The notes beneath the pieces were generated by a model, which was not told the origin of the DNA, searched no databases, and was given only the letters and a program-made list of their open reading frames with translations. From Onthophagus taurus (Eukaryota; Arthropoda; Insecta; Coleoptera; Scarabaeidae): 64,000 nucleotides of DNA. The stretch is taken from contig NC_091967.1 in NCBI RefSeq assembly GCF_036711975.1, forward strand, positions 12,896,001 to 12,960,000, given 5' to 3'. Both the position numbers and the translations under genes were made by a program. Positions 1 through 64,000 of this stretch are shown here, piece after piece (position 1 is the stretch's first letter; every line of letters starts with the position of its first letter).

Positions 1-2473
1 TATTCTCTGTAGCCTACAGATCTGATTTCTGTTAAGAGGGCTCCCAGATATTTAAATGTACTTCATTTTAATCAAATTATAGCTCATCAGTTTAAATCAG
101 TACTACCAATATTGTAGACGAAGTATTTCTAATTTTGGGTTGAGTCTGAATTTCGAATCAACTTCGTTATATGTGATGTGGTAATTTTGGGGGTTTTATT
201 GTCACCATTGTAATCAAAGTTTTTTCTTTACGAAGATCAAAAATGCTGAAATATATTTAACCCGTTTTACCTCAGTAAAACTACTGGCAGAACCAGTGTT
301 GTATATTCTTCAACAGTTTTATTATCAAAAGGAAAACACACTTCAGGTTGTTAACCTACATATTTCTGATTTTCTAAAACATTTTGGAATCAACCACTGT
401 AAAAACTTTCATGACGTACTTTAAAGATATATTGACGCACGGTATAACCCGGAAGTTTCTAGCTTTATCTCTAATGCACATATTCCACTACGTTATAAAA
501 AATTTGGCAGTTTTCGACAAATTTCTCAAGCAGTTTCATTTCTCTGTCATCAAATCGTACAATTTTAAAATTAATATTGTAAATCTATTCTCTTTTATAG
601 CCTTTGCTACTATTTTTCATCAGTTATTATAAAGTTCATCACATCGTATTCAAATAGGCATTTCGGAAAACTTTAAACCAACATTGCAGATTGAAGTTAG
701 TTTTCGGTTATGTCGCTTCAACCATTGGATGCATATTTAAAAATCCTGTTCAACGGTGTAGCTAAGTAAAAAATATCCATTTTTGATAGGCAGCGTCGAA
801 TTGTTCCAGACACAATCATCACTATTTTTTTGCAACTGCTGTGGCTGAGATATTAATCCAGTACACGAGATAAAGACGTTTTATCCTTCAGTTTTAATTT
901 TTCCTCTGTATATATTATGTGACAAGCTGTAATAAACAACTATTGAGGGGAATTAATCATTTAGGGGTGCATATTTATAATACTTTTTGTCTTAAAATTA
1001 ATTAAAAAATGTCCAGAAGTGAACATAAATACGTTTTATAAAAAAAAAGACTAACCGTTTTTCTTTTTGAATGACTCTGTATACTAAAAAAGTTTTTTTG
1101 TTTTATCAAAATCAATATATTCAACAAATTTTTGATAAAACCAGAAACTATCTGCAAAATATACACATAATCAGAATGGATGTTCAATGTTATTTGAATG
1201 TTGTCCTCATTGTGGTACAAACTTTTTTTCTATTTCAAATTATTTATTTCCATATTTAGTAACGAACACCGATTAATTAATTTCCGGTATAATCTCAATA
1301 CTCGTATCTGTAATAACGACAAAAATATAAGGAGAAAAAGAATACAAGGATAAATTAATAATCAAGCAACCTACGTATAAACTTATTTATTGCAATTAGT
1401 TAAAAGTCTGTTATGTAATCTGATAGTTTCCTTTTAATGAATGCAATCCGATTTAAATTCGTATATTCAATGTTTTTAAATTATTAGTGTTAAGAAGTCA
1501 TGTGATCGTGCCAAATTGAGTCCTTATTATGATTATTTTGTACATCTTTAATGTTCGATTGATAAATTTTATCCAAAAAAGAATGTTTAGATGCTAGATT
1601 TTAAATTTTGTTGTTCATTTTATGTTTAAAGTAACATTTATTTCAAGTTATGGCTATGTCATAAGCTGTAAAAAACGTAGATATGTTCCTGTAATTATTG
1701 TTTTTAATGTTTAATTTTCCTTTTTTTTGCGGTTGCATGTTCTAATTGCTGCTGATAATCATTTTTCGTACTTACGACTTCCAATGTTAACGCAAACATG
1801 TAGGGAACATGCATCTAACCTAAATAAAATTAAATGCTAGTCAAGTATACTTAACAAAGAATAAAAACGATATTTATGCATTTTTTAGGAAGAGAAAATA
1901 TTGTACACACTCCGCACATTATTATATTTACACCTTTTAAATTAAAAAAAATAAAATAAAATATGGTGATGTACAATTTTTTTTTTTTTAATTTTTTTGT
2001 CACGATTTTTTTATCATTCGCGATCATTTAATTTTTTGTTACGTTTTAGAATATAATTTAAAATTTATTGATGTTGTACAAATTGTTGTAAACCTTAAAA
2101 AAAATATTCAATAAATACCGTCATATTTACCACATTCCGTTTTCTTTTTTATTCAGCCAATTGAATATACAATAATATTAACATAATATTACAATTAAAA
2201 ACAAAAAAAAAAGTATTCGATACACCCACAAAACTTTTTCAACGCTCAATTTATCAATCGAAACAAATCTAAGTTATTAAATATTATTAATTATAAATAA
2301 AGAGACTATAATGAATTCAAAAAAATACCGAACCTTACCTCCTCTTTTTTATAACGTGATATACACTAATTAAAAAAATGCTACATATTGTAGAGTCATT
2401 TCTTTTACGATAATATCAGTCGTTAAGTTTAAACGAACCGACAAAAAAATTTACCAGTCTTATCAAAAAAAAA
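1..2473. other. AT-rich spacer plus probable LMAN2 3' UTR
   Basis: No convincing gene is seen here. Open frames are under about 85 codons, lack family motifs and are rich in chance Phe/Ile/Lys codons. The right part, just below 2474, is presumably the 3' UTR of the minus-strand lectin gene; poly(A)-type hexamers on the minus strand occur near 2150. The region has long A and T homopolymers but no clear repeat or RNA gene. Confidence 0.5.
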
Positions 2474-5249
2474 TTAATAAAATCGTTTCCTGCTTTGCTC
2501 CTGTTGTTTTTGATAGAACATGATCCCAATCACTACACATGCAACTATCGCTATCGCACCAATCAACATTAAAAAGAATAATTTAAACCCTGAGAGAGCC
2601 GATGGTTTGGGATCGTCGACGTGATCACGTGGTGGTTCAAAAAATGTTGCTGATGGAGTAATTTTTGATCTATCTTCAGTATCATTATCCTATTAAAAAA
2701 ATATATATGTCGATATCATATATATAATGTAGAATCTTAAGCTGATTCTGAAACTGTCTTTAGTTTTTCTCCATCACGTCCAGTTTTCAAGATATCCCCA
2801 AAAATGTTTTCTTTGGTTGTGGGATAACCGAATGAGAGAGCATCATTATGTGCGCAAAAACTGGTCCTCTAGAGTCTTAAACAAGCCTCTGGTGTGACTA
2901 GAATCTGTAATATAGTGTCCACTATACATAAAACTAGGTTTGATGAAAAACTTTGTGAAATTATTGAATCCAGAAGGCCCAACATTTAAATATCTTACCA
3001 AGTTACGCTAAACTAAAAGAAGGCCTATATTTGTTGGCACTCAAATAAGAAAATTAATAATGCATTCATTTCAACATGGCAAGGGCATGGATTAGCTTCA
3101 AATAAACCGTCCATAGATTTCCAACTTATTGCACAATTACCATGCCATAAATGCAAATATTAATTAATTACTTGATATGCTTCATGTTCAACATTTAGAA
3201 CAGGTAAAATATAATTAATTTCAAGTTTATACTTAGTGCCTGGAAGAGTTAAAACACCTCTTTATTAAAAAAAATTGTTAGTAATAATGTTTCAACTATG
3301 TAATGTTTTTAAAATGGCAAAAAATGAAATTTAATGTTCTACAAGATAGAATAGGTAACTTTTTTGTTCATATATAATTCTTTTGATTTTCTTGAGTTGT
3401 TTTAGGCTGCATTAAAATATCCAATTAATATCATCAATTCCTCAAAATGTTCGTCTGGTCTATGCAAAACCAAAAATATACTGAACATTGTTACTTGATG
3501 AACCGTCATTATTGGTTCATATTTCAGCATATCAAAAAACCTGGTAGGTGTGAATCAAAATGTGTGTAATTGATTAACAATATTCAAAGGATACTTAACT
3601 AGGATGAAAAATGAAAACAAAATATGTTTTAACATTTTGTGAAAGTGTTTCAAAGATAGCAAAAAATAGTAAATGCTGGTTGGTGTGCAATATCCAATAT
3701 CTTAATAATATTAAAGTTGGGAAGTGTAACATGGGAAAAGCTGATTAGTATTAATCAAATTATTTAGGGAATAGAAGAGCCTTGATGGTATGTATCCAAA
3801 TGGTAGTAATCAACTGAAAATAACTTGGGGTTGTTTGGCAACATAGTATTCCTTGTTCTTGATAAAACTTCTCTAAGTCTCCTTCTTCTGCTTATAAAAA
3901 AGGATATATCTTATAGCCACAGTTTAAGGGGAAGTTTCCACAAAATTAAAAACTATTCAAAAACACCTTTGATCAAATTTGATGCAAAAAATAAAGCAAA
4001 AAGTTCCAGTTAAGGTTATTTTCAATCAGATGCAAAAAAAATCTTTCCCCTTTTTTAATTATGGTTATGGAGATCTCGACTTTTTGTCATGATACTTTCC
4101 TAGTTCCTTTAGACTTAACTAAATTCGCATAATGAACTGATAACTGGACATGATGGAGAAAAACTGAAGACAGTTTCAGAATCAGCTCAACATTCTAAGT
4201 TATAAAAAAAATATCACATTCTTTGAGAAAAAATTGATTAAAATTTTCAAACTAGTGTAATATAGCTTACATCTGGTAAATCCAACTCATACAACTTGAT
4301 TGAAACAACATCATGATTATCTGACAAATCTCCAGTTGTTCCTGATACTCCAAAATAATAACCAGTGGGTAATTTTACTCCAGTTACTTTAAAACATTCT
4401 TTCCAAGCGGCGCGATTTTCCAAATCAGTTGATACTAAAAAAAAATATAATAACATTTCCTTCTAACATCCATTTTCAATTTTTAACCTGTTAATGTATC
4501 CTTTTCATACTTAATTGATATGTGAGTATCATGGTCCACATTTCTAAACTTCGCCTCACAACCTGCCAATTGAGTATGGGTCCCATCACGATCATGGTCG
4601 TAATGTAAAGAACCATTGTTTATCATTCCTGATATATACGGATGTTGATGCTAAATAATAACTCAATTAATATCATAACAAAACAACTAAAATATTTAAC
4701 TTACTGTATGTGCACCGTTATGATTACTATAAGTATCTAAAATAATAGCAAGTCCATGAAAATAATCATTGTTGCCAAAAACAGGTCCGCTCACTAAACG
4801 ATCTTTGGCATACCAAATAGCAAATCCATCTCCATATAAATCTTTACCTTTCCCATGTACTTTAAAATGTACTTGAAGTTCCCAGTTTTTAATTTGTACA
4901 GGCTATAATAATGGAAAAAAGTTAATTATTTTCATTTCAACAAAAAAAAATTATTACAATAGTATTCCATAGAGCCCCCGATTTTGATTGAAGATCAGGT
5001 GTTATCCTTATATAATTATTTGTAACCATTGTGCTTCCGGAAAAGTCCCAAAACGGTATAGTCATTCCGGCGGCTAAAAGTAAATTAATTCAAAGTGACC
5101 TAACCTCGAAATCCGGTGAAAAAGAACTTACATTGGTAAGGCCTCGAGAGGCTGTGTTCCCGTTTTAGGAAGTCCTGTGTATTCCAACTTCCCAAGACCA
5201 CGTTAAAATAGTAGATAATGTATAAAAGGACTATTGTTTTTATGTACAT
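2474..5249 (-). CDS. LMAN2: L-type lectin cargo receptor, VIP36/LMAN2-like
   Basis: Type I membrane lectin that binds high-mannose N-glycans on cargo and cycles between ER, intermediate compartment and Golgi. Six coding exons join in phase: 5132-5249, 4958-5073, 4705-4902, 4488-4650, 4271-4434 and 2474-2689, giving 324 residues. The ATG at 5249 opens a hydrophobic signal peptide (about residues 1-21). A VIP36-like stretch follows (FLKREHSLSRPYQ, then PFWDFSGSTMV), then the lectin fold with HFKVHGKGKDLYGDGFAIWY, LDTYSNHNG and LPTGYYFG. Near the C-terminus there is one membrane helix (about 286-311) and a short cytoplasmic tail ending KRFY, the same ending as vertebrate VIP36. That tail favours LMAN2 over ERGIC-53, which ends in a diphenylalanine signal. 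Length matches the family. The LMAN2/LMAN2L distinction is not certain in insects. Confidence 0.93.
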
Positions 5250-5331
5250 TTTTAAGAAATTTACTAAAACTACAACAACACCGTTTTCCTCAAGATTAAT
5301 TTGACAATTTTGACATCATTCTGTAATAAAC

Positions 5332-5722
5332 GAGTAAAGATGGCGCTACAAGTTATTATCATTCAAATTAATAAAAATAATTTAAATTAATTACTACCAT
5401 TTCATTTTCATAGTGATTTGATTAAAAACTCTCAATGTACTTTATGAAAATAGAGCTTTTTATTTTACATTAACATTCCAGAAAATGCGCTTATACAGTC
5501 ACACACGATTACCAATAGTAACGATCGTCCGACTAAAGATGGCGTTAGTTTGAATTTATTAAACAAAATATATTACTCAAATTTTGTTATTTACTTTTTT
5601 TTATTAAATCCATATACCTTAATCCATTCGATTTATAAGCTCAGATATTTAAAACTAGAATTAACACTAGACCTGATAATAAATTTTAAGATTAATAACT
5701 TCTTAGTAGCGCCATCTTTTGC
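5332..5722. mobile_element. Degenerate MITE with GATGGCGCTAC inverted ends
   Basis: The left end (5335-5348) reads AAAGATGGCGCTAC. The right end (5706-5719) is its exact reverse complement, and the neighbouring bases also match on both sides with small gaps (GAG-AAA... and ...AAGTTATTA). A third related copy, AAAGATGGCGTTAG, lies inside at about 5534. There is no coding capacity. No clear target-site duplication was found, so the exact borders are uncertain. Confidence 0.5.
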
Positions 5723-5989
5723 TCGAGAATCATTTCTATTGGCTGCTTCATAAAATTTAAAATGTCAAAGCGAATTAATTTGTTTATCTCTACTTTCTTT
5801 TTATTTATATGTATTTATAGTATTATTCATTTTGAGTGTTTTATCCATTAAAAATATTATTTAGAACACTTAATAGTATCTTAATGTATAAAATTATTAT
5901 TATTGATATCTATATATTATTGATATACCAATCAAAATGAGGTAAAAATAGTTTATATCTTTTTAGGAAGGTGAGAAATAGAGAAGAAG

Positions 5990-6115
5990 TGATTATTAGT
6001 GGACAAGCACAGATATTAGAAACATGGGCCGAAAGACTAAACAGGAGAAGTGCACAGGAGTAGAAACTAAAACAGGCCAAGACCCACAAGGGGTTGTGGT
6101 GGCAATGTTGATCTT
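5990..6115 (+). mobile_element. Possible non-LTR retrotransposon 3' scrap
   Basis: One plus-strand frame with a single stop reads as ETWAERLNRR, then KLKQAKTHKGLWWQC and a stop. It resembles the basic C-terminal tail of insect non-LTR reverse transcriptases. It is only about 125 bp long, with no reverse transcriptase core, so the call is weak. Confidence 0.25.
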
Positions 6116-6651
6116 TTTAGGAAATTAGTTTGATAAATTAAAAACAACATAATTTGTCTATATAATAAGGTTTATTTTGCATTGTCGCATACATGCTGTT
6201 ACAAGAAATATATATAAAACTAAACTGAAAAACGACTACCATCTTCTAACTAAATCATCTCCATTTCATAAACATTTCTCAACTCTGTACGATCTATTCT
6301 GGCACACATTTAATCACAGAAACGAATTATACAAATATAAATCATAAACTACCTTTAAGCAAACAGGTTGAGTCTCTTTCAAATAAAACGCGTTTCTTCC
6401 TATCACATACACTTACAAAAGACACCCTGTTGACTTATTTATAACTACAAAATGTATGTTTGTAAATGTAGATATTTTAAAAGTGTAGATAAATGTGATA
6501 TTATATAGAATATAGATAATATAAGAAAAAAAATGATAATAAAAAGGTCAGTAATATAAAAATAACACCATAATTCGTTGATGAATAATACAATAGTACA
6601 AATATTATAATGTAAATGTATCAAAAATGAAATGTTAGAAAAAAATGAAAT

Positions 6652-7999
6652 TTAAATTGCAGGAATAGAATGGTCCATAAGGTCCTTAATAAGAGATCCA
6701 GACATTCTAAAAAATTAATAAATTATATATGATAGAATTTAATTGAAAACAAACTTACTTTTTAACCATGTGATCATAAATATATGAAGGAATCACAGTA
6801 ACAGTTACAACAGGTCCACAATCGTCGATTATTTTCACAACTTCTTTATCTTTAAGACCAACAACATTTTGTCCATCAACTTCTAAAAGTTGATGATTAG
6901 TCAACAATCCATTTTTGGCCGCTGATGAATCCTTAACTAAATTATTAATTTTTCCGTTTTTGAAATGAAATCCAATGTGGTTAGTGCTATCCTTGTGTAA
7001 AGTAATCGTCCTCTCGAATGGCCTATCTCTAACAACAATTGAAATCCCGTTAACAGGACTCTTCTTGAATAGATCATGTACTTTATCCATGGAATAACCA
7101 GCGACGCTTTTTCCATTTATTTGAAGGATTTGATCGCCGAATCTTAAACCAACTAAAGCAGCTGGAGAATCTTTTATTACTAAACAGACGAATACTCCAT
7201 TATCGATTGCTTTTACTCTCATTCCAACTTTATTGTGTTTGTCTTTACATAAAATCAACTGAAAATAATGATTTAAAATTTAAGTAATTCATAAATTTTA
7301 TCTTACTTTTAATCAATTGAAATGTGGGTTGCTATTTACAACAATTAATTTATAAATTCAAAACCACAAGTTTTGAAAGTATGATGAAACTTTTGCAAGT
7401 TCAACAGGATGACTAATTGGAAACCCAATGACTTTATTATAATAACAACTAAGATTAATAGGAACTATTTTATCTAATATAAAATTCATTTTGGGTTAAC
7501 AATTAAAATGACCTTTTCTAATCAGGTATGAGTCATCTTATTTTGTTATCAAAGTAACAAAGTCTTACCTCGCGAATTCCATGAGTAACCTGAGCCTTTT
7601 GCAAACCAAGAGTTTGACTTGATAAAGGAGCAATCATCTGAGAACTATATCCAGATGGAACAATTTGAGCCTATTTGAGAAATAAATAAAAAATTAATTA
7701 AAAAAAAATAAGAGTCATAAATTATTTATTACTTGTTGTATTATGGCTATTTGAGAATACTCTGGCATATTAGCTGCAATAACAGCTTCTGAAAGTTCTA
7801 ATCCCATAAAATCACCCAAAGCTGGATAAACGGTGCCTTCATTCTTAATAGGTGCAGGAGAATATGCAGGGGGATTATCCGCACTCGTTTGTTGTTGATA
7901 TGTTGGATATTGGTTAGCGTACGATTGCGAAATAACCTTCTCTTGTGCCTTAACCATTTGGTCCATTTGCATATCTTCTAAACTCGGGTACAACGACAT
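6652..7999 (-). CDS. SDCBP: Syntenin, tandem-PDZ scaffold
   Basis: Adaptor that binds syndecan tails and ALIX, acting in exosome formation and membrane trafficking at the plasma membrane and endosomes. Four coding exons (7733-7999, 7569-7670, 6759-7258, 6652-6706) join in phase to 307 residues, close to the 298 of human syntenin-1. The N-terminus MSLYPSLEDM carries the LYPxL-type ALIX-binding motif, and a second copy near residue 97 is altered to VYPAL. PDZ1 (about 124-205) has the carboxylate loop LRFGDQILQINGKSVAG. PDZ2 (about 208-285) has HIGFHFKNGKI and GLLTNHQLLEVDGQNVVG. The tail ends MDHSIPAI, as in other syntenins. The frame is open upstream to 8095, but the ATG at 7999 matches the family start. 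It faces MED19 head to head. Confidence 0.95.
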
Positions 8000-9142
8000 T
8001 TTCTCGGGCGGTAATAAAAATAAACCGTAACGTTTGGAAGTTGTTGTGAAACTAAATTCTTCGCAGGAATTATAAACACTCTCGGCAATTCCCACACTTA
8101 AGCTCTACTACTTCTACTTTTACTACTATACCTATTATTAATAGCGGGAATAACACGTCCGGTTTAACACGACTGAGTCACAAGAAAATGTTTTATTTGA
8201 AATGTTGATTTCTGCTTTGTGCCTTTTTATCAATAACTTGATGCGCGTGCGCGATTATTAAATTACAATGAGCAAACGTCAGAGATAAAACGACTACAAT
8301 AGGATTATTTTCAATTTATTAATTTTTGCAACAATTTTTATTTTAATGATTCATGTTGTTTATTTTTATCGTCGATTTGATTAATATGTTATCTAATTGT
8401 ATAACAACACGCGATTAAAACATTTATTGTTTAATTTAATTACTTATTTGATTTATAATATAAATTTGTTAGGTTATAATTTTAAAATCAAAATATCCCC
8501 TAAAAACATTTTGCAATCAACATTATTTTAAGCGCCAAATTCAAAAAGTTGTCAAAATCAAAAAAATTTGATTTCATATAATTTTTCTTCTTCAGAATGC
8601 AATTTTTTAAAGAATTTCTTTATTGATTATTTAAATAATTGTTAATTTACAATAAATTGGTTTTTGATAATGTTTAAAAAATTAACTTTCTAAATGCAAA
8701 TTTTGAGTATTTTTAAAAACAGTGAAAGTTAAGTTTAATTCTAAAAGAAATACATTGTTCTAAATGAAAATTCGAAAGAAAAGTGATAATTATCAACATT
8801 TTTGAGAAGTAGAACAGTTCGTCTAGATATTTTCGTTAAAGTTGTTTATTTTATAAAGTGTAAATAAGCGATTATTTAGTTCAAGGCGATAAATGAGGTT
8901 AAATTTATATCTATTTAATTATGTATAATTTGGATTATTGCTTTATATATTATTAAATTAACGAAATTATTTAAATAAATTACTACACCTCGGTTTGTTA
9001 AAAAAATTCAAAATTACAACCAACGTTAGAAAAATTAAAGTTCCCAGAAAAAAAACAGTATATATGATTGGCGCGTGCGCAATGTTAATTGTACAAGAAG
9101 TGCGACTTGTCAACATTTTAGGCTAAACAACGATGTATAAGT
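8000..9142. promoter_or_regulatory. Divergent syntenin/MED19 promoter region
   Basis: This 1.1 kb spacer lies between two divergently transcribed genes and holds no open frame of note. GC-rich palindromic motifs of the NRF1/Ewg type stand out: TGCGCGTGCGCG at about 8242-8253, roughly 240 bp upstream of the syntenin ATG, and GGCGCGTGCGCA at about 9070-9081, roughly 65 bp upstream of the MED19 ATG. The rest is AT-rich. Transcription start sites cannot be read from the sequence. Confidence 0.55.
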
Positions 9143-10009
9143 ATGATGATGGGTGATCAGTTTCGTAAGGTTGAACAATATTCGCCGAAATCTTCACCGA
9201 GAGGGGCGAGATCCCCAGTTGTTTCACGCCAGGATTCAACGGGAACATTAAAAACGACCATTCTATTGGGAAAAAATCCTTCCATTGTCCCCAGTGGACC
9301 TTTCTATTTGATGAAGGAACCTCCAGGTGAGCAAGTTGCACGTAAACATTGCAAAATGTGAATAAGGGTTATAAAAATTATGAAATGAAACAATAAATTA
9401 TATTTCCTTGTCTTTAGGGGACTCAGAACTGACTGGAGCTACGAATTTGATGGCCTATTATGGCCTTGAACATTCTTATAGTAAATTTAGTGGCAAAAAA
9501 TTAAAAGAGCAGCTATCAAGCTTCCTTCCAACCCTTCCGGGTGTTATCGATACTCCAGGACAAAACGATAATAGTTCATTGAGGTCTGTCATTGAAAAAC
9601 CTCCAATCGGAGGAAAAGAATTGTTACCATTAACCAGTGTACAATTAGATGGTTTTCGATTACATCCAGGACCTGTAAGCACATTAATTTCTTTAAAATA
9701 ATCACATTTAATCTGGAAATTTTGTTTTTTTAGCTTCCTGAACAATTTAGGTACGCAAATCAGACCCCAATAAAGAAACACAAGAATAAACATAAAAAGC
9801 ACAAGTACAAAGACGGTAGCATACCAAGTCAAGAAACCCCCATTACGGAAATCGGCCAGGACACTCACGAAAAGAAACATAAGAAACAAAAAAGACACGA
9901 CGAGGATAAGGAACGAAAGAAGCGAAAAAAGGAGAAGAAACGTAAAAAACAGAAACATAGTCCTGAACATAGCGGCGGCTTGACCCCTAGCCAACACTCA
10001 AATTCTTGA
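9143..10009 (+). CDS. MED19: Mediator complex subunit 19
   Basis: Head-module-associated subunit of Mediator, which links activators and REST-type repressors to RNA polymerase II in the nucleus. Three exons (9143-9326, 9418-9674, 9734-10009) join in phase to 238 residues. The conserved core includes GPFYLMKEPPG, the hallmark SELTGATNLMAYYGLEHSY (about residues 64-82), LSSFLPTLPGVID and FRLHPGPLPEQF. The C-terminus is a long Lys/His/Arg-rich tract (HKKHK, ERKKRKKEKKRKK), typical of metazoan MED19. The start could be any of three consecutive ATGs beginning at 9143. An upstream ATG at 9133 opens a five-codon-scale frame that ends quickly, so it is a possible small uORF. AATAAA motifs occur near 10078. 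Confidence 0.95.
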
Positions 10010-10344
10010 ATTATATATTTTTAAATGTACAAATCGTTTTTATTTATGTTTAATTCACACTATTGTATCATAAGAATTAATAAATATTTTCTAAAAATTT
10101 ATATTCATGTAAATTCTTTTATTTCTCATTATAATTTTCTTTTACTTATTACGAATAAAGAAGTGATTTTGGTATCAAATCGATCCTTTAAAGATAAATT
10201 TAAATTTCCCGCTTTTACATTATGAGGTTATATTCCCCTTCCATAATTCAAAAACTAATTGCGCATGTCAATACAGTGTGGCGCTTACAGCTTTGCCACC
10301 CGGTCCCTGTGACGCTTCCTATTTCTTGTCAACCTCGGTACAAA
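10010..10344. other. MED19 3' UTR and cabeza 5' flank
   Basis: Short intergenic stretch between tandem plus-strand genes. It has a poly(A) hexamer near 10078 and another AATAAA near 10155. GC content rises just before the cabeza ATG, which lies in CAAAATGGTC, a good insect start context. Nothing else is seen. Confidence 0.5.
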
Positions 10345-13300
10345 ATGGTCGATAACCGTAAGTTAATCCTTATTTATATCACCCAAATCTATTTAATCAC
10401 TTAATTATTTCTTCAATTACATATTAATTAAGTCAAATTCGTTTAAATTATCGCTATATTTTCGATGAGACGTTTTTTTCTTTTCCTTAACGGTTATTCT
10501 TCAATTGTTTATGGACGCCATTACTGTTTTTTGTAGCGGCATTTACATTCTAACCTCATTTGTGTTATATTTCTGACATTTTTTCATAAATTCTTTTATA
10601 TTTGGTTTAATTTGTTGTGGTTATAGAATATAACGGGTACGATGGCGGTAATTATGGCGATTACTCTCAGCCGCCTCCATCAACCGCTTACCCTGGTACT
10701 TACGGGAATAATCCTTCGGGGGCAAACGCTCCTTATGGAGGAAATCAAGGAAATGTAGGCGGTTCTGGTGGTAATTCTGGATGGGGACAAAATCGAAACA
10801 GCGGAAGTGGCGGCGGTGGAGGGTATGGAGGAAACTCTGGAGGAGGTATATATATTTTTAGTGTTCTTATAAGCTTAATTTTACTTTTTTTTCATATATT
10901 GTTGACATAGGCATGGAAACAGTTTATTTAAAAGGAATTGTTGCCTCCTACTATGTCAAAGATTAATTGGGAAAAATGATAGTCCTTTTATGTTTCTTTA
11001 TAAATAGAAGGGTAGAAATTTTCTCTACATATTTAAATATTTTGACCATTATTTGGAGATTATAATTATATCTCCATTTCTGTTCTTATTGAGAGATCTG
11101 TTAAGGTACTGGAATGTCTATATTTATTAGTATAAATTAGACTAGTAGTACACATGGTATATTACTTTGCTGATCACTTTGAATTATGTTAATACATCCA
11201 TGAAATTATTTATTGATGTCTGTGTTAAGTTCTCAATTGAATTGATTTTATTTAGAAAATATAACATTGTAGGATTTAGACTAAAATTTTATGTTAACAG
11301 TTTTTGAAAACCATGATAAAGTTAACCAAAATATTGGGAATCAGAAAAATGTAGACTTTCATCATTTTTTTTTTTTTTACTTAATTATGTCATATAAAAA
11401 TAAAACTGAAGTTAATTATTAAAAGCTAACATTTTTACTATAAGATATAATTAAAAAAGAAATAAATGCATTTGGGAAGTTTTGACAGTGCTTTTTCAAA
11501 ACTCTTTGCCACCCAAATGGTTAATTGGTGTTTTATCCCATTTTTTTTTTAAGTGTATACAACATTTTAACATTTCTAAATTTATTTTATAGGAGGAGGT
11601 GGATACGGTAATCAAGGAGGTGGTGGAGGTGGATATGGCTCTGGAGGAGGAGGTGGTGGTTATGGCGGTGGTGGAGGAGGAAATTATGGCGGAAATGGAG
11701 GAGGGGGTGGTGGAGGTTATGGAGGTGGTTCAGGTGGATATGGAGGTAAAAATCAACATTATATTTCTTATATTATCAAATAAAATTCTTGTTTATTAAT
11801 TATTTTTGATGATTATTTAGGTCGTGGAGGTGGTGGTGATTATGGTGGTAGAGAAGATAGACGAGGAGGAGGTGGTGGATTTGGGTAAGTTACCAAATCT
11901 TCATTATATTTTATATTCTTAAAAGAAGATGTAAAATAGTTTTCATAACTGTAGAAAGTAAACAAATCTTTATTTAAAACTGGCAGTTATGAATTCTATT
12001 GATTTACTTCACCTGTTAAAAGAAGTTTTGAAAAAGATGTTTTAAAATGAAGTATGGAGTTTATCAACATGGTGAAGTAGTATTTTTTTTGTTATTTATT
12101 ATACATCAATGAGATTGATGATGTGAATTTAATTGTGATGGTTAAATCTTTTCAGAAGGATTTTTTTTAACTAATTACTTTTTAATAACTGTTACGACTT
12201 GACTTTGAAAAGTTCATCTAAAAGAAAAAAAGGTTTTTTTTTTTTTAATAAAAGGGTTTCTTTCCTTTGACAATGAATATGTTGAAGGATATTGGGTAAA
12301 ATAAAACAAGGTATACAAAAATATTCTTTGAAATAGTAAAGGTACTTATAAAGGTTTTTAAAGAAGTGTTCTTTTTTTGGTAGAGAGGGTATAGTAATTA
12401 ATAAGTAAATATAGTAAAAAAAAATTGAAAATGACAAATTGACTGACTAACTGACGAAAACGGCGATATTATTACTAAACAAATTTTTCAAAATTGGTTT
12501 TTTACAATAAGGTTTATTGCTTAAAATGGGGTTTTTGATATTAAAATAACTAATGGTTATTAAAAAATAAGTGTTTTATAAATTAATGGACTGGACGAAC
12601 GAAAAAAAACTTGTTTCCAGCAGAAGAACTTTTGACTTGACTATGCGGTACAAAGTGCGCGCCAACAAAATGAAGTTGGCACCCCGTGTGTGTTGTCACC
12701 CCTCGAAGTCTGCATCTACTGATCATTTCCTCCTTCTGTTTTAGCGGTGGCGGAAGGGGTGGTTATAACAAAGGTAAAAGCACCGGGTCAAAGTTGACCG
12801 GTGCGTTTTTCACTACACACTTTATTTATTTGGTATTAATTGTATTTTTGTGAAAGAGCCTCCTTTTCAATGTATTTTTAATATTAGAATTTATTTTCAA
12901 TTTCTTTGCTTCAGTCCTTGAAACATTTGAATCAGGTTGAATCATTGAATTCATACTATTTTTTTAGCAGGCTCTTTCACTCCTCCTACAATGTTAGTAT
13001 GTGTGGTTGCGTTATATTGCTTGATTATAAAAAAAGTGTTTGGAGTTAAAAATATCGAAAACGTTTATCAAGAAAATTTTCAATAAAATGTGATTAATGA
13101 TGTGTTGGTATTATATTTATGGTTGATTGGTGAAAGAACTTTAAACAATAAATTCTATTAGATTGTATTATTATTAGAAAACGAATAAAAATACATATTT
13201 AATGTGAGACCTCCAATTTTAGAGGCGACCATGAATGAATAAGAAAACATCTTTATGCAGGTGTATCTAAATATCACCAATAAAATTATAAAAATGGATT

Positions 13301-15709
13301 TTAATATGATCATGATAAGCTGATGAGACAGCTGAAAACTATCAGATTACTCACTGGTTGAGATCTCTATTAACTATTCCCCCCTTTAACTTTTCTTTTT
13401 TACTGTTTAATGTGAAAATAGGGGAGAATTGACATATTTTTTGCAATAATCTGAGAATTAACGAAATGAGCAGATTACTTGCCAATTTAGAATCTCCAAC
13501 TAATTATAAAATTAATATAAGTTCGGCAAATAACGTCAAACGTGACTTAACGCGTTTTGATTTCGCAATTTCCACAATTTGAGTTATGAACGTTTGATGC
13601 AATGATTATTGTGGCAGGAACATATTAAAGAAACTTTAGCTACCTGATTTGAAACATAAATGACTACATTAATTTTACAAATGCATACCTCATTGATGAA
13701 GGATTACAGATTAGAATTTAATTGACTTTTTGAAGTCGTCTATAAGAATCATCTAACGTTTTACTTTTATTTAGATACACACTGTATAATTAAAAAGTTA
13801 CAAAACACAATTTGCAGATTTTATCTCAGACATGAAATTTGAAAGATATTAGTAAATGCAATATGTTCCAAATAATTGGTTAAAATTTTTAAAGTGCAAC
13901 AAAGGACATTGTTTTCATAAATAAAATAGTTTCGCACAAAACTTATCGCCTATAAAATTCGTTTCTTGGTTAATAAAGATCAAACATTTGAAACTATGAA
14001 ATATTTAAAGGTATTGATTGCGTTAGGTAACTTTGTATTGTGTGGTGGCATAACATTTATTTGCAAAGATTTTTTTTGGATTTCTTTTACTCTAAGGATT
14101 TAAAATAAACGATACTAAACCGGCATTATGAAAATCTTGGTCATAAACGTACATAAAATGTTAATCGAGTTAAAACAAAACGTGTAAAAGGGTTTAGATT
14201 TAATTTAATATTTCTTATCACTTTCCTTTTTTAATCATTTGTTTAAGTTGGGTACAGTTGTCTAATCCTGTTTGATTTACAGGCTCTGGTGAGATGGTCG
14301 TTCAAGAAGACACTGTTTTTGTATCTGGAATGGACACTGAAATCAATGAAGAGGAAATTGCTGATTATTTTGGATCGATTGGTGTCATCAAGGTATAATT
14401 AATTATTTCTTAATGGACACTCCATGTTATAAATCAACCTTCATGACTAGGACACTTTAACAAAGTGTAGCTTGGTCAGTGGATGAATACTTTTGCGGAT
14501 TGCACTCTGTGCTTGAACATATTAATAATTCAAGTCCAATTTTGAAATTCCGCTAAATTAATATATTCCAGACTTCCTATTCCTAGTTCACATTTTTCTG
14601 TGTGAATTAGATTATATTGTCTGTTACATTTTGTATTTTATAACACAACCTTTCTTAAAAATAATTATTTTGATTAAAAATGATATCAAAATAATGATTT
14701 CAACAGATTGATAAGAAGACTTCAAAACGTAAGATTTGGTTATACAAAGACAAAGCTACCGGAGTTTCTAAAGGCGAAGCAACGGTCACTTATGATGATT
14801 CAAATGCCGCTCGTTCCGCTATTAATTGGTTCGATGGTAAAGAATTTCGAGGAAGAAAAATAAGCGTCCAAATGGCCACGAAAAGGGATAATTGGAGTGG
14901 TGGTAGAGGTGGAAGAGGACGTGGTGGCGGCGGACCTGGCGGTTATGGCGGTGGTGGAAGATCCGGCGGAGGAGGAGGAGGAGGTGGTGGCGGAAGAGAC
15001 AGTATGTAGTCTTATTTATTCATTGTTTTAAATTTAATTTTTACAAATATAATTTTTTTATAATTAAAATTATTTATTTTTTAGGTATGGGTGGTGGAGG
15101 AGGTGGCGGAGGTCGTGATCGTGAATCCCGCGAAGGCGACTGGAGATGTCCCAACCCTGACTGTGGCAACACAAATTTCGCCTGGAGAAATCAATGCAAT
15201 AGATGTAATGAATCCAAACCTGAAGGAGCTGGGGGCGGAGGTGGAGGAGACGATAGAAGAGGAGGTGGTGGAGGCCGCGATAGACGAGATGGCGGTGGAA
15301 GAGGTGGTGGAGGTGGATTTAGAGGTGATCGAGGAAGGGGTGGTGATAGAGGAGGTTATGGTCGTGGTGGACCAAGAGGAGGTGGTGGAAGAGGCGGTTT
15401 CGGTGGAGGTCGAGGGGGAGGAAGGTTTGTCTAATTTTTTTAATTCATTTTTAAATTAGTTTACCCAAATTTTGACAACAGCTTAAAGTTAATTCAGTAC
15501 TTTTAGTTGATGTAGTTTTGGGTTAAATAAAAATCCTCATTAAACGCACCATGTAGTTAATATTGCACATGAGTGTATCCTGTCGGAGGTTACAGCACTA
15601 TTTTTCTCATCTAAATAATATCTATATTTTATGAATTTGTACTAAATTTTGTTCTTATAATTTTTGCAGAGATGGAGGCGGTGGACGTGATAGATCAAGA
15701 CCTTATTAA
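10345..15709 (+). CDS. caz: FET-family RNA-binding protein (cabeza/FUS/TAF15-like)
   Basis: Nuclear RNA- and DNA-binding protein acting in transcription and splicing. Nine exons (10345-10357, 10627-10845, 11593-11745, 11821-11884, 12745-12773, 14283-14392, 14707-15001, 15085-15424, 15670-15709) join in phase to 420 residues. The order is a Tyr/Gly/Pro low-complexity N-terminus, Gly-rich repeats, an RRM (about 165-245; TVFVSGMD and [10 protein letters not shown] are RNP-like), an RGG region, a RanBP2-type zinc finger (about 309-335; W-x-C-x4-C, NxxF, C-x2-C) and a second RGG region. It ends RDRSRPY, a PY nuclear localisation signal like that of FUS. Five small exons encode the glycine tract with phase-1 or phase-2 borders, so skipping could preserve the frame. 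Poly(A) signals lie at 16103 and 16111. If the last intron is retained, the protein ends after Phe-Val and lacks the PY signal. Confidence 0.93.
11885..12744. other. Cabeza intron
   Basis: Intron between the fourth and fifth coding exons. It is AT-rich and contains short chance frames only. The following intron (12774-14282, about 1.5 kb) is likewise without a recognisable gene or repeat. Confidence 0.6.
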
Positions 15710-18700
15710 ATTATCAAATTTAAACAGCAAGGCCGCAATATATACTACAACGTTGAGTTCTTGTTTGCGTTTATTAGTTTCTAAGTTATTTAACTTGAAA
15801 GGAACTGTTTAGAGCTAACAAAAAAGAAACTTAGTTTACAACTACACGTATTTATGTAAATTGACTTGACTGTGGAAGTTTAATGGTGTAAAACGAAATC
15901 TCTTCGAATGTTGTAAATAGAAGAGCACAGTGCTTAGTGTACAAAAAAAATTTGCCATTTTCACCTTCCATTTGTTATTTTTATATGATGTTTATTTGTA
16001 AAATAATTCGGATAAGAAAATTGTATTTTGAAAATAACCTTCTTGTGGAGGTGTTAATTAATGCATGTTTTTCATTTTGAGATTTATAGTATTAAGAATT
16101 CCAATAAAATAATAAAGACGTTTAACGTAATATTTCGTCTTCGTTATTTTAAAATCCTTTATCATTAATATACTCCTAAGAAAAGGATTACTTCTGTTGG
16201 TGAAAATAATTCAATAAGATGATATGATTCTAAGTACCAGGGTCGATATAAAGAGATGTCCAGGACGATGTTGAAAGAGATGAAGATGTCTGAAATGCTG
16301 TTGAGAGGTGGTAGGAATGATATTGAGGAACAATCAGGTCGATCTTAATTCATGTCCAAGACGAAAATGAGAAGTTCCAGATATGATATTGAACAATAAT
16401 CCCGTGCGATGTTAAGCTGTACCAAGAGTGATATTGAAACATGTCCAGGGTTGTAAAGACAATATTGTGGGATGTCAACCTGAGAGAAATACAAAGCAAT
16501 TTGAAAAATACGAACACGTCAAGGACAAAAGTATCATTAAACATATAGAAAATTTAACAACTGCTATACAAGAAGCGGCGGGGAATGCCACATTAACCAA
16601 GTTAAACAGAGAGACAATTCTTGATGACTGAAGAAAAGCGGGGCGGAACAGATGTGTCTGAAACACTTAACACAAGAAGACAAAGAAGAACAAATGAAGT
16701 GATCCACAAAATGAAGAACTCGAGATGGAAACAGTCGGCTTGTTAATAGAAGGAGTGCAGCTGACGTCTATTGTCATATCCGAATGTTTGCAAGGATGTA
16801 TTTAAAGTACTAAGTAATAATGTATGGATAGGTACTGCGCAGGTGATAGAAAACGCACTCAAAGTGAAGTTTGTACACTGTCCAAAATATTAAAAAAAAA
16901 ATTTAACACCGGAAGTGTTAAAAACCTTCCAAAAAGTTGATGGCCGAAGACAGTTACCAATGGCCATGCATTATTAATTATTCATAATTGTTGAAACTGT
17001 AATTTTTTTGACATTTAAAGCTGTCAACGGCGTTATTTCAGAGCCTACTTTGATTGTAATTAACTGATTTAATTGTAAGACTTACAAAAAACGCATTTTT
17101 TCCCGTTTCTTTCTTCAACCATAGATTTGATATGTTCATCGCATAGCATGCAAAAAATGCATCCCATTTAAAATAATAACGTTGGTTGCCATAGCAACGA
17201 AACAAAAAACAATAAATAAAAACAAGTATCGTCAAAAAATGCGCTATGATTAATAAAGAAACTTGTATTTGAAACATTTTTCTTTAAAACCACAATTGGC
17301 GAAGTTATTGGCTATATTCCAGACATTTGACACATCCTGTATATCAAATAATGCCTGTCTTGTTTTAGCCCCCCACAATTCTTCAATGACGTTAAAGAAC
17401 TGAGAGAGTCTGTAAATATAATTGCTGACGAAATATGATACAAGATATATTTGCCACCAGATGGCAAATACCTTGACCAAAACGGAGTTTTGGAAATCCT
17501 CAGAATCCAAATCCTGTATGTTCTTTTTCTGCTTTTTCATATTTGTACTCAATGTTTTCTCCGATGAAAGATATGGAAATAACTTCGTTGTGCTTTCTTG
17601 AGTTATACATTTATGTTTGAATTCAGCCAATTCCATGCCTTTAATTTAGATATCAAAATCTCTACGTCTATTTTCAGAATATCAAAATGTCTAAGTTATT
17701 TGTACTCATATTTTTTTAATTAAATTCCTAATAGGTAGTTCTCGAGGAATCTCGCAATTCCCAATTATCTCTTATCTCAGATCGCGACAAGAATACAGAA
17801 ATGTATAGAGATAGCAACTGAATTTAAAACTTCAAGTAGAATCAATCTTTGAATTCACCCAATGTTCTATGAAAGTAGCTGAGATTATGCATTTTAGAGA
17901 TAATCGATTAAAAACCATTTTGCTCCACCATTTTTTATAACCACCTCTGCCAGGTGAAATTTCGCTTCCAATATTTTAAGAATTACAGATTCTATTTATG
18001 ATTCTATTTAGCTATTTTTATAAATAATTAAGAGAAATAATATTTAAAGCTTTTTTTTACTTTCAAAACTGGTCTTTAATTAAATAATAAACTGAGTCTT
18101 ACTAGTTTCGGGTAATAGCCATCTTCAGAGACTAGTTTTTAAGATGCAATATTAGATTAAAATATCAAACGTCAAGTTTTACATTATTAAAATTCTTTAA
18201 GATAAAATATAAATGATTAAAGTATAATTTACGAACACGTTAACATTTTAAAAACTTAGAACGTTCTTTGGAAGTACAAAAAAGCTTTAAATATTATTTT
18301 CCTAATTATTAACAAATACTGGTAAAATGGATTTCGAATATAATTCTCTATTTTTATGTTTTAATCTTGAAAATGATAACTTAGTTTAATTTTATATCAA
18401 TAATATAACTTCTATGAATCAATTTTTAGAAATATAACCCTATTCATCCATTACTCACACCATAGTCAAAAATATTTACATGAACAAATATAACAAAAAA
18501 AATATGACATTGTTCCACTTTTTTCTATTAAAACAAAGCGAAGGTCGGTCAAAAGATATCCGACATACAACACGTACAGCAAAAAGAAAATTATTTTTAA
18601 GTTTTGATTATTGCGTAACATCGATGAATCAAATTGTGACTCCTCCATGCGTAAATTTAATAACAAAGACTATGTATAACTATGTATATAATTTAATTGT

Positions 18701-18799
18701 TATGCTGGTTCAGCAGTTATTGGCGGTGGAATGAACCAAAAGTTCGTCGCCGGTGGTTTGGGGTTTACCCCACCACCTTCTTAAATAGGGAATCACCTT
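15710..18799. other. Cabeza 3' UTR and repeat-poor intergenic spacer
   Basis: The cabeza 3' UTR runs to about 16.13 kb. From 16.2 to 16.8 kb the base use changes to less AT-rich, with broken frames (for example about 16500-16631, reading QEAAGNATLTKLNRETILDD) that may derive from an old retroelement. A minus-strand open stretch of 128 codons at 17250-17636 has no recognised motif. A perfect RFX-type X-box lies at 17185-17198. The rest is AT-rich spacer. Confidence 0.4.
17185..17198. promoter_or_regulatory. RFX X-box motif
   Basis: The 14 bases GTTGCCATAGCAAC fit the RFX X-box consensus, GTNRCC then AT then RGYAAC, with a near-perfect palindrome. In animals such motifs sit upstream of cilium genes. 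No convincing ciliary gene starts within about 200 bp on either strand, so function is unproven. Confidence 0.45.
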
Positions 18800-18878
18800 T
18801 TCACCTTTAAGCCGTTCGCGGGAAGAACAAACACTTATGAACCGTTAACGTGTGTGAGCTTAAATCCAAAACCCTCAA
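18800..18878 (+). other. Probable 5' non-coding exon of the CRAL-TRIO gene
   Basis: The sequence before 18878 is richer in GC than its surroundings and ends CCCTCAA followed by GTAAGTACG, a near-ideal donor. The only suitable downstream acceptor is the pyrimidine-rich TTTCTGTTTTAG ending at 20162, two bases before the ATG at 20165. A TTAAATAG TATA-like box lies near 18782. The exon's 5' border is a guess. Confidence 0.5.
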
Positions 18879-20164
18879 GTAAGTACGAAATATATATTTT
18901 TTTAATATTATCAAGTAGAATTTGAAATGTTTTTTAAAAAGTTAATTTAGTTTATTTCATTTTATTTTAATTAAATATTTCAAATGATATGAATTTGACA
19001 GAAATATTTTTAAAATAATTATTATCATCGTTGTCTCTTTCCATCGTTCAGAATGAAACAAGACTCGACTTTTTGCACTTTTCTGATGGATTTGTTTTAT
19101 TTTCTGTTCTACCGGTTTCGAATTAATTATAAATCATCTTTAGGAAAACCTGAACCACGTCAACTTTGAATTCAATGTCTTGAACACATTAAAAAACATT
19201 TTTATTCTATTTATTTCACTATTATTGTATTATATGGCTTATTTATTCCTTTAAAAAGCAAAGTTCTGATGACACTTATAAAATTATATACATTATATCA
19301 TGTCAAAAACTATAAAAGATTTATGTTTAAAGTTTATGTAATTTTATGGACTTCTACAGAGTTTCTAGATTGAAATTAATATTCCCATGACAATTTAACT
19401 TTGCCCTAATTTAATCTTCTTTAACTCTCCTCTAACTTCTGAGACATAGACACATGGAGTGTAAATTGTAAAAACTTTTCTTTATCTTAATTTTTTATAA
19501 AGTACATATTTATGTTACTTACTTAAATTTTGATAATTTATTAATTGTTTATGTTAATTAACTCAATCTGATTACCTAAACAATCATATCTTATAGTTTT
19601 ATTCGAAAATTATTTAAATCTTAACAACTTTCACACTTAATTTCACCAATTACGACATTAACAGCACAAGCTTAATTTATTGTAGGCAGGAAAAGAAATT
19701 TAACAGTTTTACAAAAATAAGTAAATAAACAAAATCCATACAATGATAACGCAACAGGAACTCATTGTATAACAGTTGAGAAAGTTCTCCAAAATTACAT
19801 AAGTCACACGAACGCACAAGCCGTTTCAGGAGCTGAACATGAGACATCGGTTTCAGCTTTCTTTTCAATATAAATACATACATTTAAATTTAACATATCT
19901 TTTCTCTAAGCCACTTACGTAAACGAACTCCGAGTAAATCACGATTACGTCCGGGAAAACTATCTTTCTTTGAATCTTGTTCTTTTTAAAATGCTAAATA
20001 TTACACAAACATGTACAAGATTTGAAACGCCGGTTATAACCAAGTTTTGACAGATTTTACGTAACCAAAGATATGATTTAATGTGTTTCTGTAATAGTTT
20101 GAGTTATCTCGACTTAACCTTCGGTTTTGTTGTAACCAAATATTTAAATATTTCTGTTTTAGAA

Positions 20165-23100
20165 ATGCCGGAAATTTGCGTGCAAAGAAAAGAAGATTTA
20201 AAGGATGCCGATAAGGAATCTTTAAATCTTGGATATTTTTCTATAGCGGCTAAGGAACTTAGAGAAGATGGATTGGTTCGTAATCAATATCTTCAACAAT
20301 TTAAAGAATGGATTCAACAAAATCGAGATATTGAAAATTGTATTACAGGTAATTATTTTTTTTTTATTGATGTCAAAAATTTTTTATTTTGATAATCAGC
20401 GATCAACAATGTAGAAGATCAGAATTTCATTATCCTAGTGTTTTGCCATACTTCTTTGCTTTCGATATTAAACAGACATATAGAAGATTGATGTATGTAT
20501 TGTAATCCATGACCGTAAGTCTACGCCACTATCATCGCAGTCATTTGCACAAACGACTTAAAAACCGTTTGGACAACGATTTTGTGAAAAAGATGTACCA
20601 TATATGGCTCCTTAGAGCATTTACCTAATTTTCTAGTAATAATGTATATCATTTCTAAAAAATACAAACTTTTACAGTCAATGTGAATGATAGATGGAAT
20701 GTCTTTATGGACTCACGAAAACTTTTACAGAGTTAGACGGCATTGTTTCTCTACTATCAGGATTAATCACCCAATGTCACAAAATGTGAGATGCAACATA
20801 TAGTTTCCTCCGGTCTAAAGTTGGTCTGATTACATGACTGATCTGCACTGCCATAGATATTTCAGGAAATCAAAGTGAATTTGAGCTGCCAGACTAATTT
20901 AGTAAGCAACCAGTTGTGTGTAAAATTGAGAAGTTTTTCTTCTCTTCGGCTATGTTCATGAATGATCTATTCTTTTGCCAAAAAGTTCTCCTTGAATTTA
21001 TAGCCAACAATTTTATTGACAATCCATTATGAATCCTGACCCGCTCCACAAGTCTTTTCCATTCTGCCCGGTTTCTAGCAACACTATCTCGATATAGCCC
21101 ACTTGATCAGTTGTTAAAGACTACCTGACTTACAATAAGCCAGTGATTGCAAGAGAGTTAGCGTCAGAAATACTTGACATAAATGCTAACCTCGCTCTGT
21201 TTAGAATCACAGTCATTTTTCTGAAGAACTATACTCTGTTTTTAAACCAGGAGGAGTATTTTAAATTTGTCACCAGATTGACCTTCCACGTGATTGGTTG
21301 AATGCGAGGAAGGTTCACACACAGGCAATTTTGAATTTTGATTTTGAATTTGAAGGTTAGGTAATTGATAATGCGACAGTTTCGTGTCCTTTGATTATAT
21401 ATGTATAATATGGATTGAGCTAACTGAATATATCTACTAACAAAAATGTTGCTCAAGGTGAATAGACGCAGATGGAAAGCGATAATGTGAAAGTGTAACA
21501 AAGATAGATATATTATATGTCAGTATGCTTCTATATCTATCTCACTTCTATCAGTACACCCATTATATGGCAGTACGCTTCTATGTCTATCTCGGTTCGA
21601 TCACCTTGCGCAAGCTATCTCTCTCGTTGACTCAATCCATATTATATATAATCAAAGTTCGTGTCATTATGGGGTCATACACACTCATTAAATTTAGAGA
21701 AAATTTTTATGTCAAACGATATATGCAAGTATATGCATGAACACAAAGTAAAAGAAATATTTTGATCAATTTTATATTTTGCGTAATTTGAAGTGAAAAA
21801 TAGCAAATATTCAAACGAAATAATTTCGCGGCTTTTCTGTGACGTAGGAACCGCACTGCCTAAAACAAGTTAAATTGTCCGTTAGATAGCGCTTGCGGTG
21901 TGACAGTGTCAAAATAAAACCATGGATGTAATAGAGTGTCTCTATTACATCCATGAACAAAACATAATAAACATAACCTACAAACACTCTACCTCTTTTC
22001 AATACAACCTAAATGACGTTCATCTCTTTCTCGCATTTGAGCGGGTAGCAGGGGACGCAAAAGTGAGAATCGTACGTCATCAACGCGGGAATTTTAAAAG
22101 CGCAAATGGGTATATAAATTTTCAATAATTTTTTTAACAATGACTTTGTACGAAAATATTAAAAAAAAAAATAACGGTAACTATATTTTTATATAAACTT
22201 TCAGAAAATATAATAAAAAAAAATCGTGTATGACCCCATTGTATATTTTGTGTTCTTAAACCCTTTTTTATTATATTTTGAAATAAATACACTCATAACT
22301 TCAATGTTAATTTGTATGTATAATGTTGACGATAACAAACGAAAATAAATACAATAATAAGTAAATAAATAAATAATAATTATTAATTTAAATTTACCGC
22401 CAAAATATCTAGTGATATTTTCTGGTGATTTTTTCCAGTGTAAATCTGACTTTCGCGTTTACTCCTCCTGGTTTAAAAACAGAGTATAGTTCTGCTGCAA
22501 GTGTTAGTTCTACTTTTAATTGTTATTCAGCGCTAAGTTGTATATTTTTAAGTTTCGGGTTTAGCCCTGTGTCTTCAGACGCTGAATGTTACGTAAGGTT
22601 AGTTTTGTTTACAAACATTAATTATACCATGAAGTATTCTTTGGCAATTAGTAATGGCAATTATAGCGTGAAGTTTTCTTTTGTAATATCAATTATGGCG
22701 TGAAGAAATGTTCGGTAAGGTTAGTTTTGTTTACAAACATTAATTATACCATGAAGTATTCTTTGGCAATTTGTAATGGCAATTATAGCGTGAAGTTTTC
22801 TTTTGTAATGTCAATTATAGCGTGAAGGAATGTGAGGTAAGGTTAGTTTTGTTTACAAACATTAATTATACCATGAAGTTTTCTTTGGCAATTAGTAATG
22901 GCAATTATAGCGTGAAGTTTTCTTTTGTAATGTCAATTATAGCGTGAAGGAATGTGAGGTAAGGTTAGTTTTGTTTACAAACATTAATTATACCATGAAG
23001 TTTTCTTTGGCAATTAGTAATGGCAATTATAGCGTGAAATTTTCTTTTGTAATGTCAATTATAGCGTGAAGGAATGTTAGGTAAGGTTAGTTTTGTTTAC

Positions 23101-25783
23101 AAACATTAATTATACCTTGAAGTTTTCTTTGGCAATTATACTCTGTTTTTAAACCAGGAGGAGTATTTTAAATTTGTCACCAGATTGACCTTGCACGTGA
23201 TTGGTTGAATGCGAGGAAGTTCACACACAGGCAATTTTGAATTTTGATTTTGAATTTGAAGGTTAGGTTATTGACAATTCGACAGTTTCCTGTCATTATT
23301 GTAAATTTTGTGTTCTTAAACCCTTCTTTATTATATTTTGAAATAAATACACTCATAACTTCAATGTTAATTTGTATGTTTAGTGTTGACGATAACAAAC
23401 GAAAATAAATACAATAATAAGTAAATAAATAAATAATAATAATTATTAATTTAAAATTACCGCCAAAATATCTATAATAGTGATTTTTCCTAGTGTAAAT
23501 CTGACTTTCGCGTTTACTCCTCCTGGTTTAAAAACAGAGTATAATCACAGTATAAATAACAGACAGTACTCTCACTCGGTTTGGCGGGAAGATATGCGCA
23601 GCCCTCATTACGCAGGCGAGCGGCCATTACGCTGGTTTAAATCTTGCTAATCGCCAGTGTGTCTGTGAGGTTTGTTTTTATGCAGAGCCGTAACGACAAG
23701 TGTAAAGATTAAAATAAAATATCAAATATTATAAATAATGACGTTATTACTTATATAATATATAACTCAATAACTAATGTTTTTATCAGTTCAGAAATTT
23801 AATTGCGAATAACTTTTTTAATTTAATATTTTCGACGTTTTAAATATTTTTAATGCGGACCTGTTGTGTTTTATGCCAGAATAATGGCTTCGAGGTCATT
23901 GAAAATCAATTCGCCACATCAAACGTGCCGCCACTGAGTGAGAGTACTGTCTGTTATATATACTGTGGTATAATTATCGAGCAATCCATCCGTAATGTAA
24001 CAGGCCCTTAGGAAATCGTCCAACTTAACATCCTTACATATTGCCAAAGTTGATTTTGGTATACAAGCCAAACAGACCTGATTACGTCTCAAGATATTTC
24101 ATTAAATTACTTCTCTAGGACAGTTTTTGAAGTTTTTTGAGTTCCAGAAGATTAACAAGAAGATTTGTAACACCAAATCTAATCGAAGTTAATTGAAAAG
24201 ATAATTTAAAGATTGTGTAATGCCGTGTTAATGTATGGAATACACTTACTTAATCTTTTCAAACTTTGACATTTTTAGCACAAAAAATTAACAATTTCAT
24301 TTAACAACAAAAAAAAGTTAAAACGTTTTAGTACATGTATTTATTATGAATAAATTAGAAAGTATTTTTTTGTTTAGTCCCATCTTTACGTCATATTTTG
24401 TTATGTAAAAAAATTTAAAACCCATTTAAAAATAGAAATTATTATACTATAACAATTTAATTTCTTTTATATTTTTAGATGACAATTTTTTATTGCGCTT
24501 TTTACGAACGAAAAAGTTTAGTTTACCAATGGCGCAACAAATGTTATTGAAATATCTTAATTTTCGAAGAGTGTTTAAATCGATTTGTTACGATTTGGAT
24601 TACAGGAATCCAAACGTGAACGATTTAATTAATCGCGGGTGAGTAATTAATAATTTGGAATTAATTCAAAGTTTTATTTATCATTTATGAATCGATTATT
24701 TTTAGATTTATGTTTGTGTCTCCTTATCGAGATTTGCACGACCGAAGAATCATTATGTGCATTCCAAGTAAGTTATAATTTATATTTGTCGTTTTTAAAA
24801 CTTAGTTATTTATTTTTTCAAGATAAAATCGACCCGTATAAACATACAACTGTCGATGTTGCAAAAGTTGCGATTATAACCCTTGAAACTTTATTGAACG
24901 ACGAAAAGAATCAAGTTCTTGGTGTCACTTATGTTGGAGATGGAAGTGGTGTTACCCCAGCTTATGTTGCTATGTGGAATGTTACGGAATTTGCAACTTT
25001 ACTTAAATGGGGTGAAGTAAGTTAATTTAATAAAAAAATACATTTCTCCATTCACTTTAAAATTCTTAATTCGAAAATTTAATCGATATTTGTTATTTTA
25101 CCTCAGTCTTAAAACTTTAAAAATTATTATTAAGGCTTCGTGGGAAACCAACTATTTACTAAGCAGGTTAAAAAAAGTATAGGGAGAAAGTAGAAGAAAA
25201 CCAGTCTGAAGAGAGAGATTCATTCATTTTATTACGAGCCATATGCTCACAAATTTCTTTTACTCGATTATATGTTGTAAATAATGTTACAACATTCGAT
25301 GATGTAACTCAAGAATACATTGATTTGTATATAATTAACGAAAACAAATTTTTAGCATTCTTACCCAATTCGACATAAAGCATTTAATTTTACAAATGTT
25401 CCAAGGGCTTTAAAATACGTCCTCGATTTTGCAAAATCAAGGTTAAGTCCAAAATTGCAACAAAGATTAAATGTAAGTATAAAAATTATTTTAAAAAAAA
25501 CACCGTTAATATTTATTGTTTTTAAAAGGTTTTTGAAGGTGAAAGTGACCTGCATAAGGTGATCGATTCGAAATCTTTACCAAAAGAATATGGAGGTGAA
25601 ATGGACGCATCGAAAATGATCGAATTATGGAAAGAAGAATTGGAAGCGAAAAGAGAACGGTTGTTATCTTTTGATACGATGAAATTGTTAAGCGATAAAG
25701 GGATTATTACAAGAAGACGAGCTGCGAATTTTAACGATATTACCGGGTTATCTGGAAGTTTTCGTAAGTTAGAGGTAGATTAA
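20165..25783 (+). CDS. CRAL-TRIO domain lipid-transfer protein (alpha-TTP/clavesin-like)
   Basis: Cytosolic carrier of the Sec14-like family that binds small hydrophobic ligands (tocopherol, retinoids or phosphoinositides in relatives). Six coding exons join in phase: 20165-20348, 24479-24638, 24706-24767, 24823-25016, 25356-25472 and 25529-25783, giving 323 residues, the usual family length. The N-terminal CRAL-TRIO_N helices include ENCITDDNFLLRFLRTKKF, the conserved DD..LLRFLR signature. The lipid-binding domain follows, with VLGVTYVGDGSGV, SYPIRHKAFNFTNVP (family: FPxRxKxIHFIN.P) and a C-terminal LPKEYGG. Insects carry dozens of paralogues, so ligand and symbol are unknown. The first coding intron (20349-24478) is 4.1 kb and packed with transposons; the others are short. 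Confidence 0.9.
21389..21657. mobile_element. Nested hAT-like MITE with 8-bp target duplication
   Basis: Ends are inverted: CTTTGATTATATAT at the left, with AATATGGATTGAG a few bases further in, matched by CTCAATCCATATT...AATCAAAG at the right. The 8-bp duplication TTCGTGTC lies at 21381-21388 and 21658-21665, the size typical of hAT elements. Copy 2 of the host element lacks this insertion, which confirms the borders. No coding capacity. Confidence 0.7.
21671..22237. mobile_element. Nested element with GGGGTCATACAC ends
   Basis: A 12-bp terminal inverted repeat, GGGGTCATACAC at the left and GTGTATGACCCC at the right, bounds 567 bp that are absent from host copy 2. The uninterrupted site in copy 2 suggests at most a 2-bp (AT) duplication. 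Inside, at 21922-21956, is a perfect hairpin. Superfamily not assigned. Confidence 0.6.
22593..23138. repeat. 122-bp minisatellite, about 4.5 units
   Basis: Units begin GTAAGGTTAGTTTTGTTTAC at 22593, 22715, 22837, 22959 and 23081, an exact 122-bp period. Each unit contains internal echoes of CAATTATAGCGTGAAG. The last unit is cut by TIR element copy 2, which inserted into it at 23138. Units differ by only a few substitutions, so the array is young or homogenised. Confidence 0.9.
23139..23541. mobile_element. TIR element, copy 2 (short, uninterrupted)
   Basis: Same 27-bp inverted ends as copy 1, flanked by TA on both sides. At 403 bp it is the uninterrupted form. It aligns with copy 1 throughout except for the two nested insertions. 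It sits at the end of the 122-bp minisatellite. Confidence 0.75.
23546..23967. mobile_element. MITE with 32-bp TIRs and 7-bp duplication
   Basis: The left end CACAGTATAAATAACAGACA and the right end are inverted copies over 32 bp with one mismatch, extending to ...GTACTCTCACTC. The 7-mer GTATAAT flanks both sides (23539-23545 and 23968-23974), overlapping the right border of TIR element copy 2, so this element inserted later. The inside is relatively GC-rich and non-coding. Confidence 0.7.
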
Positions 25784-26640
25784 ATTATAGATGAAATTAA
25801 TTGTATAAAGTAGATTAATAGGTAGCTAATGTAGAGTTATTTAGAATACTAAATCCACTACTTATCATTACATCTTTAATAAGGGATAAAAAATAAATCC
25901 AAAAATTTACATCACAACTTTAGGATAGAACTAAATTTATAAATTGATTCATTTGAGTTAAACAATAAATCCACTACCTTACATCATATATTTAGAGTAT
26001 ATTTAGGTTAATAAATTGGTTTAAACCAAATTTAAATCCACTACTGAGCATCTACATTTTTTGTAACAAATTTTAAAAATTAATTATTTAGGGATAAATC
26101 CACTAATTTACATCACATGATAAAAAAGAAAGTTCACTTTACATTTTAATTTTAGTATAGTTATAAAATTGTAATTATTTTATTTTAGAACTAGGTACCA
26201 AATTAAATTGATAATTAATTGTTAGTATGTTTAATTAATTAATATTAAATTTGTAGAATAAGATAATTTTTAGTGTGGGTCGCATTATTTAGGGTTGTAT
26301 TTTTAGGAAAACAAAAAAATTCTATTACTTATTTATTAATCATTAATGTGTAAACGTTTATTTAGATAATTTTTTCTTTACTTAATGCAACAGAATTCGT
26401 TTTAATCTAGTATGGCATCTTGATAATCATTTAATACTTATAACAGTCTTTTAGTTTTACTTCATCATCTATTTTACATTATGTTAATGATTGTCTTAGA
26501 TAAAATTGAGAATATAAACAACTTTACACAAAAAAATCATCCTTTTTTTAAATCACAGATAATCAGGCAGGTTCCATTTTACTCCTAACATTTAATAAAA
26601 TTTGAAAATGCTTTTTTCTTAATTTTATGTAATTAGTAGT
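25784..26640. other. Intergenic spacer with short direct repeats
   Basis: This contains the CRAL-TRIO 3' UTR and the 3' flank of the minus-strand gene beyond it. A loosely repeated phrase, AATCCACTA(C/A)TTA..CATCA, recurs about five times between 25.85 and 26.11 kb at irregular 70-110 bp spacing. No gene seen. Confidence 0.4.
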
Positions 26641-28788
26641 AAAAAACACTTATCAATTGTTTGAAGTAATATTTGTCATGTTTAAGAGTTGTGGATATTT
26701 TCCTAAATGTTCCCAACCATTCTCTGAAACAAAAATAAAAATGTATCTTATAGATAAAAGTACAATATTATTTATAGAATTTTATCAAAAAATAAACTAA
26801 ACTATTTTATTTATATACTGGTTAAGATAGTATAGGTATTTATAATAAGAACCATATTATTTTTAAAGTTTAAATTAAATTTTTCAAGAGTATAAAAATA
26901 TTCCAAAAATTCACCTTTATAAATATTTTAAACCTGGCTTTAAATTGGACAATCTAAGAAGTCATTTTTATATCGAATAATTACTCAACTTCTGACAGCC
27001 TAACTTTGTTGTTTTGCAATTTATAACTAGATTTATATAAATTAGTAAATTACTAAATTAAATTAAAACAACATGGGAACATATCTTACTTAATTAATCC
27101 ATTCTGATATCTTCTATATACCATAGACAGAATAATAAATAGGAAAGTAATAGCAGCAAATAAGAACGGAAATGCAAACGCGATAATCAGCTGTGGCAAA
27201 GGTGTCTAAAACACTAAGAAAAGGGTATTTTATGGGATTGGTGTTTGGACTAGAGTTTTAGGACATAACTAGGGTGCACAGTCCTGGGATTTTGTAAAGG
27301 TATAAAGCTATATTGCTGCTTATCATTAAAAAAGTAATGTTTTACAGAATTATGTAAAAGAGACTATGGTTTGAGACTGACTCTAATGGGGTTATGCAAA
27401 TAATTTGCAAACCTTTACAATACAGATTCCAGCTTAATACTTGAAGTAGTTTCAAAAATTGCATCGTTTAGCAGAGTCTTTCAAACTGAATTAAAGCATC
27501 CAATAAACGACCGAAGAACTCTTACATCAAGTGCGTTAATCTATCTGTTTCTGTAATCCACTCACTAACTATTTTAGAAATAATAACATGATAATCCAAT
27601 GCGACAAAAATAATCTGCATATAGTACATCTGCGGAATCGGTTTTCTTCAACCACTTTGATTGACACTTTTTTGACACAAGAAGGAAGAAAGTCCTTTCT
27701 TGTTTCTTTAACATTTTGCGATAAACGATGTTTCTATGAATAGTTTTATAATCCCATGATAATCTTGATCCAATTTTGTTGAGAGTTAGAAGTCACGAGT
27801 TTGTTATCACCGGAAATTTAAAAATGATGTGTGGGCATATAAAGATACAACAGAAACGCATTCAATTAAAAGCAGTCGCATGGCCACATACCTTTAACTA
27901 AAGCTTAGTTAAGCCAGATCATTTTTTAATTGGCAAGTCATTAACAAATTAGCAAAACTTAGCTTTTAGATCGGTTAAATAATTTTTAGCAACTACAATA
28001 AACTTTCAAAATTTCTGGAAAAGGTGGTCAACAACGCAATAATTGGCGAATGCAAGTAATTATAAAATAATAAGACGGAATCTAGATCAACAAGTTACTG
28101 CGATTGCAAAAAGACAACATTTTATCTTGATAACGATGGAAGAATTGCTCGTCGAAGTGTAAAAATAGAACTAAATTGATTTATTTATTTTTACATTAAT
28201 AATAAATTATGTTGTATTCTATATAATTGTTATTATATAACTGTTATTAACGAGTAAAAATAAATAACTAAAATATTTTTATTATTGTGCTAAAATTAAC
28301 TCCGTTTATTTTCATTATACAAGTCACTGAACTGGTAGAAGGTTCTAATAATGCAATCTGAACAAAAGCATTTTTTATTGAATCTGCATTATTTCATTCT
28401 TTTATTCATGTCTATTTTAAATCTATTGAATAACCGGAAAATTCCCTTTTCTTAATGGTTTTAAAGAATAGTTTGCGTTGTATAAAATAAGAAAATGAAT
28501 CATGTATTACGATGAGTCAATAAACAAAGATAGTTCAAAAAACATAACGAATTAAATTTAAACATACCTTTAAGTAATAAATAACTTCCTGCAGAAACTC
28601 CTAGTAGAAGTATTAAGAACAAAGTCAAAATATAAAAATAATTCAAATGATTTCCATTCGACTCCAACAGCGGAGTTGATTCTCTTGAATTACCACTTAT
28701 AACTACTTTCTCAATCAAAAAAAAAATTAATTCGTTCATTTACTTCTTTTATAATAAAGATCTTACCACTACTTGTCGAATAGTTCAT
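26640..28788 (-). CDS. Small predicted membrane protein, partly resolved
   Basis: Family not recognised. Three exons look real. 28767-28788 starts ATG AAC TAT TCG and ends at GTAAGA. 28568-28702 encodes STPLLESNG, then a hydrophobic segment (YILTLFLILLLGV). 27090-27205 encodes a second hydrophobic segment (IIAFAFPFLFAAITFLFIIL) followed by VYRRYQNG. A possible last exon begins at 26723 after TTTCAG. The first two exons join in phase, but the second leaves one base over while the 27.1-27.2 kb exon reads best from phase 0, so a small exon in between is probably missing. The predicted topology is two membrane helices with short polar ends. Function unknown. Confidence 0.35.
27240..28540. other. 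Intron of the small membrane-protein gene
   Basis: About 1.3 kb of sequence with no long frame. It may conceal one short coding exon needed to restore phase between the exons at 28.6 and 27.2 kb. No transposon ends were noticed. Confidence 0.4.
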
Positions 28789-29384
28789 AATTACATTAAA
28801 TATTTCGTCGTTTTAATTTCTTTTCCGTCATAACAAAGCATATTTTATCAGATAATTGCATACTTATACGTCGTCATTGTTTATCAGATTCAACGTGAAT
28901 CGCGGTCGAAGTCGAACGTAACTAAACTAAACGATGGAAGGGGTCATCATTCTATTCCTTGAGTGAATAAGTAGTATTTACAAGTGTTGATTATTTCACA
29001 GTGGTGGGGATTAATATGAACGAATGGGAAAACCTTGGGTATTTGCAGTTTAAACAATATAATGTGTGTAATCTGATGGAAAATGAGACAAAGGTCGATA
29101 TAAATTAATTAGTTAGAAAAATGGGGAAAAAATTGGAACGGTAAGACTCTTAATATAATAGATCAATAATTAGATCAATTTATTTTAAATGTTATAAAGT
29201 AAAAAGAAATTTTTTAATAGAAATTAGTTAATTTTTGGCTCTTATCTTATTATTTTACAAGATAATAAGCTTGTTGAGTTTAATTTTGCATTACATATTA
29301 TTACATATTTTTTAGAATTTAAACAATTTTTTTTTATTTTCAGTTATCATCACATCATTTAAATCTAAATCTAAAAAATAAACA
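28789..29384 (+). other. Divergent spacer with MICU3-like 5' UTR intron
   Basis: The spacer separates the minus-strand membrane protein from the plus-strand EF-hand gene. A 5' UTR intron is likely: donor GGAACG then GTAAGACT at 29141, acceptor TTTATTTTCAG ending at 29343. The upstream exon contains ATGGGGAAAAAATTGG, which after splicing meets a stop within a few codons, so it is at most a short uORF. Confidence 0.5.
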
Positions 29385-30563
29385 ATGTCTAGTATATTAA
29401 GACGATTTTTATTAAATAAAACATTAACTCGATTTAAATATGTTTATCACGCTCCAAAAACAAAAATTGCGTCCAAATATTTTATAAAACCATATCATTT
29501 CTTAACCCTTCTTGGTGGTGTAACATTTATTTACACAACTTATTATTATACAAATATTTTTAAAAATGTACACGAAATTAAATTAGATTTAAACGAAAAA
29601 ACATCATCAAGAGAAAAAAGATTTATAAAATTCGCTTCGATCAAATACAAGGACCAATTATTTATGACTCCAAAAGATTTTATGGAATCCTTGATTGAAA
29701 TAGAACCAAATTTACAAAAAAAAGCACGAATTTTAACAAAAAATGAATTAATCTCACCAATTTTTGATATCCCAAATAATAAAGGAATCATATCTTATAT
29801 GGAATATCTATTTTTATTATCGATATTAAAAAGACCCGAATCTGGATTTAAAATAGCCTTTGATATGCTCGATACGGATAAAAATCGAACTATCGGAAAA
29901 AATGAATTTTTAATTATGGAAAATGTTTTTAATCACAAATTGTTATCAAAAGGAAATCTAAACAAAAATTGTTTTAAAGATACGACGTTAATAATTTATT
30001 TTTTTGGAGTTGATGGAACTAAAAAATTAACATACGAACAATTTCACAAATTTATAATAAACTTTCAAAACGAAGTGTTACGATTCGAATTTAATCAATA
30101 TTCGAACAATTCGCATAAAATTTCCGAATTAGATTTCGTTAAAATTTTATTAAAACATTCCAATCTCGAAACGAACGTGTACGAGCAGTGTTTACAAAAA
30201 GTATTAAATCGCTTAAGAAACCCCGTTGGTATTACTTTTAAAGAATTCGAAAGCTTTAACAAATTATTAACAAACCTCGATGATGTTAGTGTTGCTTTTA
30301 GGATGTTTAAACTTGCGCAACATTCAATTTCCAAAAAAGATTTTAATAAAATTTCGAAAATTTGCGGATGTGATTTAACCCAACATTTAATTGATTTAAT
30401 TTTTACCATTTTCGATGGTGAAAATGGTTCTTTGGATTATAATGAATTTGTTATTGTTATGAGAAATAGAATTAACAGAGGATTTGTTTCGAACGAAAAA
30501 CATTCTTGGAAAAATTATCAACAATGTGTAAGAAATGAAATGAAAGCAGCTAAATTTGTTTAA
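29385..30563 (+). CDS. MICU3: MICU3-like mitochondrial calcium-uptake EF-hand protein
   Basis: Regulator of the mitochondrial calcium uniporter, expected in the intermembrane space. The whole 392-residue CDS is one exon. The N-terminus is basic and amphipathic (SSILRRFLLNKTLTRFK, a presequence), followed by a hydrophobic stretch at about 38-55. Family signatures follow: SSREKRFIKFASIKY, FMTPKDFMESL and KGIISYMEYLFLLSIL. The first EF-hand loop (163-174, D-x-D-x-N-x-T-I-x-x-x-E) is canonical. DTTLIIYFFG and LTYEQFHKFIINFQNEVLRFEF resemble MICU3 more than MICU1 or MICU2, although the insert seen in vertebrate MICU3 is missing. The C-terminal EF-hand loop (344-354) is one residue short and probably cannot bind calcium normally. 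A retrocopy origin is possible, but the frame is intact and a 5' UTR intron is likely. Confidence 0.87.
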   Translation: MSSILRRFLLNKTLTRFKYVYHAPKTKIASKYFIKPYHFLTLLGGVTFIYTTYYYTNIFKNVHEIKLDLNEKTSSREKRFIKFASIKYKDQLFMTPKDFMESLIEIEPNLQKKARILTKNELISPIFDIPNNKGIISYMEYLFLLSILKRPESGFKIAFDMLDTDKNRTIGKNEFLIMENVFNHKLLSKGNLNKNCFKDTTLIIYFFGVDGTKKLTYEQFHKFIINFQNEVLRFEFNQYSNNSHKISELDFVKILLKHSNLETNVYEQCLQKVLNRLRNPVGITFKEFESFNKLLTNLDDVSVAFRMFKLAQHSISKKDFNKISKICGCDLTQHLIDLIFTIFDGENGSLDYNEFVIVMRNRINRGFVSNEKHSWKNYQQCVRNEMKAAKFV

Positions 30564-32660
30564 TTAATTAAATTGTTATTTTGTTGTTTATGTTATTTAT
30601 ACTTAATACAAAACAATTTACACAAAGTTTGTTATTTAATTGTTAATTCGTTATAATAAAATTGTTATTAGTTAAATTTATAATGTTATAAATAAAAAGA
30701 TTATTTTATTGTAGTTCAGGAAACATTTTATTTAAAATAATTGTATATTCGAAGCTATAACATGTGAACACTTTCCCGTAATTCTAAAAAATTTATACAT
30801 TTATCATACAAATATCTATGGTACAAAACTAGCGTGCTACGTACAAAATTAGACTGTAGTGAGCTCAAAAACGTTCATATATTACGTTTTAACCGTATTT
30901 AAATAATTTTCCCTTCATCATCTAAATCTATCTACAATATATAAATTACATTTTTGTTTTTTTTTGTCTCTCAAACATACTACAAATGTTGTAATTAAAT
31001 ATTTTCTTTTTTATTTAGAGCACTACGAACGCTACTAATTTAGTACATTTTAATAGTACACTTTAATTGTGTACTAATTTTTAATAGTACATCTAATAAG
31101 TAATATAAAGAAGAGGTCATTAGTTTTTTGAAAGGGTTACAACGATGACCGTAATTTTATCTTCTATTATTAGTATTAGTTATGTAAATAACATGTAATT
31201 TAAAACTTTTATTTCTATGAAAATAAATAATTCTTCTAGTATCAACCCTTGCACTCTCAGCAATGTTACATGTTTATTTAAAACATTTTTGACACATAAT
31301 AGTTTTATTTATTTATATATTTGGTTTGTGCCTTGTACATTTTTAACTTGATTGTTTATTAATTTATTTATTTCCAGACACATTATTTCCATAAATAGTT
31401 TTATTTTATTATTATGGATTTATTTTCAGTTAAATAAGATATAATAATTATCATGATCTTGTTTATTATTTTTTTTCTTTCAAAAAAGCGCTATACGTAG
31501 CAAGCAACGTGTTTTAGTATTATTTACTTTTTTAGAGGAATAATAAAAATGGATTAAATTTTTTTTGGGTAGATTTTATTTTTATATTTTCCTCGAAAAA
31601 TGTAATTGACTGAAGCCTGCCAAGAGTGCGCCCTTGATGAAATAGGCCATTTGGAAACATATACCGCCTGCACCTTGGATTCAGCAGGATTTGACTCGTC
31701 AGAACGATAAATTCAAAACATAAATTTATTCTTCTTAAGTACGTTATACACGGATACGTTGTATATATTTAAGTTAAATGTAAGTTATTTAAAAGTTTTT
31801 CGTTTCGTTAATAAACGCATTTTTCATTAAAATTTTTAATATTATAGTGTCATTTGCATATTTTCGGGGATATTTTAATCACGAAATGGCCGATAATTTA
31901 ATATTTATGGTTATAAACGGCCTCTATTATAATAGATAATTATCTATGTTATCTAGAAAAGCGATACAATTTTTATTAATATAAATACAATAAAGTGAAT
32001 TTTTCAAATATTTTTTTAATAAAATTGTTTTAAAAATAAATTTTAAGTTAAACACATTTAGATTTTTGTAACTAGGTTTCTTCTAAATTTCGCATGCATA
32101 AATTTTATAAGTATTAGCACATTCGTTCCATAAAATATTATATGATTATATACAAATTTTGGCTCTATTTTATTAATTTTAGTTTACTTTTTTATTTAAC
32201 TTTTATTGGCTATTGCTCAATTTCAAATTGCTATTGATGTCACAGTTGTTATTAACTAGATGCCAAAATTTCTTATACTTATACTAATAAGAGAATATTT
32301 TCGCAGCTTTTTTATGAATTAATGAAAACCGAGCAACAGCGAACAACATTGATTGTTTGACGCCATAATATACATAGCTTCTAAAGTAATCAATTTATTT
32401 TTAAATTTTTTATTCTCTACTGTACTATTACAACTAATTTGCACGCCCTTTTACGAACAGCAAAAACAAATTGAGCAATATAAGTTTCGGTTGAAGTCCC
32501 AAATTTGTATTTTTTTTAAATAAATTATACAACATCTAATTTTATTTATTATTACCTGATAGGACTGTTTAATTATTTTTTGCAGTGCTTTTTTAACTGA
32601 TTTTTTACGTACTCTTAATAACCATATTGTTATTATCAAGTGTATTGTTTAATTGTTAAG
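30564..32660. other. AT-rich intergenic region
   Basis: The MICU3-like 3' UTR has AATAAA near 30691. The next 1.9 kb is extremely AT-rich with many homopolymer runs. A cluster of TAGTAC and AGTACA words lies at 31040-31100, with no supported gene or RNA. The promoter and 5' UTR of the cationic peptide gene lie at the right end. Confidence 0.45.
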
Positions 32661-35067
32661 ATGAAAATTTTTAATGTCTTGTTATTAATATTATTTGTAA
32701 TAGCAATGATTAATAATATTGTTTATTGTAAGAAGAAAAAGAAAGTAAATTGGAAAAAAATTGTGAGTAAACTAAAAAGATCTTTTTAATAATATAAGTA
32801 CAAAGTTTCATCTTTGAGCACGAGTTGAGAAAAAGTATTTTCAAGTTTATTTTAGATACTTATTACGAATTTTTTCTCAGATTTTCAAGAAAAGTTTATT
32901 TATTTCATACAAAAGTATTTTTAGGAATTATTTAAGAACCATTTCATGACAGTTTGAAGATGATTTGAGATCTATTTGTAAGATCTATTCTAAATCTAGT
33001 TAAATTGGAGTTGCTTTAGAATTCTATGTGCATACTAGAGTGACGAGCTTTTAAAAGAACAAAGCTTCAATATATTGACCAGAACATACAGAGCACACTA
33101 ACTAACCACTATCTGTACCCGGACATCGCAAAGGTTGATTGGAAATATGAGGCATATCTGAAGATGAACAAGTTGCAGAATAAATTTGAACTCGTGATTT
33201 GATATGGAAGAGTCATGTGTCCTTAAGAAATTCATTTTATCAAAATTGAATGATTCAGTGTATGATTTAGGTCTCACTAAGAATAACAAACAGGTCACAT
33301 CAACTAGACATTCAATTTGGTGGTCACCCTGTGGCGCACAAACCAACTTCACAGTACCTAGGTGTGATCTTGGATAGAACCCAGAACAGCTTCAACCCTG
33401 CGGTACTCGGCTCTAGGATTTTTACAGTTTGCCGAATACTGCTCATCATAAATTTCACCATGCGAACAATCACTGGCTGCAGAAAAACTGCTCCCATACA
33501 CTGGCTTTCTACGCTCAGTTACATTCCAAAGCTTAAGCAGCTTCATGCACCATGATCAAATTTAGACCCAACCCAACCCTGCTGTAGACTATAAGACAGC
33601 TAAGACTCTACTCAATGAGAACTTTAACATAGAACGGAATTGGGGAAATAAGCCCCGGAAATAAACCGACACGTGAACACATCAGCAAGTCAATTGATTT
33701 TGACTTCCCTGCCGCATCTGGAAAACTGCTAACAGGATTCGACCAAAGCACGGCTTATGCAGAGACAACCATTGAATGTATATTGTTCAAAATTGCGAAA
33801 TATCGGATTGGATTGACTTTGTATTTTGTTTTATTCTCTATATGTGTTAAATTTAAGTCTTATGTAGAGAGAGAGATATCACTTAGTAAAATGCAACTAA
33901 TTGGCGATTTCTTCTTAATACCTCTAAAAGCCTCAGACTATGTTCTTTTATAGAAAAGCAATGTTGGCCAGAACATACATACCACACTAACAAAACACAT
34001 TTTTACCAAGACAACATAAAAGTAGTTACCAAAAAATCGACAGAACATTTGCTATGAGGTTGGATTACGTCATGTGAGGCAGATCTAAAGATGAACCCAG
34101 TAAAAACTAACAATGATGAATTAGCATTGATTTAGAAGAAATGGTTTTGTAATGAATTTTTCTAATCATGACTACAAACCACTTAATTTTTCTAATTATT
34201 TTATTTGGTATTCAGAAATTTACTCTGAAAGGAATCAATCTAATTCCAGTCAAACCTCACCCATTTATAATTCCTTTTAATAACAATCTAACTTAACACT
34301 GGTCATATCCAACTCATAAATCTAATCCTAACCCAACCTCAAACAACTGGAAGGTCATTTCGAATTTAATCAATGCTAAACTTGATTGTTTTCTAAGTGA
34401 TAATTTAAAAAGTATCCAAGTTTTCCTTCGATTTTGGTAAAAGTGAGTACAATGCACAACTGCCTAACAAATTTAGAAACATGAGCATTGAAGTTATAAA
34501 TATATAGAATAGGAGAAATCCGCTCCCCATAATTAATAATCATCTATCATTCTCTCATTTAGAGTTCTTATATTTCGGAAACCAGCTCTCCATGTGACTT
34601 AGTCTTCCACATTAACTAAACTTGCAACAAATGTATTTTTTATCAGAAAAGGTTGCTAATTTATCATCAATGTGAGAAAGTTGAGTGTTGACCATACCAT
34701 TTAATATTTTTTATTTAATAGAGTTCGTTCTATTTACTTTTTTTACCACTTTTCTTGGGGTATGTACACATTTCCCGACAAAGAGAAGAAGAAATAAATT
34801 AAACAAACGTTGTTCCTAACCACAATAAATATTGTGGTTTATCTAAATCTTGTTAATCTATTGATGCCTTATAAAAATAAGAGAAACTTGAGTGTTGAAA
34901 AAAATTCGTAATCAGCCTAAAATTAACATAATTATACTTTTCCCTTTTTATGTTCAAAAATTATAACCGATTCTAGTTTAAATTTCTTTTTGAAGGGTAA
35001 TGGTGCAGTAAAAGGAGCTCAAGTAGGTCTTCCCATAGCAGCTGGTATTAAAGCTTTGATAAAATAA
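32661..35067 (+). CDS. Cecropin-like cationic secreted peptide
   Basis: Two exons, 32661-32762 and 34996-35067, join at a phase-0 intron (donor GTGAGT, acceptor TTTTTGAAG) to give 57 residues. Residues 1-23 are a strongly hydrophobic signal peptide ending VYC. The predicted mature part (24-57) has ten lysines and no acidic residue: a run of five lysines, then VNWKKI, a glycine-rich turn, GAQVGLPIAAGIKALIK and a stop. A Trp-Lys-Lys-Ile start, followed by two amphipathic helical stretches around a Gly/Pro hinge, is the pattern of insect cecropins, which act by disrupting bacterial membranes. This mature peptide is slightly shorter than usual and lacks the typical arginine near position 12. Family membership is inferred from composition and architecture only. 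The 2.2 kb intron holds retrotransposon relics. AATAAA lies at about 35079. Confidence 0.6.
33040..33800 (+). mobile_element. Jockey-like non-LTR retrotransposon relic
   Basis: Broken plus-strand frames show the end of a non-LTR reverse transcriptase: SQYLGVILDRTQNSF (family: YLGVxLDRxLxF), then RTITGCRKTAPIHWLSTLSYIPKL (family: RxITGCxxxTPxxWLxxLxxIxP). A scrap like the C-terminal CG..HxxHxxxxC region lies near 33640-33780. Stops and frameshifts are frequent. It lies in the intron of the cationic peptide gene. Confidence 0.6.
33935..34130 (+). mobile_element. Second fragment of the same retrotransposon
   Basis: This stretch repeats, with many changes, the segment that begins the copy at 33.06 kb: CCAGAACATACA.ACCACACTAACAAA..CA, and GGCAGATCTAAAGATGAAC at the end. 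It is a diverged duplicate fragment without an open frame. Confidence 0.45.
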
Positions 35068-36082
35068 ATTCTTAGTGAATAAAAAGATCGTTTAAATTTC
35101 CTATTCATTTCCAAATCATAACACATCATCATTTATCCTTCATCTCACACTGCAACAATAATAGTAACATTAAAATTTTTTTTCACTTACATATCTAAAT
35201 TCGTAAATTACACTTATAAAAAGGTTTCGTTGATATCCATATTGTTTCACATCTATAACATTAAATTGTACAATAAATGCGAATATATAGTTTTTAGTTT
35301 TACTTTTTTTTGATTGGAATGTATAATTTCATCTTTGGCAACGATACATGGTTAGTAGTCTATTAAAAGCAACTAACTTAAAGATGAAGAAAAATCTATT
35401 ATTTAAACATTAAAGAAAAAGATATAAGCAACACGTATGTTAACGACCTGATAATTTATTGTTCATTTGAGAGGTATCACATTAAATGCACGTAATTAAT
35501 TAATTAATAAAATTTTAAGTAAGATTAGTAAAATGATTAAGTTACCAAAGATGTGTGTATTGGTGTTATCCTATGCAGTATTAAAAAAATAATCACTAAA
35601 GTAATCAGATTTTGGAAAAATAGATGATTAAGATCTTAACGAAAAAATTTGTACTTTAAAAAACTTTTTGATTTTACTTTTAGTCACTTTGATTTTATAT
35701 TCGAGGTAAAATGCGCTGCTAAAATCACTAAATAGTAATTATATAATCATTTTACTTTATCGAGAATTTCATCATTAAATTAATTAATATACAAATATAT
35801 GAATGTAATAACTATAATTGACTGCTTTTGTCTTTACGATCTAAGCTACGACGATAAACTCTAGTCATAACAACGGTTTTATCAATTGATGTTTTTAAAT
35901 TTTCTGTTTTCGTAAGCTTTGTTAAATTAGTTTTTTACTCTTTTATTTTATTTTTTGTTTTGTTTAATTCAGTAGTTATACAGTCGACGGATCTTGGCCA
36001 TTATATACTCGTAGTCTCTGACAAAGAGTCCAGTTATAGGAAATCGGGTCGATGGAAAACATCCACCAAAAGGAAAGGGTAG
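35068..36082. other. Spacer between peptide gene and GPCR 3' end
   Basis: The stretch contains the peptide gene's 3' UTR and the 3' UTR of the minus-strand GPCR gene. It is AT-rich. No gene, repeat or RNA is recognised. Confidence 0.5.
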
Positions 36083-39000
36083 TCAGTCGTCTGCTTCCAT
36101 ACCTATAATGAAAAATTAATTTAATCATTAATGGTTTTAATAACCTCATTAGAGTTACACAGAAAACTTTATCAGATTAGGAGATAGTTAGAGTATTTTA
36201 AGTACTTAATGAAGATCTCACAAAATTCGATTTGATTAATTTTAACCACTTCTTAATCAATAATTAAATTTCACACAAAGCCATTAGTTAACATAAGTAT
36301 TACACATATATATAACACAAATATGCAACAAATGTGCTCAACAACAATACAATTTATATATTTACCTTTAATACTTATTGTTACAAATAAGGCATCAATT
36401 TTTTAATACCATTTTTATTAATGAAAACGTCGACCAAAATCTATAAAAAAGTCATTTTATATTAAAAAAATTTACATTAAATTAATCATTTTTGATGGCT
36501 TTGTATAATTAATTTCTATGGGCGAAGAGACAAACAAAATTTAATTCTTACCTATAAGTTCAGCTTGCATACGTCCTTTATATCGACAACAAATCGTCAT
36601 ACAGAAAATCCTTAGAGCGAGTCGAAATTGGGGACTCAAAAAAATCAAAATTAACGACTTCCACAACGAGTTCATAAATCCAATCCAAACAATACCAAAA
36701 TGAAGGAACGGCATTTGGAACTTAACACCAGTAAAGTACTCGTACAATTTGACCCCAACAAACGGTGTCCACGAAATCCAAAATACAGCGACGAGTACAA
36801 ACGACATAATATGACTCGGATTCGACAGATTCTCCGACAACGCCGTCGCGTATTCTTTATCGTGGATTGGAACTCCGCTTTTCAGTTTCCTCATCATATT
36901 AAAAATGTAGGTGTAAGTATAAATGATCGTAATCAAACTGGGACCTAAGATCAAAATCCCCAAAGTGATCGAATAAGCCGCCATATTTCCCCAGTTTAAC
37001 ATGCAGATGTAGGATTCTTTGTCGAAATTTGGTTCGTTGAAGCCTAATAGTGGCGGACAGCACATCATCGCTGCGGAAATCCATGTGAATGCCATCCAAC
37101 ATTGACATCTAGTTTTGGTTTGAATGGTTTCGTATCGAAGTGGTTTCCTCACTGCCAAGTATCGATCCACACTTATCCACATAAAGGTGTAAACGGTTAC
37201 CGCCCAAAGCGTTACTTCTACGTAACCAACTATACGGCATACAACATTTCCATAAACCCATTGTTGAACTAGTGCTGGATATACGGAAAGTGGAACGACC
37301 AATAAACCACAGAGTAAATCCGCGACGGATAATGATAGTAGGTAACAGTTGATGACATCAGTTTGGCCTAAAAAGCAAACAAAATTATAAGTAAATTATA
37401 TTCTAGTATTAAAGTGTTGAAATTCTTAAAGTAAGTATCGACTCTTGAAATCTTTTGAGTTTCTTTTAAAAATAGTTGTTATTCTTTGAATCCGTCGTCG
37501 GCAACCGGAACAAATGTTAATCCGAGAGAGAGCGAGAAAAGTGCTTTTCGTGAAAATGTGGCGGATGTTTCCACCAACTTTCCATTCAAGGCCCTCGCAA
37601 ACTTTCGGTAAGATATCTCTCCCCGCTGTACCCGACGTACGTCTCTGATAAATGGCCATTTAGTTCCCGCTTGCTCGGTTTCATAATTTATAGAATCGAA
37701 TTCGAGAATTATAGTTGTTTTTGCGATAATAAATATCATCTTGTTTTTCTCTCCATATTTTTATGTTCCCTTTTTTTTGAATAAGCAAAAATGTTTTAAT
37801 ATGAAATTTAATCTTGTTTACGTATGTTATTGTTGATTTACACTACAAAGGATTAATTGAAAACTGCGAAAAACCAACGTACAAAGCTTGAATTTCACAA
37901 TTTATTTCTGAATTTCAGTGAAATTTAACGTGATTCACATAGTTGAAATATCGATTTAAAAATGATATTAGAGGGAACATTTTTCGGCTACATTTTAGCA
38001 ATAATTCACAAAAGAAAAGCTTTTAAGGTCATACCGGTTAGCTTCACGCATATGAATCATAAAATGCAAGCCGTAATTTATCTGCCAAATACGGGACAAT
38101 AAAAATACCGTGGTGCATGTGATATAAAATAATGGGCTTTATATCGCGGCAAAACGCCAGAGTGAAGGTTAAATTGTAGGGTTATCGATTATTATTTTGC
38201 TAAATATATTAAATTTATATACTCTTGGCTATAAGCCAAAATTAAATTGTACTGGAAATAACGTATCGCTTTCCAACATAACATCTGTAATATGCACACA
38301 GCTCATTATGCGACACATTGTTTATGCTTGAAGAACATTTGTAGTAGTAGTTATTCAAACGTTCGAAATTGCTTTTGAAGTCATAAAATCAATTCCAATT
38401 TATAATTAATAGGAAAACTGTCGGTGAAACTAATTGGAACGGCGTCACTCAACATTCAATCAATCGATCAACTACACCTGCTGGGTACCTAATTTGCAAA
38501 TCATTCAATCGATACCATACCATATGCATATGCCAATTAATTCCTTTAGTTAACTGATGCTAATTGTAAGATTACACCTGATAAATTGCACCTAATTATT
38601 TCTATTTAACTTTTAACAATACACACTACTGATTCGGAAAATCGGATACTTTAATTAATAATTGGTGATATTTCCACAAGGATCCTTCAAGAAATTAATT
38701 GTATAGCGAATTTTGAAAGTTATCGATGAAAATTGCAACATCGAAAATTTTATCAAAACTTCAAATATTGTTTTCTCAAAAACTAAAAATTATTTTTCAA
38801 AACGTGTTGGTTCATTGGAAAGAGGGCACTTTTATTAAAATTTTGGGAAATTTTCATACTTGTATTCCAAGAAATGGATTTTATACGAATTTTTAAAACT
38901 TAATCGGCGGAAATTACAAAATTCGAAAAAATTGTCGATTATTTTAAAAATTTATTTCTCAAAAACTAAAAGTGATTTTTCAAAACGGCTTTTTGTATTA

Positions 39001-42000
39001 AAAAGAGGATACTGTAATTAATAATTGGTGATATTTCCACAAGGATCCTTCAAGAAATTAATTGTATAGCGAATTTTGAAAGTTATCGATGAAAATTGCA
39101 ACATCGAAAATTTTATCAAAACTTCAAATATTGTTTTCTCAAAAACTAAAAATTATTTTTCAAAACGTGTTGGTTCATTGGAAAGAGGGCACTTTTATTA
39201 ACATTTTGGGAAATTTTCATACTTGTATTCCAAGAAATGGATTTTATACGAATTTTTAAAACTTAATCGGCGGAAATTACAAAATTCGAAAAAATTGTCG
39301 ATTATTTTAAAAATTTATTTCTCAAAAACTAAAAGTGATTTTTCAAAACGGCTTTTTGTATTAAAAAGAGGATACTGTAATTAATAATTGGTGATATTTC
39401 CACAAGGATCCTTCAGGAAATGAATTTTATAGCAAATTTTGAAAGTTATCGATGAAAATTGCAACATCGAAAATTTTATCAAAACTGCAAATATTATTTT
39501 CTCAAAAACTAAAAGTTATTTTTCTAAACGTGTTGGTTTATTGGAAAGAGGGCACTTTTATTAACATTTTGGGAAATTTTCATACTTGTATTCCAAGAAA
39601 TGGATTTTATACGAATTTTTAAAACTTAATCGGCGAAAATTGCAAAATTCGAAAATATTGTCGATCATTTCAAAAGTTTATTTCTCAAGAACTAAAAGTG
39701 ATTTTTCAAAACGGCTTTTTGTATTAAAAAGAGGATACTTTAATTAATAATTGGTGATATTTCCACAAGGATCCTTCAAGAAATTAATTTTATAGCGAAT
39801 TTTGAAAGTTATCGATGAAAATTGCAACATCGAAAATTTTATCAAAACTGCAAATATTATTTTCTCAAAAACTAAAAGTTATTTTTCAAAACGTGTTGGT
39901 TCATTGAAAAGAGGGCACTTTTATTAACATTTTGGAAAATTTTCATACTTGTATTCCAAGAAATGGATTTTATACGAATTTTTAAAACTTAATCGGCGGA
40001 AATTACAAAATTCGAAAAAATTGTCGATTATTTTAAAAATTTATTTCTCAAGAACTAAAAGTGATTTTTCAAAACGGCTTTTTGTATTAAAAAGAGGATA
40101 CTTTAATTAATAATTGGTGATAGTTCCACAAGAATCCTTCAAGAAATTAATTTTATAGCGAATTTTGAAAGTTATCGATGAATATTGCAATATCGAAAAT
40201 TTTATCAAAACTGCAAATGTTATTTCCTCAAAAACTAAAAGTTATTTTTCAAAACATGTTGGTTCATTGGAAAGAGGGCGCTTTTATTAACATTTTGGGA
40301 AATTTTCATACTTTTATTCCAAGAAATGGATGTTATACGAATTTTTAAAACTTAATCGGCGGAAATTACAAAATTCGAAAAAATTGTCGATTATTTCAAA
40401 AAATTTTTCAAAATTTTTCAAAACGGCTTTTTGTATTAAAAAGAGGATACTTTAATTAATAATTGGTAATATTTCCACAAGGATCCTTCAAGAAAACAAC
40501 TTTATAGCGAATTTAAAAAAATAACATGTGCATAATACACAATACAATTAAAAGATCATCATTTAAAGTAATTAGAAATAAAGTCATAAATCTTATTTTA
40601 TGCTGCTCACTAACTTCCTGGCCTTTTCCGTTCGACTATAATTACAATAATTAGGAGCAATTAATTTTGTATTTATTAAGACAGTAAATAGAATAATTAC
40701 CATCTCAACAAAATATTGATTAACACATATTGCGTCTAATCGGAGACATCCTTGACTTAAATTAAAACACATGTAAATATGTTTTAATTTAAGCCATTTT
40801 TACATGTTTCTTATATAAAATGGGTCGATCAAATCTCTGTCGGAAGAAGGTAACTTAAAAAAGGAAATGTAAAGGTGAAAATAAAGCAGAAATGAATAAA
40901 GCTTGTATAGTAAGTTCGTGAAGAATATTTTGCTAAATATTGTCGATAATATAAAATCGTCTGCATCACATGAAATGGCATCTGTTTACTGTAAGAAAAA
41001 TACTATAACTTTATGATAATATCGAGAGTAATGTGAAACACCTACTCAATACCTACAATAAGTGTTCGTGGATAAGATGAAGATTACGGAGAGCAATATT
41101 TAAAAGCAGACATGGATATCGACATTTCTGCGCAGAAGTTAAATTTTTTGAAAAACTTAGATATAAGCGCTGATAATTTCAAAGTGGATAATGCCACGAG
41201 GAAAGAAGAAAACGTTTAACCGCAAATTTAGTTAAACGGATCTTATACACCCGTGAAGCAGCAAGTAGATGTATATCAGATGCATCCAAAGGATGCCATA
41301 AAACAAAAAAAAAATACTTTTTGGAAATTTAATCAAGATAGTGAGTGTTTTGAAATAAATAAAAGGGACAGCGTCGAACAAGGAAGAGTGGAAACAAAGA
41401 TTAAGGGAGGCAAGGGCACGACTTGATCTGTAGAGCCATAGAAGTAGAAGATAATTTTTTAACAACCCTTCTCCTCGCTAGAAAAAGAATTGATTAGTAC
41501 TAGAAAACACGAAGAAGGAGCTTCGATGTAACAAGAGCGCTCTCAATAAAACCTAAGCTTGAATCTTGTAATCATGCATGTTTTAATACATTTTTATTAA
41601 TGTATTTGTATAAGTATTTTTAAATGTTGAATCATATATGCTGTATAATTTTGCAAATTTATATTATTAAAATTGTTTGTTCGTATTTAAATAGGACAAG
41701 TTAGAATAGTAGATTTTGAACCAAAGCTTTATTGACATCCTAAAGAACTCATTTGCTTTTATGCCAAACCCCAAAAACAAAATACATTTCCCTGAACAGA
41801 AATAACGTAACGCTAATTGAACGTAAATAGAGGAAGCCAACCATCTAAAACATACATGTTTAAAGCCCTCCAATTTTCCAGATCGTTGTAAAACGGAGTA
41901 AAGCCCAATGCGGCAGTATCAATTAAGCTAACGACCGTTGCGAAAGCTTTTCACAAATAAATAATAAGCAATATACGCAGTAATTACTGCACAGATAAAG

Positions 42001-42229
42001 AGAGATTAGCACACGACGTATTAAAAGATAATAAAAATTCATAATTACGTGTTTTATGCATACCTCTATAGTTGACAAAAGTAGCAATGACTAGGACATT
42101 CGCAACGATGATCGCCACACCCATAATAAATATTATGGCTGCTTGCGTGAGCGATTCCAGCGAGAAGATGACCTCGTCTTCTGAACCGCCGAAAGCGATC
42201 ATCGTCGAGGTGTCCCGCGGATGAATCAT
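36083..42229 (-). CDS. Orphan class A GPCR, GPR21/GPR52-like
   Basis: Seven-helix receptor of the rhodopsin class; ligand unknown. Three coding exons (42064-42229, 36552-37367, 36083-36102) join in phase to 333 residues. Exon 1 gives a short extracellular N-terminus and TM1 (IIFIMGVAIIVANVLVIATF, with the conserved Asn). Exon 2 gives TM2 (LSLSVADLLCGLLVVP, conserved Asp) through TM7. The disulfide Cys pair is present (NVVCRIVGY; ESYICML). DRY is intact as SVDRYLAV, and TM6 has FWISWTPF. TM7 reads GFMNSLWKSLIL, so NPxxY is absent, as also in human GPR52 and GPR21. The last exon adds only MEADD. The start is the ATG at 42229; the frame is open further upstream but without ATG. The 4.7 kb intron holds a satellite array. 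Confidence 0.88.
38644..40515. repeat. 363-bp satellite, about 5 units, inside the GPCR intron
   Basis: The word ATTGGTGATA recurs at 38661, 39024, 39387, 39750 and 40113, an exact 363-bp period, and at 40462 after a unit with a 14-bp deletion. Each unit is itself two diverged halves of about 181 bp. Both halves carry TTTCTCAA(A/G)AACTAAAA...TTTTTCAAAACG near the end and a TATA.CGAATTTT..AA..TTAATCG-like centre. Units are highly similar to one another. Confidence 0.92.
40516..42063. other. Remaining GPCR intron sequence
   Basis: No gene seen. A perfect 14-bp-stem hairpin (CTTAAATTAAAACA, 10-base loop) lies at 40756-40793. The left part of the same intron (37470-37690) is unusually GC-rich for this window and may be regulatory or an unrecognised exon. 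Confidence 0.45.
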
Positions 42230-43455
42230 GATCACGATCTCGCTGGTACGGTTTCCTATGGTGGCGACTTTGACGATGGATCTGATGGTGACTTTGATGA
42301 CGATTTTGATGCAGGGCCACGACTTTGAAGCCTTGGCCCCATAACCGCACGGTGATCACCTTCGACACAGCACCAAATTGTGCTGGTCCATTGCCATTTA
42401 TCAATCTGTAAACTATTGAACAAAATAAATTAATTTCTAAAAATAAATTCAAATTATATTCATTTATTCAACTGGGTTATTCAGTTTAGCGTGGAAGAAC
42501 TCAATGTTATTCAAGTGGGTGAAAATTTTAAATGTTATGAATATCATATACGTTATATGATGTGTTAAAGCTTTTCTAATTTTAAGGAGATTTTAAAATA
42601 TCTTAAGAGATGATGTATAAATCTCAGAGATTTGCTGTGATTTCTTTCAAAGTTTTACAACCACTCACAGTTTAGCTGACGTTAGATATTTTAAAACCCA
42701 ATCGATAACTTTAGGAAGTTGTCTCCTCAAGTAGCTAAGGAAGGATTTTCAAAGAGTCCTAAATCTTTACCCACAAATCCTTGTAAAACCTTTACCAAAC
42801 ACAATTTCGCAACAAATAAGAATTAAATTTTATGTCTTTAACAATATAAAAGAATCAAATAAAATAGAAAATTTTAATTTCAATTTATTTTTTAATTAAT
42901 ATCATGTTGATGATTAAGAAATTTTAATTAAACCGTTAATGAGCTTAATGCGACGCATTTGACCGATTGATAGCGGAAACCGCTTTCGAAACCCGTTATC
43001 TAGTGCAGAATCAAAATCAATACTGTTACGAGCTTTGCGCACTGACCTATGTGGAATCCTTTTTGATCTCATGCCATCTCCCATGTAATCACGTTTTTAT
43101 TTAATTTTATATTTAACTTTTTTTAAATTTATACGTTTTGGACTTTTTATCTCATAAAGTAAACTTTTCAAACAAAAACGTCATCACCAACTACTCTATT
43201 TTAGTCAACACGGTTGGGGGCGAATAGTAAAAGTTTGCTATTTCAAATTACAAATTAGCTACGTCAATAAACGAGCCTTGATAAATTTGCATGTAAACGA
43301 AAACATGGTGAGCACCTCTAGAATTGCTGTAATTCACAAAGTACGAAACTGTAAACGTCCCGTAATTAACCTACAACGTTCCAATTTAGTAATTAAATCG
43401 AGTTAATTTTACGTTTTGTATTTTATAATTAAGTCACCTATTGTTGAATTAAATA

Positions 43456-44310
43456 CAGTGCTGCACAAAAGTGTATCAAATTTTCAATCAAAATCATTTT
43501 CCTACACAATATTTCTAAACTTAAAGCTGTTTCAATATTTTTCCGAAAATTTATTTTCGGACATATGAGACTTTATTTTTCTGGGTTTACAAACATGGGA
43601 AGATGAAAGAACACAGGATGCAGAAGGCGATCGTAAAAAGCTGGCGTCAGAAGATGACACAGACGCAGCTAGCAGAACAGTTTTTGATCACCCAATCTGC
43701 TGTATCCAGAGTTCTTAAGAATTTGGGAACCCAGGGAGGCTTTGTGATGAAAAAACGTCTAGGAAGACCAAAAATTACCACTCCCTCGAGGACAGGAACG
43801 CCATACAGCTGAGCAGGAGCAATCCCAGATTTAGGACATTGACGCAGTGGACATTGAACGTGAATTATGAGCATTGAATGAGTTGTGGATTGCAGGTAGA
43901 GGGTTGGGTTGGGTTTTGGTTGGGTTGAGTTGGGTTAGGTTGGATTGGGTTTTGGTTGGGTTGGGTTTCACAGCCTTCTGTGGATCAAGAGAAGACTGAA
44001 CGCTCCGAGACTCGTTGGGCTGTAATGAACTGGCCCAGCCAGTCTCCGAACCTCAACTCTACAACCTCTACTCCAGAGTTCAGAGCTTTTGGAAATATCT
44101 TGTGTTTTCACGATTGATGGATTTATCATTTTGCGTTATTTTGATAAATTATTTTGTTTATAAAAATTAGTGTGTATTTGATCTTCAAAACATGTTTGAA
44201 GCATGTGAAATACCTCCCGAAACTCTGTGTGAGAATTTTAAATCAAAAAGTTAAGTAGGAAAAAAGTTATATACATAATACAAAAGTATGATACACTTTT
44301 GAGCTTGTCA
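43456..44310 (+). mobile_element. Tc1-like transposon relic
   Basis: The left end CAGTGCTGCACAAAAGTGTATC, preceded by TA, is matched in inverse by GTATGATACACTTTTGAG at about 44288-44305. A plus-strand open segment (43603-43812) encodes the N-terminal helix-turn-helix of a Tc1 transposase: MTQTQLAEQFLITQSAVSRV, then GRPKITTPS. At about 44019-44056 the frame reads VMNWPSQSPNLN, the Tc1 hallmark WPxQSPDLNPIE region. The catalytic middle is missing and replaced partly by TTGGG-like repeats (43905-43970), so the element is dead. Confidence 0.7.
43905..43970 (+). repeat. Short degenerate TTGGG tract
   Basis: About 65 bases built from GGTTGGGTT, GGGTTTTGG and GGTTGAGTTGGG words, inside the Tc1 relic. 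It is a simple-sequence expansion. Its similarity to telomere-type repeats is superficial and it is too short to imply a telomere remnant. Confidence 0.6.
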
Positions 44311-45879
44311 TAACATTTCGATCTCATAAATCTACCATAAACAAGTACACAGTTTAAAAATAAAAGATTACTTTCTTTTTCAGTAAATTTCAAAAGCTAA
44401 ATTTGAGTAAATGAAGAATGCGGAAGTTCAAATTAAATTAGGTTTGATTGAAATGAAGCTAGAATTAATTGAAATGGATCTAAAATTTGTTGTAAACCAG
44501 CTAAAGTTGGCAGAAATTAAAATGGTCTTGTTATTATATACAACATAAATTTAACTTAAATGTAACTGAAAAAAAGAAGTGTTTCAAAACTTTATAAATT
44601 TAAAGTCAAACGAAATTTCGTACTCTCCAAGTTTCATTAAACGCCCACGATGTAATATTTGGGTCATATTTACGTAAATACAATTTCCTTTAAAGCCCGT
44701 TATCAGCACCGTGTTCCCAATGCAGTGCTGCTTTTACGGGTTTGAAAACATTCTCATGCAGGACGTTGGTTGGTATTACACCCCTGAAAAGTATTTTGAA
44801 AGTCAATTTAGCCCGATAATTTCGATTTATAAAACTGAAAAACAGAACTTTTTTTTTGTCGTGTGAAATGAATATAAATTGAGATTGAACAACCCCTAAT
44901 TCGGTTACTACCCAATATTCACCATTAAAAGACACAACCATCTCCATGGTTTGCATGCACCACGCGATATCCCTATAAAATTCGCGTAGATATTTTTGGC
45001 CATGGGATGTTCTTAACGGCAACATTGATTTTGCACCAAATTGAACTGAACCGCAGTTTCGTGCAATTTCGTGCATACCGCGATTCTCCCGTTGAAAATT
45101 CCGGGAATTTTCACGAAAGCTACATTGATTTTAATTTAATATTCGAACATACCACGTCACTCTATAAATACGTAATGTATACTGTGAATTGAATCGTATT
45201 TCCAAACATTTCAAATATTACTGAAATAAGGTTTTATTTTATTGCACGTGTCGTTTGTAGAATAATTCTGAAAATTTAGTTATTGAGAAATATCAATCAA
45301 TATTTTGCTGGCGAAAGCGATGCTTGGAATATCTATTAAAGTGAGATAAAAGCTAGAAATTATTAATTTCACGTTGTTAAGTAACTTGTAATCGATTTTA
45401 TCTAACAAAAAAAAATACCTTATTTATCCATTTAAGCTTCAAATTTCACACTTACATGTATCAAAATACTTTTCACATCTGACACAACAATCGCAAAACC
45501 ATCTGAATGTTACCAAAAATAAAGATTTGAACGTTCGCCAAAAAAACGAAAAAAAAAATAATCTGTTGAGTTGAGTGAGAATTTCATAAATCCAAAAAAC
45601 GCGTCACGCAATTACGCTTTTCCAAAATGTTGGGAATAAAACTTTCGTCCACTACAATATCAACAACAGCACCAATCGGATTACGGTAAGGTGTCCAATT
45701 GAATTACGGTTTATGTCATTCTTTTTCCGAGTTGCCGTAAAATTCTCATTCGAGGAATTTACTGTGCTATTTTTTGATTATACAAACTACAAATTTCCAC
45801 GAAAGCTTCTTTTCCCAAGCGCTTATCTAAATTAGAACATTATGCAGGTAGTAGTAAACTAATATATTGGTCAAGTTTT

Positions 45880-46490
45880 ATTAAATTAAAATCGTTGCGT
45901 TCTCTATTAGTTAGTTCTACTTTTAGTTCAATGAAAATATACAGCAATCTAGCACTAAATAACAAGTAAAACTAGAACTAACACTATACCTAGAACTAGA
46001 AACATTCGGGTTTAGCCGCACGTCTCTCAAGACGGCTAAACCCGAATGATTCTACTTCTAGGTATAGTGTTAGTTCTAGTAATAGTGCTAGTGCAAAACT
46101 AGAACTAACACTAGATCTAGTACTAGAAACATTCGAATTTAGAAGTACGTCTCTTAAGACGGCTAAATCCGAATGTTTCTAGTGCTAGTTCTAGTGTTAG
46201 TTCTACTTTTAGTTCAATAAAAATATACAACAACGTAGCACTAAATAACAACTAAAACTAGAACTAACACTATACCTAGAACTAGAAACATTCGGGTTTA
46301 GCCGCACGTCTCTCAAGACGGCTAAACCCGAATGATTCTACTTCTAGGTATAGTGTTAGTTTTAGTAAAAGTGCTGGTGCAAAACTAGAACTGAAAACTC
46401 TGAAGACGCACGGCTAAACCCGAAACTTTCTAGTTCTAGGTCTAGTGTTAGTTCTAGTTTTAGTTCCATGAAAAATATATAGGGTTGAGC
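45880..46490. repeat. Palindromic repeat block, locus A
   Basis: The block is built from words such as CTAGAACTAACACTA and GTTAGTTCTAG. Hairpins centre on CATTCGGGTTTAGCCG and its perfect inverse CGGCTAAACCCGAATG (46003-46018 with 46033-46048). Arms extend outward for another 30-35 bp with few mismatches. A second near-identical hairpin sits about 287 bp to the right in a tandem arrangement, with a degenerate one between. No coding capacity. Confidence 0.85.
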
Positions 46491-46619
46491 AACAATTAAA
46501 ACTACAACTACCTTTCTTGGTTTATACATCGTATAGAGAACTTGGGGAATACCCCGAGTTTATCTATGAACATGAAATACAGCAACTTGTGAACACAATC
46601 CAATCGAGTTAGATTCTAT

Positions 46620-46699
46620 CCAACTCGATTCTATCTATTTTGTCCGTTATATCCGAAGTCCGTTTTAACGAGGTCCGTTATATCGTAGTTTTACTGTAC
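46620..46699 (-). mobile_element. Pogo/Tigger-like terminal repeat fragment
   Basis: Read on the minus strand from 46699 it begins TACAGTAAAACTACGATATAA, followed by CGGACCTCGTTAAAACGGAC and TTCGGATATAACGGACA. This is the AACGGA-type terminus of pogo/Tigger (Tc1/mariner superfamily) elements. Only one end is recognised here, and no transposase is seen nearby. Confidence 0.55.
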
Positions 46700-47543
46700 T
46701 TGTTAAATTAAGAGCATATCAAACTACGATCCTAAATAAAATGAAAATTGGTTATGAAACGAATTTTATGGATATTTCTTGCAACAAAAGTAATAAAGAT
46801 TACATTGTTATAACCGTAACAATGGTTAATAGTGATACGTTTAATGTGACGGTCATATTAATAGTGTAGTTTTATATTTAAAATGCTAAAATTAATACTC
46901 TTAATAATAAAGTGATTATTTCAATAGAATTAAAAGCTAATAAAAGAGGTAAGGAAAAAATGTGTTAAGTCAAAAAGTTATAAAGTTAAAAGTAATATTT
47001 CATGTCTAGCTGTCGTAAAAAGAACTATTTTAAAATATATATTCTTTTAATCCTCTTTAAATAAATATTCAAAAGTTAGATTTTAAGATATCCATTCATC
47101 ACTGTGATAAATAATGCGAAAAACGCGCAATCACATGAAAGTACTATAAACATATTTTTGTTACCGTTCAAATACGACTTACTCTTAGAATAAATCTTAG
47201 AATTAAGTTCTCGTTGAATAATTATATCTAGAATTGACTATGAAATTGACAATGTAAAATCAAAATAACTAAACAGGAAATATAGTCTTATAAAGTTAAG
47301 AATCAATAATTGATCATGGTAATTGAAACTGCGCAGCAAAAAAAACAGATTCAAATAAAAAGGTGTTGATTCAATTTTATCCGCTAAATGGATAAGATAA
47401 ATAAAAGTAAAAGATTAATAAAAAGAAGGCTCACTTTAATTATTTCGTCTCCCACAAACACTGTATAATACAATAATTTTTTTGAACACGTCGTGTCTTC
47501 GCAAGAGAGCGCTTCCGAACTGGTTAACAAATTTTTATAATAC

Positions 47544-47686
47544 GCCTATTTTGGTTCAAGAGTTCTGAAGTTCTGAGCAGTTCTAAATCTTTCTGCGCAT
47601 ATATTTAATATGCATTATGTATGCGCAGAAAAGTTCAGAACTCTTCGCAATTACAGAACTCATGAACCAAAACAGGCCTAAATGAA
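47544..47686. repeat. Fold-back inverted repeat
   Basis: Two imperfect arms of about 60 bp: ...TTTTGGTTCAAGAGTTCTGAAG... at the left, and the inverse of GAACTCATGAACCAAAACAGGC at the right. They meet around TTTCTGCGCATA and TATGCGCAGAAA. It looks like a small fold-back MITE. Confidence 0.6.
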
Positions 47687-47859
47687 ATTGTGGGGTAAAA
47701 TGGGTTGCATAAACAGTAATTATTATGTTACTTAAGTTATTCAAATGATAATTGCTTGTATGAAATTTGTTGTTCGAAAGATTATACACTATTGGCCATC
47801 TGCTTATATTAATTCAAATCATAGAAAAGAAAATAGCGTATGACTAGGAAGTGCATTTG

Positions 47860-48560
47860 TTATTTGTAGATCTAAGAAAAGCATATGACAGTATTTCTGT
47901 AATAAAATTCTGAAAAGCTTTACAGAACACTTATATAAATCCTCACATTATAGCGATTTAATACAGCATGCAGCGTATCATCGCGACCAACATGCCATTT
48001 TTGTCTATCTTGTGCATTCCCTAGCTCATTGTCTAGCTGTCATCACATCTTTCACGCCCTGCGCCCATGTTTTTGGGGTCTTTTTCTTAGTAGAGAAATG
48101 ATACACCTTGACAATTTGGTGACGATCGAGTTGTGATTGCACAGGATATTGATGGTGCGGAATATATGATACACACTAATTGAAGAATATGGTAAATGAG
48201 ACTTAGAGTTTAATTTGCAAATAACAGAATACATGTATATTGGAGAAGAACAGCAAGATTTGTCTATTTCCGGCAAACAAAACACCAAACCACTTGACGA
48301 GGCGATAAACATATAATAAAAAAGCAAGCAGAATATACAATTCAATAATTAGATGTATAATAACCTGCAGCTATGAAGTGTGACCAATACAGGATAAGAC
48401 ATAAAGAACACTAAAAAAGTTGTACAAACTAGACAACACAAGGAGGAAGGATTCATGGAAAGATGCGGATGAAATCGGAAGGCCAATAACGTTATAACCC
48501 GATGGATATATTAAGCAAAAAGAAATTAACGAGAAAGATGCTCTGTCAATACAGAATTCT
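47860..48560 (+). mobile_element. Possible non-LTR reverse transcriptase scrap
   Basis: A short plus-strand frame reads LFVDLRKAYDSIS, like the FxDLxKAFDxV motif of non-LTR reverse transcriptases. Downstream, fragments such as WKDADEIGRPIT suggest a decayed 3' end. Everything is interrupted by stops, so the extent is a guess. Confidence 0.35.
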
Positions 48561-49099
48561 TTTATCTATGTATAAAACAAATTTTGTGTATACATTTCAT
48601 AATATAAATAAACACGCGATACATCAACTGATCCATACAGCTGTATTTGGAAATACTTGTTTATAAATAGTAAAATTAATCCCCGTAATTTAAGATGGAT
48701 TACTATCTAAATGCTTCACATAAAAGAACACTTAACCTTTGCTTTAGGTCGAAATAATCTTACTGAAGAAGACTACTGAAATGCTTCTTTAATCTCAAAT
48801 TAGAGTCAAGTTCAACACTCTAATTACGGGTTACATTCGCAAAATGATCCACAGCCAACTCGGAGAAACTTGTATTAAAAGCAGTACTAAACATCGAAGC
48901 ATATCAATAGCTTCGGGAAAGTCAAATCACATAATCCTAATATTCCTTGCAATCTGTCTTTGTTAATAATTCTAATGTATATGGATGAAATGAAAATTAC
49001 TTTTTATAGGATTACACAAAATATGAAGTAAATTTTTTATTATAAATAATTTTTTTTTTGATTTGTAGTATTAAATTTTGCAAAAAGTATTAAAATTTA

Positions 49100-49680
49100 A
49101 ATTTTAGCGCTCATAGATAGAATCCAACTCAAGTTATTCCCCAAGATGCTCAATTCCATATTCTAGATAAACTAGTGGTATTTCCCGAGTTATAAATCAA
49201 GGACGGTAGTTCTAGTTTTTGTTATTTTATTATTATCAGCCATACGCACGGCTAAACCCGATACTTTCTAGTTCTAGGTCTAGTATTAATTCTAGTTTTA
49301 CACTAGCACTGTTACTAGACCTAACACTATACCTAGAACTAGAATCATTCGGGTTTAGCCGTCTTGAGAGACGTGCGGCTAAACCCGAATGTTTCTAGTT
49401 TGAGGTATAGTGTTAGTTCTAGTTTTAGTTGTTATTTAGTGCTAGATTGTTGTATATTTTTATTGAACTAAACGTAGAACTAACACTAGACCTAGAACTA
49501 GAAACATTCGAGTTTAGCCGTACGTCTCTTAAGACGGCTAAACACGAATGTTTCTAGTTCTAAGTCTAGTGTTAGTTCTAGTTTTAGTTGTTATTCAGCG
49601 CTAGATTGTTGTAAATTTTTCTTGAACTAAGAATAGAACTAATACTAGACTTAGAACTAAAAAGTTACGGTTTAGCCGTC
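49100..49680. repeat. Palindromic repeat block, locus B (inverted relative to A)
   Basis: Same family as 45880-46490 but in the opposite order. Examples are GTTCTAGGTCTAGTATTAAT, hairpin centres CATTCGGGTTTAGCCGTCTTGAG near 49350, and a further one with CATTCGAGTTTAGCCG near 49507. The outer edge also matches locus A's inner edge in inverse. Confidence 0.8.
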
Positions 49681-49732
49681 TAAGGCCCACTTTTACCACT
49701 CTTGATAAATTTAACCGATAGATAAATTGGCG

Positions 49733-49964
49733 CTCTTAGGCCCACTTTTACCACCTCTTGATAAATTTATCCGATAGATAAATCCCGCTCTTAGCCAATG
49801 AGAGTGCTTAAAATCGCCGTAACCATGGCAACTATCCTTTACATAGTTTATCAGGAGGATGGTAAAAGTGGGCCTTAGCCAATGAGAGCGCTTAAAACCG
49901 CTGTAACCATGGTAATTATCTATCGGATAAATTTATCAAGAGGTGGTAAAAGTGGGCCTAAGAG
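49733..49964. mobile_element. MITE with 49-bp perfect inverted ends
   Basis: The left end (49733-49781) starts CTCTTAGGCCCACTTTTACC. The right end (49916-49964) is its exact reverse complement over 49 bases. The centre has two copies of AGCCAATGAGAG.GCTTAAAA..GC.GTAACCATGG. A partial extra copy of the end lies just left (about 49681-49732). There is no coding capacity, and the target duplication is unclear. Confidence 0.8.
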
Positions 49965-52899
49965 AAGCTCGGCTAAAATTTATGAAAACTCGGTAATAAT
50001 TAATATACGTTTATTCAATGTACCAAACTCGTAATTTTTGTAAAGAAAACTTTTGTAGGTTTATAAATTATAAATTGTACCTTGCGAATTGTACTTAAAA
50101 CACAAGTTCGAGAAACCACACTTTAAAATATAATGTTGATTCCTTTTGTTGTACTACTTGGGTAACTTTATATTGGGTTCGTCATGTCCTTCTTTCTTGA
50201 ACTTTATGGGGGTAAATATTTTAAGAAGTACGAGCAGATGCGACAGGTGGCACAGTTCCATTACTTTTCTTCGATAATTATTTTCAACATGTGTAATCAA
50301 TAAAACGTAACGTAAATTATCGATCTTTATTAACTTAGTTTATTATTTATAAAAGTAATGGTACAAAAAAAAATGTTTGTGCTTGATGAGTACTTAATTC
50401 CGAATGTTATTAATAATGCAAAAGTTTTTTTATTATTCTCGGTATTGATCCAAACGTTTTGTTCTTTTTTATATTTTATATTTCAATTTTATTATTTGTC
50501 GCATAATTACATATAAGTACTTTTTTTATGTACAACGGAGATGTAATTTTATTATGACATGCAATAAAATATACTTATACCAGTTTTTCTCAAAACTAAT
50601 TAGCAACTTAAACCCTCCTAGTCATTAAAAATTATTATCAACTTAAATTAGTTGAATATATTTATTAGGCCACATAGAGTAAATCACAAATTTTGATAAT
50701 AGACAAATTATGTCAAATATAATGTTATTGTGAAAAGAAGAGATTCTACGGAGTTATGTCACCATCTTCCGTAACAAATTAACTGATTGAAGGTAAATCA
50801 ATAATTCTCTTAATATAGGAAAACATGACACAAACATTTTAGTAATCACGATTAACATCAATATATCATAAAAATCTTTATAAATATTTACCCGTTATCT
50901 TGTGTCTAGTCAATTCGTGTTGGAAACTATCACGGAATCCCCAAAATCCGGACGCCTCGCAGTTAATACGATTATGACATCACCGAAAAATCTTCAGAAA
51001 CCCTCCAACGACAGCTTTTTATCCTTTGAAGTGAGGATTTTAAAACGTATCCGTCTTTTGTTCAACAAAATCAATTAAGTTTTCTTACTAATTTTTGTTG
51101 GTTTTTTTACAATTTCGAAATTACATTACTTCCTTAAAAATTACGTTTTATGAATATTTTCGTCTTTTTGCTTGAAATTTGTGGTAATGTGTCGGAGAGT
51201 CGTGGTTGTGAAGTTGACGACGCGTTGTTTAACGACACTTCCGCCAGGGGTACTGAATCCACGAGCCGGGTTTTAGCCGCGGCAGTGGCGACGGCGTCGA
51301 TTGCGTCGGCCGTGAATATATCCTGCAGGACGCACGCGTAGCCGCATAGATCCGAAGCGCGGCGGATCTTTGTGTGTGCTTCTGCAAAGTACACGACCAC
51401 CCGGATTTAACGTGGAAGGACGTCATTCAGACGTGACGACATAGATTCCATCAGATACTCAAAAGAAAATCCGAGATAAAATGAACAAATATCATTTTTA
51501 TGATTACCATTTACTTTTTTCATTTTCTTCATTTTCTTGTTATCTTTTAAATTTTTGTTTGACACATTTGACACATCTTATTTTAACCATCAAGTAAGAG
51601 ATTTACAAGTTAACTTCAACAATTAAAGTTGACATTTCATTACATTGATATATTCTATAGAAAGGAATTCTTGAGAGTGAGGATGATACCATATTTACTA
51701 TAGCTCATCGGTTGCCAAAAGTCATCAACCCAGGAAAATAAAAAATGGCGCTGCTCCTGCATCCATAAGTAGTCATCGATATAGACCAAGGTATCAGAAC
51801 ATTGGTATAAGTATGGGAAAATCAAATACACACAGAGTCCTGAGTCCACCCATTAATGTTTTGTCACTGACAAAGTCTCGCAACCTACTTCTTCGCAACA
51901 CAGACCGAGGCAGAGGATTAGCTTTTATAATCTACTGCTACTATTGACGGCTAACCTGAAAATGTGCAATACAATGTATTTCTTTGTGGGCGAATACACT
52001 AGGAACAAATTCTACAGAACACATATGATGATTCATTTCAATGGTCCTACTGCGAAGTCGAGATTACAGCGCGTGTTCATGTTCTTAACTATTTTTGTGA
52101 TTTTCGTCTCATACCTGCAATGCAGACCATGGTCTCTCCTGGAAAGCTGAAAAGACGTAGACACTGCTACTGATCAAATATGAGATGCCGTGGGACTTAA
52201 AATTGCAGTTCTGGATACAAACAGTTCTACTAGGAAAACAGCCATAAACTAGACAGTACACGTCCTTTCTGCGAACATCTGCGTTAAAGCGGACACAGTT
52301 ACAATCATGCTGATTTATATTATAGCAAGCACAAAGCAAAGGTAGTTGCTGATAGATGTTACTAATTCAATAATGTTATTCCTCTGCATACTCAACTGTT
52401 TATTTGCAGGCTGTGTATCTGATATCTAGATAATAATGTGTAAATAGCTGGTGACTGACTGTTTCTGCATTGTAGTAGAGCAGCGTGTTACAGAAAGACA
52501 GTAGAGGGTAATTCTTTTTTATGACACTTCCGTCCTGGTCATTGGAAGTGCCTTGGATAGCAGTGGGTATGGATTAGTGGTGGAAGGGATATCCGGCACT
52601 ATCCGGTATCCGGCGAGTATATTAAAAACCTATTACTTAGTACTCCATCATTCACAGGAATTAGTATCTCTTTTAGGTGTTGGACACTGCAGATAATAAT
52701 CAAGTTCGACCCCAATAGGACTTTTTTCATTGAACACAACTTTATTTATATCGGGTTTGTCATTAGCAACCTCATTGTAACAATCCCAATACGATATATT
52801 AAATCTCTTGTTGCAGTTTCGTCTAGTTTTCTTCTCTTCGCTTATAATTCATCATCACATTCATTACTAACAGAACTGTCGCTGTTATCACTTTCGAGT
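49965..52899. other. Gene-poor spacer with one GC-rich island
   Basis: Mostly AT-rich sequence with no recognised gene. A GC-rich island at about 51190-51430 contains open frames on both strands. Around 52590-52620 the words ATCCGGCACTATCCGGTATCCGG recall hAT subterminal repeats, and the minus strand of 52800-52900 reads KRRKLDETATR between stops. Both are weak transposon hints. Confidence 0.35.
51190..51430. other. GC-rich island, possible exon or promoter
   Basis: CpG-rich sequence in an otherwise AT-rich area. The minus strand is open for 88 codons (51134-51400) and has a good acceptor, GTACTTTGCAG, just before AAGCACACAC near 51379. The plus strand is open for 63 codons (51150-51341). 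Neither translation is recognised. It may be a 5' non-coding exon of a neighbouring minus-strand gene. Confidence 0.3.
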
Positions 52900-53599
52900 A
52901 TTAATTAAAGTATCCCCTTTTTAATGCAAAAAACCGTTTTGAAAAATCACTTTTAGTTGTTGAGAAATAAATTTTTGAAATAATCAACAATTTTTTCGAA
53001 TTTTGCAATTTTTGCCGATTAAGTTTTAAAAATTCGTATAAAATCTAGTTTTTGGAATATGAGTATGAAAATTTCCCAAAGTGTTAATAAAAGTGTCTTC
53101 TTTCCAATGAACCAACACGTTTTGAAAAATAACTTTTAGTTTTTGAGAAAACAATATTTGAAGTTTTGATACAATTTTCGATGTTGCAATTTTGATCGAT
53201 AACTTTCAAAATTTGCTATAAAATTCATTTCTTGAAGGATCGTTGTGGAAATATCACCAATTATTAATAAAAGTATCCTCTTTTTAATGGAAAAAACCGT
53301 TTTGGAAAATCACTTTTAGGTCTTGAGAAATAAATTTTTGAAATAATCAACAATTTTTTCGAATTTTGCAATTTTTGCCGATTAAGTTTTAAAAATTCGT
53401 ATAAAATCCAGTTTTTGGAATATGAGTATGAAAATTTCCCAAAGTGTTAATAAAAGTGTCTTCTTTCCAATGAACCAACACGTTTTGAAAAATAACTTTT
53501 AGTTTTTGAGAAAACAATATTTGAAGCTTTGATAAAATTTTCGATGTTGCAATTTTCATCGATAACTTTCAAAATTCGCTATAAAATTAATTTCTTCAA
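52900..53599. repeat. 363-bp satellite, second locus, inverted
   Basis: About 1.9 units of the same satellite as at 38.6-40.5 kb, but reverse-complemented. AAAGTATCC recurs at 52907 and 53270, again exactly 363 bp apart, and the two-halves structure is preserved. The units differ from locus 1 by scattered substitutions. Confidence 0.9.
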
Positions 53600-54966
53600 T
53601 CACTATCCGTTCCATCACTAGTATGGATCCAACATCATAAAATAAGATCCCACAGCAGCTGTTTTGAGTAACAAGTTCTGCTCTCTTTAACACTCTAACT
53701 TCATGCTGTACAGATTCAACTCAAAAAAACAACTCAGCTTAACCTCAATTTTTTCTTTCTAAACTTAATTTAATGTTAGAAAAAGTTATGTTGGGGTCTT
53801 GATATTTTGAAGAATTCATGGTTTAAGTCCATTACAAATTCATCTGAGCTTCAAAATGTTTTTTCGTTGTTTCTCAAATCATTTTCTCGAAGTATTGAAT
53901 AACTTGCTTCGTCCTATAAAACATTCAAAATCAATTCTAAAAAATTCTGCAGCTAACCAACCGCAGTTGATAGCAGCATTGAGGTTGACGTTCATATTAA
54001 GCAGTTGCAGAAAGATCTTCAACAAAATGACTGGATGGTGCAAATCACTAATGTGACAAGTATACTTCAAAAAGAACAACGTTGTAACTGAACAAGTGCA
54101 TTAAAAGATCAACGATACCATATAGAGAACTACGTCATGGATACCATTTTATCCATTTCATTTATTTCCTTTTCTTTCCCAATAAATTTTGTTAATAATT
54201 TTAATTTTTTTTTATATATTTTACCTTAATGTTAAATCCGCTGCTCAATTCTCTATTTTTACTACAAATTTGTTCCATTCCTGAAATATGGAAGCTAACT
54301 GGCGTTCTTTAAACGATATGAAAAACAAATTTTTAATCATTTCAACTACAAATCTAAAGAAAACTCTATCTAAAAAATTCAATACAATGTCAACGAATAT
54401 TGTGAAATTCATTTCGAACACATTGATATGTAAATCGCACAGAATGCACCCTATTTCTGTTAAGAGCTTGAATATTGGAGAACGGCCAAAGAGATTAAAT
54501 AAAATTGGGTTCGTATTCTGCTGTTCACATAAAGGAAGGAAAATTCAAATTTTTCGAATCATTGAAAATCTTTCAATTCTAAAAATGTCTTCCTATTTTT
54601 ATTGTTTCTTTTCCTACTTTATTTAATATAATAAGTAAATGTACTATATTTGATTAGAAAAAACTCGAACACAGTGCTTTAAAATTGTCATTTGATACTT
54701 AAACCAGTAAAATTACATTCTAGAAGTTAGTTAAGTTTCAAGTGCAGTTAGTCAATCTTCTTTATTACCCCATAAAAACCTGGTGTAGTTACAGTTTGCG
54801 CAGTGAGTTTAATGTTTAATAAAACCTTCAAGTAATCAGTAATCAAGCAGGTTATGTTTTATTGAAACCTGTTACTTTATTTCATAAAGGGTCGAAGAAA
54901 GTAATAAATTTTAGTATGCAAAATAGAATTTATTAAAGTAATTCTTTTATGAATTAACCAATTATT
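53600..54966. other. Spacer and alpha-mannosidase 3' flank
   Basis: No supported gene. A plus-strand open stretch at 54288-54626 (112 codons) has no recognisable motif, and its codons look random. The region adjoining 54967 is the mannosidase 3' UTR. Confidence 0.45.
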
Positions 54967-57900
54967 TTAAATTTTTTTGGTAATGGTAAGAATAAAAGTA
55001 CGAATAGCCATCGGTTTCAAAACTATGGGTGATTGAACGTCTCTCTGCGATTGCGTTTTTACTGATGACACTCCGTTCCATTCCATCCTGTCGATTTCAT
55101 CTATTGGAACGTTGCCAGCCAAGTTCATTTCCTGCATATCGACTATATCGAATAATGTAAAAAGTCCCTGCAATTTCAAAATAGCATTAAAAAATATCCG
55201 AAATAATAAAAAAAGCTACACACATCAATGTTAACTTCAGCCGGTTGTGATAACGTTGCGTCTTCGTTATTAGAAAGGGTGTGTTCTAATCTGAAAAGAA
55301 CTTTATTGCTTCCCCATGGTTCTAAAGTTAAGATTTGCACGTTTTCTGGTAAAGATCTAGTCAACCCGGAAAACTAAAACAATAAATTTTGTATAAATTA
55401 AAAGTGTTAATGATTTATATTTTACCTCGAAGTTTAATTTTGAACTTAAATTTTCTAAGGAAGAATCACTTGCAGGTGCTACAACAACCCAAGGTGCCAA
55501 AAGTTTTTTAGCCGCCAAATCTCTTTGTTGGGCAGCAGATGATTTTCCATCAGAGTTCGAATTCATCGACCCCAATGTTAAATAATGCTGCCCACGAACA
55601 ACAACTCCTTGCCCGAATTCATATTCATTCAAAGCTTCACCAACACCAAAGTTATCATCATTTAATAACCTTCTATGAACCTAAAAGAAATATGTTTAAC
55701 TCAAACTACAAGAAATTACATCAATAGTAATCACCATTAATTCAACTTCTCCATCGTTTAAACTTCCACCACCTTGAGCCCGATCATTTAAGACAGCAAA
55801 CTCAATATTCCTTTCGAGATCTTGTAAGGTAATCTTGGATGTTATTGGGTAATAGTTTCCTGAAACGGGCTCCTCATTCGTATATTCATATGTTTCTCTG
55901 AAATTGCGCACCCTTTTCACCATCTGCCGTCCGTTCGAATCAGTGTAAAACGTGGCATCTGTTTTCAAGTCGGTAATAAATCGAGTTACTACTTCAACAC
56001 CTTGATACCTTTATAAATAAAAACAGTATTCAGTTCAATATAAAATCAAGCATTGTAATTTAGCTTCTTACTCTGGACTTTCAATTGGTCCAATAAGCCA
56101 ATCAAATTCAATATGATTATTTTCTTTGTAAACACGAATTATTTGTTTAACCCAATCATTAAATTCTTGATGAACTTCATCGACTAAATCAGAAGTGTAC
56201 ACTTTGTACGTTGCTTGTGTGGAAATCGGTAAAGCTTCTGGAGTGGATTTAGCAGGGCGGAATATATAAGCACCGGAAGCTCGTCTTTCACCGTCAATAT
56301 TTGTACCATTTGCGCCATTATAATACATGAAATTTTGAGTTACTGGAAGTGTGATTCCATTCATTGTTACTGTTTTTAATAAACCAGTTTCTGAATCAAT
56401 TTCAAATCCTGTTTCCTGTAACAAACAAAAAATGTATTACTTAAACATATATTTATTTAATTCTATATTACAAACTAAATTGTTTCACGTCTAAAAATAA
56501 ACACTCGTAAATTCACCACCGAATAAACTTCGTAATCCCAAATATCCCCTGAAATCCCTCTGACCGTTGTCTAGCATCACCGGTAGACACGTACTTCGTA
56601 AAAACCGAAATATATACCCTGACAGAAAATAGGAAACCTACCGTTGTTCCAAGTCTAATCTCCTGCACTTCGACCGTAACATTTTCCTGCCGAGTAGACT
56701 TATCCACGTAATAATACTGTAATCCCAAGGGCGGGACGTCTTTAGCCAAGAAAACTAACTCCTGCGACAATGGCGTAATTTCGTCGACGTATTCAAAATC
56801 ATGGATGGTCGGCAAAATTGCACTTGAAACGACTCCTACAACAACTCCTCATTAAGTAACTTAGTGTAAAAACTTTAAATTATAACCTTTAGGTCCCGTT
56901 ACAGTGTAAGAATCTCCACTCACAGGCAAACGAACATAATGATTTACGTTTCTACTCAAAGGATTATAAACTGCGACTGTGAAAGTATCGAAAGATGAGG
57001 CTTCACAATGTGATACGTTTGCAAGAAGACATGATTTAAACGGTAAGGTTACAGAGGATACATCGTCAGTTTTCTTTAAAAGATTTCTGAAAAAATTAAA
57101 ATGTTTTTCGATGATTTTAATAATAAGTAAGTATCTTACGCAATAATAGAATCAATTCCTTCTTCAGCGGCATGAATTCCTTTTGTAACTAAACGAGCAT
57201 AATCTTGTGCAACGTGTTGTTTCTCAGTTCCAGTAATAGCATCATGATGTTGCATAATTCCCATCGCTTCTTTTAATAGAATAGAATTGTCTTCGTCATC
57301 GTTATTATCAGCGAATTGTTTGAAACTATTTAGTTGTTTAATCACCTGTGAGTATAAACATAAAAATTACTTAAACTATATGATATTTAAAAAAAGTTCG
57401 AACCTGGAGGAAATTATTTCCCATACGTTCATTACGTTTTGAATTTGGACGCGATGTGAAATAACCAGTCCAATACGAATGGGCATCACTTGCATATGGG
57501 AAGAAATCGTCAGTTTTAACCTGATAAGTTATGTCTTGTGCTTTAGCAGCTTCGTTAACTGCTTTAACATAACAAGATGGAGTTGAGTATATTACGTTAA
57601 TGTCAGGACGAAGCTTTTTAAATCCACTGTAAAGAAAAATTGTTTGAATTACTACATAAGAAGACATAAAAAATCGTAGAAATTTTAAAAATTTGAAAAG
57701 TAGAGAAATTCATTTTTATATCTATATTATTTTATAGATGTAGTTAGGTTGGGTTGGTTTGGAAATAAGAGAGACTGGAAAGACAAGATGGGCTGGCAAG
57801 AGACTGGTGATAAAAGGATAGGATAGAATAGAGACAGTAACTTTTGTATCGAGAGACAATTTGGTAGCCAGAAAAGAGACTAGAAATGGGAACTGGAAAA

Positions 57901-59827
57901 AGGGAAGAAGAGTCAGTAAGAATACAGGAGATTCAACGAAACGAATAGAAGATAGAAGCTATATAGAGAAATATTTGAGAGACTGAAAGGAACTGGTAAG
58001 ATAGAGAAGAGAAACACTAAAAATAGTCTGATGGTAGTAGAAAGGTAGTAAACAAAGACTGGATAGAGACAAAAGGAAGTGGGCACAATGAAGGGAACCC
58101 AAAAAAAAGTGCAGTAATAGAGGGAAGAGACTTCAGAGAAACTGGTGAGACCACTATATTTGTAGATTTGTAAAAAGAAATTAAATTTTCTTACGCAATT
58201 AATCTATCCATATTGATAAAATACATTTCTGCTGCTTGATAAGTAAAATCACCACCCATCGTGACTAAAAGATGCTTTGTTTTGAAATTAGAAGCACCTT
58301 TAAGAACATAATCAGCAAATTCTTCTACCTAAAAATGAGAAATGTAATCTACATTTTTATTAGTTATTATTTTAATATACTCTATCATCTAAATTATATT
58401 CTGGGCTAGTTTCATCGTCAACAATAGGCATGTCAGAGCATAAAACATCCCAACAGAAATACGCTGGTGCTGTATAAAAATCGTATAAGACACCAGTGAA
58501 AATGTTTGATGAATTTCCTATTTTAAAACCAAAATGAAATTATTACTCATTTTATAGTTGTATTAGTGAGTAATCTTACCTAAATCTTGACTTCCCTGCC
58601 AAATCATTTCTAAATCTCGCTGGATATGTCTGTTAATGTTATCTCTATAATCTAACCTTGCGAAAAACACAGCTTCGTAACCTATTTGTGAAAAAATTGT
58701 TGCCATTTCTTTGCTGTGACCGAATGGGTCGATTTGCCACCCAATTTTCGGTCTGCCACATTTTCCAACTGTATCATCAATAGTTCTAAAAAACATTAAT
58801 TGAGAAATTTAAATAATTAGCTTTAATTAATTAAATTGTTTTGATTAATTAAAGAAGTAATTACTTTAAGCCCCAAGTAAATTGATCGATTATCGAATGA
58901 TAATGAGCGGCGGCTTCGTCGTTCATACTCCAAGCTCCGTTAATTATTTCCAATCGGCCATTATCTACTAATTCTTTGGCAACTTGTCGAGTTCTCTCCG
59001 ATTGTAATTTCCACCATTGCCAAAAGAATGCTGTTTCTACTTGAATAAACCTACCAACAAAAAACAAAACGTAATTAAGATTAATTAAAGATTTGATAAA
59101 TTTTCATCTAATTAATTTGCCATCCTGATATAAATAAAATAGAATTCAATTTTATCAAATATTAAAAATTAAATCTCCAAATTTAATTTAATTATCGCTC
59201 GTGTACTCAAATAAGATAAATATGTTTACCTGCGATTGGGATCTCTGTCGAGTGCTTCAACAACAGAACTGATAATATTTTCAACTCCAGCTTGTTGAAT
59301 GTAGTTTTTAGCTTCAATTTAAACAAGAATACATAAAATGTTATATTTTAAATGAACATATTTACCTCCATAATAGTATTGATCCACCGTTTTTAACCAA
59401 CCAACATCATCATGGGAATGTGCCACTAAATGAACGTTCAGTTTTTCTGGATCTACTGGATGACATGCCTATAAATTAAATTATTTCTCAAACAATGTAG
59501 AAACCTTGAAACGTTTTAAATATATAATTCCTTGAAGAACAACAAAGATTTGAATTAATATTCATCTTTTAATTGTTTAACGAGATGTAAAAATGTAAAC
59601 AATACAGTTATTTTCAAAGTCGATAAAAATACTTTTTTATTTCCTTGACACAAAAATTAACCCATTTATTTAAAAACTTAATTATTTAAACAAAAAACTA
59701 AATCATAAATAAAATCGTTTACCTCATAATTACAGCCATAACTGGATTCGAATCGATTATTTGTCGGCACACTGACAACAAAACCGATTATATTGACGAA
59801 AAGACACGCAATAATCAACTTGAACAT
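54967..59827 (-). CDS. LManII: Lysosomal alpha-mannosidase (GH38)
   Basis: Hydrolyses terminal alpha-linked mannose from N-glycans in the lysosome. Sixteen exons join in phase to 999 residues, the usual length for MAN2B1 relatives: 59723-59827, 59366-59468, 59230-59311, 58865-59050, 58580-58785, 58381-58517, 58195-58328, 57404-57626, 57140-57345, 56887-57086, 56642-56835, 56072-56415, 55735-56008, 55426-55680, 55224-55373, 54967-55167. A signal peptide occupies about 1-20. Zinc ligands and catalytic residues are visible: AHSHDDVGW (51-59), IDPFGHS with nucleophile Asp178, and [10 protein letters not shown] (423-432). C-terminal GH38 signatures include [33 protein letters not shown] and LEPWGS. 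One join, after IRLGTT and before ETGFEID, is in phase, but relatives have about ten more residues there, so a micro-exon may be missing. The symbol follows Drosophila LManII; insects have several paralogues. Confidence 0.95.
57740..58165 (+). repeat. Purine-rich imperfect repeat tract in a mannosidase intron
   Basis: The plus strand is almost all A and G, with recurring GAGA(C/A)TGG, AGAGAC and GGAA words. The tract starts at a GTTAGGTTGGGTTGG run and continues for over 400 bp. In the mannosidase transcript it reads as a long pyrimidine tract ahead of the exon at 57404-57626. Confidence 0.7.
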
Positions 59828-60579
59828 GTCTATATGTTGGGTTTTTTGAACACGAACTGCCGCAGTTTCCTGATTTATACCATCAAAAGTAAACGAGCGC
59901 GTATTACAAGGTTTATGGGCGACCGTAACAATTATTACCTGATGTTTTCGATACAGCTCGGTTTTTACGGGAGAGATTGAAATTTTTGTGTTAAGTGATA
60001 TGATAAGAAACCACGTCGATAAGTAGATTTACAAGTACCTTCATGTATAAGTAATTACGTATATATTATAATTAAGTGTTAGTTTCCGTTGTTGTCGAAC
60101 GTGATTTTTAGAAACGCATGGGAATTATTTAAATTCGGTTTTGTTAAGTGAGGTCGTTTTAAATGAAGTAAGGTTTATTAAATCACGTAAATCAATAAAT
60201 ATGCGTTTATGGGTTGACGTACATCTGGTAACAATGCATAAATAAAAATTTGATTGTTACAATTGTAGTTATTGGCGAATTATTATTACTTAATTTTTGA
60301 AAATAAAAGAATTTTAAAATGTCTAAAACTTTTATATATATATCATACAAAGTTACTAATGGTATTTAATAAGATGAAGATTACTACTGAGTTTTGGTAT
60401 AAAAGAAGAAAAAATATTGAAATTAAATAGTATGTAGTTCAAAGCATATCTGGTACCGATGTTTCCACTTCCTCCGATAAGACATTGTTTGTTTGGCATT
60501 GAGTACCAAACATCAAGGATCCAAACGTTCGATTCTTCAACTACAATAATAAGTTATCGGTAATATGAAATAAGAAAAC
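59828..60579. promoter_or_regulatory. Divergent alpha-mannosidase / LRR-gene spacer
   Basis: A 750-bp head-to-head spacer between a minus-strand and a plus-strand gene. GC content rises slightly near 59890-59940 (GAGCGCG, GGGCGACCG). No TATA box can be assigned with confidence. Confidence 0.45.
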
Positions 60580-63500
60580 ATGTATAGAATAGTAGAAAAG
60601 ATAATGGTAAGTGTTTTTTAAATTTTTTAGTTTATCTTTTAGTAATAATTAATTGTTTAATTCAACTTAAAAGATTGTTTTGGACTTTATAATCTTACGG
60701 AACATTTTGGAGTCTTCTCTGAGCAGTTCGTGTAGATAACGTTGTTTACTTCTTGATTTATCAGTCAAAATTTATCCGCATTATCTTCGTATTAAAAATA
60801 ATATTTTCTAAGAAATTGATGTAATAACCTGTTAATCAGTTAAGAATTGCACAAAAATATCGAATTGTTAAATTAAAGTTAATAAAAATTTTTTTTTTCA
60901 ATTATTTGTTATTTTACAAGATTGAGGTTCCCTCGATCTCAATCCTTATATTCTTGACAAGGTTTTGGTGATATTAGGTGTTTACCTTTTCCATTCCTTC
61001 CTTACCTTATCTTATCGCTGATCTTCCTCGTGCGCTTTCGCCCGTCTTTTTTTCCTCTGAAAGCAGGTTTTCAATCTATCCAGTTTGTCTTGCTCATCTA
61101 TTTAGGCCACCTACCTAAATAGATATGATCTACTAATCAGCTTGTTCAATGTATCCTTTATATGATATCGCTTCTTGTGTTTGCTCCTTTCTCCATAAAT
61201 GATTTACATGTTTTACCCAAAATGATTTCCATTATCAGGTAGTTAATGTAGGAACGGATTTAGTAGTAGAGGTTTTGGGTTGGAAGACGAGTTGTGTCTT
61301 CTGTTTCACCTTTGTCTTTAAAATCAGGTAGGTTTACACGATAATAATTTGATTATAATATAAAATGTGTCTTAAAATCCAATAATTATTAAATTTGCAT
61401 TTTGTACAATCTATTTCCTGGGCATGTTTTGAAACCTGCTTAATTTCTTTATAATTTTCATATCGAATGAACGACTCTCCTAACTTTGTAGTCTATACTT
61501 TTTCCATACTTCTGGTCTGCTTTTTTACAATCGGCTCTTTTGCTAAGTTCTGTTAATTCATTAGACTATCCCTCAAGAAAGTTTTGCTTGTTCATATTCT
61601 TAAAATTCCATCTCGGCACTTGGGTACAAACTTCTCAACGATAGAGTCTAGTAATTATGAGCACTAAAATCGTTCACAAACATTGTTTAACTGATTTTTC
61701 GAGAAAAGTAGAAGAAGTATATGGTAAAAATTATTCTGACATAGTCAGAGTAATCAAGTCAGGTACTTTGGAATCGTCGTAAATACATATTTGTTGGTTC
61801 TCGGCTGAATTTCCTGCAGATATCACGTCACTGAATATGACGAAGTAAGCTTTTCTTTTTTAACCAACGCTGTACTAAGATATTCCTTTCTGCCTCGTTT
61901 CTACGTTGACAAAATATTAAATCTAAATAAAAAAGTTGTCTACTTATTACAAAATAATCTTCGATCTAAAATAATAAATAATTATTTCACAATTATGATT
62001 GATTAATCTAAAAGCCTGTCGTTTAAGTATATAATCTCTTTTTTAATGTTCGTTACCTTTCCGATATTATCAAAAAAGTATGTGGTTATAACCAAAGTAT
62101 AAATTTATTAAATGAAAATAAAACATAAAATATTAATATTTTTAATCTTCTTTTTATCACAATGAGTTTATTTCTAAAAAAGCAATGAATCACCCATACT
62201 AATCACGACCTCAATTTTTTATTGTTTAAAATTATTCTTTTCTTTTCTTCATCATTTCAGATATTATTTTTTATTTACTTCTTTATATACACATCAACAA
62301 CGGAGAATGTATCAAAAAGAAGTTGTAATATAATTTCCGGGTCATCAACTTTACAATGCTTTGGAATGTATTCAGAAGATTTTTCAAAAATAACCTTCAA
62401 TGAAATCTTAGAAAACTTAGAATGCGTTCGATGTAATTTAGGAAATATCCCACCGGAAACGTTTGATTTTGAAGATAATCACCTTTTTACATTATCATTA
62501 AAAAGTAATAACATAACCGGGCTTGTTCCGTTTACTTTTGTTGGATTGGATTATTTAAGAAAATTAGATTTAAGTAATAATAGTATTCAAATAATAATAC
62601 CGGGTACGTTTAAAGGTATCAAAAATGTAGTTATATTTAATTTAAAACGAAACAAAATAAGGAGGATTGAAAAAAATTCATTTTCGGAATTGGAAAATTT
62701 GGTACATTTGGATTTATCGGATAATTTGATTATTGATATTTATCCAGGTGCGTTTAATAATTTAAACAAATTAAGATTACTTGAATTAGAAAATAATAAA
62801 TTAAAAATTTTACAAGATGGATTTCAATTTCCATCTAACATAGAAGAACTTTATTTAGGTAACAACGTCTTAAATAAACTCCAAAACAAATTCAAAATTA
62901 ACAACTTATTAAAACTTTACCTCTCAAACAATGACATCTCCGTTATACCAAAGAATTATTTTAGTTCTGTAATCAATTTAAAAGAAATTTATTTAAACGA
63001 TAATAAAATCATCGAATTAGAATCAAACGCTTTTAATGATTTAAAAAATTTAGAAATTTTAAATTTAAACAACAATACTTTGAAAGCGATTCCTTTTGAT
63101 TTATTTTCGGAATTACTACGTTTAAAATATTTAGATTTAAGTAAAAATTCTTTAAAAATAATCTCTTTATACACACCACTCCCAGAATTAATTACTGTCA
63201 ATTTTTCTCACAACTATATCAATAAAATTTTAATTCCAACAGGAAATGTCGCAAAATTGTTTAATTTAAATTATCTCGACCTATCACATAACAATTTATC
63301 GTACTTGGACTACGTAGAATTATACCAAAACGCTCCAAAATTAATTTTATTAAACGTAAACCACAATAATTTACCTTGTAATACCGAAAAGGAAATGATT
63401 TCGTATTTTCCTTTAGATAATTTTAGTTTAAACATTGATAATAACGCAAGTATTTTATGCAATGTAACGAAAAATTCTAACATAATGAACAATTTAGTTG

Positions 63501-63703
63501 AAATTGAAGAATTAATAACAAATCATAATGGCCATAATCATGTTCCATTTTTATATGGATTATTAATTTTTGTTAGTGTTTTTATTTTAATTATTGGATT
63601 AATTCTTTATAAGACATATGTGTATGTAAAAAGATGTAAGGAGAGAGATTTAACACAACTTAATGAAACTGTTACTCATCATACAGCTTATGAATCATTA
63701 TAA
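60580..63703 (+). CDS. Leucine-rich-repeat transmembrane protein
   Basis: Two coding exons: 60580-60606 (nine codons, MYRIVEKIM, donor GTAAGTG) and 62261-63703 (acceptor TTCATCATTTCAG), joined in phase 0 to 489 residues. The long exon has no ATG before the LRR N-cap, so the upstream mini-exon is needed; together they form a good signal peptide (MYRIVEKIMILFFIYFFIYT). About twelve LRRs of the LxxLxLxxNxI type follow, with motifs such as LRKLDLSNNSI, LVHLDLSDNLI and LEILNLNNNTL. After them come a Cys-containing cap, one membrane helix (about 448-470, FLYGLLIFVSVFILIIGLIL) and a tail of about 28 residues ending AYESL, with no TIR domain. It is probably a surface adhesion or receptor-type LRR protein, and partners are unknown. 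AATAAA lies at about 63977. Confidence 0.85.
60607..62260. other. First intron of the LRR gene
   Basis: A 1.65 kb intron with no long frame. The stretch 61000-61130 is less AT-rich and contains an inverted pair, ATCTATTTAGG and CCTAAATAGAT, about 61098-61123. It is a possible transposon scrap but not classifiable. Confidence 0.5.
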
Positions 63704-64000
63704 AACATCTAATTTGTTGATGTATAATAATAAATTTTTATTAAACTATATTTATGTATTTTCATTTAATGCCTTTAATGCTTGTAGCCGAAAACCTCAA
63801 AGATACGTTTTGTTAATCAATTACTGGAACTCCTTTGAAACCTCTGGATGAATTTAGGTATCGTTGGAAATTCATGGAAACACCTAGAAATGTTTTCTAA
63901 AAACTTTTAAGAAATTTGATAGATTCTATGTTTCTTTTGGCATAAAAAACAACTGTATAAATTCTTCTATAAATCAATAAAAATTATGGAAATGAGTCTA
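63704..64000. other. LRR gene 3' UTR
   Basis: AT-rich 3' flank containing an AATAAA poly(A) hexamer near 63977. Nothing else is seen before the window ends. Confidence 0.6.

What the first reader, a model, noticed from the sequence alone, without database searches (positions are those of the whole stretch)
32661..35067. Candidate undescribed cecropin-like antimicrobial peptide gene hidden in two tiny exons
Seen: a 34-codon first exon with a clean signal peptide, a phase-0 intron, and a 23-codon second exon. The predicted mature peptide of 34 residues carries ten lysines and no acidic residue, with WKKI near the start and a Gly-Leu-Pro hinge. Known: insect cecropins have Trp-Lys-Lys-Ile starts and two helices around a Gly/Pro hinge. 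Inference: a divergent, lysine-only, short cecropin-like peptide. Exons this short are routinely missed by annotation.
Basis: partly seen in the sequence, partly recalled or inferred. Interest (0 to 1): 0.75.

Follow-up and report, generated by a model that had tools for sequence, protein, structure and literature searches.

The report
Likely divergent cecropin gene, two exons
A tiny two-exon gene in what looks like a beetle genome probably encodes an unusual, all-lysine relative of the insect antibiotic peptide cecropin, because its signal peptide, its WKKI motif and the place of its intron resemble two true cecropin genes found elsewhere in the same genome; nothing yet shows that it is expressed.

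Summary
The own genome holds two clear beetle cecropins on another contig (A matches published oxysterlin 1 at 37 of 38 residues). Both have a phase-0 intron directly after W-R-K-F or W-R-K-I; the candidate's follows W-K-K-I. The junction pattern TGGARRAARWTYGTRAGT occurs four times in 290.8 Mb: both cecropins, the candidate, and one site without a signal-like frame. The mature peptide's only Pfam match is Cecropin (12.5-12.7 bits, below cut-off; oxysterlin 3 scores 13.8); 0 of 60 shuffles match it. Exon 2 is the weaker half: it shares LP[VI]xxG[VI] with both cecropins, but alignment does not lift it clearly above chance. The proximal kB-type sites and TATA boxes of the two cecropins are missing, and the intron is 2,233 bases with repeat debris, not 55-62. 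Best reading: a divergent cecropin paralogue, expression unproven. An unrelated lysine-rich peptide, a decayed cecropin and chance remain open. New variant of a known kind, moderate interest.

The parts
32661..32762 (+). coding exon 1: 23-residue signal peptide plus KKKKKVNWKKI, phase 0
   Evidence: ends at W-K-K-I as cecropins A and B end at W-R-K-F and W-R-K-I
32661..32729 (+). presumed signal peptide MKIFNVLLLILFVIAMINNIVYC (cleavage after V-Y-C inferred; no signal-peptide program was run)
   Evidence: hydrophobicity 3.72 against 3.46 and 3.79 in the two cecropins
32763..34995 (+). presumed phase-0 intron, 2,233 bases, GTGAGT ... TTGAAG
33060..34130 (+). dispersed-repeat debris inside the intron
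   Evidence: apart from itself, 35 partial matches at 67-91% identity elsewhere in the genome, a lower bound; internal diverged repeats
34996..35067 (+). coding exon 2: GNGAVKGAQVGLPIAAGIKALIK and stop
   Evidence: LP[VIL]xxG[VIL] shared only with cecropins A and B among 5,125 segments
35078..35083 (+). AATAAA polyadenylation-type signal, starting at the 11th base after the stop codon
32572..32585 (+). possible 3' splice site upstream of the ATG (ATTATTTTTTGCAG), which would put the promoter behind a 5' UTR intron
   Evidence: position checked; role is inference
31867..31876 (+). only GGGRNNYYYY (kB-type) match within 1 kb upstream, at -794

Best explanation
A divergent paralogue of the cecropin family. 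The transcript is spliced at what looks like the cecropin intron. The precursor enters the secretory pathway and loses a 23-residue signal peptide. The released peptide of 34 residues (or 29, if the KKKKK leader is trimmed at basic residues) carries net charge +10 (or +5), binds anionic bacterial membranes through the lysines and Trp, and inserts its hydrophobic segment after the Leu-Pro hinge (LPIAAGIKALIK). Shown here: reading frames, splice signals, intron after the same W-[KR]-K-[IF] motif as in the genome's own cecropins, hinge motif, composition. Inferred: splicing, secretion, helix formation, membrane killing and any expression.
For: Two real cecropins in the same genome share the plan: A, MNFYRIFVFVLIAVALMCGQTDAGSKRWRKF^EKRVKKIFEETKEALPVVQGVVGVATAVGR, and B, MNFYRVFILVLVIFCLLSGQTEAKWKGWRKI^EKKVKKVFKHTKEALPVVQGVIGVAQIVGR; the intron (^) falls after W-[RK]-K-[IF] in all three. 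Anopheles gambiae cecropin D has two exons with a 102-base coding part in exon 1 ending 10 residues into the mature peptide (PMC11554196, passages); the candidate's is 102 bases and ends 11 residues in. The junction pattern has 4 sites genome-wide, 3 with a signal-like frame (the fourth has hydrophobicity 0.83 against 3.72). Of 8 one-mismatch sites with a donor-like GT that I read, 0 have an ATG-started signal-like frame. The only Pfam match of the mature peptide is Cecropin, E 0.11-0.13, and 0 of 60 shuffles match that family at E up to 1. Oxysterlin 3, a published beetle cecropin, scores 13.8 bits, E 0.05. LP[VIL]xxG[VIL] is in exon 2 of A, B and the candidate and in no other of 5,125 segments (the fourth row there is a shorter reading of B).
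Against: No score reaches the Pfam cut-off of 25 bits; the full precursor matches four other families weakly and not Cecropin. Identity to A and B is 14% and 19%, and the free alignment is ungapped up to the hinge: it lines up Leu-Pro but not WKKI with WRK[FI], and puts the intron three codons off (34 against 31 codons). Searches of the genome with PF00272, oxysterlin 3 or B did not find the locus, and searches with the candidate found only itself. Exon 2 is not the best local exon under one scoring, and a looser hinge pattern also hits 5 unrelated rows. Hinge and junction patterns were chosen after seeing the sequences. Proximal kB sites and TATA box are absent. The intron is 36-41 times longer than those of A and B.
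Confidence: 0.57

Rival explanations
1. A real secreted lysine-rich antimicrobial-type peptide that is not a cecropin: exon 1 is read without splicing as a 42-residue frame ending KKKKKVNWKKIVSKLKRSF, a short amphipathic peptide like the bee venom peptide lasioglossin, or exon 1 is joined to some other exon.
For: The frame stays open for 8 codons past the donor. VNWKKI is, by recall, the start of lasioglossins; 16 papers hold the string, several of them titled on lasioglossin III (search listing). Hydrophobic moment 0.60 against 0.57 for lasioglossin III typed from recall. Exon 2 is statistically weak.
Against: GTGAGT is a strong donor after the same motif as in A and B; read through, A and B also continue V-S-K after the junction because the donors encode it. 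Exon 2 as joined completes a cecropin-like hinge. A shared hexapeptide with a bee venom peptide is best taken as convergence (inference).
Confidence: 0.17
2. A decaying cecropin pseudogene: an old duplicate that kept a readable frame but lost its promoter and its first helix.
For: No proximal kB sites or TATA box; repeat-filled intron; weak first helix; cecropin pseudogenes are known in insects, including the beetle Tribolium castaneum (PMC6929098, section 4).
Against: Start, stop, splice signals and frame are intact. Against A and B all acidic residues are gone and a lysine run is gained, which is not what neutral decay predicts (inference). A possible 5' UTR intron acceptor at 32572-32585 would move the promoter out of the stretch scanned.
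Confidence: 0.13
3. Chance: an unexpressed signal-like frame that happens to end at a good donor, joined by eye to an unrelated open stretch.
For: AT-rich DNA gives 105 signal-like frames ending at GT in 194 kb, the three genes included; semi-global exon 2 scores are not above background, and one unrelated frame pair outscores the candidate (45 against 44).
Against: About 0.008-0.016 chance junction-pattern sites with a signal-like frame are expected in the whole genome; shuffles do not match Cecropin.
Confidence: 0.13

Closest known systems
Oxysterlins 1-3 (cecropins of the dung beetle Oxysternon conspicillatum, PMC5706684, passages) and this genome's cecropins A and B
   Same: Signal peptide of about 23 residues; Trp followed by basic residues; phase-0 intron after W-[RK]-K-[IF] (seen in A and B; the oxysterlins are known as transcripts); Leu-Pro hinge, LP[VI]xxG[VI] in A and B; cationic.
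   Different: Candidate has no acidic residue and no Arg, a lysine run before the motif, a stretch between intron and Leu-Pro three residues shorter, no Gly-Arg end as in A and B (amidation of such ends is recalled knowledge), a 2,233-base intron and no proximal kB sites; 14% and 19% identity to A and B.
Anopheles gambiae cecropin D (PMC11554196)
   Same: Two exons, 102-base coding part of exon 1, lysine-rich N-terminus (six lysines by that paper).
   Different: A typed cecropin with measured activity. Compared by the paper's passages only; its sequence was not aligned here.
Lasioglossins (bee venom peptides)
   Same: VNWKKI hexapeptide (string found in 16 papers, listing; assignment to lasioglossin recalled).
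   Different: 15-residue single-helix venom peptides without hinge (recalled); convergence assumed.

Membership tests
Insect cecropins (PF00272) | Score above the curated Pfam cut-off (25 bits) | tested here: not met
   12.5-12.7 bits. Oxysterlin 3 and this genome's A and B also miss it (13.8, 13.9, 17.8 bits), so the cut-off does not discriminate among these beetle members.
Insect cecropins (PF00272) | Published cecropin signature, which demands an acidic residue at its fourth place (PMC6929098, section 4) | tested here: not met
   The mature peptide has no D or E, so it cannot fit.
Insect cecropins (PF00272) | Two coding exons, exon 1 ending about 10 residues into the mature peptide | tested here: met
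   As read from DNA: ends 11 residues in; A and B end 8 in; Anopheles CecD ends 10 in. Splicing itself not shown.
Insect cecropins (PF00272) | Intron site of the genome's own cecropins, phase 0 after W-[RK]-K-[IF] | tested here: met
   Counted from the start codon it lies at 34 and not 31 codons, and a free alignment does not line the motif up.
Insect cecropins (PF00272) | Trp at position 1 or 2 of the mature peptide in most members (PMC6929098) | tested here: inconclusive
   W8 of the 34-mer, W3 if the lysine run is trimmed; A has W5, B has W2 and W5.
Insect cecropins (PF00272) | Basic amphipathic N-terminal helix, Gly/Pro hinge, hydrophobic C-terminal helix | tested here: inconclusive
   Leu-Pro hinge and hydrophobic end present. 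WKKIGNGAVKG has moment 0.61 (2% of shuffles reach it), but the 17 residues VNWKKIGNGAVKGAQVG give 0.38 (7%) against 0.63 and 0.72 for 20-residue stretches of A and B; no structure was predicted.
Insect cecropins (PF00272) | kB-type sites close upstream, as in A and B | tested here: not met
   One match at -794 in 1 kb; A has several from -331 to -132, B one palindromic site at -163. A 5' UTR intron could hide the promoter.
Insect cecropins (PF00272) | Expression and antibacterial activity | not testable with these tools
   No RNA data, no assay.

The most novel reading that the evidence does not exclude
An escaped cecropin: an old paralogue that kept only the cecropin frame (intron after WKKI, Leu-Pro hinge), left immune (NF-kB) control, lost every acidic residue and gained a lysine run, and is now made constitutively in one tissue (reproductive tract, gut or gland), as Andropin is in flies (recalled comparison).
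Probability: 0.22. Interest if true: 0.5.

Novelty: new variant of a known kind. Interest (0 to 1): 0.37.

Why it matters
If real, it shows that cecropins can drift beyond the reach of family models and of exon-by-exon homology searches while keeping the intron after the same motif, so intron site plus signal peptide plus hinge could serve as a search rule for missed antimicrobial peptide genes in beetles. It would also be a natural lysine-only cecropin-type peptide with no acidic residue.

Tried and rejected
Genome search with the Pfam Cecropin family found nothing, not even the true cecropins A and B, so its silence is no evidence. Search of solved structures gave no match. A first genome search with an invented 60-base string served only to learn the window's place, and the third protein was meaningless; neither is used as evidence. 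Other paralogues of the candidate: none found. Near-miss junction sites: 92 sites at up to one mismatch, the 4 exact ones included, against 190 for the reversed control pattern; of the 88 one-mismatch sites I read 10 in 9 loci (8 with a donor-like GT, 2 tandem sites on C16), and none has a signal-like frame; 78 were not read. The fourth exact junction site (C5) lies beside short repeats, with an ATG-started but not hydrophobic frame. A 74-codon open frame inside the intron (33331-33555) has no Pfam match at E up to 0.01.

Full report
The observation. The two exons are present exactly as described. Exon 1, 32661-32762, reads MKIFNVLLLILFVIAMINNIVYC KKKKKVNWKKI and runs into GTGAGT. Exon 2, 34996-35067, follows TTTCTTTTTGAAG and reads GNGAVKGAQVGLPIAAGIKALIK and a stop; AATAAA follows at 35078. 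The joined frame is 174 bases. The mature peptide of 34 residues holds ten lysines and no arginine or acidic residue.

The genome. The window is 12896001-12960000 of contig 2 of a 290.8-Mb, 33-contig assembly. A search with oxysterlin 3, a dung beetle cecropin (PMC5706684, passages), found two cecropin genes on contig 7: A at 10269648-10269408 and B at 10163324-10163077, both on the minus strand (coordinates on the stretches; sequence). Each has a small phase-0 intron (55 and 62 bases by the coordinates) immediately after W-R-K-F (A) or W-R-K-I (B). Anopheles gambiae cecropin D has the same plan, with a 102-base coding part of exon 1 that ends 10 residues into the mature peptide (PMC11554196, passages).

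A caution on that agreement. Counted from the start codon, exon 1 has 34 codons here and 31 in A and B. A free alignment puts no gap before the hinge: it lines up the signal peptides and Leu-Pro, leaves WKKI opposite other residues, and sets the introns three codons apart. Lining up both the motif and the hinge needs three residues gained before the intron and three lost after it.

How rare is the junction? The pattern TGGARRAARWTYGTRAGT, which covers W-[KR]-K-[IF] and a GTRAGT donor, occurs 4 times in the genome (reversed control: 2): the candidate, A, B, and a site on contig 5 beside short repeats, whose upstream frame is not signal-like (hydrophobicity 0.83 against 3.72). Base composition predicts 1.5 sites and a second-order model 3.0. 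About 0.5% of GT dinucleotides close a signal-like phase-0 frame (102 of 19,463), so 0.008-0.016 chance sites with such a frame are expected in the whole genome. The pattern was written after seeing the three sequences, so this figure flatters the case. At one mismatch there are 88 further sites; 10 were read, in 9 loci, and none has a signal-like frame.

Exon 2. Local alignment to the exon 2s of A and B ranks it 1 of 52 segments starting between 32790 and 35800 but 129 of 5,125 over 194 kb; against recalled moth and fly cecropins the ranks are 2 and 154. Under semi-global scoring the best partner of exon 1 is another segment, and an unrelated pair elsewhere outscores the candidate (45 against 44). 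The hinge LP[VIL]xxG[VIL] is found in A, B (two readings) and the candidate and nowhere else among the 5,125; a looser form also hits 5 unrelated rows. Both patterns were chosen afterwards. The mature peptide's only Pfam match is Cecropin, E 0.13 for the 34-mer and 0.11 for the 29-mer without the lysine run; the full precursor instead matches four other families weakly (best E 0.013). None of 60 shuffles of the 29-mer matches Cecropin at E up to 1, though four other families were each matched by one shuffle. For scale, A, B and oxysterlin 3 score 13.9, 17.8 and 13.8 bits on the Cecropin model, all below its cut-off of 25.

Further points against. Identity to A and B is 14% and 19%, and genome searches with oxysterlin 3 or B do not find the locus. 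A has several kB-type sites (among them GGGGAATCCT at -160 and GGGGTATCCC at -132), a TATA box at -97 and an initiator at -66; B has GGGGTTCCCC at -163 and TATATAA at -105, with no well-placed TCAGT initiator. The candidate has one kB-type match at -794, at the background density of 0.46 per kb, and no TATA or TCAGT-type element in the last 300 bases. A strong-looking acceptor at 32572-32585 may mean a 5' UTR intron (inference). The intron is 2,233 bases and holds dispersed-repeat debris with 35 partial relatives elsewhere.

How it would work. By analogy with cecropins: secretion, electrostatic binding through lysines and Trp, and insertion of the hydrophobic stretch after the Leu-Pro hinge. 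WKKIGNGAVKG is amphipathic as a helix (moment 0.61), but the 17 residues VNWKKIGNGAVKGAQVG, with four glycines, reach only 0.38, against 0.63 and 0.72 for the first helices of A and B. Its membrane activity is therefore a guess. The lysine run could be trimmed by basic-residue proteases (inference), giving VNWKKI..., a start that I recall from lasioglossins and that 16 papers hold (listing); I read that as convergence.

Verdict. Works like a cecropin: probable. Member of the cecropin family: likely by gene anatomy, but it fails the Pfam cut-off and the published signature, so I file it as a probable divergent relative and not as a typed cecropin. In the searches I found no report of it; the strings WKKIGNG and GLPIAAG occur in none of the 5.39 million papers held. 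Passages only were seen of PMC5706684, PMC11554196, PMC3066212, PMC4874388 and PMC4065263; of PMC6929098, passages and section 4.

Noticed in passing
G000:C7:10269408-10269648 and 10163077-10163324 (L007, L008): Two canonical beetle cecropin genes about 106 kb apart; A differs from the dung beetle oxysterlin 1 mature peptide at 1 of 38 residues, and both carry proximal kB-type sites and TATA boxes.
   Followed up: yes
G000:C16:162923, 163497, 166558: Three sites reading W-[KR]-K-F-V-I within 4 kb on one strand; the two that were read give GSWRKFVI after a stop. A repeat of unknown nature.
   Followed up: partly
G000:C11:32464193-32465296: Seven copies of TGGAAACAAATTGTAAGT spaced 181 bases apart, with further copies on contigs 1, 2, 5, 6, 7 and 8: a tandem and dispersed repeat.
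   Followed up: no
window 36544-37302: Minus-strand open frame of a rhodopsin-family G-protein-coupled receptor (Pfam 7tm_1, E 1.7e-30), 1.5 kb downstream of the candidate.
   Followed up: partly
window 38845, 39208, 39571: GGGAAATTTT three times at a spacing of 363 bases, probably a tandem repeat.
   Followed up: no
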